This document shows, in pieces, positions 1 through 64,000 of a DNA stretch of 64,000 nt. Position 1 is the first letter of the stretch, and each line of letters begins with the position of its first letter. The translations under genes were made by a program, and so were the position numbers. The notes under the pieces are model-generated. The model was not told the DNA's origin and searched no databases. It saw only the letters and a list, made by a program, of their open reading frames with translations. The DNA lies in assembly GCA_003021705.1 (NCBI GenBank), contig PXRJ01000007.1, positions 32,449 to 96,448 of the forward strand, given 5' to 3'. The DNA is from Halobacteriales archaeon QS_3_64_16. Its GTDB lineage: Archaea > Halobacteriota > Halobacteria > Halobacteriales > Halococcaceae.

Positions 1-474
1 TTGTGGCTCGCCGATCCGCCGGGTGAACGTCCCGACGCTTACGACGAGTGCGCTGCCCGCGCCGGCCCCGAGTGCGGTCAGCGGCGAGCCCGTTAGCACT
101 GTGGCGGCGAGCCAGACCAGCCCGCCGGCCAGCCCGCTTTGGACGAACCTGGTGTCGAGTCGGCGGCCGGTGAGCAGCGCCGCAAGCACGAGGGAGGCGA
201 ACAGTCCGGTCGCGAGCGCTATCGCGAGAAGCAGGTTCAGTTGCTGGCCGAGGTGTTCGATCCCCAGTAGCTGGCCGAACTGGGTGACCGGGCCGATGGC
301 GAAGCGGAGCAACGCGGCCGGCATCCGTTCGGTGAGCCAGGCGGTGATCGGCGCGGCGATAAAGGCCTCCGTGTAGCCCGCGAGCGCATAGGAGCCAGCG
401 ACGCCGGCGATCCCCGCGAGCAAGGCGGTTAGAAGGGCCGCGCCGGGAAGCTCTTCGAGAACGTTCCGATCCAT
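1..474 (-). CDS. Membrane protein, N-terminal part (truncated by window edge)
   Basis: The reading frame starts at an ATG whose complement lies at 472-474 and stays open for 158 codons to the window edge. The protein begins MDRNVLEELPGAALLTALLA and has about four hydrophobic helices: residues near 10-32, around 45-65, 75-100 and 115-140. A basic stretch (TRRIGEP) follows at the edge. Haloarchaeal membrane-anchored molybdopterin oxidoreductases of the sulfite-oxidase type begin with a membrane domain like this, so that is a guess at identity. No catalytic domain is visible here. The gene is certain, the function is not. Confidence 0.7.
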   Translation of the reverse strand, partial: MDRNVLEELPGAALLTALLAGIAGVAGSYALAGYTEAFIAAPITAWLTERMPAALLRFAIGPVTQFGQLLGIEHLGQQLNLLLAIALATGLFASLVLAALLTGRRLDTRFVQSGLAGGLVWLAATVLTGSPLTALGAGAGSALVVSVGTFTRRIGEPQ

Positions 475-581
475 ACTCTCACTCGGTTCCCTGGACGAAT
501 GAACGTTGGCCGGACTTCCACCCAAATCGTCCGATAGCCGTTAGAATACCAAATAGACTACAACAATTACACTACGGTTAT

Positions 582-1307
582 TCATCGTCGGGTATGCATT
601 GTATCAAGATACTCAGCAACTTTTTGAGTCGCATTAAGTGTCCTCTCGTATTGAGTAACGCCGCCACTAATGTCTATATAGCAGCTGTCATTGGTCTGGT
701 AAAAACGGATTCCAACCTTCTCGTTGTTGACCATGTATGACCTCTCCAATCCAGGAAGAAAGATCCATCCATATCCCTTCATGCCAGCTAACATCAAAAG
801 ATTCTTTAAGCCATCAAGAGCGGCTTTCACCGACCCAAGCTTGTCTTCGCCTGCCTGAATTCTACGCTTAGCCTCTCTCCAAGAGTATGTAGAGACATCA
901 TCCCATAATTCGTCAACCATTAATTCAAACCTCGACACATCAAAAATATCCTTCTCTATCTCGATTTGAATTCCTAGGCCACGAGGAGTACCGCTTACAA
1001 TAGGTACCTTTAGCGGTTTTCCAGGTTCATAATCAGCATGCGCAGTTTTCAGGGTTTTTAGGAAGGCTGAGATACTCATAGAGTTGCCTTGGTATATATC
1101 ACAGAAGTCATCACTCAGCAACGAGCCGCCATACATTCTATCTGTGTAGATGTACCGCGAGTGATCACGTTGAATCGCTTTGCTGACTTGCCCTCTTATT
1201 TCGAGAGCTTCTCGTTTGTAAACAGCAGGAGCAGTGGTGGGCGAAGAGTTTTTCTTTGGCACCAGGGTACGATGTACAGATTGGACAATAATATATCTTT
1301 TGCCCAT
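582..1307 (-). CDS. Unrecognised 241-aa protein in AT-rich island
   Basis: The frame is open for 241 codons from an ATG at 1307. The protein is mixed alpha/beta in appearance, with no membrane segment and no signal peptide. It is less acidic than the haloarchaeal norm and has more Lys, Ile, Asn and Tyr than neighbouring genes, matching the AT-rich DNA. A Trp/Tyr-rich helical middle (DDVSTYSWREAKRRIQAGED) precedes a Gly-rich turn (AGMKGYGWIFLPG) and a C-terminal segment with IDISGG. No family was recognised. It diverges from the plus-strand pair at 1449-2349, with about 140 bp of AT-rich DNA between. Confidence 0.7.
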   Translation of the reverse strand: MGKRYIIVQSVHRTLVPKKNSSPTTAPAVYKREALEIRGQVSKAIQRDHSRYIYTDRMYGGSLLSDDFCDIYQGNSMSISAFLKTLKTAHADYEPGKPLKVPIVSGTPRGLGIQIEIEKDIFDVSRFELMVDELWDDVSTYSWREAKRRIQAGEDKLGSVKAALDGLKNLLMLAGMKGYGWIFLPGLERSYMVNNEKVGIRFYQTNDSCYIDISGGVTQYERTLNATQKVAEYLDTMHTRR

Positions 1308-1448
1308 TCATTCTATTGAATTAAGAATGATTCAACACTACTAGCAAAAGATTTTAGCTTGACTTGTGTTCGTCACCCGGCTTTTTTCATCGCATGATTT
1401 AAGAGTCAACAACTATTAGGGCTGCTTCTGAACACGGAAGCACCATTT

Positions 1449-1886
1449 ATGCTATCAGTATCAATTATAATTAACTATTGGGATGTTATACTGCTACTGG
1501 GTATCATTGGGGTATATACCTACGTCTGGTACTGCCGATACGACGAGGATATACACTATGATTTGGAGATATTCGTTCAGTCTACACGGGCAGGTCTCAC
1601 TGCTACAAGTATCCTATTACCTGGTGCATTCTTAGCAGCCGGCACACTCTCCCAGCAAACGCAGGTCATCTCATTTCAGCTTTATTTTGGATCAGTGTGG
1701 TTCGTTATTTCAATTTTATGTGGCATATTTAATCTCTTTAGACTACCAACAATAGTGGGCAGAGAGACCTCAGATAATAACAGGCCAGTGCGACTAAGTA
1801 ATAAACAGACTATTTTAGTCGGGTTAGTACAACTTAGCTCGATCGTGCTTGGAAGTGTAAGGACTATATTCGCCCTCAATCTGTAA
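1449..1886 (+). CDS. Small four-helix membrane protein in AT-rich island
   Basis: The protein has 145 residues. Hydrophobic segments lie near residues 5-27, 48-66, 72-98 and 118-143, so four membrane passes are likely. The loop after helix 1 contains YDEDIHYDLE. No signal peptidase site or known motif is visible. It is followed after 19 bp by the next gene, which has its own ribosome binding site, so the two are probably one transcript. In defence or toxin modules a small multi-pass protein can be an effector, but nothing in this sequence proves that. Confidence 0.7.
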   Translation: MLSVSIIINYWDVILLLGIIGVYTYVWYCRYDEDIHYDLEIFVQSTRAGLTATSILLPGAFLAAGTLSQQTQVISFQLYFGSVWFVISILCGIFNLFRLPTIVGRETSDNNRPVRLSNKQTILVGLVQLSSIVLGSVRTIFALNL

Positions 1887-1893
1887 CCGCATA

Positions 1894-1899
1894 GGGTGA
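1894..1899 (+). promoter_or_regulatory. Ribosome binding site of the 1906 gene
   Basis: GGGTGA lies six bases before the ATG at 1906 and matches the anti-Shine-Dalgarno of archaeal 16S rRNA. An internal site of this kind fits translation of the second cistron of a two-gene transcript. Confidence 0.55.
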
Positions 1900-1905
1900 C
1901 TCAAT

Positions 1906-2349
1906 ATGGTTAGTCCAGAACGAATACAAAGCCACATATTGGAGAACTACGGTAGTGGAATAGCCGACGAAGAAACGATAGAGGCAATCACAGAGGTTGT
2001 TAGAATTGTTAGTCAGGAACGTGCCCGCAAGCTGAGGCATGATGATGAGCCGACAGAAGACGACATAGAGTGGACATTAGGCTGGTTCTGCTGGTTACCT
2101 CTGTGGCCTAAACCTGATGACGAGGAACCTGAGACACAGAAAGTCAGGCAGGCTATGCTAAACACAGTATCTGACGATGGCGGACTGCCAGCACTACCTA
2201 CGATCGGCATCTTTAATCTGAACCATCCAACACTATTACATCTAAGAGTCGGCTTCTCGGAGGGTGAGGAAAATACGTCGTTGCGAAACATGATCGCTCA
2301 TCAAGGCGCGGAGGAGGTATCTAAGCGTATTAGACAGGAAGCCCTCTGA
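1906..2349 (+). CDS. Unrecognised 147-aa acidic protein in AT-rich island
   Basis: A soluble acidic protein with a helical N-terminal half (ILENYGSGIADEETIEAITE). A Trp/Pro-rich stretch follows near residues 58-72 (WTLGWFCWLPLWPKPDDEE), then a C-terminal half with NMIAHQGAEEVSKRI. The first 50 residues, with the DDEPTEDDIEW run, recall histone-fold or adaptor-like helices, but no family could be assigned. It sits 19 bp after the four-helix membrane protein gene and is probably co-expressed with it. Confidence 0.7.
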   Translation: MVSPERIQSHILENYGSGIADEETIEAITEVVRIVSQERARKLRHDDEPTEDDIEWTLGWFCWLPLWPKPDDEEPETQKVRQAMLNTVSDDGGLPALPTIGIFNLNHPTLLHLRVGFSEGEENTSLRNMIAHQGAEEVSKRIRQEAL

Positions 2350-2468
2350 TATAGATTTAAGATATCTATAGCAAATATTATCGAACCTATTAACATATTT
2401 TAAAAGTTATATGATCAGAGATTATATATACACTGTTATTCAATCAAATAGCTGATTGTCGTAGAGAT
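2350..2468. other. AT-rich gene-free end of the island
   Basis: About 119 bp composed mostly of A and T, containing repeated ATAT and TTAA tracts. It separates the 1906 gene from the end of the convergent alpha-glucosidase gene. It may act as a terminator for both, since archaeal terminators are T-rich, but no specific element stands out. Confidence 0.5.
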
Positions 2469-4385
2469 TTAGCGAAGCTGGTAGACGCGTGCCTCCCACG
2501 GTCGTAGCTCGAAGGACCCGACCGTCTCTCCCTCTTCGTTCGCTTCGGCGTCCTCGTAGTTCGCGATCAGGAGTTCCGGGTCCTCCGAATCGATCTCGGC
2601 GGGTAACTCGAAGGTGGGCGTCTCGCCGGAGAAGTTGAGCACTACCAACGCGCGCTCGGCGTCGCTCTCGCCTCCATCCCCGCCTCCGTTCCCACCGTCG
2701 GATTCGAGCGTCCGGGTGTAGGCGTAGATCGCCTCGTGGTCGGGATAGAGAAGGTCGTACTCGCCGTAGATCAGTACGTCCTCCCGTTTCCTGAGCGCGA
2801 TCAGCTCCCGGTAGTACGCATAGATCGAGTCGGGATCGGCTCTGGCTTCCGCGACGTTGATCTCCTCGTAGTTCGAGTTGAGCGAGATCCAGGGCTCGCC
2901 CCCGGTGAAGCCGGCGTTCGTAGTACTGTCCCACTGCATCGGTGTCCGGGCGTTATCGCGGCTACGTTCCCTGACGCGCTCTCTGATCTCCCCGAAGCCC
3001 TCGATTATCCCTTCGTCGATCGCCGTCCGCACCGGGTTCAGCGTCGCGACGTCCCGGTACTGGCTCAAGGAGTCGAACCCGACGTTCGTCATGCCGATCT
3101 CCTCGCCCTGGTAGATAAACGGTGTCCCCCGCAGCGTACAGAGGAAGGTCGCTAGTAGTTTCGCGGATTTTCCCCGGTATTCTTCGCTCCCGAAGCGGGA
3201 GACGATCCGGGGCTGGTCGTGATTGCCGAGATAGAGTGCGTTCCAGCCCGTCTCGTACAAACCGTTCTGCCACCGGGTGAACACGTCTTTGAGTTCGAGC
3301 AGCGACCAGTCGCCGACGTCCCACCACCGATCGCCCCGATCGAGACCCATGTGCTCGAAGTGGAATATCATATCGACCGCACCGGTAGAGATGTACTGCC
3401 GGGCGTCCTCGACGGATGCACCGACCATCTCGCCGACGGTCATTGCGTTGTACTCCGAGAGAGCCTGCTCGTACATCTCGCCCAGATACCCCTCTAGGTT
3501 CGGTCCGTTCGCGAAATGCTCCGCGCCCCGCGCCCAGGTGCCCTCCGCGCCGTCGGGTAGACCCCCCCGCTTCGAGACGAGGTTGATGACGTCCATCCGG
3601 AAGCCGTCGATCCCCTTCTCGAGCCACCACCGCATCAACTCGAAGACCTCCTCGCGTACCTCGGGATTGTCCCAGTTCAGGTCGGCCTGTTTCTCGTCGA
3701 AGAGATGGAGGTACCACTCCTCGGTGTGTTCGTCGTACTCCCAGGCAGAACCCCCGAAGAGGGACTCCCAGTTGTTCGGCGGCGCTTCGCCCGGCGGCCC
3801 CGGCGTCTCCGAGGCGTCGTCCTCCGCTCCGGCCCCCGCCCCGTCAGCGCTCCCCTCGCTTTCCTCGCTTTCGGCGACCGGCCGGCCCTCGCGCCAGTAG
3901 TAGTACTCGCGATAGTCGCTCTCACGTGATTCGCGCGAGCGAGTGAACCAGGCGTGTTCGTCGGAGGTGTGATTGACGACGAGATCCATCACGAGGCGCA
4001 TGTCCCGGTCGTGGAGCTCTTTTAGTAACCGTTCCCAGTCGGCTATCTCGCCGAACTCGTCCATGATCGCGCGGTAGTCGGCGATATCGTAGCCATTGTC
4101 CGCGTTCGGCGACTCGTAGACCGGACAAAGCCAGACGACGTCGACGCCGAGTTCTTCGAGGTAGTCGACTTTCTCGACGATCCCCGGGATGTCACCGATG
4201 CCGTCGCCGTCCGAATCGTTGAAACTGCGGGGATAGATCTGGTAGACGACGGCTTCCTTCCACCAGGCGCGATCCGGCCCCCCCGATCCACTAGTCGCCC
4301 TCTCGTCGGTTCGGCCGTCCGTACCGCCAGTCTCGCCGTCAGCGTCGACAGTCGTTCGTTCTTCGTCGTCCGGTCGGTCGCTCAT
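2469..4385 (-). CDS. GH13 alpha-glucosidase (oligo-1,6-glucosidase type)
   Basis: Hydrolyses alpha-glucosidic bonds in short glucans in the cytoplasm; no signal peptide is seen. The TIM-barrel begins near residue 41 (WWKEAVVYQIYPRSF). Catalytic residues are the nucleophile D265 (GFRMDVIN), acid/base E319 (TVGEM) and D390 (LGNHDQPR). The residue after D265 is Val, which in this subfamily goes with alpha-1,6 rather than alpha-1,4 preference. An acidic Ser/Gly/Pro insert at about 169-205 and an N-terminal acidic tail are halophilic additions. The ATG at 4385 is preferred over an upstream codon at 4442, because it leaves a 66-bp divergent promoter region before the next gene. Confidence 0.9.
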   Translation of the reverse strand: MSDRPDDEERTTVDADGETGGTDGRTDERATSGSGGPDRAWWKEAVVYQIYPRSFNDSDGDGIGDIPGIVEKVDYLEELGVDVVWLCPVYESPNADNGYDIADYRAIMDEFGEIADWERLLKELHDRDMRLVMDLVVNHTSDEHAWFTRSRESRESDYREYYYWREGRPVAESEESEGSADGAGAGAEDDASETPGPPGEAPPNNWESLFGGSAWEYDEHTEEWYLHLFDEKQADLNWDNPEVREEVFELMRWWLEKGIDGFRMDVINLVSKRGGLPDGAEGTWARGAEHFANGPNLEGYLGEMYEQALSEYNAMTVGEMVGASVEDARQYISTGAVDMIFHFEHMGLDRGDRWWDVGDWSLLELKDVFTRWQNGLYETGWNALYLGNHDQPRIVSRFGSEEYRGKSAKLLATFLCTLRGTPFIYQGEEIGMTNVGFDSLSQYRDVATLNPVRTAIDEGIIEGFGEIRERVRERSRDNARTPMQWDSTTNAGFTGGEPWISLNSNYEEINVAEARADPDSIYAYYRELIALRKREDVLIYGEYDLLYPDHEAIYAYTRTLESDGGNGGGDGGESDAERALVVLNFSGETPTFELPAEIDSEDPELLIANYEDAEANEEGETVGSFELRPWEARVYQLR

Positions 4386-4451
4386 TACTGAGAAGAAATC
4401 TCCAGGACCTATTGTAGCTGCGTTTTTCCGTCGCGACCGCATGGGTGGGGT

Positions 4452-4763
4452 ATGAGCGATGCGAACGACACGGGTAACGCCGAGGAGGACCTACCGCCGA
4501 GCGAACCGCGCGAGTCCGAGGAAGGACAGCGACAAGCCGACGAGGGCGAGAGCGGTGCCCTCAGCGAGACCGACCGCGAGAACCGCGAGCGTCACCCTGA
4601 CGCGGACGCCGGGGCGACGGATACCCACGGCGGGACCGAACCCGTCGGCCAGCGCGAAACGGCCCCCCAGAGCGACTTCACGACCCGACAGGTCGGTATC
4701 GGGGTCGCCGTCCTCGCCGTTGGCCTGATCATCGCGTTCGCGCTGCCACTACTGTTGGCGTAG
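4452..4763 (+). CDS. Small acidic tail-anchored protein
   Basis: The protein has 103 residues. The first 75 are highly polar and rich in Glu, Asp, Arg and Gly, probably disordered. The last 24 form one hydrophobic helix (VGIGVAVLAVGLIIAFALPL) that ends the protein. This is the shape of a C-terminal tail anchor with a cytoplasmic acidic domain. No enzymatic motif is present. It diverges from the alpha-glucosidase gene. Such short proteins are common in haloarchaea and have no known role. Confidence 0.65.
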   Translation: MSDANDTGNAEEDLPPSEPRESEEGQRQADEGESGALSETDRENRERHPDADAGATDTHGGTEPVGQRETAPQSDFTTRQVGIGVAVLAVGLIIAFALPLLLA

Positions 4764-4855
4764 GCAGCGACGGTCGTCGGAAGCCCTACTGAACCTCCGA
4801 TTCCCGCATGAAATCGGCGGGAGCGTCGGTCATCGGTACTCCCGATCGCCGCCGG

Positions 4856-7132
4856 TCAGTTGAGCTCGTCGGCGATCGTGTCCCGTAGTTCCGCGATCGA
4901 CGCAGCCGAAACGGACAGTTCCTCCTCGCCGACGACGAGATCCAATCGTCCTCCGTCGGTCGCCCTGCCGATCTCACACACTGGCATACGGCCGGCCGCG
5001 ATTTCGCACACTCTTTCCGGTTCGGTAGTCTCGATCACCGCACGGCCCGGTGCCTCCTCGAAGAGCAGCGCTGCGGCTTCATCCGTTCCCTCCGTGCTGT
5101 CCGCCCCGTTCGCGCCGTCGATCGACGCCGTTAGTCCCGCCCGTTCGCTTACCATCTCCGCGAGCGTCACAGCGAGCCCCCCGTGGCTCACGTCGTGAGC
5201 CGCGAGCGTTCCGTCCCGGCCAGCGAGTTCTGCCAGCAGGTCGGTTCGCTCGGCGAGGTCGCTCGGCAGGGCCGGAAAGCGATCGCTGCCGCCGAACCGC
5301 GCGAGGTACTCCGAGCCGCCGAGTCGCGGTCCTGCCGACTTCCCGTTATCGACGGGCACTCCGCCGACGACCATCACGACCCCCTCTCCCTGGAACTCTG
5401 TGGGCGGGGCGTCCCGGGTCGTCGTGCCGACCATCGCGAGCGTCGGGGTCGGCGGGATCGGACCGGTCGCAGAATCGTTGTAGAGCGAGACGTTGCCCCC
5501 GACCACGGGAATCGAGAGTTCCTGACAGCTCTCGGCGAGCCCCGAGACGCTCGCGGCGAACCCGTCGAAGACCTCGGGGTTCTCGGGATTGCCGCCATTG
5601 AGACAATCAACCGCCGCAAGCGGCGTCGTGCCCTTTACTGCCAGATTCGTCGCGACTTCGAGCACGATCGCTCGGGCTCCCTCGTAGGGCGCACACCCAG
5701 TCCAGTTCGGCTCCGCACCCGCTGCGAACGCGAGGTCGAGTCCCTTCTCGCCTCCCTGGGCTCCGCTCGCCGACCGACCGCTCGCTTCCCGCATAGCCAG
5801 TAGCGCCGCGTCGTCGCCCGGCCCCACTCGGGTTCGGAGGCCGACCTCCTGATCGTACTGGCGATAGACCCACTCCTTGCTGGCCGTGTTCGGACTACTG
5901 ATAACGGTCTCGAAGGCGTCTTCGAGCGCCGTCGCCGGCAGCTCCCGCTCGGGCTCTTCGGGGGTATCGCTGGTGTCTCGCGGCCGGTCGTAGGCTGGTG
6001 CGCCTTCCGCGAGGAACTCCGCGGGGAGGGCGACTACCTCTTCGCTCTCGTACGCACAAACGTACCGACCCTCGGTGACCTCCCCGATGACCGAACAGCC
6101 GAGTTCGAACCGCTCGGCGAGTTCTCGCACCCGACCGACGTTCTCCGGGGCGACTTCGTAGCACATCCGTTCCTGGGATTCGGCCAGCAGGATCTCGGTT
6201 GGGTGCATGTCCGGCTCGCGCTGGTGAACTGCTCCGAGGTCGATTTCCGCACCTAGATCGCCCTTCGCGACCAGTTCGGAAGACGCTCCACCCAGACCCG
6301 CCGCCCCGAGGTCGCGGGCGGATTCGATCAATCCTTCCGCACAGAGTGCCTCGTTGGCCTCGATCAGCAGTTTCTCGGTGTAGGGGTCGCCGACCTGGAC
6401 GGCCGGACGGTCCTCGGTTTCCGCGTCTGCCCCCAGATCCTCGCTCGCGAAACTCGCGCCGCCGAGTCCGTCTCGCCCCGTAGCATTGCCGAGAAGGACG
6501 AGGCGGTTGCCTGCCTCCTGGGCAACGGCGGTGAGGAGCCGGTCGGCGGGCAGCAATCCCACGCAGGCGACGTTCACTAATGGATTGCCTTCGAAATCGG
6601 GATGAAAGGTGGCGCTGCCGGTGACGGTAGGAACGCCGATGGCGTTCGCGTAATCGGAAATCCCCTCGACGACGCCGTCGAAGAGGTATTTGGAGTGCTC
6701 GCGTTCGAACGCGCCGAAGTACAGACAGTCGGCGAGGGCGATTGGGTACGCGCCCATGCTAAGGGTATCGCGCACGATACCGCCGACCCCAGTGGCCGCG
6801 CCGTCGTAGGGATCGACGTAGGAGGGATGGTTGTGGCTCTCGATTCCCAGCGTGAGGTACCACTCCGCGTCGTGGCCTCCGTCGCTGGTGTCTTCGCCGT
6901 CCCCATCGGTCCCGTCTCCGTCATCCGACGGCAGGGCGACTACCGCCGCGTCGTCGCCCGGACCGAGAACGACCTGCTCGCCGCTGGCATCGAACGCGGA
7001 CAAAAGGGGTCGCGAGGAGCGATACGCACAGTGTTCGCTCCAGAGGTTTTCGAACAGTGCCGCCTCGGTCGGCGTCGGCTCGCGGTCGAGTTCGGCCTCG
7101 ACGAGTTCGCGATCGGCGTTCGAGAGAGCCAT
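4856..7132 (-). CDS. purL: Phosphoribosylformylglycinamidine synthase subunit PurL
   Basis: Catalyses the ATP-dependent amidation of formylglycinamide ribotide in purine synthesis, using ammonia from the separate glutaminase PurQ. The 758-residue product is the small, archaeal/Bacillus-type PurL. It opens with [20 protein letters not shown] and shows the IESHNHPS and [12 protein letters not shown] signatures of the AIR-synthase fold. The second half repeats the fold ([30 protein letters not shown]). ATG 7132 is chosen because homology starts there; upstream in-frame codons to 7318 would overlap the divergent PHP gene. Confidence 0.95.
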
Positions 7133-7291
7133 TCGAGTACTATCGGAGGGTTCGCCCACCCCGAGCAAAGCGCTTTCCATCGCTCGCTCACCGACGGGGA
7201 TCGGTGGTCCTCGAGCGCCCGTCGGTCGGCCGCTCCCGCGTTCTGAGGACGGTACCGGGGGGCTTTTGCCAGCCGGCGCGAAAAACCGGAC

Positions 7292-7975
7292 GTGCTTTCG
7301 GCCGAGCTCCACTGTCACTCCGCGCTCTCACACGACGGCCGCGACGAGATCGAGCTCCTGCTCGAACAGGCCGCCGGTATCGGCCTCGACGCGCTCGCGA
7401 TCACCGACCACGACGTGCTCGACGCGAGCATCGAAGCCGCTGAGTTGGCTCCTGCCTACGATCTCGTCGGCATCCCCGGCATGGAGGTCACTACCGCCGC
7501 GGGCCACGTACTCGCCATCGGCGTTAGCGAGCGCGTTCCGGCCGGCCTGTCCTTCGCGGAGACCCTCGAGCGCATCCGCGAGCAGGGAGCTATCGCGATC
7601 GTTCCCCATCCCTTCCAGCGCTCCCGACACGGCGTCGCACCGCATATCTCCCGAAGCGCGCTCGTGAGCGCCGACGCGATCGAGATTTATAACTCCCGGC
7701 TGCTCACCGGCCGCTCCAATCGCCAGGCCGAACGCTTCGCGCGCGCCCGGAACCTACCGATGACCGCCGGCAGCGACGCACATATCTCCGAGATGATCGG
7801 GCAGGCGGTGACCGAGATCGACGCCACGGAGCGCTCGGCCGAGGGGATCTTGGACGCGATTCGGGAGGGCAGAACGAAAGTCCTCGGCAAGCGTACCCCC
7901 TGGCGGATCAGTTTCCGGCAAGCGGGCGGCGGCGTCAAACGCCGGCTGCGACGCCGGGCCGCCGAGTTGCTCTGA
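7292..7975 (+). CDS. PHP-domain metal-dependent phosphoesterase
   Basis: A 227-residue protein of the PHP superfamily, which hydrolyses phosphoester bonds with a cluster of two or three metals. Ligand motifs are [12 protein letters not shown] near the start, ITDHDV near residue 36, PGMEVTT, VPHPFQ and the late GSDAH. It has the length of stand-alone PHP proteins related to RNase AM/TrpH, so a nucleotide or RNA 3'-5' phosphatase role is possible. The start is GTG. It is divergent from purL with about 160 bp between; nothing in the sequence ties it to purine synthesis. Confidence 0.85.
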
Positions 7976-8080
7976 ACTCTGATTGTTCTTTTCCCGTCCC
8001 TGCCTCCCCCGTTTCTCCCTGCCTACCCCAGCCGGCGGTCGCGGTCTCATCGTGGGTCCCGGTAGCTCCGCCGGGTCGTC

Positions 8081-8572
8081 TCAGGATCGCTTTGATGCTA
8101 CCAGATCGATCGCGTCGGTGCCCAGTTCGATCACGTCCGGTTCGTATCGATCGGTGTTCTCGCGGAGCTCGGTCGGCCCGACCCACTCCCAGGCCTCGGC
8201 GGGCATCTCGCCGGGTTCCGGTTCGATAGCTCCGGTTTCGGCCGCGCCGTAAAAGATCGAATCGACGTGCTGGTGGGCCACCCGGCCGTCTGGGTGGACG
8301 TCGATGTCCTCCAAGAGGAGCTGCTGGGGCTCGGGCAGCGGCTCTACTGTCTTGCTCTCGGGACCGTCGGGGTCGGCAGGATCGTCGAGCAGCGAGACCT
8401 CCAGTCCGGTCTCCTCTCTCGTCTCGCGCAGCGCCGCCTCGTGCGGGAGTTCGTCGCGATCGACGTGGCCGCCCGGCGGGAGCCATAGTCCCAGTTTCTC
8501 GTGCTCGTGTAGTAGCGTCGCTCCCTCGTGGACAATGTAGACCGTCGCGACGAAGTGGCGTGTCGTCTCCAT
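8081..8572 (-). CDS. Nudix hydrolase
   Basis: A 163-residue cytoplasmic Nudix protein, hydrolysing a nucleoside diphosphate linked to another group. The Nudix box is complete: GGHVDRDELPHEAALRETRE followed by ETGLE, with the metal-binding glutamates in place. The N-terminal strand is VATVYIVHEGATLLHEHEK. The substrate cannot be told from sequence. It converges with the PHP gene across about 100 bp and is followed on the same strand by the broken esterase gene upstream. Confidence 0.85.
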   Translation of the reverse strand: METTRHFVATVYIVHEGATLLHEHEKLGLWLPPGGHVDRDELPHEAALRETREETGLEVSLLDDPADPDGPESKTVEPLPEPQQLLLEDIDVHPDGRVAHQHVDSIFYGAAETGAIEPEPGEMPAEAWEWVGPTELRENTDRYEPDVIELGTDAIDLVASKRS

Positions 8573-8642
8573 AGCCTAGTCATACCGCCGACCGGTTTCG
8601 ACTTTCCGAAGAGAGCCAGACGGTCAGAAGCCCGGTCAGCGA

Positions 8643-9637
8643 TCAGTCCTCGCTCTCGCCGGTGAAAAACTCCCACATGAGTCGGCTCGCATCCGGCGCG
8701 TCGGGCTCGGTGTAGAAGCTGCCGGGCGCACCGCCGGCCCAGGCATGACCCATCCCCTCGATCGCGTACTTCGCGACGAGCACGTCCCCGCTCTCGTCCG
8801 CGAACTCCTGTACAGGAAGTGGTGGCCCGACGACCGCTCCCTCCGGACCGTCTCATGGGTGGTATCGAGACCCTGCTCGTCCGTCCCGTCGGCCGCGAGG
8901 TCGTTCGTCCGGATCGCTTGTGCGGCGGCCTGGTCGCCGTTGATCGGATCGATGGTGTAATCCTCCTCGCCGTGGACGACGATCGTTCGGACGACCCCCG
9001 CTCGCTCGCCCATCTCTTCGTAGGCTTCTTTGCCCTGTTCCTGTGGGTCGGGACCACCGAAACTCATCGCGGCCGGCGCGCCGAGGGCGCTGTTGGCCGC
9101 GTCGTACTCCAGTCCCGAGTGAACGCCGACGACCGCGTAGAGATCGGGGTAAGCCGCCGCCATGATCGGTGCCATCGCGCCGCCGGCCGAAAACCCCGCG
9201 AGGTAGACCGCCGAGTCGTCGATCGCAAACTCCGAGCGTACGTCCCTACTCATTCCGGCAATCGCCGCCGGTTCGCCCGCTCCGCGCCGTTGGTTCTCAG
9301 GTTCGAACCACTCCCAGCACTGAGCGGGGTTCGCGAGGGCCGTCTGATCGGGGTAGATCACGAGAAAATTTTCGCGCTCGGCGAGGGCCGTTCATCCGCG
9401 TTGCGGCCGCGTAAGTAGAGGGAGTCTGTCCACAGCCGTGGAGCATGACTACTAGTGGCACCGGACACCCGTCGTAGCCGCTCGGAACGTATCGTTCGTA
9501 GGTTCGAACCCCTAGTACTCGGTCGTGAACGATCCGGATTCGGACTCCTCCGCTGCGAGCGCTTTCCCGGAGAGGAAGCCACTCGCCGCCGTCGCGCTGA
9601 GGGTCTTCAGCGCCGACCGTCTGGTAATTCGTGTCAT
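8643..9637 (-). pseudogene. Tat-exported PHB-depolymerase/feruloyl-esterase-like gene, frameshifted
   Basis: The parts of one alpha/beta hydrolase are spread over three frames. From 9637 a twin-arginine signal (TRRSALKTLSATAASG) runs to a TAG near 9516. A second frame continues with LGVRTYERYVPSGYDG and the oxyanion-loop motif VVMLHGCGQ. A third frame, from about 9388, gives ENFLVIYPDQ and the nucleophile elbow LAGFSAGGAM. After about 8815 the frame changes again and gives the catalytic-His segment IEGMGHAWAGGAPG, ending at 8643. Joined, the parts match the PHB depolymerase/esterase family of about 320 residues. Three lesions in one gene point to decay, though sequencing errors cannot be excluded. 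Confidence 0.85.
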
Positions 9638-9851
9638 ATGCTTGCACTCGGTAAGTCGTGTGAACTGCCGTGATCGAGCCGATATCAATCTAGCTGCGAG
9701 AACGGGAGCCGAAACCCAGGGGTTCGATCCCTCTTCGACCCGCTGGTCTCGATAGCGATCGAGCCGGTACGCCCTGAGTCGCGCTCGGTTCGTCGGGAGC
9801 AGTTCCTCTTGCCATCGAAACGCTTAGTCCCGATCCGCCACTGTCCCGCCT

Positions 9852-10169
9852 ATGAGCGAGGAACGCACGAACGACGAGACCGTAGCCGGTAGGGACGAAG
9901 AAGGCGTCATGACCGCTGACGTTCGCCACGTCGCCGGCCTCGCGCGGGTCGACGTCGCTGAGGACGAAAGCGAGCGCTTCGCCGAGCAGTTCGTGGCGAT
10001 CCTCGAGTACTTCGAGACCCTAGACGAAGTGCCCGAAACCGACGCCGAGCCCGATCTCACGAACGTCCTGCGAGCCGACGAGGTCCGCGATGGATTGAGC
10101 CAGGAGGAAGCGCTCCGAAACGCCCCCGAGACCGAGGACGGCTACTTCAAAGGCCCGCGGGTGTCCTGA
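9852..10169 (+). CDS. gatC: Asp/Glu-tRNA amidotransferase subunit C
   Basis: A small subunit of the GatCAB complex, which converts Asp-tRNA(Asn) and/or Glu-tRNA(Gln) to the amide forms. The core [12 protein letters not shown] followed by [18 protein letters not shown] is the GatC signature. The end with [13 protein letters not shown] and DGYFKGPRV is the conserved tail that wraps GatA. About 19 residues precede the usual start, so an ATG at 9909 is an alternative. The stop overlaps the gatA start (TGATG), so the two genes are translationally coupled. gatB is not in this window. Confidence 0.92.
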
Positions 10170-11662
10170 TGGCGAGCGAGCACTCCAGCGCCGCGGCCGA
10201 CACCGATGGAGACCACACCGCTGAACCCGACGACGAGTGCGACGCCTTTCTCACCCGCGAGGTGATCGAGAACTCGGCTGACGGTCCGCTGTCGGGCCTC
10301 AGCGTCGCCCTAAAGGACAACATCTCGACCGAGGGGGTACGGACGACCTGCGGGTCGGCGATGCTTGCCGACTACGTCCCGCCGTACGACGCGACCGTTG
10401 TCGAGCGCTTACAGAACTCGGGTGCGACGATCGTTGGGAAGACCAACATGGACGAGTTCGGGATGGGTGGGACGACCGAGACCTCGCATTTCGGCCCCAC
10501 GGAGAACCCCCGTGCGCCGGGCCGGGTCGCCGGGGGGTCTTCCGGAGGGTCTGCGGCCGCGGTCGCCGCCGGCTTGGCGGACGTGGCCCTTGGCTCCGAT
10601 ACCGGTGGGTCGATCAGGAACCCAGCGGCCTTTTGTGGCGTCGTCGGCCTCAAACCCACGTATGGACTAGTCTCCCGGTACGGCCTGATCGCGTATGCGA
10701 ATAGCTTAGAGCAGATCGGCCCGATCGCGCCGACGGTCGAGGGTGTCGGAAGCGTCCTCGACACCATTGCGGGTCCGGACGATCGGGACGCGACCACGCG
10801 AGCGGCCGGCGAGTACCGTACTAGTGACGGCGGAGAGAACGGCGACAGCGCCGATGGTGCCGAGGCCGATGGCGAGCACGATCGCTCCTACGCCGCGGCG
10901 GCGACCGGCGACGTCGAGGGGACGACGATCGGCGTGCTTACCGACCTCCTCGAGGGAAGCGACGAGCAAGTAATCGCGGCCTTCGAGGACTCGATCGACG
11001 TCCTCGAAGCGCAGGGGGCGACGATCGAAGAAGTGCCCTTAGAATCGATCGAACACGCGCTGGCGGCCTACTACGTAATCGCAATGGGCGAGGCCTCTTC
11101 TAATCTCGCGCGCTTCGACGGCGTGCGCTACGGCCTCGGTGGGGCAGACATCGACGGAAGTGAGCGTAGCGATGGCGGGGACGACGGCGAGGCCGGCGAC
11201 TGGAACGAGGCCTACGCCCGCGTGCGCGAGGCGGGCTTCGGCGAGGAGGTAACACGCCGGGTACTCCTCGGGACATACGCGCTCTCGGCTGGCTATCACG
11301 ACGAGTACTACCAGAAGGCCCAGGACGCCCGCGCGTGGGTGAAACGCGACTTCGACGCCGCCCTCGAGGACGTAGATGTCTTAGCCTCGCCGACGATGCC
11401 CGTTCTTCCCCCCGAGATCGGCGAGCGGATCGACGATCCCCTTCAGCTCTATCTCATGGACGCCAATACCGTTCCAGTGAATCTCGCGAACCTGCCAGCG
11501 ATCTCCGTGCCGGCCGTCGGGACCCCTGGAAGCGACCACAACGGCGACGATACGAGCACCGACGCCGGTAACGAAGAGAAATCCCTGCCGGTCGGCGTGC
11601 AGTTCATCGGCGGAGCGTTCGACGAGCGCGCGATCCTCCGGGTCGGGAGCGCGTTGGCCTGA
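10169..11662 (+). CDS. gatA: Asp/Glu-tRNA amidotransferase subunit A
   Basis: The amidase subunit of GatCAB, which releases ammonia from glutamine for transamidation of misacylated tRNA. The Ser-cisSer-Lys triad is visible: K49 in ALKDNIS, and the Gly/Ser-rich amidase signature near residues 123-150 ([29 protein letters not shown]). At 497 residues it is longer than the usual GatA. The surplus is acidic inserts near residues 215-245, 325-340 and 452-470, which are typical halophilic loops. It overlaps gatC. Confidence 0.93.
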
Positions 11663-11685
11663 CCCGAACCGGTGTCGAGTTCGGC

Positions 11686-12051
11686 TCAGAGGTCGTTGTA
11701 CTCCTCGTATGCGAGGTTCATGATCCACTGCGAAAAGGAGTCACTTTGGGGGGTGATGTCGTCGCCGATGAACGGCGAGAGGGAGTTGCCGGCGAGCAAC
11801 AGCGAGAAATCCCGGTCGCGGGCGGGCGGGGTGATGTAGAAGGTGTTGTGGCCATTATAGACGGTGTCCTCGCGCTCGACGAAACCCTTCTCGACGAGCG
11901 ACTCGACGATCCGGCTGCCCTTCCTTGAGTTCACGTCGAGTTCCTTCCAGAAGTCGCTCTGGTGGATCCCACCGGACTCCCGGACGAGCGCGAGGCCAGC
12001 GCGCTCCTCCTCTGTGAGGTCCTCCTCGGCAAGTGCCGTGCTCATACCCAT
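11686..12051 (-). CDS. Winged-helix transcriptional regulator
   Basis: The product has about 121 residues. A MarR/DtxR-like winged helix covers residues 10-75: LTEEERAGLALVRES, then IHQSDFWKELDVNSRKGSRI as recognition helices, and LVEKGFVERE before the wing. The C-terminal third (LLLAGNSLSPFIGD, WIMNLAYEEYNDL) is a conserved haloarchaeal tail of unknown function. Start is ATG 12051 or 12045. An A/T-rich box (ataaaa, 12080-12086 region) about 27 bp upstream suggests a nearly leaderless transcript. The gene converges with gatA. Confidence 0.75.
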   Translation of the reverse strand: MGMSTALAEEDLTEEERAGLALVRESGGIHQSDFWKELDVNSRKGSRIVESLVEKGFVEREDTVYNGHNTFYITPPARDRDFSLLLAGNSLSPFIGDDITPQSDSFSQWIMNLAYEEYNDL

Positions 12052-12371
12052 ACGAGGCGTCGCCGCCAGTTTAAAGCTGCCTTTTATCCCCGTTCCCGCT
12101 CGCCGTATTGTGGTGTGGCCGTCGGCTTCGACCATTAGCGATAGCCACCGAACCCTCCGCTTCGTTCCCTGCGTAGCCTGCTCCTACGTCGTCGTTCCTA
12201 CAGCCGGTCTATCGGCGGTTCCGATTATCGGACCCGGCCCGAATCGGTCGCGTAGGCGTCCGCTACCGCGTACGTGTTATCACTCCACCGGCCGCGAACG
12301 ATAGGCAGTCCCCTTCGACTCGGATGTAGCCCAGGTTCGATCGCCTTCCTTCCGACTCGGTTCTGTCGGGA

Positions 12372-13997
12372 TCAGTCGCCGCCGACCTCTCGAAGCCACT
12401 CCCTCAACGCGACCCTATCGACCGTTCCCGAGTCCGTCCGTGGGAGCCTCTCGACGAACGTGATCGTCCGCGGGAGCTTGTAGTTCGCGAGGCGCTCGCG
12501 ACAGAACGCCTCGATCGCACCTTCCTCGACTGCGTTCGTTGCGTTCTCCGCGATCCCTGTATTTCCCTCGGCGACGAGGGCTGCCCCGACCTCCTGGCCC
12601 CACTCCTCGCTCGCCAGTCCCACGACCGCCGCCTCGCGGACGGTCGGATGCTCGCGGAGCACGTCGCTTACCTCCCGGGGATCGACGGTTTGCCCGCCGG
12701 TGAGGATCCGGTCGTCGAGCCGTCCCGTGACCCACACCCGACCGTCGCTATCGATGTAGCCGATATCCCCGGTGTGAAAGCCCGCCTCGGAGAACGCCTC
12801 TTCGGTCGCTCCGGGGTCGTCGTAGTACCTCGGGGTGACGGTCGGTCCGCTGACCACGAGCTCGCCCCGCTCGCTGGCCGCGAGGGACTTCCCGTTCCCG
12901 ACGACCCGCACCCGCGTTCCCAGCAGCGGCCGGCCGACAGTTCCGGGTTCCGAGAACGCTTCTTCCGGCCGGGCGGTCGCGACCTGCGAGGCCGTCTCGG
13001 TCATGCCGTAGGTCGGGTAGACCGGGACGGCCGCCGCCCGGCAGCGCTCGAGCAACTCCTGGGAGGCGGGCGCTCCCCCCAGGAGCACGCATCGCAGTGC
13101 GTCGGGGAACCCTCTCCGTTCCTTGTTCTCCTCGTCGTCCCCGCTCTCGACGATGTCTAACATCCGGGAAAGCATCGTCGGGACGAGCGAGACCAGCGTA
13201 CACTTCCGTTCGGAAAGCGTTCCGAGGGTCCTCCGGGCGTCGAATTCCTGCTGGAGGACGAGCGCGCTTCCGTACAGTACCGTGCGGTAGATCGGCGCGA
13301 GCCCGCCCATCCCGCTCGGCGAGAGCGCTAGCAGCCACCGATCGTCGGGCAGCGTCCCCAGCCGCGAAGCCGAGCCGGCCGCGCTCGCGAGCACGTTACC
13401 CGCGGTCAGTACCACGGCCTTCGGACGCCCGGTCGTCCCGGAAGTAAACAACAGTACCAGTGGCTCCTCGAACCCGACCGACTCGCTCTCGACCGACCCG
13501 CTTCCGATCGCCTCTCTTCCGGCGCTCGTCGCGCCGTTACCGGTTCGTCCGTCCCTCTCGGTCGGATCGCTCTTCTGGCGCTCGAGCGCGTCCCTTCCCA
13601 TCCCCTCGAGTCCATCGACCGGGACGACCTGGGTATCATGACTAACTTCCTCGGTCCCGCTCGCGGCTGCTTCGGCGCTGTTGCCGTAGACGAGCACCTC
13701 ACAGTCGGCTCGCTGTACCCGCGTTTCGATTTCGCCCGCGGTCAGCCGGGGCGAGAGGGGAACCAGTACTCCCCCGCGGCGCATAACTGCGTGGACGAGC
13801 GCGACGGTTCTCGGCTCGACCCCGAGAACGATTCCGACGTGATCGCCCCGGCCGATCCCGACTCTCGCCAGTCCCGCCGCCAGAGTCTCCGCATGCTCGT
13901 CGAGATCGGCGTAGCTCAGGCGCTCGCCCGAGTCCGCCTCGATCAGTGCCGTCGCCTCGGGCGAGACACGAACGCGATCGGCCAGCCAATCAGCCAT
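12372..13997 (-). CDS. menE: o-Succinylbenzoate-CoA ligase
   Basis: An acyl-adenylate-forming ligase that activates o-succinylbenzoate with CoA in menaquinone synthesis. It shows the AMP-binding P-loop (LLFTSGTTGRPKAVVL), the YPTYGMTETASQV motif, the hinge TGDIGYIDSDGRVWVTGRLD, and the C-terminal catalytic lysine region (RLPRTDSGTVDRVALREWL). The 541-residue length is normal plus an acidic insert. ATG 13997 (ADWLADRV) is where homology begins. Assignment to MenE rather than another acyl-CoA ligase rests on the menC and menA genes upstream on the same strand. Confidence 0.85.
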   Translation of the reverse strand: MADWLADRVRVSPEATALIEADSGERLSYADLDEHAETLAAGLARVGIGRGDHVGIVLGVEPRTVALVHAVMRRGGVLVPLSPRLTAGEIETRVQRADCEVLVYGNSAEAAASGTEEVSHDTQVVPVDGLEGMGRDALERQKSDPTERDGRTGNGATSAGREAIGSGSVESESVGFEEPLVLLFTSGTTGRPKAVVLTAGNVLASAAGSASRLGTLPDDRWLLALSPSGMGGLAPIYRTVLYGSALVLQQEFDARRTLGTLSERKCTLVSLVPTMLSRMLDIVESGDDEENKERRGFPDALRCVLLGGAPASQELLERCRAAAVPVYPTYGMTETASQVATARPEEAFSEPGTVGRPLLGTRVRVVGNGKSLAASERGELVVSGPTVTPRYYDDPGATEEAFSEAGFHTGDIGYIDSDGRVWVTGRLDDRILTGGQTVDPREVSDVLREHPTVREAAVVGLASEEWGQEVGAALVAEGNTGIAENATNAVEEGAIEAFCRERLANYKLPRTITFVERLPRTDSGTVDRVALREWLREVGGD

Positions 13998-14490
13998 TGC
14001 TCGCCGAAAGTCCTCGAAGTCATTGACCGTTTCTACGCCCTCCCTTTTCCCGGTCAATCCCTCCGTAGCCGAGCGAAGCGCCCGCCTGGACGCGACGCAG
14101 ACGGCCCTCGACACGCGCTCGCCGCAATAGTCCCTCCCGCATCGCTCCCGAACGGAGGACGTCCATCCCGTCGAGAGCGGCACGTGCCTACTTTGATACT
14201 TGGGATTATAGAGTGTATATAACTAATCGCCGATACTACGATGGTCGGGTAGATGCCCGTATGATAGCCGACACAGGACACAGCACCCTAGCACCGTGGC
14301 GGGAGGGGGCCTCTCGATGCGATCGGATACGGGACCAAAGGGGACACACGCTGGCGGCACGCTTGAGATGGCGGCGACGAATCGACACCCGATCACGACT
14401 GTACGGCGCGCGAGCCCCGTGCGGGGCTGCCGGTCGAGTCTCTGAGAAGACGGCGGCGGGTCCGTGGCGCTCGTCGGGAGTGCCGGCGCG
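13998..14490. other. Gene-free stretch of about 490 bp with AT-rich promoter-like patch
   Basis: Between menE and the HalOD1 gene there is no convincing reading frame; those present are Arg/Pro-rich shadows. The patch 14192-14226 (ttgatacttgggattataga, then gtgtatataactaatcg) is AT-rich and contains TATA-like boxes readable on both strands. It lies about 190 bp before menE and about 265 bp before the HalOD1 gene, so which gene it serves is unclear. Confidence 0.5.
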
Positions 14491-14811
14491 ATGAACGAGA
14501 CCAACCCCCAGGAGCGGGCCGGGGCCGGTCGCGAGATCCACCGCGCACACCACGATATCGACGGCCGGGAGCCGATCACGGTCACGATCATCAAGGCGAT
14601 CGCCTGTGCGACCGATCAGGATCCGCTCGAACTACCGCCGCTCCGTGAGGCCGTCCGTCTCGATCTCGACGCGCTCGACGATCTGTTCGTCCACGGCCCC
14701 GAGGGCCATCCGTCCCCCGAGACCCGCCTGCGCTTCCAGTACGTCGGCCACGTCGTGTTGATCTACGGTGACGGCCGCGTGAGCGTTCGTCGGCCACCTG
14801 GCCAGGAGTAG
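14491..14811 (+). CDS. HalOD1 output-domain protein
   Basis: A 106-residue protein made of one HalOD1 domain, a haloarchaeal output module of unknown molecular role. Visible family features are PITVTIIKAIACATDQDPLE, the LREAVRLDLDALDDLF helix, and the closing beta-strand pair FQYVGHVVLIYGDGRVSV. There is no signal peptide or membrane segment. ATG 14491 is the natural start. It converges with menC, the ends being only about 25 bp apart. Confidence 0.8.
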   Translation: MNETNPQERAGAGREIHRAHHDIDGREPITVTIIKAIACATDQDPLELPPLREAVRLDLDALDDLFVHGPEGHPSPETRLRFQYVGHVVLIYGDGRVSVRRPPGQE

Positions 14812-14836
14812 CCCTGTCCGGTCGCCGAGGAACTGA

Positions 14837-15906
14837 TCAGTCAGTAGGTCCGTCGAGTGCTTCTCGCGTGAGTTCTGTCTCGATCGTTCCGGGCGACTGG
14901 GGAACCCGGGCGTAACCGTTCGTTATCGGCGCTGGGTCGCTCCCTACTAGATCCGAATCGAGCAGCGAGGCGGTCGCGAGCCCGGATGGAGAAATCGGCG
15001 CGAGGCTCGCGGCGAGATGGGTCGCGCCCGCCCGCGCGATCGCCCCGTCGATCGTCGTCGTCACTACTGGCTCGACGCCCAGATCAGGACATCGGTCGCC
15101 CCCGCTTCGAGTACCGTCTCGGGGGCGTACTCCGCGAGCGACTCGTCGAGGGCGATCCCTACGGTACTACCACCATCATTACCACTACCCTTTCTCTCGC
15201 GGAGCGCGGCGTGACCCGCGAGATCGTTCGCCGACAGCGGTTGTTCGACGTACGCGAGCCGATCGCCGAGGATCTCTTCGAAGGCCGTGAGCGCCCGTCG
15301 TGCCTCCTCCTGTGACCACGCCCCGTTCGCGTCCGCACGGATCTCGATGTCGTCTCCTTCCCCTACTTCCTCGCCGATCGCCCGTAGCCGCGCGACGTCC
15401 GCCTCGACCGTCCGGGCTCCGACCTTTACTTTGAGGCAACGAAACCCCTCGGCGAGCGCGCTCGCGGCCGCGCTTTCGGCCTCCTTGGGCGACCCGTCGC
15501 CGATCGTCGTGTTGACCGGCACGCGATCGATCTCTCGATCCCCGCCGAGATATCGGTAGAGCGGCTGCCCTGCTTCTCGTGCCCCGAGATCCGCGAGCGC
15601 GGCCGTGAGTCCGTGGCGGGCGGCGGGCGTCTCGATGGCGTCGAGCGTGTCGAGCGCTGCCCGCTTCCCTGCTCGCCGATCGGCATTCGTCGCTTCGTCT
15701 CGATACGCGTCGATCGCTTCCTCCAGTGCTCGTTCACACGTTTCGAGCGATTCCGTCCAACCGGGCAGCGGTGTCGCTTCCCCGATGCCGAGCGTGTTCT
15801 CACCTTCGATGGCAACGAGAAATCCCTCGCGCGCCTCGATCGTTCCGCGGGCTGTTTCGAGGGGGCGAGCGAGCGCCAGCGAGAACGGGGTGATTTCGAT
15901 CGACAT
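14837..15906 (-). pseudogene. menC: o-Succinylbenzoate synthase gene with internal deletion and frameshift
   Basis: The first 260 or so residues are a normal enolase-superfamily MenC: KVKVGA with the first catalytic Lys, IRADANGAW with a metal Asp, and YVEQPL. After GATDVLI (codon at 15082-15084) the frame reads WASSQ and stops at 15064. The missing C-terminal part resumes one frame over at 15079, as GVEPVVTTTIDGAIARAG, and ends at 14837. Family members have about 22-25 residues between these points, including the LKPxxxGG segment with the second catalytic Lys. A deletion that is not a multiple of three has therefore removed it. The product cannot be an active synthase unless this is a sequence error. 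Confidence 0.85.
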
Positions 15907-15909
15907 AGT

Positions 15910-16848
15910 TTACACCGCCAGTCCAACGGAGAACAGTACGGCATAGCCCGCGAGCAGCTTGCCAACCCGTTCGAGCGCCGGATTGAGCGCTTCGCCGCTC
16001 GTCTCGGTCAGAACGGTTCGGGAGACACCAATCGCGTAGGGAAGCGTGACAGTCGGGAAAAGTACCCCGATCCCGAAGCGCGGATCGGCGAGCAGGACGA
16101 CGGGGATCACGTAGGCCATCCCGACCAGCGCCAGGAACTCGATACGGCTCCAGGTATAGCCCACGAGCACCGCGAGCGTGCGCTTGCCTGCCTGTCGGTC
16201 GGTCCCTAAGTCCCGTACGTTGTTCACGACGAGGATGCAGGTACTCAGCCCCGCGATCGGGAGGCTCGCGACGATCGCTGCGAGCGGCAACGTTCCGGGC
16301 GGGAGCCAGAGCGGGACCGCCCCGGCGTTTGCGAGCGCCGCCGCCTGTACGTAGTAGGTCCCGCTCACGGCGACCAGGCCGAAAAAGACGAAGACGAAGA
16401 GATCGCCTAACCCGTAGTAACCGAAGGGATAGGGCCCGCCGGTATACGCAAGACCGCTGAGAACGCTCGCGAGCCCTACCAGGAGGATCGGGACGCCGCC
16501 GACGGACACCAGATAGGTTCCGATACCGATCGCGAGCGCGAAAGTAGCGTACATCGCCCGCTTGACTGCCTCAGGGGCGATCAGCCCGCCGGCGGTCACC
16601 CGGGTGAACCCCTCGCGCTTCTCGGTGTCGGTCCCTCGGACGGCGTCGTAGTAGTCGTTCGCGAAGTTCGTCCCGATCTGGATGCACAAGGCTCCCAGTA
16701 GCGCTGCGAGCGCCGGCAGGGGCGCGAGTGCGTCGAAGCCGATCGCGAGGCCGACGCCGACGATCACCGGCGCGCCACCGGCCGGTAAGGTCTGGGGCCG
16801 GGCGGCCATCACCCAGGCCCGCCGGCGCGAGACCTCTTGTGTACTCAT
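15910..16848 (-). CDS. menA: 1,4-dihydroxy-2-naphthoate polyprenyltransferase
   Basis: An integral membrane UbiA-family enzyme that attaches the prenyl chain to DHNA, the last-but-one step to menaquinone. The first Asp-rich motif NDYYDAVRGTDTEKR binds prenyl diphosphate through Mg; the second is NNVRDLGTDRQAGKRTLAV. About eight hydrophobic helices are present across 312 residues. ATG 16848 (MSTQEVSRRRAWVMAARPQT) is chosen over 16878 because it precedes the conserved RPQTLPA. It is followed after 3 bp by menC on the same strand, so they form one operon. Confidence 0.92.
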   Translation of the reverse strand: MSTQEVSRRRAWVMAARPQTLPAGGAPVIVGVGLAIGFDALAPLPALAALLGALCIQIGTNFANDYYDAVRGTDTEKREGFTRVTAGGLIAPEAVKRAMYATFALAIGIGTYLVSVGGVPILLVGLASVLSGLAYTGGPYPFGYYGLGDLFVFVFFGLVAVSGTYYVQAAALANAGAVPLWLPPGTLPLAAIVASLPIAGLSTCILVVNNVRDLGTDRQAGKRTLAVLVGYTWSRIEFLALVGMAYVIPVVLLADPRFGIGVLFPTVTLPYAIGVSRTVLTETSGEALNPALERVGKLLAGYAVLFSVGLAV

Positions 16849-16938
16849 TGTCGGGTAGTAGAGGTCCGGTAGCGTCAACCTTCGGATACGAGCCCGGACC
16901 GGATGATCCTGGGGGGTTCCGGTTGTGAGGACGACTGC

Positions 16939-17637
16939 TTACCAGTCGATGACTTCTCGGTCGCGCCAGAACCGACCGCCGGGGCTCCCGGGTGCGAAGC
17001 GAGCGAGCCAGATCGGCGTGTCCGCTCCCTCGGCGGGGCTTCTGGGTGCTTCCGTGCCGCCCATGTCGGTGCTGACCCACCCCGGCGACGCGGCGTTGGC
17101 GACCAGCCCTCGATCGCCGTACTCACCCTGCAAATAGACGGTCAGCCCGTTGAGACCGGCCTTCGAGATCCGGTAGGCCGGTGACCCACCGCCCATTGCC
17201 TCGGTCAGCGCGCCCATCCCGCTCGATACGTTCACCACGCGGCCCCCCTCTCGTTCTAATAGCAAAGGCAGGGCGGCTCTCGCCAGTAGCACCGATCCCC
17301 GGAGGTTCGTCTCGAGCGTCGCGTCGATACTCTCGACCGACGCCTCGTCGAGCGAATCGCTCGGTCCACCGATGCCGGCGTTATTGACCAGCACGTCGAG
17401 CCGACCGGTTTCCTCCCTAATGCGGTCGATCGCCGCTTCGATACCCTCCTGGTCGGTCACGTCGAGTTCGATCGGCCGCCACTCCTCGGCCGCGAGGTCG
17501 CTCCTATCGCGAGCGCCGGCGTACACGGTCGCGCCGCGGTCGGCGAGCCCGCTCGCGATCTCCCGCCCGATACCGAGGGTCGCGCCCGTCACGAGCGCGA
17601 CCTGTCCGGCGAGGTCGTCGTAGAGGTCCGGGTCCAT
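16939..17637 (-). CDS. Short-chain dehydrogenase/reductase
   Basis: A classical SDR of 232 residues. The Rossmann cofactor motif is TGATLGIG near residue 18, followed by NNAGIGG near 87, the catalytic Ser in NVSSGMG, and the YRISK Tyr/Lys pair. The end after SPGWVSTDMGG is short. Acid after strand 2 is absent (AGARDRS), which leans towards NADP. The substrate cannot be inferred. It lies 90 bp upstream of menA on the same strand, but membership of the menaquinone operon is not shown. Confidence 0.85.
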   Translation of the reverse strand: MDPDLYDDLAGQVALVTGATLGIGREIASGLADRGATVYAGARDRSDLAAEEWRPIELDVTDQEGIEAAIDRIREETGRLDVLVNNAGIGGPSDSLDEASVESIDATLETNLRGSVLLARAALPLLLEREGGRVVNVSSGMGALTEAMGGGSPAYRISKAGLNGLTVYLQGEYGDRGLVANAASPGWVSTDMGGTEAPRSPAEGADTPIWLARFAPGSPGGRFWRDREVIDW

Positions 17638-17709
17638 GCATTCGAGAGGGTAGCCAGTGACAAAAGGCGTCGTATAAGAGCTAATCGGTAGCGCGTGTCG
17701 CGATGGTGG

Positions 17710-18324
17710 CTACGACGGGTCGTCGGTATGGTCCCGCCGCATCGCGATCTCGAACCACGGGCAGAGTCGCAGTTGCCGGTAGCGTTTCGGGTGTTCGTAC
17801 AGATCCTCGTAGGAGACCCACAACAGCCCGGCGACCTCCGCGGGATCGGGATCCGTACTGATATCAGACAACGTGAGTTCGAGCACCGTACAGACCTCGT
17901 ACTCGAGACCTTCGTCGAGATAGAAGCGCTTGTACTCGAAGACGTCCGTCTCACGCAGGTCGTCGTACTGATCAGGCGTGATGCCGAGTTCCTCTTCCAG
18001 TCGTTGGCGCGTGGCGTCCACCTGGCTCTGACCGGGTGCGGGATGGGAGGCGACGGTGCCGTCCCAATGGGTGTCCCACAGTCGCTTCTCGGGGCTGCGG
18101 CGGGCGAGTAGGATTCGTCCCTCCTCGTCGTAGACGAGGACGGTAAAGGCCCGATGGCGAACCCCCTCGCCGGTGTGGGCGTCGAGGCGATCGACGAGTC
18201 CCTGCTCTCGGTCCTCGCTATCGACGGCGACGACCTGCTCGCGGCTCCCTTCGGGTTCCGTCCCGCCGGTCACCGTCCCCTCGACGTCCTCGGAGCTGTC
18301 CCTCCCTGTGTCCGGTGTGCTCAT
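17710..18324 (-). CDS. Type I isopentenyl-diphosphate isomerase-like Nudix protein
   Basis: The 204-residue protein has the Idi type I layout: RHRAFTVLVYDEEGRILLAR, then ATRQRLEEELGI as the Nudix-like metal region, and the YEVC strand with its Glu. The active-site cysteine strand, VCGHP in bacterial Idi, reads VASHP here, so the catalytic Cys is replaced by Ala. It may be an isoprenoid Nudix enzyme with altered chemistry rather than a true isomerase. ATG 18324 (MSTPDTG) is preferred to 18378. An acidic N-terminal tail of about 35 residues precedes the domain. Confidence 0.7.
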   Translation of the reverse strand: MSTPDTGRDSSEDVEGTVTGGTEPEGSREQVVAVDSEDREQGLVDRLDAHTGEGVRHRAFTVLVYDEEGRILLARRSPEKRLWDTHWDGTVASHPAPGQSQVDATRQRLEEELGITPDQYDDLRETDVFEYKRFYLDEGLEYEVCTVLELTLSDISTDPDPAEVAGLLWVSYEDLYEHPKRYRQLRLCPWFEIAMRRDHTDDPS

Positions 18325-18443
18325 GGGCGGTACTCGTAGAGCCCGGTGAAACCCCCTTCGACTCTCGGCGAGGCACACCGCTCGATATCAGTACGTGGAT
18401 CAGGCGAGTTAAAGACCCGACGACAGCCGGGCGAATCGGACAC

Positions 18444-18914
18444 CTATAGCCGGTCGCTGAGGCCGGCGTACACCCCGGCCAGCACGACCCCATACACCAG
18501 GTGTCCGACGAGGCTGCTCATCCCGACGTTCGGAAGCGGCGGGGCTTGGGGAAAGCCGACGACGCGCAACCAGATCGGCAGCAGCACCCACGCCAATGCG
18601 ACCGTCGTGACGACGCCGGCTCCGAGCGTCGCACCGATTCCGTCGACGTATCCTCCGAGTGGCGGTCGGGAGACGAGCGCGGCGAAGACGACCCCGAGTA
18701 CCGCGCCGTGAAACAGGTGGACCGCCCACCCGATCGCGAGCGACGGGCCGAGCGTATAGAGCGCCGGGAACGCACCCGCGATGGTTTCCGCGCTCCCCAG
18801 CGCCATCTGGAGGCCGCCGAGCGCGATCGTCCCGACGATCCCGGCGATCGCCGCGGCGACCCAGTTTTCCTGACTCGTCGTAGCGCCCGTACGGGCAGTC
18901 GATTCGGTCGACAC
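18444..18914 (-). CDS. Four-helix membrane protein of unknown function
   Basis: From a GTG at 18914 the product has 156 residues. It has four membrane segments: ENWVAAAIAGIVGTIALGG, PSLAIGWAVHLFHGAVLGVV, TLGAGVVTTVALAWVLLPIW and LVGHLVYGVVLAGVYAGL. His residues at HLFHG and GHLVYG and the GFPQAPPLPNVG loop are distinctive. It resembles small haloarchaeal membrane proteins of the DUF6789 kind, a tentative match. The 65 codons upstream of the GTG are Arg-rich and lack haloarchaeal composition, so they were left out. Confidence 0.7.
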   Translation of the reverse strand: MSTESTARTGATTSQENWVAAAIAGIVGTIALGGLQMALGSAETIAGAFPALYTLGPSLAIGWAVHLFHGAVLGVVFAALVSRPPLGGYVDGIGATLGAGVVTTVALAWVLLPIWLRVVGFPQAPPLPNVGMSSLVGHLVYGVVLAGVYAGLSDRL

Positions 18915-19111
18915 GAACCACCGTAGCGTCGATCGGCGTAAATAGACACTGCGGCCGTGTACCTGCCGCGCCAAGCGTTGCGGCCCGTTCGAAACCGGCT
19001 CGCTCCCGCGTGCTCGGGGCGCTCGAAGCGACCGGTACAGTTCGTGCGAGACGACGATCGCCGACCGGGTTCCGGCGAATCGGACCGGCTCGTCGAGTCG
19101 ACCTCCCATGT

Positions 19112-19525
19112 TTACCCCAGCTGCTCGTCTAAGATCAGCCGGGTCTCGGTGCTTACGATCTCTTCCATCTCCCGGGCCTGGCTGATGAGGTCGTTCACCC
19201 CTTGAGTGTCGGCGGCGTCGACCACGAGCACGACGTCCTTACGGCCCGAGACCTGCCAGACGAAATCGACCTCGGGCCACTCTGCCATCCGCTCGGCGAC
19301 CGCCGAGGTATCGACCGCGACGTCGACGCTCGCCTCGATCATCGCCTTGATATTGCCTGTCCGAGTGGCGATCGTAAAGCGCTCGATGACGCCGTCCTCG
19401 CTCATGCGATCGACCCGATTACGAACGGTGCCCTCCGAGGTCCCGACCCGGTCGGCGATCTCGGTGTAGGGGGTCCGGGCGTCCCGACGGAGCGCGTCCA
19501 AGATAGCGCGATCGAGGTCGTCCAT
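19112..19525 (-). CDS. Lrp/AsnC family transcriptional regulator
   Basis: A 137-residue Lrp-type regulator. The N-terminal helix-turn-helix covers residues 1-55 (LDRAILDALRRDARTPYTEI, TSEGTVRNRVDRM). The C-terminal RAM ligand/oligomerisation domain follows (VDFVWQVSGRKDVVLVVDA). ATG 19525 gives the canonical MDDLDRAIL start. It is divergent from carA, and a 13-bp palindrome lies between them, so it probably controls carA and itself in response to an amino acid. Confidence 0.92.
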   Translation of the reverse strand: MDDLDRAILDALRRDARTPYTEIADRVGTSEGTVRNRVDRMSEDGVIERFTIATRTGNIKAMIEASVDVAVDTSAVAERMAEWPEVDFVWQVSGRKDVVLVVDAADTQGVNDLISQAREMEEIVSTETRLILDEQLG

Positions 19526-19571
19526 AGGAACCCGAGTACACTTCTCGCGCACTTGTCGGTTGCGGGCTGGC

Positions 19572-19584
19572 TACGAAATTCGTA
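19572..19584. promoter_or_regulatory. Palindrome TACGAA-A-TTCGTA, probable Lrp operator
   Basis: A perfect 6+1+6 palindrome between the divergent lrp-type and carA genes. It sits 20 bp upstream of the carA TATA box, in the region that would hold an upstream regulator. The half-site TTCGTA is repeated at 19630-19635, just before the carA start. Sites of the type TACG...CGTA are the usual target of archaeal Lrp proteins; binding here is inferred from position. Confidence 0.55.
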
Positions 19585-19604
19585 ATCTCGCTTCGAAAGC
19601 AACG

Positions 19605-19610
19605 TTTATA
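19605..19610 (+). promoter_or_regulatory. carA TATA box
   Basis: TTTATA preceded by a purine-rich BRE-like stretch (cgaaagcaacg). It lies 27 bp before the ATG at 19637, so the transcript would start a few bases from the start codon, close to leaderless. Confidence 0.55.
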
Positions 19611-19636
19611 ATGGGTGCAGCTGTACGGTCTTCGTA

Positions 19637-20701
19637 ATGACAGAGGCCTACGTGGCCATCGAGGGCGAACGGGTGATCGAGGGGCGGACGCGCGCGCCGG
19701 GGCGTACCCGGGGGGAAGCCGTGTTCACAACCGCGTATACCGGCTACGAGGAGAGCCTCACCGACCCCTCCTATGCCGAGCAGGCTCTTACCTTCTCCTA
19801 CCCGCTGATCGGGAACTATGGGGTGCGATCCGAACGTTTCGAGTCCGATCGGATCCAGCCCCGGGCGGCGATCGCCCGCGAACTCACTGACGACGTCGCC
19901 GACTGGCTCGCGAGCGAGGCGGTGCCCGCCGTCGATCGCCTCGATACCCGCGATCTGGTGACCGCCATCAGGGAAGAGGGCGCAATGGGCTGTGGCATCG
20001 CCGCCGGGCCCGAGGCCACCCCCGAGACCGCACTGGAGGAACTCGATCAGTGTGAACCCATGAGCGCCCACACCGATATCGGCGCGCGGGTCTCGGTCGC
20101 CGATCCCTACACTCTGAATGCCGATGGTTCCGGCCCTCGCGTTGCCCTGCTCGATTGTGGTGCGAAAGCGTCGATCCTCGACTCGCTTCTCGCTCGGAAC
20201 GCGGTCGTAGAGGTCTTACCCTACGACGCGACGCCCGCGGCGGTCTCGGCGACCGATCCCGACGTGCTGTTCGTCTCGAACGGGCCGGGCGATCCCGAGA
20301 CCTATGGAGCCGCGAAAAGAGTCATCGGGGAGCTCTGTGGGGAGCTACCGATCGCGGGGATCTGTCTCGGTCAGCAGATCGTCGCGAGCGCGCTCGGCGG
20401 AAGTACCGAGAAGATGCGCTTCGGCCACCGCGGGGTTAACCAGCCGGTGCGCGATCTCGATAGCGGCCGCGTCGTGATGACGACCCAGAACCACGGCTAT
20501 AGCGTCGCCGATCCCGGCGATCTGGCCGTTACCCAGCGCAATGTCAACGACGACACCGCCGAGGGCCTCGCCAGCGCCGAGCTCTCGGTTCTCACCCGCC
20601 AGTACCATCCCGAGGCCCACCCCGGGCCGCATGACTCGCTATCCTTCTTCGACGACGTGCTCGCGATGAGCGCGGCGAAAGCGGTCCCGACGGCTGACTG
20701 A
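19637..20701 (+). CDS. carA: Carbamoyl-phosphate synthase small (glutaminase) subunit
   Basis: Releases ammonia from glutamine for the large subunit, feeding pyrimidine and arginine synthesis. The N-terminal CarA domain contains VFTTAYTGYEESLTDPSYAEQ. The class I glutaminase domain begins near residue 170, with the nucleophile Cys near 242 (AGICLGQQ), VFVSNGPGD-type oxyanion loop (VSNGPGDPE) and the HPE-type dyad (QYHPEAHPG). At 354 residues it is complete. carB is not adjacent. The divergent Lrp-type gene and the operator palindrome suggest amino-acid-responsive control. Confidence 0.94.
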   Translation: MTEAYVAIEGERVIEGRTRAPGRTRGEAVFTTAYTGYEESLTDPSYAEQALTFSYPLIGNYGVRSERFESDRIQPRAAIARELTDDVADWLASEAVPAVDRLDTRDLVTAIREEGAMGCGIAAGPEATPETALEELDQCEPMSAHTDIGARVSVADPYTLNADGSGPRVALLDCGAKASILDSLLARNAVVEVLPYDATPAAVSATDPDVLFVSNGPGDPETYGAAKRVIGELCGELPIAGICLGQQIVASALGGSTEKMRFGHRGVNQPVRDLDSGRVVMTTQNHGYSVADPGDLAVTQRNVNDDTAEGLASAELSVLTRQYHPEAHPGPHDSLSFFDDVLAMSAAKAVPTAD

Positions 20702-20831
20702 GATCGTCCCTGCGGCCGACCTTCCGGTCGAACCGGTGCTCGTCACGACAGCACGGACACGCAACCGAAACCGGTTCGGAACCTATCGATATATCCCCAA
20801 GCGTTTTGACTCGCTTCGGTGTAGTTCGATC

Positions 20832-21482
20832 ATGAGCGTCATCGCCGAGATCGACCTCGACACCGATCGGCTGGCGTGTGCCGGGGCGATCGAGGCGGTT
20901 CCCGAGGTCGAGCTCGATCTCGAGCGGGAGTTCACGACCGGTTCGGAGACCGCCGTCGTGTTCATGTGGGCGCGAGCGACTGCCGAGGAACTCGACCGCT
21001 TCGAGGACGGGCTCGCGGCCGACGGGACCGTCTCGGACGCGAAGCGACTGGGCGATCACGGCGGCGAGCGCCTCTACCGGATGACTCTCACCGGCGCGGC
21101 ACCGGTCGTCACCGCGCCGGTCTGGGTCGAGTTGGGGGCTGCTCGCCTCGCGATGCGGTATTTCGACGGGCACTGGCGCGCGCGGATGCGCTTTCCCGAT
21201 CGGGAGACCTTGAGCGCGTTCCGGGATTTCTGTGAGACCGAGAACCTCGGCTTCAGGCTCCATCGGCTCTGTGATGCGGAGGGCCGGGAGGAAGCCGTCG
21301 GCGACGGCCTCACCGACTGCCAGCGCGAAGCCCTGCGTCTGGCCGTCGATCGAGGCTATTTCGACCTGCCCCGACGGACGAGCCTCGCGGACCTCGCCGC
21401 CGACCTCGAAATCTCCGATCAGGCGGTCTCCGAACGCCTCCGACGCGGCTGTGCCCGCCTCATCCGCCAGCACGTCGACTAA
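20832..21482 (+). CDS. Bacterio-opsin-activator-type HTH-10 regulator
   Basis: A 216-residue haloarchaeal transcription factor. The N-terminal part (MSVIAEIDLDTDRLACAG, FMWARATAEELDRFEDGL) resembles the ligand/dimer region of the Bat-like family. The C-terminal HTH-10 domain is clear: LTDCQREALRLAVDRGYFDL, then TSLADLAADLEISDQAVSER. Its targets are unknown. The ATG at 20832 starts the conserved MSVIAEI. An AT-rich box (tatatcc near 20789) lies about 40 bp upstream. Confidence 0.85.
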   Translation: MSVIAEIDLDTDRLACAGAIEAVPEVELDLEREFTTGSETAVVFMWARATAEELDRFEDGLAADGTVSDAKRLGDHGGERLYRMTLTGAAPVVTAPVWVELGAARLAMRYFDGHWRARMRFPDRETLSAFRDFCETENLGFRLHRLCDAEGREEAVGDGLTDCQREALRLAVDRGYFDLPRRTSLADLAADLEISDQAVSERLRRGCARLIRQHVD

Positions 21483-21916
21483 CGAGTTTTCGCGGTCCTT
21501 CGTTTTCCCGCCCGCGTTTCTACGCTACTCAACCCTCCTTTTCTCTGGGAGACATCGATCTAACCACTCATAGCCTACAAACTTCGACCTCCGAGTTCTG
21601 GTGTGAGGTCGAACTGACAGCCACCGTACTTACAAGGGAAGTTCTCTGAGCAGGATTGCAGGCCCATCGTGCTGGCAACCTCACTACCGAGGACCTGACC
21701 AACGCATACTTCCTACTTTGTGAAACTAATTTTTGCCCGTTTAGTATTACTGTACCGGAAAACAGAACGGTTGTCTTATGTGTTATCGGCTATTCCGTGT
21801 TCTATAAACGATCCGTTTCAGAACAGCGGATCCTCCGCGCTGTTCGATCCGGACGAATCGTCGCCGACGTGTGTGAGGGAGCCAGTGACCGTGAGGTCAA
21901 CGCCAACGGAGGCGAA
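21483..21916. other. Gene-free, partly AT-rich stretch of about 430 bp
   Basis: No convincing gene. The DNA from about 21700 to 21830 is AT-rich compared with its surroundings, and reading frames there show no family. A well-placed GGAGGCG at 21909-21915 before the ATG at 21917 belongs to the decayed stress-protein gene. The composition change suggests an old insertion or deletion scar next to that pseudogene. Confidence 0.5.
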
Positions 21917-22524
21917 ATGACGACGGACGCGACACTCACCGAGTGCGTGCTCGTGCCGGTCGCGAGCGATACGGACGCTCGGACGACCTGTCGAGTGCTC
22001 AGATCGTATTCTCCCGACCGAGTGATCACCGTCCACGTCATCGAAAAGGCCGGTAGTGCTCCTGATAAGGCCGGCGTTGAACAGCGCCGGTGCAATGCGT
22101 GAAGTATCTTCGCTGCCGTAGACGAAACGTTCGAAACTACGTCGTGAGCGTCACGCCGACGGGCGATGGCGGTACCGAAGAGGGCGTCGAGCACACGATG
22201 GCCGGGCTCTCAGGAACCGAGCGCGTCGAAGTGCACAACGTCAGCGCGGCGAGCGTCGCCGAGGGGTTGGTCTCGGCGGCCGCGGAGAACGGCGGCGTGC
22301 TCCTGATCGGCGCGACCCGCACCCGGCGACTCCGCCAGTGGGTGTTCGGTAGCACGCCCGACCGGGTGATCGCCCTCGCGGCGGACGCCAGTGTCCCGGT
22401 GTTCGTCTACGCCGGACCGACGAGCGTCACTGGTAGCATCGAGGACTACCTCTTCCCGCTCTATCGCTACTACCAGCGACTACAGCGCCGCCGTCGGCCG
22501 CTCGAAGAGCCCTCCGAATCCTGA
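21917..22524 (+). pseudogene. Universal-stress-protein-like gene, decayed
   Basis: The frame from ATG 21917 gives a typical UspA opening: LTECVLVPVASDTDARTTCR, SPDRVITVHVIEKAGSAPDK. It ends at a TGA near 22100. Reading on in that frame gives SIFAAVDETFETTS, which fits the family, then another stop. The C-terminal part continues in a different frame from about 22140 as VVSVTPTGDGGTEEGVEHTM, then LLIGATRTRRLRQWVFG and the tail DYLFPLYRYYQRLQRRRR. The central strand-helix part is also missing, so an internal deletion is likely. A good ribosome site remains, pointing to recent decay. Confidence 0.75.
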
Positions 22525-22549
22525 TCGCCACCTCCGGTGCTCCCGGAAC

Positions 22550-24985
22550 TCACTCCGACCGTCGCCCGGCGTGACCGGGGTAATCGCGCTCGAAGCGATC
22601 GTTTATCTCCTCGCTGCCGAACTCGATCATGACCGGCCGGCCGTGCGGACAGGCGTAGGGGTTCTCACACGCGTCGAGCGCGTTGAGCAGATCCACGATC
22701 GAGCCCGTCGACAGCGAGGTATTGCCCGTGATCGATGGGTAACACGCCAGATCGGCGAGCAGGGCGTCGGCCGCGGCCTCTACCGTCTTTCCGGGCCGTT
22801 CGGCCGCGACGAACGCCCCAAGGACGTCCCGTAACAGGGCTGGATCACAGCCGGCGATCGCCGCCGGCACCGTCCGTACTGCTACCGTCCGCTGGCCGCC
22901 TTCGCCTGCCTCGTTGTCGCCGCTCACGGTATCGCCGTCGCCGTTCTTCCCGTTCCCTTTTCCTGTTCGGTCCTCGTTCTCTTCGCGGTCCTCACCCTCG
23001 CTTTCGGTCAAGGAGGCATAGAAGCCGAGACCTGCGAGGGTATCGATAGCCGACTCGAAGAGGGCGGCCTCGCCTGCGGTGAGTTCGATTTCGACCGGTT
23101 CGGCGAGCGTTTGTGCCTCGCCACGGGGCAGCCGCTCGCGCAGGCGCTCGTAGGTGACCCGCTCGTCGGCGGCGTGCTGATCGATCAGTACCAGGCCCTC
23201 ACTTGTTTCGGCGACGACGTAGGTCTCATCGAACTGCCCGAGTACGCGCAGTTCAGGCAAGCGCTCGAACTCGTGGCGGCGATCGACTCGCTCCCCCGAG
23301 AGCGCTCGCTGCTCGCCCGCCGAAAACCGATTCGTCGTCTCCTCCGATGACCGGGCTGCCGTCTCCTCGATGTGGGCGTGTAGGTCTCTCGTCCCCTCGA
23401 GATCGACCGCCGGGCACCTCTCACTTGCCGGCGGCTCGGACGTGTCGTGCTCGTCGGTCGGGTCTCCGCTCCCGTCTGGCCCGTGGCCGTCCCCTTCGTT
23501 CCCATCGAGCGCTCGCGTTCCACGATCGCTCGAGCTACCCTCGCTCTCGCCCGGCGTTTGATCGATGTCCCCTCCGGTCGGTCTGCCTCGTTCCTGCCTG
23601 TCTCGCCCATCTGCCTCGTCGCTGGGTCCGTCCACTCCCTCGGCCCCGCGTTCGTTCTCGGCGTCTCCTCCGATCGACTCGCCGGTGGCTGCCGTCTCTG
23701 CCCTCGACGTCTTCTCTTCCTGGGCTGCCGGTGCCGCACTCCGCTCTCGGCCCGTGTTCGCCGAGGGCTCCTCGCTCGCGTTCTCGGCTCCGCTGTCGCC
23801 CTCGCGCGTTCCGGGTTCTTTCTCCTTACCGTCGCTCGCCTCGGGTTCGATCCGGGTCTGTGTCGGGGCCGATCGCCCGCGCGGCGCTCCCGATCGAACC
23901 AGGCCCGCATCCAGCAATGCCTGCTCGACGCGCGCTTCGATCGCTTCCCTAACTGTCTGCTCGTTCTCGAATCGCACTTCGAGTTTTCGGGGGTGGACGT
24001 TCGCGTCCACCGCTTCGGCGGGCACCTCGACGTCGAGAACGGCGAAGGGATACCGATCGGGCGCGAGCTGGCCGCCGTAGGCCGCCACGATCGCCTCCCG
24101 GAGCGCCCCGGCGGTGACGTAGCGGCCGTTTACGATCGTCGTCACGTACGCCGGGTTCGCCCGCGTCGTCTCCGGATCGGAAACCAACCCCCTGATCGCC
24201 GCGATCGGGCTCCTCTCCTCGTCGATCCCTCCATTCTCGTCTCCACCGTCGCTATCGCCATCGCTCCCCGCGTCGAGGGGGATCATCGCCCCCGCGACCT
24301 CCCGGCCGTAGGTCGCGAGCACCGCCTCGCGGCGATCGCCGCTCCCGCTCGTCGCGAAGGTCTCCCGGGAGCCGTGTTCGAGCGAAATAGCGACTCCGGG
24401 GTTCGCCAGCGCGTAGCCGGTGAGGATCCGGTTGACGTGGGCGAACTCCGTCGATTCCCGTTTGAGATACTTCTTCCTGGCCGGCACGTTGTAAAAGAGG
24501 TCGCGCACTTCGATCGTCGTCCCGGCCGGACAGCCAACGGGCGAGACGGACTCGATTTCCCCGCCCCGCACCACGAGCTCCGTGCCCCGCGCCCCGCCGC
24601 GGGGCTTCGTTCGGATCGTGAGCTGTGCGACCGCGCCGATCGCCGCGAGTGCCTCCCCGCGAAAGCCAAGGCTCGAAACCCCGCTTTCCAGATCCTCGAT
24701 AGCGGCGATCTTGCTGGTGGTGTGTTTCTCGATCGCTTTCCGCACGTCCGCTTCGCTCATGCCGATCCCGTTATCCGCGACGGTGATCCCCTCGATGCCG
24801 CCGCTTTCGACGCTTACGCTCACCCGCGAAGCCTCGGCGTCGATGGCGTTCTCGACCAGCTCCTTCACCGCCGAGGCGGGCCGCTCGACGACCTCGCCCG
24901 CGGCGATCCGGTCGATGGTCGCGTTATCGAGCCGCTCGATCCGCCCGCTCTCGTCCGCCTCGCTCGTCCCAGCGTCGTCAGTCAC
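22550..24985 (-). CDS. mutL: DNA mismatch repair protein MutL
   Basis: An 811-residue MutL. The N-terminal GHKL ATPase has ELVENAIDAEASRV, ADNGIGM and LGFRGEALAA. The C-terminal dimerisation domain carries DQHAADERVTYE near residue 600. This matches exactly the DQHA-x2-E-x4-E nicking-endonuclease motif, so this MutL should cut nicks itself, as in organisms without MutH. Between them lies a 200-residue Glu/Asp/Arg/Ser-rich linker, expanded relative to bacterial MutL and probably disordered. It overlaps the end of mutS by 4 bp and is translationally coupled. Confidence 0.95.
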   Translation of the reverse strand: MTDDAGTSEADESGRIERLDNATIDRIAAGEVVERPASAVKELVENAIDAEASRVSVSVESGGIEGITVADNGIGMSEADVRKAIEKHTTSKIAAIEDLESGVSSLGFRGEALAAIGAVAQLTIRTKPRGGARGTELVVRGGEIESVSPVGCPAGTTIEVRDLFYNVPARKKYLKRESTEFAHVNRILTGYALANPGVAISLEHGSRETFATSGSGDRREAVLATYGREVAGAMIPLDAGSDGDSDGGDENGGIDEERSPIAAIRGLVSDPETTRANPAYVTTIVNGRYVTAGALREAIVAAYGGQLAPDRYPFAVLDVEVPAEAVDANVHPRKLEVRFENEQTVREAIEARVEQALLDAGLVRSGAPRGRSAPTQTRIEPEASDGKEKEPGTREGDSGAENASEEPSANTGRERSAAPAAQEEKTSRAETAATGESIGGDAENERGAEGVDGPSDEADGRDRQERGRPTGGDIDQTPGESEGSSSDRGTRALDGNEGDGHGPDGSGDPTDEHDTSEPPASERCPAVDLEGTRDLHAHIEETAARSSEETTNRFSAGEQRALSGERVDRRHEFERLPELRVLGQFDETYVVAETSEGLVLIDQHAADERVTYERLRERLPRGEAQTLAEPVEIELTAGEAALFESAIDTLAGLGFYASLTESEGEDREENEDRTGKGNGKNGDGDTVSGDNEAGEGGQRTVAVRTVPAAIAGCDPALLRDVLGAFVAAERPGKTVEAAADALLADLACYPSITGNTSLSTGSIVDLLNALDACENPYACPHGRPVMIEFGSEEINDRFERDYPGHAGRRSE

Positions 24986-27819
24986 GATTCCTCCAGGCGT
25001 TCCTGCCAGGCGCGGATCTCGCCGAGGAGATCGATCGGTGCGGTCCCTTCCAGATCCGCGTCCCGGAGTTCCTCTAGCACCCTTTCCTCGGCGGGATCGA
25101 TGCTCTCGGTCGCCGGTTCGGTCGCCGCTTCCGTCGATACCCCGTCAGTTCGCTCCCCGGCTCCGTCCTCGTTGCCTCCACCGGCCGGTTCGCCCCGTTC
25201 GAACCCGCCTGTCCCGAGATCGAAGACGACCTGCTGGGACCCGCTTTCAGTGTGGGTCCCGTCTTCACTACCCCCTCCACCGGGGTCGCCGCCGCGGGCT
25301 TCGATGGCGTTTTCTTCGCGTAAGTTCCTGAGCACGTCGTTCGAACGCGAAACCACGGGATCGGGCACGCCAGCGAGTTCGGCCACGTGCACGCCGTACG
25401 AACGGTCGGCCGCGCCCTCCTGGATCGCGTGCAGGAACGTTACCTCCCCCTCCCGCTCTTCGGCCGCGACGTGGACGTTTGTCGCCTGTCCCAATCGCTC
25501 GACGAGTTCGGTCAGTTCGTGATAGTGGGTCGCGAAGAGCGTGCGTGCCTTGATCCGGTTGTGTAAGTACTCCGTAGCCGCCCAGGCGATCGAGATGCCG
25601 TCGTAAGTCGCGGTACCCCGCCCCACCTCGTCGAGGACGACGAGGGACTCGGCGGTCGCTGAGTGCAGGATGTTCGAGAGTTCCGCCATCTCGACCATGA
25701 AGGTCGAACGGCCCTGGGCGAGTTCGTCGAGTGCCCCGACCCTGGTGAAGATCCCATCGACCGGCTCGATCTCGGCCGCTCGCGCCGGCACGAAACTGCC
25801 GATCTGCGCCAGAAGGACGATCAGAGCCGTTTGGCGCATGTAGGTCGATTTCCCCGACATGTTCGGGCCGGTCACCAACAGCAACGAACGCTCATCGTCG
25901 AGGCGGGTGTCGTTCGGGACGAACTCGGTGGTGTTCTCGACCACCGGATGCCGACCGGCCTCGACGTCGATGCCTCCCCCCCCGAACTCGGGGCGAGTCC
26001 AGTCCTGTCGTACCGCATGCACCGCGAGCGCCCCCGCAACGTCGATCCGAGCCAGCGCCCGGCCCGCGTCCTGGAGAACCTCAGCCGCCGCTGCGACCGT
26101 CTCGCGGAGCTGCTCGAACGCTTTGCTTTCGAGGTCGGCGCGGCGCTCTTCGAGCCGGAGGAGTTCGCCCTCCCGTTCGCCTAAGTCCTCGGTCGTGTAC
26201 CGCCGGGAGTTCTTCAGCGTCTTCACTTCCTCGTACTCTTTGGGGGTCTTGCCGGTCTCGGAGTTGCCGACTTGGATGTAGTAGCCGTCCGTTTTGTTCC
26301 GGTCGATCTGGAGGTGAGTGATACCGTGGCGGCGCTTCTCACGGGCTTCGAACGCTTCGAGCCACTCGATCACCGCCTCGTACTCGCTTACTACTTCGTC
26401 GATCGCCGCGTCGTAGCCCTCTTTTATTACCCCGCCCTCGCTCGCCGTTCTCGGTGGATCCTCGGCCAGTGCCGCGTCGAGTTCGCGTTCGAGCTCATCT
26501 ATGGCCGCGCGATCCGGTTCGTCGAGCACCGCGGCGACCGGCGATTCGGCGAGCCGGGAGTCGGTTATCGCCGCGTCGAGCGCCGGGAACAGCGCCAGGG
26601 TCTCGCGCACGCGAAGCAGATCCCTCGGCCCGACTGTCCCCGAGACCGAGCGGCTCGCCAGCCGTTCGAGGTCGTACGCTTCCCCCAAAATCCCCCGTAG
26701 TTCCTCGCGGGCGAGGGCCGCTCCACAGAGGGTCTCGACGCTCTCCTGGCGCGCTTCGAGTTCCTTGCTGTCCCGCAGCGGTCGCGTGAGCCGTTCGCGT
26801 AGCAATCGCCCGCCCGCACTCGTCTGCGTGTGATCGATCGTCCCGAGCAACGATCCTTCCCGACTGCCCTGCATCGTCTCGGCGAGTTCGAGGTTGCGTT
26901 GGGTCGTCGCATCGAGCGAGACGTCCTCCTCGTAGGCCCCCAGGCGCGTCATCGAGGCGAGCACGCCGGCTCCGGTCTCCTCGACGTACGCGAGGATCGC
27001 TCCGGCGGCCCGCTCTGCTGCGTCCTCCAAGCCGGCGCTCGCCCCCGCTCGCTCGCCGAAGTGGTCGGCGAGTCGACGGCGCGCCCGCCCGGGGGCGAAC
27101 GCCTCCGCGTCGTAGTCGGTCAGGGTGGTCTCGATCCGGCCCGCGACGTCCTCGAGCAGTGCTCTACTCGCGTTCGGACCACCGAGGATCTCGGCCGGCG
27201 AGAAGCGATGGAGTTCGGTGCGTGCGGCCGCCCCGCCCTTGACCGTCGTCGCGTGAAACCGGCCGGTCGTGACGTCCGCGAACGCGAGGCCGTAGGTCCC
27301 TCCGTCTTCGCTGATCTCTTTCGGGCCGTCGCCCTCGTCGTTCCTGCTCTCCCCGCTCGTGTGATTTCCGTCGTCGTTTCGCGCCCGGTCGCGCTCGCTC
27401 GCGGTCTCACTTCCTTCCTCATTTTCATCACCGCCCTCGCGGACGACCGCGGCGAGATACTGGGCGTCGGCATCGGTCGTCTCGAGCAAGGTCCCAGGGG
27501 TCGCGACGCGGCTGATCTTCCGTTGGAACCCGCTATCGGTCTCGCGCTGGTCGGCGACGGCCACCCGGTAGCCTCGCTCGACCAGCGCCGTCAGGTAGGG
27601 CGTGAGATCGGCGAGCGGGACGCCGGCCATCGGATAGCTCCGGTCGCCCGCGCCCTTCTGTGAGACCGTCAGGTCGAGTTCGTCTTCGACCAGTTCGGCA
27701 TCGTCGCCGAAGAACTCGTAGAAATCCCCACACTGCATCGCCAGTACGTCGGCGTCGGTCTCGCGCTTGAGCGCGAGGAACTGACTCACGATCCCGTCGT
27801 CGTTCCCGGCCGCAGCCAT
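24982..27819 (-). CDS. mutS: DNA mismatch repair protein MutS
   Basis: A 945-residue MutS1-type mismatch-recognition ATPase. The mismatch-binding Phe-x-Glu is in CGDFYEFF, near residue 31. The core lever and clamp domains follow, and the ATPase P-loop is VTGPNMSGKSTYMRQ near residue 650, with the Walker B at VVLDEVGRGTATYDG. Halophilic acidic inserts occur around residues 120-165 and in the tail after 815. ATG 27819 (MAAAGNDDGIVSQF) is preferred to a GTG four codons upstream. Its final codons overlap the mutL start. Confidence 0.95.
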   Translation of the reverse strand: MAAAGNDDGIVSQFLALKRETDADVLAMQCGDFYEFFGDDAELVEDELDLTVSQKGAGDRSYPMAGVPLADLTPYLTALVERGYRVAVADQRETDSGFQRKISRVATPGTLLETTDADAQYLAAVVREGGDENEEGSETASERDRARNDDGNHTSGESRNDEGDGPKEISEDGGTYGLAFADVTTGRFHATTVKGGAAARTELHRFSPAEILGGPNASRALLEDVAGRIETTLTDYDAEAFAPGRARRRLADHFGERAGASAGLEDAAERAAGAILAYVEETGAGVLASMTRLGAYEEDVSLDATTQRNLELAETMQGSREGSLLGTIDHTQTSAGGRLLRERLTRPLRDSKELEARQESVETLCGAALAREELRGILGEAYDLERLASRSVSGTVGPRDLLRVRETLALFPALDAAITDSRLAESPVAAVLDEPDRAAIDELERELDAALAEDPPRTASEGGVIKEGYDAAIDEVVSEYEAVIEWLEAFEAREKRRHGITHLQIDRNKTDGYYIQVGNSETGKTPKEYEEVKTLKNSRRYTTEDLGEREGELLRLEERRADLESKAFEQLRETVAAAAEVLQDAGRALARIDVAGALAVHAVRQDWTRPEFGGGGIDVEAGRHPVVENTTEFVPNDTRLDDERSLLLVTGPNMSGKSTYMRQTALIVLLAQIGSFVPARAAEIEPVDGIFTRVGALDELAQGRSTFMVEMAELSNILHSATAESLVVLDEVGRGTATYDGISIAWAATEYLHNRIKARTLFATHYHELTELVERLGQATNVHVAAEEREGEVTFLHAIQEGAADRSYGVHVAELAGVPDPVVSRSNDVLRNLREENAIEARGGDPGGGGSEDGTHTESGSQQVVFDLGTGGFERGEPAGGGNEDGAGERTDGVSTEAATEPATESIDPAEERVLEELRDADLEGTAPIDLLGEIRAWQERLEES

Positions 27820-28007
27820 GTCCACCCACACTCGGCGCGGGAACTAAAGCCCTGCCGGAAGCACAGTGAAACTGAATCCTTTAGTAGTGAGCCGTTCTCG
27901 GCGTGTTCCGACCGATCCCGCGAAGCCGGCATCCGGACCCGATAACCCCGGTCACGCCCGATCGGCGACGCCGACAGTCACTTGCTCGCTCCGGTACTGG
28001 TCTACCC

Positions 28008-28328
28008 ATGCCGACGATCGAGTTCCGCGATCGGGAGATCGACTGCGAGCAGGGCGACGTTCTCCGAGACGTGTTACTGGATGCCGATCTATCACCTCAC
28101 AACGGCCGTGCCGACGCGCTCAACTGCCGAGGGCACAGTAGCTGTGGGACCTGTGCAGTCGAGGTCGAAGGACCAGTGAGCGAGATGGGTGAGGCGGAAC
28201 GGCGACGACTGGCCTTCCCGCCGCACGACCTCGATTCCGGGCTGCGCCTCGCTTGCCAGATTCGGGTCGAGGGCGATCTCACGGTCGAGAAACACCCTGG
28301 GTTCTGGGGCCAGCACGCCGAGGAGTAA
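28008..28328 (+). CDS. 2Fe-2S ferredoxin
   Basis: A 106-residue plant-type ferredoxin, carrying electrons in the cytoplasm. The cluster ligands are C-x5-C-x2-C in LNCRGHSSCGTCAVEVEG, plus a fourth Cys in RLACQIRVEG. The start at ATG 28008 gives MPTIEFRDREIDCEQGDVLR; the 35 codons upstream are Arg/Pro-rich and not part of it. It is shorter than the classic haloarchaeal ferredoxin, which has an inserted acidic N-terminal domain. It diverges from mutS. Confidence 0.9.
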   Translation: MPTIEFRDREIDCEQGDVLRDVLLDADLSPHNGRADALNCRGHSSCGTCAVEVEGPVSEMGEAERRRLAFPPHDLDSGLRLACQIRVEGDLTVEKHPGFWGQHAEE

Positions 28329-28449
28329 CTGGTAACTACTGGCGGATGCGATGAGGAGATCACGGCTCCCCCAATCGACTCGCCGTTACTGCCGACTGAG
28401 CGCCGCCCTCGAAGCCAACACGGAAGGCAACCCACGCCGAAGATCGGTC

Positions 28450-29139
28450 GTGTCCGCTCTCATACTCCTCTCGGTTTTCTCGGGGGACTTCACCGAGGCG
28501 GCGATGGCCTTTTTCTCCCAGTATGGCTACCTCGCGCTTCTGTTGTTCGTCTTCGCCGAGACCTCGATGCTCTTTCCGTTTCTGCCCAGTGAACTGGTCG
28601 TCCCGGCTGCCGCCGCGTTGCTCGTAACCGGCCCGCTATCGGCGCTCGCATTCGTCGGTGTCAACGTGGTCGGGACGGTCGCCGGGAGCCTCCTCGCGTA
28701 CTACGCCTTCGGTGGCGGGAGTTCCCGACTGTTCGATCGACTCAGTTCTCGCATGTCCGTCTCCGAGCGCCAGGTCGAGCGCTCGAAACGATGGTTTCGA
28801 CGCTGGGGCGAATCGTCGGTGTTCTGGGGCCGGTTGCTCCCCGGCCTTCGCTCGATCATCTCGATCCCCGCCGGGTTCGCGGAGATGAGTGTGGGGAAGT
28901 TCGCTCTCTACTCGGGGGCCGGCGGCGGGCTGTTCGCCGCCGGCGTCGCCGCGCTCGTCCTCGCGGGCGCGGACGGTCGTCTCTCTCACGCGTTCGTCGT
29001 GTTCGCCCGCCCACACTTCTTCGCTGCTCTCGCACTCGCCCGCTCGCGACCCGTCCTCGCGGTCGCTACCGTCCTGCTCGCGCTCTTCGCTGCGCTGCTC
29101 GCCCGAAACGCCTACGTGATTCGTTCTAACTCGTGGTAG
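28450..29139 (+). CDS. DedA/VTT-family membrane protein
   Basis: A member of the DedA/VTT family, whose members act as lipid scramblases or transporters. Characteristic points are the FAETSMLFPFLPSELVVPAA re-entrant segment, FVGVNVVGTVAGSLLAYYAF, and the Arg-containing FWGRLLPGLRSIISIPAGFA. Five or six hydrophobic segments are present. Start may be GTG 28450 (229 aa) or ATG 28504 (211 aa, nearer the family's usual start). Confidence 0.85.
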   Translation: MSALILLSVFSGDFTEAAMAFFSQYGYLALLLFVFAETSMLFPFLPSELVVPAAAALLVTGPLSALAFVGVNVVGTVAGSLLAYYAFGGGSSRLFDRLSSRMSVSERQVERSKRWFRRWGESSVFWGRLLPGLRSIISIPAGFAEMSVGKFALYSGAGGGLFAAGVAALVLAGADGRLSHAFVVFARPHFFAALALARSRPVLAVATVLLALFAALLARNAYVIRSNSW

Positions 29140-29295
29140 CTCCGCCTCGTGTCCACTTCGTCCGACTCACGCGCCGCGTCGGTCGTGGGCGTGACTATTA
29201 GTATGAGCTTCGTACACGCCGCCGAATCCAACCCCGGTCGTCCTCCCCTCGACCGTCACTTACGACGACTACCGATCGTACCGACGCCTCTCGAC

Positions 29296-30687
29296 TCAGC
29301 CCGCGTTCTCGCCGTCGAGCGCGTCGAGCACGCCGAGCGTTCGCTCGACCAGCGTCCCCGAATTGGGGGCGACGATCCACGCCAGCGCTTCCCTATCGAC
29401 CGGGTCGCGGTCGATGGCGGCCACAGGGGCCCCCTCGCTCCTGCCGTCACTGTCAGTCCCGCGCGTGCCGTTGAAGGCCTCTCGGATGGCTCGCTCTCTC
29501 GCGTCGTCCGTCGGTCCTTCCGCCTGGCCCGCCTCCAGTTCGACGACCGGTCCGTCGAGCTCCGCGAGTGTCGTCTCGATTTCCTCGTCGAACCGACAGT
29601 TCAGTGCGAACCGGAGTTCGGGTGCGCCCTCCCGGGCAGCGAGCAGGAATCGTGCGACGTGCCTGGAAGCGCCGAACGCGACGCCGCGAGTGGGCTTCGC
29701 GCCAGTCGGCGTGTTCGTGATCCGGCCCTCGACGGCCGCGATCTCCGCTGGCTTCTCGGCGTAGGGGGTCGCCCCGACGACGTTCGTGCCGACTTCCGGT
29801 ATCAATGGAGCTACGTCCCGCGCGACCAAGCTATCGACGGCCTCGCGCACGGCACTCGTGGTCGCCTCCCGGGCAGCCCGCTCGTGTATCCCGACGAGGT
29901 GATGCACGGCTCCAGGACCTTCACCAATGTCCAATGGGTAGCGCACTGCTCGCGAGAGAAGCGATATACCCTCGCCGACGGCTTGCTCGATGGCCGCGCC
30001 GCGAGCGAGGTGGGCCGTGATCGCGCTCGCGAGCGTACAGCCCGACCCATGCGTCGCGTCGGTCTCGACGCGAGGATGGGTGAACGTTCTCGCTCCCTCG
30101 CTTCCCACGAGGACGTCCCCTACCCTCTCGCCGGGGACGTGTCCGCCTTTTATTAGGGCAGCCGCCGCACCCATCCCACAGATCGCTTCGCCGGCTTCGA
30201 TCGCCGCCTCTTTACCGTCGATCTCGACGTCGGTCAGGACGGTCGCCTCCTCGGCGTTCGGCGTCACCAGCGTCGCCTCGGCGATCAGGTCCTCGTAGGC
30301 CGCCTCGCCCGCGGATTCGAGCAGCCGGTCGCCCGAGGTCGCGACCATCACCGGATCGACCACGAGCGGGAAGGAAAATTCCCGCGCGCGCTCGGCGACG
30401 AACTCCACCACCTCGGCGGTCGCGAGCATCCCGGTTTTGGCTGCTCCCAGCTCGAAGTCCCCACACACCGCCTCGAGCTGTGCGCCGATCTCTTCGGTCG
30501 GTAGGACGTGGACGCTCTCGACTCCCTGCGTGTTCTGGGCCGTCGTCGCACAGAGCACGCTCGTCCCGAAGGTCCCACAGGCCTCCATCGTCTTGAGATC
30601 GGCCTGGATGCCCGCTCCTCCTCCCGAGTCACTTGTCGCGATCGTGAGCGCCGTCGGAAGTCTCACGGGGGCGGCGGTGCGACTCAT
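29296..30687 (-). CDS. thiD: Hydroxymethylpyrimidine kinase fused to ThiN thiamine-phosphate synthase
   Basis: A 463-residue bifunctional thiamine enzyme. Residues 10-270 are ThiD, a ribokinase-fold kinase phosphorylating HMP and [38 protein letters not shown], and the anion hole [10 protein letters not shown]. Residues 275-463 are ThiN ([33 protein letters not shown]), the archaeal thiamine-phosphate synthase domain. This fusion is standard in archaea lacking ThiE. Its start overlaps the stop of the AIR-synthase-like gene upstream by 4 bp, so they are coupled. Confidence 0.92.
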
Positions 30688-31772
30688 CGGTCCATCCCTC
30701 CGCCCTCTACGTCCTCACTTCCCCCGTCCTCGCTCTCCTCGTTCGCATCTCGCTGCTGTGCTTTCCCCGCGAACTCCTCGAAGGTGCCCCAGAAGGGATC
30801 GCGCTTGGGGTGGGCTCGCTGTTCGCCGTCGACCGTCAGGCCCGATCCGTCCACTACCTCGCCGGCGTCCTCGGCCGGAATCCCCTCCGCTTCGAGCGCC
30901 TCTAGGACCTCTTCGACGCCCTCGGGCGCGACGCTCAACAACAGGGTCCCCTCGCTGATCGAGATCCAGGGATCGATGTCGAAGTACTCACACGCCCGTT
31001 CGACGCCCGGCGCTACGGGGATCGGGTCGGTCTCGATGTCTAGGCCGACGCCGCCGGCCCGGGCCATCTCGAAGAGCCCGCCGATCACCCCGCCCTCGGT
31101 CGCGTCGTGCATCGCACTTACCGGCCCGGCCGCACTCGCGGTCAGGGCGTCTCGGACAGGGCTCATGTCGTAGAAGCGATCGGTCGCGTGCTCGATTTCT
31201 CCCTCCGAGACTTCCTCGCGCATGAGCGACTCGAACTGGATGGCGAGCAGTCCCGTCGCCTCGATCGCCGGGCCTTTCGTCACTACGACCCGGTCGCCCG
31301 GTCGGGCACCGTCCGGGCGAACGACCTCCTCGTGATTTCCGACCGCGAGGCTCGTCCCGCCGCCGACCATCGGGTAGGTACAGCCCGCATAGCGGCCGGT
31401 GTGACCGGTGGCGATCGAGACGTCCAACTCTCGAGCCTCGCGGTCGATCGTCTCCCAGAACGTTCGAAAGTCCTCCTCTGCCATCTCGGGCGGCAAGTTC
31501 AGATCGATCGCCAGATGGGTCGGCGAGAGCCCCGAGACTGCGACGTCACTCAGTAGAACGTGGAAGGCGAACCACGCCGCCCGCTCGAAGCCCAGTGATG
31601 GCATGACGAACACCGGATCCGTGGCGAGGGCAATCGCCGTACCCCGAGCGTCGATCACGCCGAAGTCGACGCCGTGTCGTGGTCCCAGTGTGACGTCCTC
31701 GCGGTCAGCGCCTAAGTTCGGATAGACGTACTCGTCAAAAAACTCCCGGTCGACTTTACCCAGATCGGCCAT
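30684..31772 (-). CDS. AIR-synthase-related (HypE/ThiL-like) protein
   Basis: A 362-residue member of the PurM/AIR-synthase superfamily of ATP-binding enzymes. Family marks are [37 protein letters not shown] and the second-domain opening [20 protein letters not shown]. It resembles HypE-like archaeal proteins rather than classic ThiL. The overlap with thiDN makes a thiamine role, such as thiamine-phosphate kinase-like activity, attractive but unproved. ATG 31772 is chosen; the upstream extension would need a TTG. Confidence 0.8.
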
Positions 31773-31835
31773 GACCGGCTGGTACAAGCGGGTAGCGTTT
31801 AGGCGTAGTGGTGGTCGTGTTCGTCGTGAGTCCGA

Positions 31836-33218
31836 TCAGTCCCGCTCGCCGGCCCCGACCGCGCTCTCGCCGACCGGCTCGTGGCCCTCGATTACCTCCT
31901 GGCCGCCCATGTAGGGCCGAAGCGCTTCGGGAACGTTGACCGTGCCGTCCGGGTTCTGGTAGTATTCGAGGATCGCGACGAGCACGCGTGGAACGGCAAC
32001 CCCGGAGGCGTTGAGTGTGTGGAGATAGTCGGCCGATTCGTGGCGCTCCGGTCGGTAGCGAAGCCCGGCTCGACGTGCTTGATAGTCCGCGAAGTTCGAC
32101 GCCGAGGAGACCTCGAGCCACCGACCGCCCTCCTCGGGACCGTCGTCCATGTCGTCGCCCGGTGCCCACAGCTCGATGTCGTACTGCTTGGCGTGTTTCA
32201 GGCCCATGTCGCCGGTGCAGATCTCGATGACGCGGTAGGGGAGATCGAGCCGTCGCAACACCTCCTCGGCTTCGTCTAGTAATTCCTCGAGGCGTTCGTA
32301 GCTCTCCTCCGGACGCACGAAGTTCACCAATTCTACTTTATTGAACTGGTGTACCCGGACGATCCCCCGTGTCTCGGTACCGTGCTCGCCGGCTTCCCGC
32401 CTGAAATTAGGAGTGTAAGCCTGGTGCTTGAGGGGGAGGTCGTCGTCGAGCAGGACCTCCTCGGCGTACATATTGGTGACTGGGACCTCCGCAGTCGGAC
32501 AGAGCCAGAGGTCGGCGTCGTCGTAGTCGGTAAACTCGTCGCCGCCGATCCGATAGGCGTCCTCGTTGAACTCGGGGAGTTGACCCGTTCCGCGCATCGA
32601 GCGGCTGTTCACCGGGATCGGCGGGAACAGATCGACATAGCTCTGTTCGCGATGGACCGAGAGCATGAACTGGATCAGGGCGTGTTCGAGACGAGCACCG
32701 TCGCCCTTCGTGAAGTAAAACCCCCCGCCAGCGACCTTCGCGCCGCGCTGGGAATCGAGTATATCGAGGTCCTCGCCGAGATCGTAGTGGGGAATCACGG
32801 GCTCGGGAAGTTCTCGCAGATCGTCGAACCCGACGCGGTACTCCTCGACGTTGTCCGCCTCGTCCTCGCCGATGGGCACTGACTCGTGGGCCGGCTGTGG
32901 AAGGCGAAGCAACCACTCTTCTAACTCCCCCTCTAGTTCGTTCGCTCTTTGTTCGAGCTCTCCGAGCTCGGTTTTGAGCTCCTGGGACCGGGAAATCGCT
33001 TCTTCGGCTTCTTCCTCTTCGCCCGCCGCTTTTAGCTCGCCGATCCGGCTCGAGATCTCGTTTCGCTCGTGGCGCAGCTCGTCGCCACGGGCCTTCAGCT
33101 CGCGCCAGTGCTCGTCGACGTCGAGCACTCGATCGAGGTCTACTCCCTCGACGCCCTTCCGATCGATAGCCTCCCGCACCTCCTCGGGATGCTCGCGGAG
33201 GAACTGCCTGCTGATCAT
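31836..33218 (-). CDS. serS: Seryl-tRNA synthetase
   Basis: A 460-residue class II synthetase charging tRNA(Ser). The N-terminal long antiparallel coiled coil that grips the tRNA is at residues 30-105 (charged heptads around ELRHERNEISSRIGELK). Class II motifs include RGTGQLPEFNED, TAEVPVTNMY, NFRREAGEHGTETRG (motif 2) and the motif 3 region LNASGVAVPRVLVAILEYYQ. It is the common bacterial-type SerS, not the rare methanogen form. The start MISRQFLREHPEEVR is canonical. Confidence 0.96.
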   Translation of the reverse strand: MISRQFLREHPEEVREAIDRKGVEGVDLDRVLDVDEHWRELKARGDELRHERNEISSRIGELKAAGEEEEAEEAISRSQELKTELGELEQRANELEGELEEWLLRLPQPAHESVPIGEDEADNVEEYRVGFDDLRELPEPVIPHYDLGEDLDILDSQRGAKVAGGGFYFTKGDGARLEHALIQFMLSVHREQSYVDLFPPIPVNSRSMRGTGQLPEFNEDAYRIGGDEFTDYDDADLWLCPTAEVPVTNMYAEEVLLDDDLPLKHQAYTPNFRREAGEHGTETRGIVRVHQFNKVELVNFVRPEESYERLEELLDEAEEVLRRLDLPYRVIEICTGDMGLKHAKQYDIELWAPGDDMDDGPEEGGRWLEVSSASNFADYQARRAGLRYRPERHESADYLHTLNASGVAVPRVLVAILEYYQNPDGTVNVPEALRPYMGGQEVIEGHEPVGESAVGAGERD

Positions 33219-33423
33219 TTCTCGGGAGCTACCGAAGGCCGAAGTAAAACCGTGTCGTTCCAGTCGGTCGGTAGAGAGGCGCTCTCGGGTCCGCCCTCAC
33301 GTCGCGGTGCTATCGACGGTAGCAACTCCCTCTCAAGGGAGAGTTCAAGTACGACGACGGTCGGACTCCCCTACTAACTGTGCCGGGCCGAGAACGACCG
33401 CCGAGGAGCCGGGGCGCACGACG

Positions 33424-34608
33424 ATGAATCGACGAGGAGCGATGCGACGGCTCTGTGGCTCGGTTCTCGTCCTCGGGTCGGGAATCGGATTCTCACTCAT
33501 CCACACCGTCCACTGGCTCTCGGAAGGCGAGGACCTCTCGACGGCGCTATTTGGAATCGTCGTTCCGGGTCTGCTCGCGCTAACGCTCGTCGGCTGTGGA
33601 TACTGGCTGCTCCGAAGCGAGTTCGCTCCAGGGAAGATCTGTCGGGTCGGGATCTGGTGTCTGGTCGGTACCGGGGCGATGGGTGCGGCGGGAGCCCTGA
33701 TCGTGCTCTACCAGCAGGCCGAAGGGGTCGCAATGAGCGATGGCTTCTTCGTCATCGCCAACGAGGCGACTATCGGCGCACTCGTCGGGTTCGTCGTCGG
33801 TGTCTACGATAGCCGACAGCGGGCGACGAACCAACAGTTACTCGCCGAACGCGACCGGATCGCAGAGCTCAACCAGCGACTCACGGTGCTCAACCGAGTA
33901 CTCAGACACGACGTCAGAACCCACGTGAACGTCATCGAGGGCCACGTCGCTCTCTTGGCCGACCGAATCGAACACGCTGGGAACGGGGAGCCTGAGGACC
34001 GGAGCCTGCGGGTCGTCGAACGACGCCTGAACGAGATCGCCCGGCTGAGCGAGGACGCCCGCCGGGTCGAACGGCTGTTAGAGGGGGAGGCTCACGCCGC
34101 CCCGATCGATCTCGTCGCCGCCGTCGAGAGGGGAGTGAGACGGGCCTGCCGGGAGGACCGTACAGCGGGAAGCGTCGACCTCGAATTCGATTGCCCCGAT
34201 CAGGAGTACGTCGCGGCCAACGACCTCTTCGACGTGGCGCTACGCAGCGTTCTCGAAGGGGTAATCGAGCGCGAGGAGAGCGGAACCGCCCGGGTCGCGC
34301 TGTCGGTCTCACGGGTATCGATCGGCGAGGAAGGCGAGTATGCCGAGGTCCTGATCGAGTGTGGGGGCGGGGCCACTCGTCGGGACCTCGATGCGCTCGG
34401 CCGGACCGACGGCGAGACGCCTCTCGATCACGCCGATGGACTCGGGCTGTGGCTGGCGCGGTGGATAATCGAGCAATCAGGCGGCCAGATCACGCTCGAA
34501 CGCGGCGAGAACGGCGGGACCGTCGTCTCGATCAGGCTCCGACTGGCCGATCCCGAGCCGGGCTCCGGAGCCGGTTCCGAGGCACGAACCCCCGCTCCGC
34601 CGCGGTGA
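33424..34608 (+). CDS. Membrane sensor histidine kinase
   Basis: A 394-residue kinase. Four membrane helices cover residues 10-125 (VLVLGSGIGFSLIHTVHWL, GIVVPGLLALTLVGCGYWLL, IWCLVGTGAMGAAGALIVLY, ATIGALVGFVVGVY). They are followed by a short coiled coil and the H-box LRHDVRTHVNVIEGH. The ATPase domain is divergent: the usual Asn of the N-box region is not evident in FDVALRSVLEGVIER, while the G-box DGLGLWLARWIIEQSGGQI is good. No response regulator gene is next to it. The ATG at 33424 is used; the long open frame upstream is antisense to serS. Confidence 0.85.
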   Translation: MNRRGAMRRLCGSVLVLGSGIGFSLIHTVHWLSEGEDLSTALFGIVVPGLLALTLVGCGYWLLRSEFAPGKICRVGIWCLVGTGAMGAAGALIVLYQQAEGVAMSDGFFVIANEATIGALVGFVVGVYDSRQRATNQQLLAERDRIAELNQRLTVLNRVLRHDVRTHVNVIEGHVALLADRIEHAGNGEPEDRSLRVVERRLNEIARLSEDARRVERLLEGEAHAAPIDLVAAVERGVRRACREDRTAGSVDLEFDCPDQEYVAANDLFDVALRSVLEGVIEREESGTARVALSVSRVSIGEEGEYAEVLIECGGGATRRDLDALGRTDGETPLDHADGLGLWLARWIIEQSGGQITLERGENGGTVVSIRLRLADPEPGSGAGSEARTPAPPR

Positions 34609-34848
34609 GAGGCGTGTCGGGGTCGACGAGGCGCGGCGGGACGGGGCTACTCGGCGTCACAGGGGAACCCCGACTGTCGGCGGCCGGTCGGTGGCTCGCT
34701 TCGGCGGGCGGTTGCCGATCGAGTACCTTGGACAGTAACGGGGCACATCGATGCCGGCGTAGCCTCCTCCTACCGACCGGGCAGTCCGATCGATGGATCT
34801 GGACGATCGATGAAATTAAGTCCGGTCGGTAGCACGTACGGACGAATC

Positions 34849-35658
34849 ATGGTCTCGAACCGATCGCGCGGCCCGGTCGCCGCGGTGGCGATCGCCATCG
34901 TGCTCGCGAGCCTGTTCGCCCCGGGCGTACTGGCCCAGCAAGCCCAACAGAGCGGACAGTCCGAATCCGAACCGAACGACAGCCCCCGAAACGCGACGTT
35001 CATCCAGCCGGGCGCGACGACAACCGGCGAGATAACGGCGAGCGAGAACGCCACGAACGCCGATGCGGACTGGTTCGCCCTCCCGGTCCAGGAAGGACAG
35101 AACGTCAGCGTTGCCTTCGAGAGCGGGGGCGAGAGCGAGCGTCTGCTCGTCTTTCTCGCTAGCCCGTCGGCCTCCGGGAACGTCTCGGCAGTCAACGACA
35201 CGCTCGCTGACGCCACCATCGCTCCGAGCGGGAGCACCGTCCAGTTGAACGCTACCGCCAACGGGTCGCGGCTCTACTTCATCGGCGTGACCGGTCGAAG
35301 CGGGGAGTACCAGTTCACCGCCGAGACGAGCGGCAACGGGACGACGATGGCAAACGGCACGAACATGACGAACGCGACGATGGCCAACGGCACGATGACG
35401 GCCAATGGAACCAACATGACGATGGCGAACGACACCGGCATGGCGAACGCGACGACCTCGACCCAAGCCACGAGCACTACCAACACTCCGACGACGACCG
35501 AAGCGACAACCACGACTTCGACGGCGGCCGGCACCACAGGTAGCGGCGGCGAGGGTGGTGGCGGCGAGGAGACGAGTACCACTGGGCCCGGCTTCGGGCT
35601 TCTCGCGGCACTGGTCGCACTGCTCGCCGCGGCGCTGCTCGCCACGCGACGCCGGTAG
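34849..35658 (+). CDS. Secreted glycoprotein with PGF-CTERM anchor
   Basis: A 269-residue surface protein. A Sec signal peptide (RGPVAAVAIAIVLASLFAPG, cut near LAQQ) leads to a pre-peptidase-like beta domain at about residues 38-165 (NDSPRNATFIQPG, ADWFALPVQEGQNVSVAFES). A repetitive stretch of Met/Ala/Asn/Gly/Thr with many N-x-T sequons follows, then a Thr-rich spacer. The end is a PGF-CTERM signal (TGPGFGLLAALVALLAAALL then ATRRR), cut and lipid-attached by archaeosortase A. It is probably a heavily glycosylated cell-envelope protein. Confidence 0.85.
   Translation: MVSNRSRGPVAAVAIAIVLASLFAPGVLAQQAQQSGQSESEPNDSPRNATFIQPGATTTGEITASENATNADADWFALPVQEGQNVSVAFESGGESERLLVFLASPSASGNVSAVNDTLADATIAPSGSTVQLNATANGSRLYFIGVTGRSGEYQFTAETSGNGTTMANGTNMTNATMANGTMTANGTNMTMANDTGMANATTSTQATSTTNTPTTTEATTTTSTAAGTTGSGGEGGGGEETSTTGPGFGLLAALVALLAAALLATRRR
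35341..35460 (+). repeat. Imperfect tandem repeat coding for N-glycosylation sequons
   Basis: Within the PGF-CTERM protein gene, short units reading atggcnaacgg(n)ac(g/c)... recur about every 12-24 bases. They give Met-Ala-Asn-Gly-Thr and Asn-Met-Thr segments. Seven or more N-x-T sites sit within about 40 residues, forming a spacer between the globular domain and the membrane anchor. Slippage in such repeats could change spacer length between strains. Confidence 0.7.
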
Positions 35659-35797
35659 CGCTCGAGTACTGCGGTCCGTTCTCCGTCTTTCCCTGCTTCA
35701 TTTTTCTCCCCGCTGCGTTCGAGCGAGAGCGATCGTCGAAATCGTCGAGATCGTCGAACCCGAGGGACTTTGACCCGTTGCCCGCGTGGGTAGCGAT

Positions 35798-36730
35798 ATG
35801 GCTATCGGCGACCACACCCAGGTACGAACCGGCGAGTGTACCGATCTGTCCTACGTCGACGTCGGGCTGTACGACACCCCTGGCTACGGCTCGGTCTACG
35901 TGCTCGACGCCGAACGGCCGGCGATAATCGACACCGGCCTCGGCACGAGCTACGAACTGATACTCGACGCGCTCGATGACCTCGATATCGCGCGCGAGGA
36001 CGTCGCGGTGATCGCGCCCACCCACGTCCACCTCGATCACGCGGGCGGGGCGGGCTATCTCGCCGCAGCCTGTCCGAACGCCCGCGTCGTGACCCACGGG
36101 ATCGGCGCGCCCCACCTGGTCGATCCCTCGCGGCTCGTCGACGGCACGAAGAAAGCGGTCGGCTCGCGCTGGCAGTACTACGCCGAGCCGAAACCCATTC
36201 CCGAAGACCGGATCACCGAACTGGAAGGCGGCGACGAAATCGATCTCGGCGACCACTCTCTGGAAGTGCATCACGCCCCGGGGCATGCCCCCCACCACGC
36301 GATCTATCACGACCCGGCGAACGACGCGATCTTCACCGCCGACGCTGCGGGCATCTACGTCCCGGCCCGCGAGGAGATCCGCCCGACGACCCCGCCAGCC
36401 GACTTCCATCTCGGGAACTCCCTCGCCGATATCGAGACCATGCAGGGGATCGATCCCTCTACCTTATTGTTCGGTCACTTCGGCCCCCGCGAGACCGGCG
36501 ATGCCCTCTCGACCTACGCGGAGACCCTCCCCGAGTGGGTCAGGGCGGTCGCGAACGCGCGCGAGGAACTCCCGGACGACGAGTCCGTGGTCGAACACTT
36601 CGTCGAGCGCGCCGAAACGGCCGAAATGGCTGAGGTCTGGGGCGAGGAGCAAGCCGCCGCCGAGACCGCGATCAATGTCAGAGGGGTACTCATTTCGCTC
36701 GATCGCTACGGCGAGGACGCCCGGCCGTAA
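35798..36730 (+). CDS. MBL-fold metallo-hydrolase
   Basis: A 310-residue metallo-beta-lactamase-fold hydrolase. The zinc site is complete: APTHVHLDHAGG (HxHxDH), the next His in ARVVTHGIGAPH, HHAPGHAPHHAIYH, and the FTADAAG Asp. The last His lies in LLFGHFGPRET. The C-terminal 70 residues add helices. The substrate is unknown; its plan resembles glyoxalase II-like enzymes acting on thioesters or lactones. ATG 35798 is preferred to a GTG four codons earlier. Confidence 0.88.
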   Translation: MAIGDHTQVRTGECTDLSYVDVGLYDTPGYGSVYVLDAERPAIIDTGLGTSYELILDALDDLDIAREDVAVIAPTHVHLDHAGGAGYLAAACPNARVVTHGIGAPHLVDPSRLVDGTKKAVGSRWQYYAEPKPIPEDRITELEGGDEIDLGDHSLEVHHAPGHAPHHAIYHDPANDAIFTADAAGIYVPAREEIRPTTPPADFHLGNSLADIETMQGIDPSTLLFGHFGPRETGDALSTYAETLPEWVRAVANAREELPDDESVVEHFVERAETAEMAEVWGEEQAAAETAINVRGVLISLDRYGEDARP

Positions 36731-36978
36731 CCGACTCCGCCTTACTGTACTCTACCACGCCACAGCCTGTCGTATCGTCCCTGTCCTACCATACTTCATT
36801 CGGCCCCCGAGCGTCGCCCCCGCTCGTCGATTCGATCGAGACGATCGGCTGCTTTTAATCGGACGTTACCAGTCGCGAGTCCGTCCCCACTTCGAGCGTC
36901 GGGGGCCGATCGACCGACTACCGGAACCTCTCTTTTTCCCCTCGAAAGCTTGGATTTGCAAGCTGGGGTATTATGTGC

Positions 36979-36991
36979 GTGTGAATCACAC
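36979..36991. promoter_or_regulatory. Palindrome GTGTGA-A-TCACAC
   Basis: A perfect 6+1+6 palindrome 69 bp upstream of the Cys-rich protein gene. Its core TGTGANTCACA also occurs at 47003-47013 upstream of the Gfo/Idh gene, so the same regulator could bind both. Confidence 0.4.
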
Positions 36992-37014
36992 CATCATACA
37001 ACCTCACATCGCGG

Positions 37015-37038
37015 CGGAGGCTTCACGTGAGGCCTCCG
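37015..37038. promoter_or_regulatory. 24-bp near-perfect palindrome before Cys-rich gene
   Basis: CGGAGGC, then TTCACGTGAG, then GCCTCCG: all but one symmetrical pair match, with no loop. It lies 22 bp upstream of the ATG at 37060 and just before the GGAGG ribosome site. As DNA it would suit a dimeric repressor; as RNA it would fold into a hairpin close to the start codon. Confidence 0.45.
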
Positions 37039-37059
37039 GGGGGACCAGGAGGGAGAAAT

Positions 37060-37383
37060 ATGACACTCCACGGGGAAAGCGGGCGAGGAGTACCGAACGA
37101 ACGACCGATCCAACAGTGTGCGTACTGTCGTCGGGAGGCGTCGGGAGGCGAGGGGTGTACGACCGATACGATCACCTTTCCCGATGGGACGGTCGAAGCG
37201 GCGATCGCTTACGGAGAGGAATCGACCGCCCGGCTCGCCGAGCGGTGTCCGGGCTGTGGCGTCGAACCGGAGGGCTATCACCACCCGTTCTGTCCGAACG
37301 AGGAGTGTCCCCGGTGTGGTGGTGGGCTCATGCACTGTGGCTGTCTCGATACGGACTGTGTCTCCCGGCGCTGGCCGGAGTGA
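37060..37383 (+). CDS. Cysteine-rich zinc-ribbon-like protein
   Basis: A 107-residue protein with eleven cysteines, in CAYC near the start, EGC, CPGC, FCPNEECPRC and HCGCLDTDC. The spacing CxxC...CxxC with CPxC pairs suggests two or three zinc-binding knuckles. No enzyme motif is present. A GGAGG ribosome site lies 6 bases before the ATG. The region upstream holds two palindromes, which suggests regulated expression. Its function is unknown; metal sensing or nucleic-acid binding would fit. Confidence 0.7.
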   Translation: MTLHGESGRGVPNERPIQQCAYCRREASGGEGCTTDTITFPDGTVEAAIAYGEESTARLAERCPGCGVEPEGYHHPFCPNEECPRCGGGLMHCGCLDTDCVSRRWPE

Positions 37384-37483
37384 CTCAGCGGGATAGTAGG
37401 GCAGTAGGGTAGCAGGACGGCGGGACAGTGGTGTGGCGGCCGGGGATCGGGGCGTCGGGTAGAAAGCGGACCGTCAATGGCGA

Positions 37484-38701
37484 TCAGGGAGCGGGTCTCG
37501 CGTCACCGACCGCCTGCGATCCGGCCGCGTCGAGCGCTACGACGGCGTATCGCCCCGCGTCGTTCGGGACGTGGAGGTCGATCGCGACGTCGCGTTTCTC
37601 GCCCGCACCCAGTTCGTAGGGCCGGCTCTCTACGGTCCGGAGCGGGTTCCCCGCGTCGTCCTCGAAGGCACACATCGCGACGACGCCGCGCTCCCCGCCG
37701 CCGTTGACGAGCGTCCCCTGGAGTCTCGCGGAACCGCCATCGCCGGCGGCGAGATCGATTGCTTCGCCCGTGCCATCGACCAGCTCGACTCCCGAGAAGG
37801 ACAGCTCGGCTGCGGCCTCGCCCTCGCTCTCGCGGTAGGCATCGATCTGATTGCGGATCCCCTCTGCGCGGCGTGCGGCCCGTCCCGAGACCTGAGTCTC
37901 GAGATCGACCGTTAGCCGATCGATGTCCGAGAGCAGCGACTCGCGGCCGGCCCGATCACCCTCGGCGAATGCCGCGAGCCGATTTCTGATAGTATCGGTC
38001 TCCTCCTCGACGTCGCTCTCGGACCGCGCTTCGATCTCGTCGAGTGCGTCCCGGAAATCGAGCGTTGGCGGGAGATCCGCGCCTCCGGTCCCGATCTCCG
38101 CGCCGCGTGCCTTCAGCCCCTCGTGTGAGGGCGACTGCGAGACTTCTACGATCTCGCCCGTCTCCTCCAGTTCCGCGAGGCGCTCGCGTGCGCTCTCAGG
38201 ATCGAGGCCGCCGACGGCGCTCGCGAGCGCGATCAGCCGCTCGGGGCTTACCTTCCCGGTTCCGGCCTCGGCGTCCTGACGGAACGGCTCGATTTCCCGG
38301 AGGAACGCGAAGAGTTCCCCGAGATCGGTCTCGCCGCCGACTCCCTCGTGCCAGGCGGCGGGGAAGGCACTCAGGCGGTTCTCGCTCGCGTCGAGCACGT
38401 AGATGCCTTCTCCCTCCCATTCCGTGGCGTCGGTGCGTCGCGTCCGGAGCTCCTGGATCAGGAGGCCATCGGAGATCGCGTGTGTCTCCTGGTCGGTCAG
38501 TCCCTCCGCCTGCGTGTCGAGCGCGACGTCGGCCTCATGGTCGTCGAGCGCGCGGGCGTAGGCCACAAGCGTCTCCCGGGTGAGACCCGGCTCGTCGTCG
38601 GTGCTGTATCCCTCACAGAGCACGAGGAGTTCCTCGGCCCGAAGCGTTCCGCGGTCGGTCGCTTCGTCGATAATACGGTCGTCGAGATCGGTGTCAGTCA
38701 T
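37484..38701 (-). CDS. Conserved haloarchaeal protein of unknown function
   Basis: A 405-residue soluble acidic protein. Residues 1-110 are helical (MTDTDLDDRIIDEATDRGTL). Residues 140-190 look like a small winged-helix-like unit (SPERLIALASAVGGLDPESA, LAELEETGEIVEVS). Residues 205-290 form a charged helical segment. The C-terminal 110 residues are beta-rich (ELSFSGVELVDGTGEAIDL, RYAVVALDAAG) and look like an Ig-like fold. There are no catalytic motifs and no signal peptide. ATG 38701 is used; the extension to 38905 runs into the divergent usp gene. Confidence 0.65.
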   Translation of the reverse strand: MTDTDLDDRIIDEATDRGTLRAEELLVLCEGYSTDDEPGLTRETLVAYARALDDHEADVALDTQAEGLTDQETHAISDGLLIQELRTRRTDATEWEGEGIYVLDASENRLSAFPAAWHEGVGGETDLGELFAFLREIEPFRQDAEAGTGKVSPERLIALASAVGGLDPESARERLAELEETGEIVEVSQSPSHEGLKARGAEIGTGGADLPPTLDFRDALDEIEARSESDVEEETDTIRNRLAAFAEGDRAGRESLLSDIDRLTVDLETQVSGRAARRAEGIRNQIDAYRESEGEAAAELSFSGVELVDGTGEAIDLAAGDGGSARLQGTLVNGGGERGVVAMCAFEDDAGNPLRTVESRPYELGAGEKRDVAIDLHVPNDAGRYAVVALDAAGSQAVGDARPAP

Positions 38702-38891
38702 CGCGCGCGTTTCGGCCGGCAGGTACCTAAACCGCCCGACAGCCTGACACCCAGGGGCGGTGACCGACCGAAAGGAGGGCGCAGACGCGCGGTTTCGGGA
38801 CGAATCGGCCGAGTCGGCCGGGAGGTCGGGGCGAGAGCCATCACCTGAGGACGGGTTAGATTTACGCCGTTTCGGCCTCGGAGTGCCTACT

Positions 38892-39410
38892 ATGTACGAT
38901 CGCATTCTCGTTCCGACGGATGGCAGCGATCCGGCGACCGAGGCGGCCGATCACGCCTTCGACCTCGCCGACGAACGTGGGGCGAGCGTCCATCTGCTCT
39001 ATATCGTCGAGGCCGACTACCAGGGCACCGTCGAGGCCTATGGCGAGCCCGGCGGGATGAGCGCGTTCACCGAGTCGATCCTCCCTGCCCTCGAAGCCGA
39101 AGGCGAGGAAGCTGCCGAGAACTTGGAAGCGCGGGCGGCCGAACGGGATATCGATACGGTTACCGAAGTCCGCTCCGGGCGTGCCCGCGAGGACATCGTC
39201 CGCTACACTGAGGAGGAAACCATCGATCTGATCGTCATGGGCACACATGGTCGCAGCGGCGTCGAACGCCTCCTCCTGGGAAGTGTCACCGAGCGCGTGC
39301 TCCGGGAGTCGGATGTCCCAGTGCTGGTCGTTCGCGCCTCCGAGGACGGTAGTAGTGAGTCCGACGAACCGGCGGACGGACGCAAAGGGAACGACGCGGA
39401 CGATAGCTGA
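38892..39410 (+). CDS. Universal stress protein (UspA family)
   Basis: A 172-residue single-domain UspA protein. It opens YDRILVPTDGSDPATEAADH and carries the ATP-binding loop GTHGRSGVERLLLGSVTERV near residue 118, so it is the nucleotide-binding type. An acidic Ser/Glu/Asp tail of about 22 residues follows the fold. It is transcribed divergently from the 37484-38701 gene across about 190 bp. Unlike the decayed copy at 21917, this one is intact. Confidence 0.92.
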   Translation: MYDRILVPTDGSDPATEAADHAFDLADERGASVHLLYIVEADYQGTVEAYGEPGGMSAFTESILPALEAEGEEAAENLEARAAERDIDTVTEVRSGRAREDIVRYTEEETIDLIVMGTHGRSGVERLLLGSVTERVLRESDVPVLVVRASEDGSSESDEPADGRKGNDADDS

Positions 39411-39488
39411 CCTTCGCGGGACTCTCCCTACCGTCGTCAGCGGTTCGTTCGCCGGCCGTCGGGTACCGGGAACTCCCCTCCTCTCTGT

Positions 39489-40496
39489 TCAGTTGAGGAA
39501 GTCGATCGCGTCATTCAGATCCAGTCCGATGGTTCCCTTCCGGTAGCCCTCGACGTGGCCGTCCGGCCGGGCACGGTAGATAACGGCCGGGCGGTGGTGT
39601 ACGTCCGGCGTGGCCTCCCGGATCGGGGTCCAGTTCTCCTCGGCAAAACTCGAGCAGTCGACGAACAGCGTCGCCCCTCCGCCGTGGGCGGCCAGTTGGC
39701 CCGACGTTTTGGTTTCTGCGGTATCACGGATCGCGGCGATAGGTCCGGATGCGGCGCGACGCCGGGGGATCTCTGGTCGGGTCACCTCGACGAGCACGTT
39801 CGTCGAGCCCCGCTCCGCGCGGTAATCGAGCGAGTGGCCGGTACTCACCTCGATCTCGGGGGTGATCGCATACCCCGCCTCGACGAGGATCTTTCCGGCG
39901 ACGAACTCGCTTATCGCGGCGCTCATGCGGACCCGATCGACCTGCTGGGCAGTGCCCAGTTTGCCCGCCATCGTGTGGCGATAGACGTCGAGCGCGCCGG
40001 TATGCAGGAAGTCTTCGAGAAAGCGGGTCGCCGCCCGCCGGTCGGCGTCGGGAAAGCCCGCGGCGTGCTCCCGGAAGAACGCGCGCGTCGAGTGACGACC
40101 GTCTTTGGACATGAACACCGGCAGAAAGAACCACGAGACATGCGGGAAGTCGGCGAGCCAGGATTCTTCCTCCTGCAGCGTATCCAGTAGTTCCCGCTGG
40201 GCCCAGCGCGCGACCGGGTAGGGTACGTCGGGCCAGCCGAACTTCTCGGTGCGCCAGAGCGACTTGGGGGTTTCCGTGTTGCCCATCCAGTAGCCTTCCT
40301 CGTCCCGCCGGGCGAACAGGGCCAGATCGCCGTTGTCCATCTCGAAGCGGTGTGTCTCCCAACCGCCAACGGTATCGAAGCGCGGGGTTGCCGACTGCGC
40401 ACCGAGGTTTCCCTGGAGTGGCTGGTAGATCTCGCGATGGACGCGCTCCCCGCTCCAGGCCTCGGGCGAGTAGCGGAATCGAAGCGGTTTCGCCAC
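39489..40496 (-). CDS. DUF5784-like haloarchaeal protein, possible nuclease fold
   Basis: A 335-residue soluble protein, starting at GTG 40496 with AKPLRFRYSPEAWSGERVHR. It resembles the haloarchaea-only DUF5784 family (GNLGAQSATPRFD, HRFEMDNGDLALFARRD). The second half has SAAISEFVAGKILVEAGYAI, then SLDYRAERGSTNVLVEVTRP. This order (helix, Asp, 11-12 residues, then Glu-x-Thr in a strand) resembles the PD-(D/E)XK nuclease core, with Thr in place of the usual Lys. Function is unknown; the nuclease reading is an inference. Confidence 0.7.
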   Translation of the reverse strand: MAKPLRFRYSPEAWSGERVHREIYQPLQGNLGAQSATPRFDTVGGWETHRFEMDNGDLALFARRDEEGYWMGNTETPKSLWRTEKFGWPDVPYPVARWAQRELLDTLQEEESWLADFPHVSWFFLPVFMSKDGRHSTRAFFREHAAGFPDADRRAATRFLEDFLHTGALDVYRHTMAGKLGTAQQVDRVRMSAAISEFVAGKILVEAGYAITPEIEVSTGHSLDYRAERGSTNVLVEVTRPEIPRRRAASGPIAAIRDTAETKTSGQLAAHGGGATLFVDCSSFAEENWTPIREATPDVHHRPAVIYRARPDGHVEGYRKGTIGLDLNDAIDFLN

Positions 40497-40636
40497 GGTT
40501 CTAGACGTAGGGAGGGGCGAGGGTGGCATACATCTTGGCTTCGAGCCGTCGGCTCGAACGCCCGCCGAGGCGAGCGGCGCGGAACGAATCGGTTTACACG
40601 GAGGGGAGATTAGGGCCGGTCAATGGAGGGACGCGC

Positions 40637-42490
40637 ATGGCTGAACTGATCGGGCTCGTCGCGGTGATCATCGGGCTCGGGGTCGGCGCTCAACTGCTCG
40701 CCGACCGGACCCGGGTGCCCAGTATCGTCTTTCTCATCGCGGCGGGGATCTTCCTCGGTCCCGAGGGCATCGGCTACATCACGCGGGATACATTCGGGAC
40801 GGCGCTGCCGACGATCGTCGGCCTCTCGGTCGCGATCATCGTCTTCGAGGGGGCTTTTCACCTCCGTCTCTCCCGCCTGCGGGAAGCCCCCACCGCGACG
40901 ATCCGGCTGGTGACACTCGGGGCCGCAATCTCCTTTCTCGCGACGAGCGTCGTCGTCCGGTATGCGATCCCGACGCGGTGGTCGGTGGCATTTCTGATCG
41001 GGGCATTGCTCATCGCGACCGGCCCGACGGTGATCACGCCCATATTACAAGTGGTGCCGGTCAGGGATCGGGTCGCAACTGCCCTCGAGACCGAAGGCAT
41101 CGTCAACGACGTCACCGCGGCGATCCTCGCGGTCGTGATCTTCGAGCTGATCGTCGCCGAGAGCGACGCTCCCGGCGTCGCGCTTAGCTTGTTCGCCGAG
41201 CGGCTTGGCATCGGCCTGTTCGTCGGCCTGATCGTCGCGCTCACGGTCTGGTATCTGCTTCGCTTCGTCGATCTTTCGCCGGGCAACGCCCCTCGCAATG
41301 CCCGGCTGCTCGTGCTCGCGGGCGCGCTGGTCGCCTATGCCGGGGCCGATACGCTCGTGAGCGAGGGTGGGGTCGCCGCCGCCGCGACCGCGGGCATCGT
41401 CTTAGGGAACTTAGATGTCCCCTACGAGCGCGACGTCACCCAGTTCAAGGGCGACATCACGCTGCTCGTGCTTTCGTTCGTCTTCATCGCACTCGCTGCC
41501 CTGCTACGCTTCTCGGATCTGGTCGCACTCGGTCTGGGGGGGATAATCGTCGTGCTCGCGGTGGCACTTCTCATTCGGCCAGCGGGCGTTCTGCTTGCGA
41601 CGGCCGGCGATCGCTTTACAACCGGGGAGAAACTCTTCATGAGCTTCGTCGGCCCGCGAGGGATCATCCCGGCGTCGGTTGCGACGCTGTTCGCCGTTGA
41701 GCTCGCTGCCCAAGGGCTGAACCGAGCCTCGACCGTCCTAGTCGGGACGGTCTTTCTGGTGATCATCACAACCGCGGTCTTCGAGGGCGGGTTCGCACGA
41801 TATATTGCGGAGTACCTCGACGTGATCCCCATGCGCGTGATCGTCGTCGGCGGCGGCCAGGTGGGAAGAGCCCTCGCTGCCCGGCTCGAGGATCGGGGCG
41901 AGAACATCGTGGTGATCGACGACGACGAGCGGACGATCGAGCGCGTCCGTGAGGCCGGCTATACCGTCCACATCGGCGATGGGACGAGTACGGAAGTACT
42001 GCGGGCTGCCGGCGCGGAGAACACTAAAACCCTCGTGGCCGCGACCGGCGATGACGACGCGAACCTGCTCGCCGCCCAGCTCGCCCGTTCGACCTTCGAC
42101 GTCGAGCGGATCATCTCGCGGGTGAACACCGCCGAGAACGTCCCCGCCTTCGAGAATTTGGGCGTCGAGACGATCTCCTCGACGCTCGCGACCGCCTGGG
42201 CGATCGACAACGCGATCGAACGTCCCGCGCTGTCGAACTGGATGACCGAACTCGAACGCTCCGGTGACGTCCAGGAGATCGAGATCACCGCCGATTCGGT
42301 CGTTGGCCTCACCATCAGGGAGCTAGACGATGTCCTGCCGGATGGCTGTCTGATCGCACTGGTCGGTCGCGACGGCGACAGCCAGGTCCCCGAACGGGCC
42401 TTCGAACTCGAGTACGGCGATCACCTCACAGTTCTCGGGCGCAAGGAGGCAGTCAAGCAAGCATTAGAGCGCTTCCATCCCCACGACTGA
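40637..42490 (+). CDS. NhaP-type Na+/H+ antiporter with RCK domain
   Basis: A 617-residue CPA1 transporter exchanging sodium (or potassium) for protons. About 12 helices span residues 1-395. They include GPEGIGYITRD, the FEGAFHL motif, and the ion-binding ETEGIVNDVTAAI region in helix 5. A TrkA-N/RCK nucleotide-binding domain begins near residue 400 (RVIVVGGGQVGRALA), and a TrkA-C domain closes the protein (TVLGRKEAVKQALERF). The fused RCK domain implies gating by NAD(H) or another nucleotide. ATG 40637 is used. Confidence 0.9.
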   Translation: MAELIGLVAVIIGLGVGAQLLADRTRVPSIVFLIAAGIFLGPEGIGYITRDTFGTALPTIVGLSVAIIVFEGAFHLRLSRLREAPTATIRLVTLGAAISFLATSVVVRYAIPTRWSVAFLIGALLIATGPTVITPILQVVPVRDRVATALETEGIVNDVTAAILAVVIFELIVAESDAPGVALSLFAERLGIGLFVGLIVALTVWYLLRFVDLSPGNAPRNARLLVLAGALVAYAGADTLVSEGGVAAAATAGIVLGNLDVPYERDVTQFKGDITLLVLSFVFIALAALLRFSDLVALGLGGIIVVLAVALLIRPAGVLLATAGDRFTTGEKLFMSFVGPRGIIPASVATLFAVELAAQGLNRASTVLVGTVFLVIITTAVFEGGFARYIAEYLDVIPMRVIVVGGGQVGRALAARLEDRGENIVVIDDDERTIERVREAGYTVHIGDGTSTEVLRAAGAENTKTLVAATGDDDANLLAAQLARSTFDVERIISRVNTAENVPAFENLGVETISSTLATAWAIDNAIERPALSNWMTELERSGDVQEIEITADSVVGLTIRELDDVLPDGCLIALVGRDGDSQVPERAFELEYGDHLTVLGRKEAVKQALERFHPHD

Positions 42491-42606
42491 GACCCGACAG
42501 TGCCAGTCTCAGGGCGTCGATCTCGACGGACCGCTCGGCTGCTCGTATCGATCGGCTGGGGGTAGTGAGTCGACACTAGAGGCTATGGACGCAGCGTTCC
42601 CGGGAG

Positions 42607-43365
42607 CTACATGTACATCCGGTCGTCGTAGCGGTCGTCCTCGCGGGTATCCTGGACGTGTTCGGCGAGGCGCTCGTAGTATGCGCCGACACTGGCGGCG
42701 AATTCCTCGATCGGGCCGGTATCGATGTCGAGATCGTAGACGTCCTCGACCGTCTCGAGCAATCGGAGCGCGGCGTCGATGTCGGGGCTGCGTGGGTGGA
42801 CCGGCGTAGTATACACACAGACCGCGAGCAAGGGTTCGAGCCCGTGAGTCACCAAGCTCCCGTTGATACCGCTGAGGTAGCCGTTTTCCATCGGTTGGGG
42901 GGACGTCTCGCTATCGAGATCAGCGAGATGCTTCTCGCGATAGTCCTCGGTCGCGATGTAGAAGCTCCGGTGGGCCTCGGGGTCGTGGTCGAGCGGTACG
43001 CCCGAGAGAACGGCGATCTCCTCGACGCTATTCCGTTCGGTCCACTCGACGATCGCGCTCCCGAAGGGATCGGCCGCTCCCAGCGGGACGAACAGCTCGC
43101 CCATGAGCACGGTGATGTCCAGATCGGGGCGCGAGAACAGCCGGGTGTGATGGTGGGCCAGTCCACCCGAAAACGGTGCGATCGAAGGCAGGTTCTCGGC
43201 GGCGATGTGGCCGGTCTCCTCCAAGTCGAGCTGGTCGATGAGGTAATCGACGGCGGTAAGTCCAGCCAAACCGAACTCCGAGAAACCAGCGAGCAGTGTC
43301 TCTGCGGGCTCACTGTTGTGAACGATGTCGAAGGTCGAAGCAGCGTCGTGAGGATCACTCGACAT
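42607..43365 (-). CDS. PAC2-family protein (proteasome assembly chaperone-like)
   Basis: A 252-residue PAC2-type protein. Hallmarks are ETLLAGFSEFGLAGLTAVDY near residue 18, DITVLMGELFVPLGAA, EEIAVLSGVPLDH and YLSGINGSLVTHGLEPLLAV. The last 60 residues are helical and acidic (EEFAASVGAYYERLAEHVQD). Eukaryotic PAC2 helps assemble the proteasome; archaeal PAC2 proteins lack an assigned role, although some bind proteasome parts. It is not in an obvious operon. Confidence 0.85.
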   Translation of the reverse strand: MSSDPHDAASTFDIVHNSEPAETLLAGFSEFGLAGLTAVDYLIDQLDLEETGHIAAENLPSIAPFSGGLAHHHTRLFSRPDLDITVLMGELFVPLGAADPFGSAIVEWTERNSVEEIAVLSGVPLDHDPEAHRSFYIATEDYREKHLADLDSETSPQPMENGYLSGINGSLVTHGLEPLLAVCVYTTPVHPRSPDIDAALRLLETVEDVYDLDIDTGPIEEFAASVGAYYERLAEHVQDTREDDRYDDRMYM

Positions 43366-43680
43366 ACCTCGGCTCCGAGCGATCGACCGTCAACCGTTTC
43401 GCGTGCGTCGTCGTATTTCTTGCTTGGATCGAAGCACCGAAACGGCGAGGCGGTGCGGAACGTCGCATCCGCGAGCGCTAGCGAGCGGTTCCCCGCGAAC
43501 GAGCCGAAGGCCAGTGAGCGTTTTTGATCCCCGGTCGTTCTTGTTCGCTCCCGTTAGTCGCTCACGAAAACAGATTCTTGCCGGGCCCATAGTGAGCGAC
43601 CGCAGGGAGTCGTTCGAAAGGCGCTTCGTGCCTTTCGAACCATGAGTGAGTGAGCGAGGATCCCAGCGAAAAAGTGGGTG
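43366..43680. other. 315-bp intergenic region with a strong hairpin
   Basis: No gene. It contains repeated agtgagcg-type and gcgagcg-type short motifs common in haloarchaeal intergenic DNA, plus a perfect 11-bp stem at 43612-43640. It follows the end of purF and lies upstream of the PAC2 gene. Confidence 0.6.
43612..43640. terminator. Perfect 11-bp hairpin downstream of purF
   Basis: The arms GTTCGAAAGGC and GCCTTTCGAAC pair without mismatch around the 7-base loop GCTTCGT. It sits about 40 bp beyond the purF stop on the minus strand. It could aid termination or stabilise the 3' end of the lsm-rpl37e-purF transcript; an intergenic repeat element is the alternative. Confidence 0.45.
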
Positions 43681-45168
43681 TTAGTCGTCGGCGTTGCCGG
43701 CAGCCTCGACTGCGGAATCGCCGACCAACGGGCGCTCTACCTCTCGATCGCTTTCTTCGCCGTCGATGTCGTAGGGGTATTTTCCCGTCACGCAGCCCAG
43801 ACAGAGGTCCGCGCGCTCGCGGTCGAGGGTCTCTGCGATCGCGTCGATCGAGAGATAGGCGAGGCTGTCGGCCTCGAGCACGTCTCGTACCTCCTCGGTC
43901 GTTCTGTCCGACGCGATGAGTTCCTCGCGGCTCGCCATGTCGATGCCCATGTAACAGGGCGCGACGATCGGCGGCGCGCCGATCCGGACGTGAACTTCCT
44001 CCGCACCGGCGTCCTGGAGTAGTTCGACGAGTTGGGTCGAGGTCGTCCCGCGGACGATCGAGTCGTCGATCAACGTCACCGACCGTCCCACGACGGTACT
44101 CTTGATCGGGTTGAGCTTCAGGCGGACGGCGCGTTCGCGCTCGTCTTGGCTTGGCATGATAAATGTCCGGCCGACGTAGCGGTTTTTCATCAGCCCCTCG
44201 GCGAACTCGACGTTCGGTTCTCCCTCCTCCGCCGAGTTCTCGGCGTTCTCGCGGCCCTCATTCGCGGCTTCGGCATACCCGGTGGCAAACGCTCTCCCGG
44301 AGTCAGGCACCGGCATCACGACGTCGGTCTCGACGGGATTTTCCTTCCAGAGCCGATGGCCGAGTTCCCGGCGAACGTCGTAGACCAGTTCTTCGTCGAT
44401 CACGCTGTCGGGCCGGGCGAAGTAGACGTACTCGAAGAAGCAGTTCGCCGACTGGGGCGGTGAGGCGAGCTGGTAGGAGTCGAAGCCCGACCCGTCCTCC
44501 TCGAGCACGACGAGTTCGCCGGGCCTGACCTCGCGAATGAGTTCGCCATCCAGAGTATCGACCGCCGCGGACTCGCTCGCTAAAACGTAGCCATCGCCCA
44601 GATCGCCGATACACAGCGGTCGGTTCCCCTGGGGGTCACGCAAGCCCATCACCGTGTCGTCGTGGGTGATCGTCAGCGAGTAGGAGCCATGAATCCGGCT
44701 CATCGTCCGCTTGACCGCACGGACGAGATCGGATTCGAGCAGGTTGTGCGCGAGGTCGTGGGCGATGACCTCGGTGTCCCCGCGGGTCGTGAAGGCGTGG
44801 CCCCGCTCTTCGAGATCGGCGCGTATGTCGGCGGCGTTTACGAGGTTGCCGTTGTGTGCGAGGCCGAGCGACCCACTTTTGAACGAGACCGAGAAGGGCT
44901 GAGCACAGCAGGCGTCTACCCCTCCGGAGGTGGGATAGCGGACGTGGCCGGCCCCGACCGATCCCCGGAGGTCATCTAAGTCTTCGGCGGCAAAGACGTC
45001 GCCGACCAGGCCGGTCTCGACGTGGTCGTACTGCTGGAACCCGTCGTGGGTGACGATCCCCGCGGACTCCTGGCCGCGGTGCTGGAGAGCATACAGCGAG
45101 TAATACAATGGACGTGCGGCGGCGCGATCGGCGAGTGAAATGCCGACGACGCCGCATTTCTCGTGCAT
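43681..45168 (-). CDS. purF: Amidophosphoribosyltransferase
   Basis: Catalyses the first committed step of purine synthesis, making phosphoribosylamine from PRPP and glutamine. The N-terminal Ntn glutaminase begins MHEKCGVVGISL; Cys5 would become the nucleophile after removal of the first residues. HNGNLVNA and RGDTEV mark the glutaminase. The PRTase domain has the PRPP loop SVTLIDDSIVRGTTS. An acidic insert of about 20 residues lies near residue 308. C-terminal cysteines (ADLCLGCVTG) match the Bacillus-type enzyme with an iron-sulfur cluster. It follows lsm-rpl37e, a conserved haloarchaeal gene order. Confidence 0.95.
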   Translation of the reverse strand: MHEKCGVVGISLADRAAARPLYYSLYALQHRGQESAGIVTHDGFQQYDHVETGLVGDVFAAEDLDDLRGSVGAGHVRYPTSGGVDACCAQPFSVSFKSGSLGLAHNGNLVNAADIRADLEERGHAFTTRGDTEVIAHDLAHNLLESDLVRAVKRTMSRIHGSYSLTITHDDTVMGLRDPQGNRPLCIGDLGDGYVLASESAAVDTLDGELIREVRPGELVVLEEDGSGFDSYQLASPPQSANCFFEYVYFARPDSVIDEELVYDVRRELGHRLWKENPVETDVVMPVPDSGRAFATGYAEAANEGRENAENSAEEGEPNVEFAEGLMKNRYVGRTFIMPSQDERERAVRLKLNPIKSTVVGRSVTLIDDSIVRGTTSTQLVELLQDAGAEEVHVRIGAPPIVAPCYMGIDMASREELIASDRTTEEVRDVLEADSLAYLSIDAIAETLDRERADLCLGCVTGKYPYDIDGEESDREVERPLVGDSAVEAAGNADD

Positions 45169-45316
45169 CGAGCTAGTAAACTCTCGTTCCCGCTTTTGCG
45201 TTCGTGGCGTGGTGATTGGCGGTCACGTGGTATGGGCGATCATTACGCGGCGGCGGTCGCCTGCAACGGCGGAAATCCGATCGGGCGAGCGCTTCTCAGT
45301 CCGGCGGTCGAAGTTC

Positions 45317-45487
45317 TTACTCGCCTGTCTTCTCCTGCCAGGCGTAGTCGCGGCGCTTGGCGGATTTCCCGAACCCACAGGACGCACAGACGCCCTTTCG
45401 CTTGTGGTAGGACTTGTTCCCACACCGACGACACCGTACGTGGGTCGTCTTGTTCTTCTTCCCTTGGGCGGGCGTTCCGTCGGTCAT
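45317..45487 (-). CDS. rpl37e: 50S ribosomal protein L37e
   Basis: A 56-residue ribosomal protein. It opens [20 protein letters not shown] and has the zinc finger [20 protein letters not shown] (C-x2-C, C-x2-C). It ends [16 protein letters not shown]. All L37e hallmarks are present. Its ATG overlaps the stop of the upstream lsm gene by 4 bp, so the two are co-translated. It is basic, in contrast to most of the proteome. Confidence 0.95.
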
Positions 45488-45741
45488 GTCGTGATCGAGA
45501 CGAGGTTATCGCCGCGTATAATGATTGTGTCTTCGACCGCCTCGCTTCCTCTATCCCCGGCTTCGATCGGTTCCTCGCTGCCACCCACAGCCCCTTCCTC
45601 GCTTTCGGTCGGATCAAGTACGAGGTTCATGTGCTGGTCGTAGCCCGCCAGTTCCCCGCGGTGTGTCTCGCCGCCTTTCAGCCGGACGGCGACCTGATCC
45701 CCGATGGACGCTTCGAGTACGTCAAGCGGTCGGCCACTCAT
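45484..45741 (-). CDS. Sm-like (LSm) RNA-binding protein
   Basis: An 85-residue archaeal Lsm protein, forming a ring that binds U-rich RNA. The Sm1 motif is [20 protein letters not shown] followed by [11 protein letters not shown]. The Sm2 motif near the end is [12 protein letters not shown] haloarchaeal acidic insert of about 18 residues ([18 protein letters not shown]) lies between the motifs. It sits immediately upstream of rpl37e with overlapping stop and start, an arrangement kept across archaea. Confidence 0.95.
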
Positions 45742-45853
45742 ACCGAGGGGCCTGCCCTTTGGCTATTAAGCGTACCGACTGAACTCGAAGGACGGGCCGG
45801 GATCGACGACGTGGAAGGACGAAAGGGAGAGGGGGAGGACAGGGGACCGTGTT

Positions 45854-46846
45854 CTACGGCGAGTCCGGGGGTAGTTCGGAGGCGTTCGCTCCGCTTTCGG
45901 CGGCCAGTTCGTCGATCCGTTTCGCGATGTCTAACGCACACAGGCCGTCGGCGGCGCTCACCTCGGGTTCCCGGCCGCTTCGCACGCACTCGACGAAGGA
46001 AGCGAGTTCGCGCTTGAGGGGCTCTGCGCTCTCGACCATCGGTCGCTCGACGATCCCTTCGTGGCGGTAGCGTAGCTCCCCTTGCTGTTCGATGTATTCG
46101 GGTAGGGAGTGACGATGCATCTCGATCGACTGGTTGAGGTAATCGACGACGATCCAGGACTCGGCGGTCGTGATCGAGAGCCTGCGAACTTTCTCCTGAG
46201 TGAGCCGGCTCGCGGTGAGGCTCGCAACGACGCCGCTCTCGAAGCCCAGTTGAGCGTCGATGTAGCGATTCCCACGAGTACCCAGGGCGTTGAGCGCGGT
46301 GAGGTCGCTGCCGACGAGCGAGAAGAGTACATCTATATCGTGGATCATCAGATCGAAGGCAGCGCTGTCCTCGATGTCCCGGTCGAGAGGCGGGCTCAGC
46401 CGCTGGGCGTCGACCGCGATGAGGTCGTGCTCGTCGAGCACCTCGCGGACGGCCGCGACCGCGGGGTTGAACCGCTCGATGTGGCCGACCTGGATGCGAA
46501 CGTCGTGCTCGTCGGCCAAGGCGGCGAGGCGTTCGCCTTCTTCGCGCTCGGCGACGAAGGGCTTCTCGACGAGGACGTGGACGCCGCGCTCGATACACTC
46601 GCGGGCGAGTTCGTAGTGGTACTCGGTCGGGACCGCGATCGAGACGAGATCGACCGCATCGAGCAGGGCATCCCGGGAGAGCGATCGGGTTGCGTTGTGA
46701 TCGGCGACGCTCGCTGCTCGGTCGGCGTCGGCATCACAGATCCCGACGAGATCGACTTCCGCGAGCTCGCCGTAGACCCGGGCGTGGTGCTGGCCCATCG
46801 TGCCGACGCCGATCACGCCGGCTTTCGGACGACCGTTTTCCATCAT
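45854..46846 (-). CDS. Gfo/Idh/MocA-family oxidoreductase
   Basis: A 330-residue NAD(P)-dependent sugar or polyol dehydrogenase family member. The Rossmann motif is VIGVGTMGQHHARVY at residue 10. The conserved EKPF is in LVEKPFVAER near residue 95, and the catalytic-domain HDIDVLFSLVG carries the expected His. It is close to proteins making N-acetyl sugar precursors, but the substrate cannot be told. Two adjacent ATG codons (46846, 46843) can serve as start. A palindrome lies 155 bp upstream. Confidence 0.85.
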   Translation of the reverse strand: MMENGRPKAGVIGVGTMGQHHARVYGELAEVDLVGICDADADRAASVADHNATRSLSRDALLDAVDLVSIAVPTEYHYELARECIERGVHVLVEKPFVAEREEGERLAALADEHDVRIQVGHIERFNPAVAAVREVLDEHDLIAVDAQRLSPPLDRDIEDSAAFDLMIHDIDVLFSLVGSDLTALNALGTRGNRYIDAQLGFESGVVASLTASRLTQEKVRRLSITTAESWIVVDYLNQSIEMHRHSLPEYIEQQGELRYRHEGIVERPMVESAEPLKRELASFVECVRSGREPEVSAADGLCALDIAKRIDELAAESGANASELPPDSP

Positions 46847-46993
46847 CGGTATCGGCCCTCCGATTGCCGTCCCGAAACGTGAGGGGACCCTTCGCTCGTC
46901 CGAGCTACCCACGAATGAACTCCCGGTGTGATCGGTCTTCCCCCGGCGACCCCGGCTTCGCCATCGCTTTCCACCCTCATCACCCACTCCTCC

Positions 46994-47022
46994 ATTGCTC
47001 TATGTGAGTCACATATTGCTCT
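46994..47022. promoter_or_regulatory. Palindrome flanked by direct repeats upstream of Gfo/Idh gene
   Basis: TATGTGAGTCACATA (47001-47015) is a perfect 7+1+7 palindrome. It is bracketed by the direct repeats ATTGCTCT at 46994-47001 and 47015-47022. The core TGTGANTCACA is shared with the palindrome at 36979-36991. It may be a regulator site for the downstream minus-strand oxidoreductase gene, about 155 bp away. Confidence 0.45.
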
Positions 47023-47134
47023 CGGATAAAAGTCTGCTGGCCGGCGAACTTCCTGCGACCGCGGGCTCGCTTCGGGATGCCGACCGGCGGCCTCGCTTCT
47101 CGGCCTATCGCGCTCCGGACGCCGAAACGGGCGG

Positions 47135-48244
47135 TCATATCCCGACGTCGAAGCTCTCTCGATTGCTCGCGAGGGCGGCGGCCGAGCCGAGCAGTTCGGC
47201 GACGGCGGTCAGGTCCTCGGTGTCGATCGCTTCGACGGGCGTGTGCATATACCGGTTCGGAAGCCCGACCGACAGCGCCGGGATCGCGCCACGAGCCGTG
47301 TAGAAGGCGTCGGCGTCCGTCCCGGTGTAACTGCCCGATGCCTGTAGTTGCACGTCGATTCCCTCCTCGGCGGCCGCCTCGCGCACGAGATCGACGAGCG
47401 CCGGATGGTTCGTACTCCCCCTGGCGATCACGGGTCCCTCGCCGAGGGAGATCGTGCCGGCTTTCTTCGATCCGCTATCGGGGTGGTCGGTGGCGTGGGT
47501 GACGTCGATCGCAACGACGGCGTCGGGCGCCAGATCGAAGCCGACCATCCGTGCGCCCTTCAGGCCGACTTCCTCCTGGATCGTACTCACCGCATGTATC
47601 GTCGTATCGACCTCTCGCTCGGCGGCGATCCCGAGCGTTTCGGCGGCCGCCCAGATCCCGATCCGGTTGTCCATCCCCCGGGCGGCCAGACGGGTGCCCG
47701 CGAGGTCTTCGGTCTCGGTCGCGAACGTGATCGGGTCGCCGACCTCGGTTAACTCCTTCGCTTCCTCGCGGTCCGCCGCTCCGATGTCGACGTACTGCTC
47801 CTCGATGTCGGTGAGCGAGTCCTCGGCGCGCTCGCGGAGGTGGATCGCGGTCTGGCCGATCACACCGGCAATCGGATCGACCGATCCATCCGAACTCCCC
47901 GAGCCATCCGGGTTATCCGACCCACTCGAGGCGTGGATTCGGACGCGCTGGCCCTGGGAGACCGAGCGATCGGCACCGCCGATCGAGCCCAGCCGGAGAA
48001 ATCCCTCCTCGTCGATGTCCCGAACGATGAGTCCGATCTCGTCGGCGTGGCCAGCGAAGGCGATCTCCGGGCCCTCCTCGGAGCCCCGATAGGTCGCGAC
48101 GGCGTTGCCGTAGGCGTCGGTCGTCACCTCCTCGGCGAACTGATTTACATGATCGATCCAGACCCGCTGACAACGCGACTCGAACCCGGAGGGGCTCGGT
48201 GTGTCGAGCAAGCTATCGAGAAAGTCCCGCTGACGGTCGTTCAC
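47135..48244 (-). CDS. M42-family aminopeptidase/endoglucanase-type peptidase
   Basis: A 369-residue metallopeptidase of the TET type, forming large shells that trim peptides. Metal and catalytic residues are all visible: His in AFAGHADEIGL, the bridging Asp in ARGMDNRIG, the Glu pair in TIQEEVGLKG, Asp in VVAIDVTHATD, and His in PNRYMHTPVE. An acidic Gly/Ser insert (SSGSDNPDGSGSSDGSVD) falls in the dimerisation/PDZ-like domain. The last residues end in SFDVGI. Confidence 0.92.
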   Translation of the reverse strand: MNDRQRDFLDSLLDTPSPSGFESRCQRVWIDHVNQFAEEVTTDAYGNAVATYRGSEEGPEIAFAGHADEIGLIVRDIDEEGFLRLGSIGGADRSVSQGQRVRIHASSGSDNPDGSGSSDGSVDPIAGVIGQTAIHLRERAEDSLTDIEEQYVDIGAADREEAKELTEVGDPITFATETEDLAGTRLAARGMDNRIGIWAAAETLGIAAEREVDTTIHAVSTIQEEVGLKGARMVGFDLAPDAVVAIDVTHATDHPDSGSKKAGTISLGEGPVIARGSTNHPALVDLVREAAAEEGIDVQLQASGSYTGTDADAFYTARGAIPALSVGLPNRYMHTPVEAIDTEDLTAVAELLGSAAALASNRESFDVGI

Positions 48245-48423
48245 GTCCGGCGTTGCCGACCGAGGGGCATCAACGCCTCGAAATCGAGCGGTGCTGACAC
48301 CCTATGGGGAAGTGTCTTCGCCGCGACGGCTCCGCGCTCGATCGAGGGCGTTACCGGGAACTCGCCGAGAACTGCTGGCCTGAAAGCCAAACGGATAAGT
48401 CACTCCTGGGAGAACGGGTGAGC

Positions 48424-48804
48424 ATGGCAGAGAAGATAACGCTGTTCGAGATCCACGCACACACCGACGGCAGTAGCCTCAACCTCGAACCCTCAGTCGG
48501 CTCCGGGGTCGGCCGATTGGTACGGAATGCCCTCAGTAGCGGCGAGGAGGAAGGCGAGAGCGGGAGCGTCGTCGAGTCCCTCGAGGCCGACGAGGAGGAA
48601 GCTGACGGCGAGGACGACGGCGATCTCGACGAGATCGAGTTCGAGAGCGACGAGGACGAAGCGGACAACGAGGAGGACAACGGTGCCGGGAAGGGCACTG
48701 GTCTGGCCGGTCTACTCGCACTTATCGCGTTCGTGTTCCTCGCCCGGAACTTCCTCGGCGAGGACGACGAGGAAGACCCCTTCGAGGAAGAGTTCGGTCA
48801 GTAG
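48424..48804 (+). CDS. Acidic single-pass membrane protein of unknown function
   Basis: A 126-residue protein. A short N-terminal segment (MAEKITLFEIHAHTDGSSLN) is followed by a very acidic Glu/Asp-rich region. One membrane helix lies near residues 92-108 (GLAGLLALIAFVFLARNFLG), and a short acidic tail ends the protein. It is conserved in style among haloarchaea but no role is known. ATG 48424 is preceded by an in-frame GTG at 48418. It is the second protein in the window with this acidic-tail plus single-helix design (compare 4452-4763). Confidence 0.65.
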   Translation: MAEKITLFEIHAHTDGSSLNLEPSVGSGVGRLVRNALSSGEEEGESGSVVESLEADEEEADGEDDGDLDEIEFESDEDEADNEEDNGAGKGTGLAGLLALIAFVFLARNFLGEDDEEDPFEEEFGQ

Positions 48805-48867
48805 ACCACAGTTCACGGCGTTTTACCGGACACAACCCCTTTGGGTCGCGAGTTCTGATAATCGGTC

Positions 48868-49833
48868 GTGAGTATTTACCACAGCGTTAGGGCTCTCACC
48901 GAGGCGTCGGGCGATGGCCCGATCGACTGGGGGGCCGTCACGGAAGCGGCGAAGGCCTCGACCGAGCCCGGCGCGCTCGACCTCACGACGGGCGAGCAAC
49001 GGGGCTACTCGGACGACGTCCGTGATGCCCGGGCTCGAATACGGGAGGTCGGCGGCGTCGAGTTCGACCTCCCCGACCAGATCGAGGTTCAGGACCGCCA
49101 CCACTGGATCGACGCGAACGTCGCGACCTTCGAGCGGGTCATGCGCCCGATCGAGGACTACGCTCAAGGACTGTTCCCCGGGGTCGCCCGGATGGCCAAC
49201 ACCGGTTCGATGGCACTCGCACTCTCCTTTCTCGGCGGCAACGTTTTGGGGCAGTACGATCCCCTCCTGCTCGCCGATCCGGAAGCGGAGGGCCAGGATC
49301 ACGCGCTCTACTTCGTCCATCCGAACATCGGCCGGGTAGCCGAGGAGTTAGACGTCGACGAGGAGCGATTCCGCCGCTGGATCGCCTTCCACGAGGTAAC
49401 CCACGCCGCGGAGTTCGGCACAGCGCCGTGGCTCTCCGAGCACCTAGAAACCCGTATGCAGCGGGGTATCGAGGCCTTGGCGAAGGGCGACCTCGATCGG
49501 GAGGCTTTCGAGGAGTTGAACGTCGCGATGACCGCCGTCGAGGGCTATGCGGAACTGCTCATGGACGAGGCCTTCGACGAGGAGTACGCCGATCTCCGGG
49601 AGAAGTTAGACGAGCGCCGCCGGGGACGGGGCCCGCTCACGCGGCTCATCGGGCGGCTGCTCGGTCTCGGAATGAAACGCCGCCAGTACGTCCGCGGGAA
49701 GGCCTTTTTCACCGAGGTCGTCGCGGATCGGGGCATCGAGGGTGCGAGTGCGGTGTGGCGCTCGCCCGAGCACCTGCCGACCGACGAGGAACTCGACGAA
49801 CCTCGGCGGTGGCTCGCGCGCGTGGTCGGCTAG
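48868..49833 (+). CDS. Zincin-type metalloprotease (DUF2342-like)
   Basis: A 321-residue protein of the zinc-dependent metalloprotease family often annotated DUF2342 or F420-biosynthesis associated. The active-site helix is IAFHEVTHAAEF (HExxH). A second helix with VAMTAVEGYAELLMDEAFD supplies a downstream Glu. Preceding motifs are HWIDANVATFERVMRP and GGNVLGQYDPLLL. The start is GTG 48868. The link with F420 is only by annotation in other genomes; no F420 genes are nearby. Confidence 0.85.
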   Translation: MSIYHSVRALTEASGDGPIDWGAVTEAAKASTEPGALDLTTGEQRGYSDDVRDARARIREVGGVEFDLPDQIEVQDRHHWIDANVATFERVMRPIEDYAQGLFPGVARMANTGSMALALSFLGGNVLGQYDPLLLADPEAEGQDHALYFVHPNIGRVAEELDVDEERFRRWIAFHEVTHAAEFGTAPWLSEHLETRMQRGIEALAKGDLDREAFEELNVAMTAVEGYAELLMDEAFDEEYADLREKLDERRRGRGPLTRLIGRLLGLGMKRRQYVRGKAFFTEVVADRGIEGASAVWRSPEHLPTDEELDEPRRWLARVVG

Positions 49834-49974
49834 AGAGGGGATCGGACGACGATCGAGCGGACGCCGAGACGAGCGCATGGCTCGTGGCAGGAACACATAC
49901 TCACTCACGCACCGCCGGGAGCGCTACGAGAGGGACGATGCCGCGGCTGATCGATCGAACTATTATTCGATCTA

Positions 49975-49993
49975 TTTCAATCAGAAACGATCA
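49975..49993. promoter_or_regulatory. Candidate GlpR operator upstream of glpR
   Basis: TTTCAATCAGAAACGATCA. The core TTTC-N5-GAAA is an inverted repeat. A 19-bp element identical at 17 positions lies upstream of ptfC (51871-51889). It is 60 bp before the glpR ATG, next to AT-rich promoter DNA, so it would suit self-repression. Confidence 0.55.
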
Positions 49994-50052
49994 CCTTATG
50001 GACCTAAACAGTTAACTTTGGGACCCGACCAAACGGAAACGGACGCCACGGC

Positions 50053-50841
50053 ATGTTACCGGATTCACGACGGCGGGAGATTGTCGAGCAGGTGCGCGAA
50101 CACGACGGCCGTAGCGTGACGGAGTTGGCCGACCGACTCGGGTTCTCGAAGGCGACGATCAGGCGCGACCTGCGCGACCTCGACGCGGAGGGACTGATCG
50201 AACGCTCGCATGGCGGGGCAGTACCGACGAAGACGATCGGCCGCGAGCGATCCTACGATCAGCGCGAGATCAGGAATCTAGAGGCGAAAACCGCGATCGG
50301 CGAACGCGCTGCCGGGGAGATCGACGCGGGCGAGATCGTGTTCTTCGATGCGGGAACGACGACGATGGAAGCCGCGAAGGCGATCTCGGAAGAGCAAAAC
50401 TTTCTTGCCGTGACGAACTCGCCGCTCTGTGCGCTGGGGCTCGCCGAGGACGACCGGGAAGTAAAGCTCACCGGCGGGACGCTCAGACCACGGACGCGGG
50501 CGCTCGTCGGGCCGAGCGCCGAGGAGTTCATGGAGCGGATCCACGTCGATCTCCTCTTCCTCGGGACGAACGCGATCGACGCCGAGCGAGGACTCATGAC
50601 GCCGAACGAGGACGAAGCGCGGGTGAAGCAACTCATGGTCGAACACGCCGAACGGGTAGTCCTACTCGCCGACGCCTCGAAACTCGGCGAGCGGAGTTTC
50701 GTCGGGTTCGCCGATCTCGCCGATATCGACTTCGTTTGCACCGACGCGGATCTCGACGGGGAAGAAGGGACCCACACCCAGTACCGGGAGGCGTTCGCCG
50801 AAAGCGGGGTCGAGGTAGTTAGCGTGGGAGGGAAGACGTGA
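50053..50841 (+). CDS. glpR: DeoR-family transcriptional repressor GlpR
   Basis: A 262-residue DeoR/GlpR regulator. The N-terminal winged helix covers residues 1-55 (REIVEQVREHDGRSVTELAD, FSKATIRRDLRDLDAEG). The C-terminal effector domain is of the ribose-phosphate isomerase-like fold and has FFDAGTTTMEAAKAI, TGGTLRPRTRALVGP and LADASKLGERSFVGF. In Haloferax the homologue in the same gene order represses fructose and glucose metabolic genes. It overlaps pfkB by 4 bp, so repressor and kinase are made together. Confidence 0.93.
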   Translation: MLPDSRRREIVEQVREHDGRSVTELADRLGFSKATIRRDLRDLDAEGLIERSHGGAVPTKTIGRERSYDQREIRNLEAKTAIGERAAGEIDAGEIVFFDAGTTTMEAAKAISEEQNFLAVTNSPLCALGLAEDDREVKLTGGTLRPRTRALVGPSAEEFMERIHVDLLFLGTNAIDAERGLMTPNEDEARVKQLMVEHAERVVLLADASKLGERSFVGFADLADIDFVCTDADLDGEEGTHTQYREAFAESGVEVVSVGGKT

Positions 50842-51743
50842 TCGCGACCGTGACGCTCAACCCGGCGATCGATCACACCGTTCGCCTCGATGAACCCCTC
50901 GAAGGCGGGGCTGTCCAGCGAACGCGCGAAGCACGGTTCGACGCTGGCGGAAAGGGCATCAACGTCTCGAAGTATCTCGGCGGTCTGGGGATCGAGACGC
51001 TCGCGACCGGCGTCTCGGGCGGCTTTCTCGGCGAATTCGTCGCCGAGCGGCTCGAAAGCGAGGGGATCGCTCACGAGTTCGTGTCGATCGACGATCACGT
51101 CCGGCTCAACACCACGATTCTGGCCGATGGCGAGTACAAGATCAACCACGCCGGACCGAATCTCGATGTGGCGACGGTCGGGGAGATAATCGCCGTTCTC
51201 GACACTCACGACCCCGATCGGGTCGTCGTTGCGGGCAGCCTCCCGCCGGGACTCGGCCCCGAGTCGATCGACCGGATCGCCCGTGGGGGAGCTTGGGGGA
51301 CGGTCGTCGATCTCGGTGGCGAACTCCTGTGTGAGTTGAACGCCGAATACGCGCTCTGTGCACCCAATCAGGCGGAGCTGACGGCCACGACGGGGACGGA
51401 CACCGGAACGATCGAGGAGTGTCGGGCGGCCACGCTGGCACTCCGCGAGTCGGGGTTCGAGCGCGTGCTCACCTCTCTGGGTGCCGACGGCGCGTTGCTC
51501 GCGGCTGGCGGGGAGACCTACCACGCGTCGGCACTCGACACCGAGGTAGTCGACACCGTAGGAGCGGGCGACTCGCTGCTCGCGGGCGTGTTGGCGGCCC
51601 GAGAACGAGAAGCGAGCGACGAGCGGGCGCTCGCGGCGGGCATCGCCGTCGCCTCCCGGGCCGTCTCGGTTCCCGGAACGACGATACCGCTTCTCGGCGA
51701 CGTCAAGGACGACGCGGAGAAGGTGTCCGTATCGGTCGTCTGA
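50838..51743 (+). CDS. pfkB: 1-phosphofructokinase (PfkB family)
   Basis: A 301-residue ribokinase-fold kinase that phosphorylates fructose-1-phosphate, the product of the PTS encoded next door, to fructose-1,6-bisphosphate. Visible marks are TLNPAIDHTV at the start, GGKGINVSKYLGGLG, and the C-terminal PfkB signature with the catalytic Asp and anion hole (DTVGAGDSLLAGVLAA). The start is GTG. It overlaps glpR by 4 bp and precedes ptfC with a 206-bp gap holding its own control element. Confidence 0.93.
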   Translation: MIATVTLNPAIDHTVRLDEPLEGGAVQRTREARFDAGGKGINVSKYLGGLGIETLATGVSGGFLGEFVAERLESEGIAHEFVSIDDHVRLNTTILADGEYKINHAGPNLDVATVGEIIAVLDTHDPDRVVVAGSLPPGLGPESIDRIARGGAWGTVVDLGGELLCELNAEYALCAPNQAELTATTGTDTGTIEECRAATLALRESGFERVLTSLGADGALLAAGGETYHASALDTEVVDTVGAGDSLLAGVLAAREREASDERALAAGIAVASRAVSVPGTTIPLLGDVKDDAEKVSVSVV

Positions 51744-51870
51744 ACGCGCTAGCCACCCGCTGCGTTCGATCGTCGCTCGCAATGAATCAGCGATCGCTAC
51801 GATTCCGTCGTCCCGTCGACGAACAGCGGGCGAGGCGAGCACGCACCTTGCCGTGAACGCTCGACGACCG

Positions 51871-51889
51871 TTTCGATAAGAAACGATCA
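51871..51889. promoter_or_regulatory. Candidate GlpR operator upstream of ptfC
   Basis: TTTCGATAAGAAACGATCA, matching the element at 49975-49993 in 17 of 19 positions. With one more base on the left, the core becomes GTTTC-GATAA-GAAAC. It lies 60 bp before the ptfC ATG, the same distance as at glpR. Confidence 0.55.
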
Positions 51890-51902
51890 AAATCGTGCAT
51901 AC

Positions 51903-51918
51903 TCGAAAGGTTTTTCGA
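51903..51918. promoter_or_regulatory. Second palindrome in the ptfC promoter
   Basis: TCGAAA-GGTT-TTTCGA is a perfect 6+4+6 inverted repeat, 31 bp before the ptfC ATG. It overlaps the place where the TATA/BRE elements should lie, so a protein bound there could block initiation. Confidence 0.4.
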
Positions 51919-51949
51919 TAGGCAGGGCGACGATCATGACAGACAATCC

Positions 51950-53107
51950 ATGGCATCGAAAGACGCAACCGAACGGGCGCTTCGGGAGTACCTCACGTCG
52001 GTGAAGGAGGACATGATGACCGGGGTCTCGTTTATGATTCCCTTCGTGACGATCGGGGGGATCTTCCTGGCGCTGGGCTACGCCGCAGCGTCAGTCTTCG
52101 GCGACGTGGAGACGGTCTTCGAGGCGACAGGTACTCTGGGATGGTTCCTCGCCCAGATCGGCGTCGCGGGACTGACGATCATGGTTCCCATCCTAGGGGC
52201 GTACATCGCCTATGCGATCGCCGATCGACCGGGGCTCGCGCCGGGATTCCTCTTGTCGTACATTATCCAGCAGGGCGATGTCCTCGTCGCCGCGGGGAAC
52301 GTGATCGGTCTGTCGGGCGGTGAGGCCGGCGCGGGCTATCTCGGCGCGCTCGCTGCGGGCCTGCTCGCGGGTTACGTCGCGCGCTGGTTCAAACATCGTA
52401 GCGTGCCGGGGGTCATCAAGCCGATGATGCCGGTGTTGATCGTCCCCGTGCTCACGATGGCGGTGCTCTCACCGCTGGTGATCTTCGTGCTCGGAGTGCC
52501 GGTGGCGATCGCGAACGCCGGCCTGACGAGTTTCTTGACGAGCTTGCAGGGTGGTCAGGCGCTTCTAGTCGGGGCGATCCTTGGCGGGATGATGGCCTTC
52601 GACATGGGTGGGCCGATCAACAAGGTCGCGTACGTCTTCGCGGTCGGATTGATTACCGAGGGGATCTACGAGCCGATGGCCGCGGTGATGATCGGGGGGA
52701 TGATCCCGCCGCTCGGCCTCGCGCTGTCGAACTTCGTCTCACCCCAGAAATACACCGCCGAGATGTACGAGAACGGCAAAAGCGCCGTGCCGCTCGGACT
52801 ATCCTTTATCACCGAGGGCGCGATCCCCTACGGCGCGGCCGACCCCCTACGGGTGATCCCGGCGATCATCGCGGGTAGTGCGGCCGGCGGCGCGGCCTCA
52901 ATGGCGCTTGGGGTCTCGATGCCCGCCCCCCACGGTGGGATCTTCGTCGTTCCGCTGTCGAACCAGCCCGTCGGATTCCTCGGAGCAATCGCGCTCGGGA
53001 CGCTCGTGACCGCGGTACTCGCAACGTTACTAAAACCGGACTTCGACGTGACGGTCGCCGATCTCGAACGGTCGGAGACGAGTACCCAAGGGACACCGGG
53101 CGACTGA
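51950..53107 (+). CDS. ptfC: PTS fructose-specific membrane component EIIC
   Basis: The 385-residue permease of the fructose PTS. About eight to ten hydrophobic segments are present, among them FMIPFVTIGGIFLALGYAAA, AGLTIMVPILGAYIAYAIAD and AFDMGGPINKVAYVFAVGLI. The EIIC signature region ITEGAIPYGAADPLRVIPAI includes the conserved Glu. The protein carries no IIA or IIB domain; these are separate genes downstream. It is first in the run ptfC-ptfA-ptsH-ptsI-ptfB. Confidence 0.93.
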   Translation: MASKDATERALREYLTSVKEDMMTGVSFMIPFVTIGGIFLALGYAAASVFGDVETVFEATGTLGWFLAQIGVAGLTIMVPILGAYIAYAIADRPGLAPGFLLSYIIQQGDVLVAAGNVIGLSGGEAGAGYLGALAAGLLAGYVARWFKHRSVPGVIKPMMPVLIVPVLTMAVLSPLVIFVLGVPVAIANAGLTSFLTSLQGGQALLVGAILGGMMAFDMGGPINKVAYVFAVGLITEGIYEPMAAVMIGGMIPPLGLALSNFVSPQKYTAEMYENGKSAVPLGLSFITEGAIPYGAADPLRVIPAIIAGSAAGGAASMALGVSMPAPHGGIFVVPLSNQPVGFLGAIALGTLVTAVLATLLKPDFDVTVADLERSETSTQGTPGD

Positions 53108-53217
53108 GACGGGCACGAAGCGACCGGGGGACGGAACCATGGGGGAACCGAACGACGAACACCGGAGCCGGGATAGCTTTAGGAGCCGTCCCGGTGGATG
53201 AGACAATACCATACAGC

Positions 53218-53679
53218 ATGGACTACGACATCGACCGACTGCTACCGACCGAACAGATCTCGCTCGCCGAGCCACCAGCGAAAAAAGACGACGCGATTTC
53301 GTTCCTGCTCGATCTCGTCGTTGAGAACGACCGCGTAGACGATCGCGAGCGTGCACTAGAAGCACTCAGGGAGCGCGAGCGCGAGACCACCACCGGCGTC
53401 GGGAAGGGGATCGCGATCCCACACGCCCAGACCGGCGCGGTGAGCGAACCCTCCGTAGCCTTCTGTCGCTCGGAGGCGGGGCTGGACTTCGATTCTATGG
53501 ACGAACAGCCCGCTCACCTGATCTTCGAGATCCTCGTCCCCGAGGGCGGCAGCGACGATCACCTCGAAATCCTGAGTTCGCTCTCGCGCTCGCTGATGCA
53601 CGACGATGTACGTGAAGGGTTGTACGACGCCGAGAGTCCAGAGGAGGTTCAAGGAGTGCTCCGGGAGGCGATTTCCTGA
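53218..53679 (+). CDS. ptfA: PTS fructose-specific EIIA
   Basis: A 153-residue IIA of the mannitol/fructose type, passing phosphate from HPr to EIIB. The phospho-acceptor is His69 in GVGKGIAIPHAQTGA. ILVPEGGSDDHLEILSSLSR is the family's second conserved block. ATG 53218 (MDYDIDRLLP) is used; the ORF extends eight codons further without homology. Its stop overlaps the ptsH ATG. Confidence 0.93.
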   Translation: MDYDIDRLLPTEQISLAEPPAKKDDAISFLLDLVVENDRVDDRERALEALRERERETTTGVGKGIAIPHAQTGAVSEPSVAFCRSEAGLDFDSMDEQPAHLIFEILVPEGGSDDHLEILSSLSRSLMHDDVREGLYDAESPEEVQGVLREAIS

Positions 53680-54020
53680 TGACAGAACGCGTGGTCGAAG
53701 TGGTCCCCGAAGCGGGGCTGCACGCCCGTCCGGCATCCAAATTCGTCCAGACGGCGAACGAATACGACTGTGAGGTGCAGGTCGTCGCTCCGGATGGCGA
53801 GGGAAATCAGGAGGGCGAACCAGTAGACGCGAGCAGCATGCTCGGGGTCACGAGCCTCGGCGTCGGCCACGGCGAGCGGGTGAAGGTGATTGCCGACGGC
53901 GAGAACGCCGTGGACGCACTCGACGCTTTAGAAGAGGTACTCTCGACACCGGAAGCAGGCGACGAGGACAGTGAGAACGGCGAGGAAAGCGGTGGTGACG
54001 GGCCCGACGGGGAGGGATAG
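53679..54020 (+). CDS. ptsH: PTS phosphocarrier protein HPr
   Basis: A 113-residue HPr. The active His15 is in PEAGLHARPASKFVQ. The SSMLGVTSLGVGHGERVKV block covers the region of the regulatory serine in bacterial HPr. An acidic tail of about 25 residues (DEDSENGEESGGDGPDGEG) is a halophilic addition. It overlaps ptfA by one base and is followed after 3 bp by ptsI. Confidence 0.93.
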   Translation: MTERVVEVVPEAGLHARPASKFVQTANEYDCEVQVVAPDGEGNQEGEPVDASSMLGVTSLGVGHGERVKVIADGENAVDALDALEEVLSTPEAGDEDSENGEESGGDGPDGEG

Positions 54021-54023
54021 TTC

Positions 54024-55748
54024 GTGGGGGAACGTGAACTGGCGGGCGTCGGCGCGACGCCGCTTATGGGAATCGGCACGGCGAGGTGGTATCGCCCGGA
54101 CGCCGACCTCGAACTCCTCGGCTTGGAGGACGAAAGCGGGTCCGATTCGGAACACGACCCCGGAGCCGAACGCGAGCGCTTCGAGCGTGCCCGTGAGCAA
54201 GCCCGTGAGGACTTAGAGGGCGAACGTGATCGGGCGCGCGAGCGGATCGGTGAGGAGGAATCCGAGATCCTCGGGGCTCACATCCAGTTCCTCGGCGACC
54301 CACAGATCGAGTCGGGCATAAGCGAGGGAATCAAGGAGGGCCATGGGGCCGAACATGCCGTGCAGCGAGCGTTCGAAGATCCCATTTCGCAGTTCGAGGG
54401 GATGGACGGCCGGATGGCCGAACGCGCCGACGACCTCCGTGACGTTCGCGACCGCTTGCTGCGAGTCCTGCTCAACCGGGAGCGAACCGACCTTGGAAGC
54501 CTGCCGGAGGGAACGGTACTACTCGCCGACCGGCTGACACCGAGCGACACCGTACAACTCGACCCGGAGCAGGTGCGAGGTTTCGTGACCGCAACCGGGG
54601 GCCGGACCTCCCATGCGGCGATCTTCGCCCGGTCGCTCGCGATCCCAGCGGTGGTCGGGGTCGGAGACGCGCTCGCCGAGATCGAGGCGGGCGAGGAGAT
54701 CGCAGTCGACGGCGAGGGCGAGCGGATAGTCGTCTCGCCGGAGGCGGCGACAAGAGAGCGAGTGGAGGGACGCGAGGCAGTCGAGATCCGCTCCGAACGC
54801 GCAAAGACCGCCGATGGGGAGGAAATCGAAATCGTGGCGAACGTCGGCCGGCCGACCGAGGTCGGGGGAGCCCTCGATCGGGGCGCGGACGGGATCGGTC
54901 TCTATCGAACGGAGTTCCTCTTTCTCGATCGGGACGCACCACCTGGGGAAGACGAACAGCGCGAGACCTATGCGGACGCGCTCGATGCCTTCCCCGAGGG
55001 GCGGGTCGTGGTCCGAACGCTCGACGTCGGCGGGGACAAGCCGATCCCTTATCTCGACCTCCCCGAGGAGGAAAACCCCTTCTTAGGCGAGCGGGGGATC
55101 AGGCGATCGCTCGACCCCGATTCCCAGTTGTTCGAAACACAACTCCGCGCGCTGTGCCGGGCCGCCGGGAGCGACAAGGGTGAGCTGTGTGTGATGGTGC
55201 CCCTCGTCGCCGCGATCGAGGAGTTCGAGGACGCGAGAAAGCGATTCGAAGCCGTGCTCGCCGACCTCGATAGAAAGGGCGTCGAGCACGCCCGCCCGGC
55301 GTTCGGCGTCATGATCGAGACGCCCGCCGCGGCACTGATGGCCGAGGAGTTGGCCGACCGGGCGGATTTCCTCTCGATCGGGACGAACGACCTGACACAG
55401 TACGTGATGGCCGCCGACCGCGGTAACGGACGGGTAGCGGGCCTGCACGACTCTCAGTATCCCGCCGTGTTGCGCGCGATTCGCCACACCGTTGAGGGAG
55501 CACGGGGCACCGATGCCTGGGTCGGGATGTGTGGCGAGATGGCCGGCGATCCCGCACTCACCGAACTCTTAGTAGGACTGGGACTGGACGAACTGAGCAC
55601 GAGCGCCGTGACGATCCCCGAAGTGAAAGCCGAAGTGGAAGAAATCGATCGCGAGCGGGCGAGAGACCTCGCCGAGCGCGCGCTCGGTGCGAGCACGAGA
55701 GCGGAAGTAAGCGATATAGTAACCCGAAGCGAGGTACAGAACACATGA
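54024..55748 (+). CDS. ptsI: PTS enzyme I (PEP-protein phosphotransferase)
   Basis: A 574-residue EI that takes phosphate from PEP and passes it to HPr. The phosphorylated His197 is in GGRTSHAAIFARSLAIPAVV. The PEP-binding barrel shows DGIGLYRTEFLFL, RTLDVGGDKPIPYLDLPEE, the FGVMIETPAAALM Glu, and the Cys in VGMCGEMAGDP. The start is GTG, 3 bp after ptsH. It overlaps ptfB with ATGA. Confidence 0.94.
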   Translation: MGERELAGVGATPLMGIGTARWYRPDADLELLGLEDESGSDSEHDPGAERERFERAREQAREDLEGERDRARERIGEEESEILGAHIQFLGDPQIESGISEGIKEGHGAEHAVQRAFEDPISQFEGMDGRMAERADDLRDVRDRLLRVLLNRERTDLGSLPEGTVLLADRLTPSDTVQLDPEQVRGFVTATGGRTSHAAIFARSLAIPAVVGVGDALAEIEAGEEIAVDGEGERIVVSPEAATRERVEGREAVEIRSERAKTADGEEIEIVANVGRPTEVGGALDRGADGIGLYRTEFLFLDRDAPPGEDEQRETYADALDAFPEGRVVVRTLDVGGDKPIPYLDLPEEENPFLGERGIRRSLDPDSQLFETQLRALCRAAGSDKGELCVMVPLVAAIEEFEDARKRFEAVLADLDRKGVEHARPAFGVMIETPAAALMAEELADRADFLSIGTNDLTQYVMAADRGNGRVAGLHDSQYPAVLRAIRHTVEGARGTDAWVGMCGEMAGDPALTELLVGLGLDELSTSAVTIPEVKAEVEEIDRERARDLAERALGASTRAEVSDIVTRSEVQNT

Positions 55749-56317
55749 AACTCGTCGCCGTGACAGCCTGCCCGACCGGGATCGCCCACAGCCAGATGGC
55801 CGCCGAGAGCTTGGAGCAAACGGCCGAGAAAGAGGGCCACGAGATCACCGTCGAGATCCAGGGCGCGATGGGCGCGGAGAACGAACTGAGCAGTGAGGAA
55901 ATCGCTGCGGCCGATGCGGCGATCGTCGCCGCGGATACGTCGGTGAACCGGGATCGATTCGCGGACCTGCCGGTGGTGAAAGGCACTGTCAAAGACGGTA
56001 TCAACGACCCCGAGAGTCTCTTCGAGCGCGCGCGGGAGGCCGCCAGCGAGGGAAGCGAGAGTACCGACGGCGAACGCGGGGCCGATGCGACGGACGCGGC
56101 GAGCGACGTCGATGCCGGCGGTGAGGCCGACGCCGCGAGTACCCGGGAACGATCCGGGGATGGTATCGACGCCGACGCCGCCTCGTCCACGCCAGAGAAC
56201 GGCGAGACGAAACGCGACCTCGAAGCAAGCGCACCCAGCGGCGACGTCGATCCCGACCAGGTCGGCGGCGACCCCCGAAAGGGACTGTTCGCGCGACTGC
56301 GACGGCTGCTCTCCTAA
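55745..56317 (+). CDS. ptfB: PTS fructose-specific EIIB with long acidic tail
   Basis: A 190-residue IIB. The phosphorylated Cys9 is in VAVTACPTGIAHSQMAAESL. The fold is complete by about residue 100 (FADLPVVKGTVKDGINDPES). The next 75 residues are low-complexity Asp/Ala/Glu/Ser sequence. The last 15 (DPRKGLFARLRRLLS) are basic and amphipathic and could touch the membrane near EIIC. ATG 55745 overlaps the ptsI stop. It is last in the PTS run. Confidence 0.92.
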   Translation: MKLVAVTACPTGIAHSQMAAESLEQTAEKEGHEITVEIQGAMGAENELSSEEIAAADAAIVAADTSVNRDRFADLPVVKGTVKDGINDPESLFERAREAASEGSESTDGERGADATDAASDVDAGGEADAASTRERSGDGIDADAASSTPENGETKRDLEASAPSGDVDPDQVGGDPRKGLFARLRRLLS

Positions 56318-56398
56318 GTCTTCGAGCGGCGAACAGCAACGTCCTCACTGAACGGAGGACTGCCGATTCTCGAGACGACGACCGAGTGACGTCCGTTC

Positions 56399-57487
56399 TC
56401 ACCGATAGAGCACGTCGTGGCGTGCAATCGCTCCATCGCCCTCGGGCGGTTCGACCTCGGTCCTCGGCCAGTCGCCGGTCGCGGTGAGGATCTCGATGCC
56501 GCCCTCGGTCACCAAGGCCGTGTCCTCGCTTTTCGCACCTTCTACCGTGGGGTTCCAGGCGTACGCCATCGGCAGTGCCACCGACTTCTCGCTCTCGGGC
56601 GTCGCGATCCACTCCCGGCCGGCATAGCCCGCCGCGCCGCCCTGGTGGTGGTGTTCCCATTCCCCGGGCCAGCCGACCGCGTCGTAGGCCTCCCGAATGG
56701 CTTCGAAGACCTCGCCCGCGGCGCCCGCTCGGTTCTCTCGGCTGGCGACGGTGCGGGTAGCGTCGAGCGCTGTGGCGTCGACGGTCCTCGCCGCGTCGTG
56801 GCGATCGGGAAGCCAATCGGGTGAGTCGAACGCGACAGTACGAGTACAACTGGCGTGCAGGCCCTCGCGTTCTGCGGTCACCGAGACCAGGGCGTAGTCG
56901 CCCAGCACGGCGTCGGTCGGCGGGAAGTGGCGATACTTCGGCGCACGCTCGGCCCCACCGACGAGCATGACCGGGGCTGTGATGTCCCGTCGCGCGAACT
57001 CGCCCCGGAGCGAGGCGGCGAGTGCTCGCTCGGTCGTCGTCTCCCGGCAGTCCCGACAGGCCGCTTCGAGTACCGCCGCGGTGTCGGTGCCCAGATCGCG
57101 ATACCGGCCGATATCGGCGTCGGTGAGGGGTTGGCGGAGCGCTCCGGGATCGACTCCCTCGAAGCCCGGCACCTCGACGTCGGCGGCGGCCGGCTGTGGA
57201 CTCCGGTCGGCAAGGGCCGCCGCGAGGGAACTTTCGTACCACGGGAAGGTCGAAATCTCGATCTCGGCCGGGAGCTGTTCGTCGCCCAATCGGTCGGCTT
57301 CGATCGAGTTCGTGAGAACCGAGATCGACTCGCCGTCGTAGCCCGCCGCAGCTATGCCCACGCTTGCCTCGCGGTCGACGACGTTACTCCCGCCCGTGAG
57401 CCAGGTGAATGAGTTCGGCCGGGCGAACCACACCGCTTCGAGATCCCGCGTCGCGAGCAGCGAGTCGAGTCGGTCCCGTCGGTTCAT
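56399..57487 (-). CDS. M24-fold (Xaa-Pro peptidase-like) protein lacking metal Asp residues
   Basis: A 362-residue creatinase/prolidase-fold protein. N-terminal domain: MNRRDRLDSLLATRDLEAVW, NSFTWLTGG. In the pita-bread domain, the strand pair that normally holds two metal Asp residues reads ALVSVTAEREGLHASCTRT, with Ser at both Asp positions. The His in WEHHHQGGAAGYAGREW and the late Glu in GAKSEDTALVTEGG are kept. It may therefore not be a normal dinuclear peptidase. ATG 57487 is preferred over 57538. It converges with the PTS run and diverges from trmB. Confidence 0.8.
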   Translation of the reverse strand: MNRRDRLDSLLATRDLEAVWFARPNSFTWLTGGSNVVDREASVGIAAAGYDGESISVLTNSIEADRLGDEQLPAEIEISTFPWYESSLAAALADRSPQPAAADVEVPGFEGVDPGALRQPLTDADIGRYRDLGTDTAAVLEAACRDCRETTTERALAASLRGEFARRDITAPVMLVGGAERAPKYRHFPPTDAVLGDYALVSVTAEREGLHASCTRTVAFDSPDWLPDRHDAARTVDATALDATRTVASRENRAGAAGEVFEAIREAYDAVGWPGEWEHHHQGGAAGYAGREWIATPESEKSVALPMAYAWNPTVEGAKSEDTALVTEGGIEILTATGDWPRTEVEPPEGDGAIARHDVLYR

Positions 57488-57683
57488 ATCGCGGCTCCGG
57501 CGTCCAGCCACATAGTCCTCGGCCTCGACGGAGCCCATCAATCTCCTTACTCGGGGTGGACCGTACGTCGGAAGGGGAGCCGGAGTACGACGGCCGGCTA
57601 TCGGGTTCCGATCGGACCGAGATCGTCGAGCGATCGGTACTCGGATCGAAGTACTCATTGAACGGGCGGTCGTCGATCGGGCG

Positions 57684-58772
57684 ATGAGTTCCGACGATCC
57701 GCGCGCGGCGCTCGCGCGCGTCGGCGAGCGGTTCGATCTCAACGAGTACGAGATCAGCGCCTATCTCGCGGTGCTCGAAGCCGGCCAGCTCAGCGCCTCG
57801 GAGATCGCCGACCGAACGGAGATCCCCCAGCCCCGGGTCTACGATACGGTTCGCAGCCTCGCCGAGCGCGGCCTCCTCACCCTACAGGAGTCCCGGCCGA
57901 TCCAGGTGCTCGCAGTCGACCCGGAGGAAGCCTTCGCCGACGCACATGACTCCCTCGAGGCACTGATTTCCGATCTCGAAGCGCGCTACACCGAACCAGC
58001 ACGCGAGACGGGCGCGGTCTCGCTGATCAAATCCCGCTCGAGTATCCTCCGGTACGTCGAGGCGGTGATCGAGGCCGCCGACTACGAACTCGTGCTCTCG
58101 CTGACGCCCGCTCTCCTCAAGCGCTACGAGTCAGAACTCGCCGCCCGACGCGAGGCCGGCGTCACGATCGAGTTGCTCGTAACCCCCGCCGCCGAGGCAC
58201 CGAGTACAGAGGAGTTCGAGTACCGCTCGGTCGCGACCCGGGCCCGGGCCCGCCGGGGGATCACAACGCCCGTGCTCGCGGTCGCCGACGGCAGTTATTC
58301 CACCTACGCCACCCAGGACGCCATCGCCTGGGACGGCGATCGCTACGGCGTCGTGTTCAATCGCTCGGCACTCGGCTTTCTCCTCTCGGGGTTTTTCAAT
58401 ACGGTGCTCTGGACGACCGCCCAGCCCCTCGCCGAGAACGGTTTCGAAGAGCACTTTCCGCGGCGATACGCCTCGATCCGCCGGTGTGTCAAGGACCTCG
58501 CGCAGCACGACGCTCTGACCGAAGGTAATGGTAGCCTCACCGCGACAATCGAAGGGCGGGACATCCTGAGCGGCGAGTATCTGACCGTGAGCGGCAGGGT
58601 CGTCGGCGTGTCGCTCGCCTCGGACGAGCAGTCCGCCGCGCTCGAAATCGAGACCGACGAAGGAGAAAGAGACGGAGAGACCGTCAGCGTCGGCGGCCGG
58701 GTCGCCGCCCTAGAGGACGTCGAGGCCCACGAGATCTACCTCGATCACGAGCCTACAGCCGACGGGAACTAA
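57684..58772 (+). CDS. trmB: TrmB-family sugar-responsive transcriptional regulator
   Basis: A 362-residue TrmB regulator. The N-terminal winged helix at residues 15-75 reads LNEYEISAYLAVLEAGQLSA and IPQPRVYDTVRSLAERGLL. A coiled linker follows. The C-terminal sugar-binding part includes SRSSILRYVEAVIEAADYEL, VLAVADGSYSTYATQ and a beta-rich end (GEYLTVSGRVVGVSLA). In Halobacterium TrmB is the global glucose-responsive regulator of gluconeogenesis versus glycolysis. Its location beside the GAPN-like gene and pyk fits that role. Confidence 0.92.
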   Translation: MSSDDPRAALARVGERFDLNEYEISAYLAVLEAGQLSASEIADRTEIPQPRVYDTVRSLAERGLLTLQESRPIQVLAVDPEEAFADAHDSLEALISDLEARYTEPARETGAVSLIKSRSSILRYVEAVIEAADYELVLSLTPALLKRYESELAARREAGVTIELLVTPAAEAPSTEEFEYRSVATRARARRGITTPVLAVADGSYSTYATQDAIAWDGDRYGVVFNRSALGFLLSGFFNTVLWTTAQPLAENGFEEHFPRRYASIRRCVKDLAQHDALTEGNGSLTATIEGRDILSGEYLTVSGRVVGVSLASDEQSAALEIETDEGERDGETVSVGGRVAALEDVEAHEIYLDHEPTADGN

Positions 58773-58933
58773 CGAACCCGAGCCGGCCCGACCACCGAAC
58801 GACGGTGACGAAACGGGGTACCCGAATGGAACCGGACGCTGCCGAGTCCCGACTCTACCCTTCTCCTGGCCAATGTGCGCTCCAGCCAGTCGAGCAGCCG
58901 ACTCGGTCCGTGTCTCGTGTTCTCACGTGTGTT

Positions 58934-58949
58934 TATTTGGTTTCGAGTA
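58934..58949 (+). promoter_or_regulatory. TrmB-box-like element upstream of the aldehyde dehydrogenase gene
   Basis: TATT-N7-GAGTA. It differs in one base from the TACT-N7/8-GAGTA consensus described for Halobacterium TrmB. It lies 34 bp before the ATG at 58983, in the TATA/BRE zone. Confidence 0.4.
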
Positions 58950-58982
58950 AACTTCTTGTGCGTGGGACTCGTAGAGTAGGAC

Positions 58983-60416
58983 ATGGCTACAGCATCGCTA
59001 CGGTTCGAGGGGAAGCCGTACGTCGGGGGGGAGTGGGTCGACTCCGAGAGCGTCATCGAAGTCGCGGATCTCGCTGAAGGGGGCGAGGTCTTCGCACGCG
59101 TCGACGCCGCGAGCGAACAGCAGGCCGAAGACGCGCTTCGAGCCGCGAGCGAGGTCCAGCGGACCATGCGCGAGACGACGATCCCCGAGCGGGTCGCCTG
59201 GCTCGAGGCGATCGCTACGGAGCTCGAAGACCGTAGAGAGGAGATCGCCCGGACGATCGTTAGGGAGGCCGGCAAGCCGATCTCCAGTGCACGAAGCGAG
59301 GTCGATTCGGGCGTCGAGCGGTTCCGCCGGGCGATCGAGGAGGCCCGGGATCTGGGCGGGGAGTACATCGAGGGGACGACGAGCGGCCACGAGGGCTGGG
59401 AGGCGTTCGTCGAGCGCGAACCAGTGGGGACAGTCCTCTCGATCGCGCCTTACAACTACCCGCTGATGACGACGGCGCTGCACGTCGCGCCCGCGCTCGC
59501 GGCCGGCAATTGTGTACTCCTCAAACCCGCGAGCGCGACCCCGGCGACCGCCGCGATCCTCGCGGAAGTCATCGCCGAGACCGACGTGCCCGACGGCGCG
59601 TTCAACTTCGTGCCCGGCCACGCGAGCGAGATCGGCGACCTGCTGTCGGGCTCGGATCTCGTGGACGCGATCGTGATGACCGGTTCATCCGGCGCGGGCA
59701 AACACGTCGCCCGTGAGAGCGGGATGGTGAACCTGCTCATGGAGCTGGGCGGGAACGCTCCCGCAGTGATCTTTCCCGACGCCGACCTGGAGAGCGCGGC
59801 GGCGGCCTGTGCCAAGGGGAGCCTGAAGTACGCCGGCCAGCGGTGTTCGGCGGTAAGCCGGGTACTCGCTCACGAGGCGGTCCACAACGAGGTAGTCGAG
59901 CGGATCGACGGCGAGATGGACGACTGGCAGCTCGGCGAGCTGTTCGACGAGAACACTGCAGTAGGGCCGCTCATCTCCGAGGACCAAGCCGACTGGGTCG
60001 AGGAACTCATCGAGGACGCCTTGGGGAAGGGAGCGGATCTCGTGCGCGGCGGCGAGCGCGATGGTCGGGCCATCGAGCCGACGCTGCTCGCGAACGTCCC
60101 ACGAGACGCCCGGATCGTCCACGAGGAGCAGTTCGGCCCGGTCGTCGCGGTGAGTACGATCACCGGCGCCGAGGACGCCATCGAGCTCGCCAACGCGAGC
60201 GATCTGGCGCTCGACGGCGCGGTCTTTACCGCCGATCACGATCGAGCGATGGCAGTCGCCGAGCGGATCGACGCGGGCGCGGTGCGGATCAACGGCGCAC
60301 CCTCCCACGGGCTGGGTGACATCCCCTTCGGCGGGAACAAAGAGTCAGGTATCGGCCGCGAAGGACTGAGGTATAGCATCGAGCGCTTCGTCCGCGAGAA
60401 GAGCATCGTCCTCTGA
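58983..60416 (+). CDS. Aldehyde dehydrogenase, probably GAPN-like
   Basis: A 477-residue NAD(P)-dependent aldehyde dehydrogenase. The fold signatures are SIAPYNYPLMTTALHVAPAL (cofactor region), LMELGGNAP (general-base Glu) and AGQRCSAVSR (nucleophile Cys near residue 288). The SIAPYNYP block resembles non-phosphorylating glyceraldehyde-3-phosphate dehydrogenase (GAPN). Position between trmB and pyk supports a GAPN role, oxidising GAP directly to 3-phosphoglycerate. Lactaldehyde or another aldehyde is the alternative. Confidence 0.85.
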   Translation: MATASLRFEGKPYVGGEWVDSESVIEVADLAEGGEVFARVDAASEQQAEDALRAASEVQRTMRETTIPERVAWLEAIATELEDRREEIARTIVREAGKPISSARSEVDSGVERFRRAIEEARDLGGEYIEGTTSGHEGWEAFVEREPVGTVLSIAPYNYPLMTTALHVAPALAAGNCVLLKPASATPATAAILAEVIAETDVPDGAFNFVPGHASEIGDLLSGSDLVDAIVMTGSSGAGKHVARESGMVNLLMELGGNAPAVIFPDADLESAAAACAKGSLKYAGQRCSAVSRVLAHEAVHNEVVERIDGEMDDWQLGELFDENTAVGPLISEDQADWVEELIEDALGKGADLVRGGERDGRAIEPTLLANVPRDARIVHEEQFGPVVAVSTITGAEDAIELANASDLALDGAVFTADHDRAMAVAERIDAGAVRINGAPSHGLGDIPFGGNKESGIGREGLRYSIERFVREKSIVL

Positions 60417-60529
60417 GGCGGCCTGGGGTTCGACGACCGGTCGCTACCGGCTCCCGATCGACGGGAGGACGACCGAATCGGTCGCGCGAACGTTCTTGTA
60501 ACGCTGTGGTGAGATAACAAGCATCAGTT

Positions 60530-62299
60530 ATGAACGAAACGCACAATGCGAAGATCGTCTGTACGCTGGGGCCGGCCTCCGACGATCGGGAGACGATAGA
60601 AGAACTGGCCGAGGCCGGCATGGTCGTTGCCCGGCTCAACGCCTCGCATGGTACGCCCGAGGACCGCGCGGCGATCATCGAGCGGGTCAAGGCAGTCGAT
60701 GCGAGTCAGGACGCCCCGCTGGCGACGATGCTCGATCTCCCGGGGCCGGAGGTCCGCACCGCTGCGATCGACAGCCCAGTGCGGATCGATGAGGGGTCGG
60801 AGATCGACTTCCTCGTCGGCGAAGAGGCGAGCAGTAGTGAAGTGGGGCTTTCGGTGCCGATCACCGCGACGGCAGTCGGCGATCGAGTGTTGCTCGACGA
60901 CGGCCGGATCGAGACCGAAGTCCTCGAGATCGACGGCGATCGGGTACGCGCACGGGTCGATACGGGCGGGGAACTCGGCAGCCGGAAGGGAGTGAACGTC
61001 CCCGGCGTGGATCTCGGCTTGGAGATCGTCACCGAGAGCGATCGCCGGGAGTTAGAGATGGCCGCCGATCGCGGCGTCGATTTCGTCGCGTCGAGTTTCG
61101 TCGGTTCGGCCGCGGACGTCTATGCGGTCGGCAGCGTCTTAGAGGACCTCGGCATGGACGTCCCGATAATCGCGAAGATCGAGCGCGCCGACGCCGTTTC
61201 GCACTTGGAGGAGATCATCGAGGCGGCCTATGGCGTGATGATCGCGCGGGGCGATCTGGGCGTCGAGTGCCCGATGCAGGCAGTGCCGATGATTCAAAAG
61301 CGGATCGTCGGGCTCTGTCGCGACGAGGGGACACCGGTGATAACAGCTACAGAAATGCTCGATTCGATGACGACCGAACGGCGGCCCACCCGCGCGGAGG
61401 CTTCGGACGTCGCGAACGCGGTGCTTGATGGGACCGACGCAGTGATGCTCTCGGGGGAGACGGCGATCGGTTCCCACCCTCCCCGAGTCGTCGAGACGAT
61501 GGGCGAGATCGTCGGCGAGGCCGAAGCCTCGGAGGAGTACGCCACCCTCCGGGAGGACCGAGTCCCCGACCCGGGCGAGTCACGGACGGACGTCCTCGCG
61601 CGCTCCGCACGGTATCTCGCGCGGGACTTAGGGGCGAGTGCGGTTGTCGCCGCGACCGAGTCAGGGTATACGGCGCTCAAAGCCGCCAAATACCGGCCGG
61701 ACGTCCCCGTGATCGCGACGACGCCCGACGAAGGGGTACGGCGGCGACTGGTGCTGTCCTGGGGGACGACCGCGCGCCACGCGCCCTTCACCGGGCCCGG
61801 CGAGGGGGCCGACAGAGTGATCCACAACGCCGTCCAGGCCGCGGTCGACGCCGGCGTGGTCGAGGGAGGCGATACCGTCGTGGTACTCGCCGGGCTGATG
61901 ACCGAACTCGAACGCGCTAACACGACGAACATGCTCAAGATCCACGTCGCCGCCGAGATCGTCGCGAGCGGTCGCTCGGTCGTTGCCGGCCAGGCGACCG
62001 GCCCGGTCTATCGGGTTCGGAGCGGGGATCTCGGCGACGTCCCCGAGGGAACGATCGTCTCGCTCGACCGCGGGTTCGACGAGGAATTTACTGGGGATGT
62101 CGGGAAGATCGAGGGGATCATCGACGCCCACGAGGGGATGACCGGCTACGCGGCGATGATCGCACGCGAACTCGACGTGCCCCTCGTCGGCGACACTCCC
62201 CTCCCCGAGAGAGTCGAGAACGGGATCGTCCTCACGATCGACGGCGAACGGGGCGTGGTCTACGAGGGCGACCTCACGGCTGGCCCCGCCGAACGCTGA
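60530..62299 (+). CDS. pyk: Pyruvate kinase with C-terminal swivelling domain
   Basis: A 589-residue pyruvate kinase converting PEP and ADP to pyruvate and ATP. Catalytic features are KIVCTLGPAS, VARLNASHG, the IIAKIERADA Lys and MIARGDLGVECP, and ATEMLDSM. The core ends near residue 475. The last 110 residues are a PEP-utilising swivelling domain (SVVAGQATGPVYRV, GIIDAHEGMTGYAAMIAREL). The usual phospho-His of TSHAA is Tyr here, so this domain does not carry phosphate. It is placed beside the PEP-driven PTS and trmB. Confidence 0.94.
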   Translation: MNETHNAKIVCTLGPASDDRETIEELAEAGMVVARLNASHGTPEDRAAIIERVKAVDASQDAPLATMLDLPGPEVRTAAIDSPVRIDEGSEIDFLVGEEASSSEVGLSVPITATAVGDRVLLDDGRIETEVLEIDGDRVRARVDTGGELGSRKGVNVPGVDLGLEIVTESDRRELEMAADRGVDFVASSFVGSAADVYAVGSVLEDLGMDVPIIAKIERADAVSHLEEIIEAAYGVMIARGDLGVECPMQAVPMIQKRIVGLCRDEGTPVITATEMLDSMTTERRPTRAEASDVANAVLDGTDAVMLSGETAIGSHPPRVVETMGEIVGEAEASEEYATLREDRVPDPGESRTDVLARSARYLARDLGASAVVAATESGYTALKAAKYRPDVPVIATTPDEGVRRRLVLSWGTTARHAPFTGPGEGADRVIHNAVQAAVDAGVVEGGDTVVVLAGLMTELERANTTNMLKIHVAAEIVASGRSVVAGQATGPVYRVRSGDLGDVPEGTIVSLDRGFDEEFTGDVGKIEGIIDAHEGMTGYAAMIARELDVPLVGDTPLPERVENGIVLTIDGERGVVYEGDLTAGPAER

Positions 62300-62882
62300 G
62301 CGGTACGAACAGCCGCATTGACACTGCGAACCAGTATGCGTTCGCTACTAGCTCCGCTGGGTAGTCTCGATCGACGCAGGTGGGCAGGACGAGCAGCCAC
62401 GCTCGGTTTCCCCAACAGGGGAGCCATCGAGTCCGAACCCCGGTCTCGTGTGTCCTGCCCGTCTACCACCGAGGGTAATGAGGTGTTAATCCTTGTGGCC
62501 GTTCTCCGGTATCGAGCGCCGCCGATCGACGGGAGTGCGGTAGGTGGCGACAGCGGGGAGACCAGGACGCGAGCGACGACTGTGGGAAAGAGACGGTAAG
62601 AGCGAGAAGGAGTGGAGCAGCGGAGAGTACCGAAATCGGGGAGATAGCCGTGGCCCGCTTTTCAGCATCCCTCGGAGCGCCGGAAAACGGCGGACAGAGC
62701 GTCATGACCCCAGTCGATGACGACAGTGCGTGTCGCGAGCGTGCTGGTTCGCCCTGTCCGCTTTTTTCGATCGACTATCGAGTAATAACTATGGGCTCGG
62801 TACCCGGCGGCTGAGCGAGCGAAGGCACCGATTACGGCGGCCCGATTCCGACGGAACTAAACAGGCCATCGGGATCGGCGGT
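62300..62882. other. 583-bp gene-free stretch after pyk
   Basis: No convincing gene on either strand; the frames present are Arg/Ser-rich shadows. Contents: a cloverleaf-capable sequence at 62382-62460, and a T-tract (cttttttc near 62760-62767) followed by an AT-rich patch (gagtaataactatgg). The T-tract might end transcription on the plus strand. Confidence 0.6.
62382..62460. other. Cloverleaf-capable 79-base sequence
   Basis: The 9-base arms GGGCAGGAC and GTCCTGCCC close a loop that can form three inner hairpins. These are GAGC/GCTC with a 6-base loop, GGTTTCCCC/GGGGAGCC with one bulge, and GAGTCCG/CGGTCTC with one mismatch. The size matches a tRNA, but no strand has TTCRA in a T-loop or a 7-base anticodon loop with U33. 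It could be a structured RNA, a tRNA-like relic or chance folding of GC-rich DNA. Confidence 0.35.
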
Positions 62883-63794
62883 TCAGTCCACCCGGGGGAA
62901 GGTGAACAGCCGTTCGTTACACCCGGTGCAGGCGAGCACGTCCTGTGGGCCCTGTCGCGGGCTGGCGAGCCCGCCACAGCAGGTCGCGGTCGTGCTTGCC
63001 TCGACTCGTCCGCCGCAGTCCGGGCAGGTACTCAGGAACATCCGTAGCGGGCGGGCGGCAGCGAGTCGTGTCTCCAAAGGGAGGTCGAACGCCTCGAGTG
63101 CACGGATCGCGGCGAGTTCGCCGATCGCGATCGGTCGGGAGAGCCAGGACTCGCTTGCGATCCCGCCCCCGTCGCCGAATGCGATCCAGCGCCCCTCCCT
63201 TTCGGCGCGCTCGTCGTCGATTACTCTGGTCTCGGTGATCGTCGGTAGGCTCGCTTCGAGTTCGGCCCCGAGAGCCGGGCTCGCAAGCGAGTTCAGCGAA
63301 TCGATCTCGGCCCGCCAGTCCTCGCGAACCTCGGGGGCCAGCGAGAGGTCCTCGCCGTCGGGACGGACGATTCCGCTCTCGAGGAGCATAGTGAGGACCG
63401 CGTCGCCGTCCGGTTCGGTGTCTCTCTCGCCGTCGTCCGGACTCCTTCCGAGGGCGTCTTGGGGGTCGTAGCTATCGCCGATCGAGCCCGGACCGCCGGG
63501 CGTTTCGTACGCGTCGCGTTCGTCGCGAGCGTGAAAGAACTCCTCGACCCCAAGCGCGGCGACGAGCCGGGGGGCGAACCGGGGCGTGTAGGGAACGAAA
63601 TACCCCCGGAACCAAATCGCACTCGCCCCGCTTGCCGCTAGCGCCAGCGCGGTGAAACGGCGCTTCCGGTAGGCGAGTGCCGCGACGCCGGCCGCGAGCA
63701 CGCCGAGATTGAGGGCCGTACAGGGCAGACAGCGATTCGCGCCGGTCGAGGCCGGCCGGCGGAGTTTGTCGAGAACGTCGGCGATCGCGCTCAT
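62883..63794 (-). CDS. Membrane protein with C-terminal zinc ribbon, unknown function
   Basis: A 303-residue protein. The N-terminus has CLPC (residues 22-25), followed by two membrane helices (LNLGVLAAGVAALAYR, FTALALAASGASAIWF). A long soluble acidic part follows, and a C-terminal four-Cys-type zinc ribbon (STCPDCGGRVEASTTATCCG, then LACTGCNERLFTF). An acidic disordered segment lies near residues 95-128. No enzyme motif was recognised. The zinc ribbon suggests binding of nucleic acid or protein at the membrane. Confidence 0.7.
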   Translation of the reverse strand: MSAIADVLDKLRRPASTGANRCLPCTALNLGVLAAGVAALAYRKRRFTALALAASGASAIWFRGYFVPYTPRFAPRLVAALGVEEFFHARDERDAYETPGGPGSIGDSYDPQDALGRSPDDGERDTEPDGDAVLTMLLESGIVRPDGEDLSLAPEVREDWRAEIDSLNSLASPALGAELEASLPTITETRVIDDERAEREGRWIAFGDGGGIASESWLSRPIAIGELAAIRALEAFDLPLETRLAAARPLRMFLSTCPDCGGRVEASTTATCCGGLASPRQGPQDVLACTGCNERLFTFPRVD

Positions 63795-63919
63795 ACACGC
63801 CGGTTCTCGACGGTGGGAATTGAACGTTTGCGATCGGCGTTCGATCGCGTTCCTCGGAGAAGCTCCGGAGAGACGAGCGACGGCAAAAGAGATAGGACGG
63901 CTACGCCTGTAGCCAGCCC

Positions 63920-64000
63920 ATGGAAGGTACCGAGGAGTCGATACCGGACGTCATCGCCGACCTCGAAACGGGCGAGGCGCTCTATGATCGCCACCGGAAA
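63920..64000 (+). CDS. Start of an unidentified gene (cut by window edge)
   Basis: ATG 63920 opens a frame of 27 codons to the window end: MEGTEESIPDVIADLETGEA then LYDRHRK. The acidic start suits a haloarchaeal cytoplasmic protein. Too little is present to name it. The A-rich stretch around 63883-63892 (ggcaaaagagataggac) may contain its promoter. Confidence 0.45.
   Translation, partial: MEGTEESIPDVIADLETGEALYDRHRK

Follow-up and report, generated by a model that had tools for sequence, protein, structure and literature searches.

An apparent loss of menC from a haloarchaeal metagenome-assembled genome very likely reflects an error of local assembly

The window analysed here—a 64,000-nucleotide stretch of contig PXRJ01000007.1 from Halobacteriales archaeon QS_3_64_16 (G000)—contains three neighbouring genes of menaquinone synthesis, menA, menC, and menE (Table 1). 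Both menA and menE had been called intact in a preliminary description made from the sequence, and both are indeed full length by their TIGR00751 and TIGR01923 matches. The menC open reading frame retains the KxK motif and the three metal ligands (D, E, and D) expected of its family, in the segments KVKVG, RADANGAW, VEQPL, and ALDES, and an intact relative (P0001) aligns to enolase-superfamily structures. Its score against TIGR01927 (87.9 bits) lies below the equivalog cut-off of 130.55, as do the scores of most intact haloarchaeal MenC proteins searched.

Table 1. Menaquinone genes and the break in menC (window positions)
Feature	Position	Strand	Description
menA	15910-16878	-	Intact; TIGR00751 above cut-off
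menC as read	15064-15906	-	280 aa, of which 275 are genuine MenC and the last five are WASSQ before the stop; TIGR01927 7.4e-25, profile positions 3-219 of 307
Seam in menC	15079-15080	-	64 bases absent relative to three same-genus menC genes; microhomology of no more than about 1 base
Displaced MenC C-terminal tail (GVEPVVTTTIDGAIARAG...)	14837-15079	-	Frame shifted, otherwise intact
menE	12372-14183	-	Full length, ORF with upstream extension; TIGR01923 at 314.6 bits (cut-off 330.15), covering profile positions 1-441 of 442

As deposited, the menC frame stops right after GATDVLI-WASSQ, and the remainder of the protein continues one frame over, with two bases (TG) separating ATC, the last intact codon, from the out-of-frame tail; this layout, already noted in the preliminary description, was borne out by both ORF reading and alignment. 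The alignment with MenC of relatives that the same description had proposed, made at the nucleotide level with three same-genus genomes, placed one gap of exactly 64 bases (3 x 21 + 1) between 15080 and 15079. Thus, the expected out-of-frame loss is confirmed as one of 3n + 1, while its length falls just under the 65-75 bases anticipated. At this point the three relatives carry TCTG-TAAGCCGATGG, or a close variant, which encodes CKPMxLGG, the segment that contributes the second catalytic lysine (CKP within the genus; LKP, VKP, or CKP elsewhere). The deposited gene therefore lacks this lysine, in agreement with the original reading of the locus, though the segment is most likely present in the organism itself. 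Because the gap interrupts a stretch shared by all intact relatives aligned, the break is no accident of frame reading. It is also the single frame break of the gene, the alignment with relatives revealing no further lesion. A microhomology-driven deletion was rejected as the origin of the seam, given the near absence of shared bases at its edges (Table 1).

Among the Men genes tested in this genome (menA, menB, menC, menD, and menE), menB and menD are intact on another contig (C27). The preliminary description had inferred that MenC is dead and that menaquinone must be made another way, be taken up, or depend on a second MenC, and this conclusion is not supported: MqnA of the futalosine route was not found in this genome or in four relatives (five genomes), and of nine enolase-superfamily matches in the genome, the MenC family was matched only by menC and one distant gene. 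No second MenC was thus found in the bin, where the other candidates were distant enolase-superfamily genes only; since the bin is 79% complete, this absence is not proof.

Comparison with relatives raised the question of whether menC has been lost more than once. MenC is intact in G001, G002, G005, and the other family members aligned. In the closest relative, the metagenome-assembled genome (MAG) Halobacteriales archaeon QH_8_64_26 (G003; 77% identity), the CKPMALGG segment is likewise intact, yet menC there has its own abrupt 70-base out-of-frame gap some 60 bases further downstream. That the two sisters have distinct lesions in this gene could reflect either parallel loss or the same type of assembly fault occurring twice. 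In the former case, MenC would have been lost very recently here and separately in the sister, under a relaxed need for it, with menaquinone or o-succinylbenzoate (OSB) obtained from neighbours or made by an unknown OSB synthase. We consider this unlikely. The two distinct out-of-frame lesions, the cleanness of the gap, and the lack of a second MenC in the incomplete bin speak for it, whereas the intact state of menB, menD, menA, and menE, the conservation of MenC in the relatives named above, and the recurrence of the same gap size class in unrelated genes speak against it. Selection on menC also shows no relaxation: against G003, dN/dS is 0.285 for menC upstream of the gap, 0.325 for menE, and 0.152 for menA, and against G001 it is 0.47 for the displaced menC tail and 0.455 for menE. 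With dN/dS like that of menE and one lesion, menC does not resemble a decayed pseudogene, which would show relaxed selection or several lesions; had the gene truly been lost, each of the two sisters must have lost it very recently. Moreover, a different pattern is seen in six members of the order (G025, G040, G051, G029, G031, and G043; genomes partly incomplete), where weak MenC matches only are accompanied by the absence of MenB above cut-off; this is what true, coherent loss of the pathway looks like, among genomes of varying completeness. Three of these (G025, G040, and G051) belong to one family of the order, in which menaquinone synthesis has possibly been lost coherently.

To place the menC seam in context, intact ORFs were compared across four genomes: 867 kb were taken from this one, 333 kb from each of G003 and G001, and 1.2 Mb from G009, a single-contig genome of the same family. 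Gaps were counted where nucleotide alignment confirmed them or where the flanking segments abutted directly. Abrupt out-of-frame gaps were found in this genome in menC (64 bases) and a YcaO-type gene (82 bases), the two members of the size class in the approximately 867 kb sampled; in G003 in menC (70), mutS (83; C19:30534, the counterpart of window positions 24982-27831), C19:39655 (67), and C88:51692 (82); and in G001 in a MutS-like ATPase (65), an enolase-superfamily gene (64), and an RND transporter (61 and 151), the last of which, with several lesions, could be a true pseudogene. Nine of the ten fall within 61-83 bases, and with counts this small we claim no significance beyond the size pattern. 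In the single-contig genome, by comparison, approximately 187 conserved loci contained no abrupt out-of-frame gap of at least 50 bases. Two further cases in G003 were left uncounted—an SDR gene (counterpart of window positions 16939-17637), where the alignment was poor, and one on contig C103 that holds an N run. Short N runs in G003 contigs and N runs in scaffolds of this genome also speak for assembly faults; one of 223 bases (C7:32226-32448) adjoins the start of the window and may be a scaffold gap. Hairpins were rejected as a common cause, the missing segments as a group not folding unusually well. Their GC content as a group does not stand out either; the segment missing from menC here, judged from G003, has 73% GC against a background of 65%.

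The strongest single fact concerns another gene. The only cysS of this genome, encoding cysteinyl-tRNA synthetase, is thrown out of frame by an exact 13-base tandem duplication (C32:10483-10508), and is intact in the sister G003. A cell without cysteinyl-tRNA synthetase should not live, and it is therefore very probable that one or more frame-breaking errors are present in the assembly. Other genes show smaller breaks, for example a 2-hydroxyacid dehydrogenase gene that has lost one base. Within the window, a polyhydroxyalkanoate-depolymerase-like gene (8646-9802, minus strand) has three single-base frame breaks relative to an open 382-aa ORF of G003. A 2.4-kb patch at 19113-21541, with a putative carA and a putative HTH regulator, shares 95.6% identity with G003 where its surroundings share 80-86%, and may represent recent recombination or a chimeric join; it contains no Rfam match.

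Since similar gaps recur in sister drafts and an essential gene is broken in the draft itself, we regard a local assembly error as very likely the source of the menC gap. Two contig ends would have been joined during metagenome assembly without the roughly 64 bases separating them in the cell, and the organism would have an intact MenC and make menaquinone by the classical MenF-D-C-E-B-A route. Reads would then be expected to cover the absent stretch, and the seams stay putative errors. Chen et al. (2020, PMC7111523) described local errors in assemblies of the IDBA-UD type, and IDBA_UD is suspected of faults like these. The salt-crust project of the sister MAG, source reads of which are in BioProject PRJNA351262, used IDBA_UD with 100-base paired reads (PMC5532433); we infer its link to that project's Qh site from the name QH_8_64_26, and the connection to IDBA_UD covers the sister rather than the present genome. 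Against an assembly error stand the small number of such seams in this genome, two in the roughly 867 kb sampled, and the coincidence, under random error, of the same gene being hit in two sister MAGs (a few percent by our estimate), unless the GC-rich 3' end of menC is prone to drop-out, which would ease it. Even less probable than parallel loss is a mixed population, with the deletion present in part of the cells and the minority or a collapsed path chosen during assembly. MAG drafts are in general population consensuses in which the assembler must pick one path, but this scenario leaves the recurring size class across genes and species unexplained.

Taken at face value, the deposited sequence would suggest quinone cross-feeding among haloarchaea. 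If two sisters had indeed lost MenC independently and kept the other tested Men genes, they would take up OSB or menaquinone from salt-crust neighbours or possess an unrecognised OSB synthase. The assembly-error reading instead carries a caution—such MAGs can hold 60-85-base seams that resemble clean gene losses, and the agreement of a sister species misleads if the sister suffers the same class of error.

Compared with known systems, the gene resembles MenC/OSBS (o-succinylbenzoate synthase) of the enolase superfamily in its TIGR01927 match, its menA-menC-menE order, and its KVKVG, RADANGAW, YVEQPL, and ALDES segments, but differs as deposited in the missing CKPMxLGG segment with its second lysine and in a C-terminus out of frame. 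The cluster is likewise similar to the haloarchaeal menFDBACE pathway (e.g., Halodesulfurarchaeum, PMC5437934), with menA, menC, and menE adjacent and menB and menD on contig C27, although here menC as deposited is frame-broken and the cluster split over contigs. Finally, judged from assembled sequence, and with IDBA_UD documented for the sister's project, the menC gap shares with the errors of IDBA-UD-type assemblies (PMC7111523) the form of a brief, abrupt break within a contig that is otherwise good, recurring in sister drafts and accompanied by a broken essential gene in its own draft.
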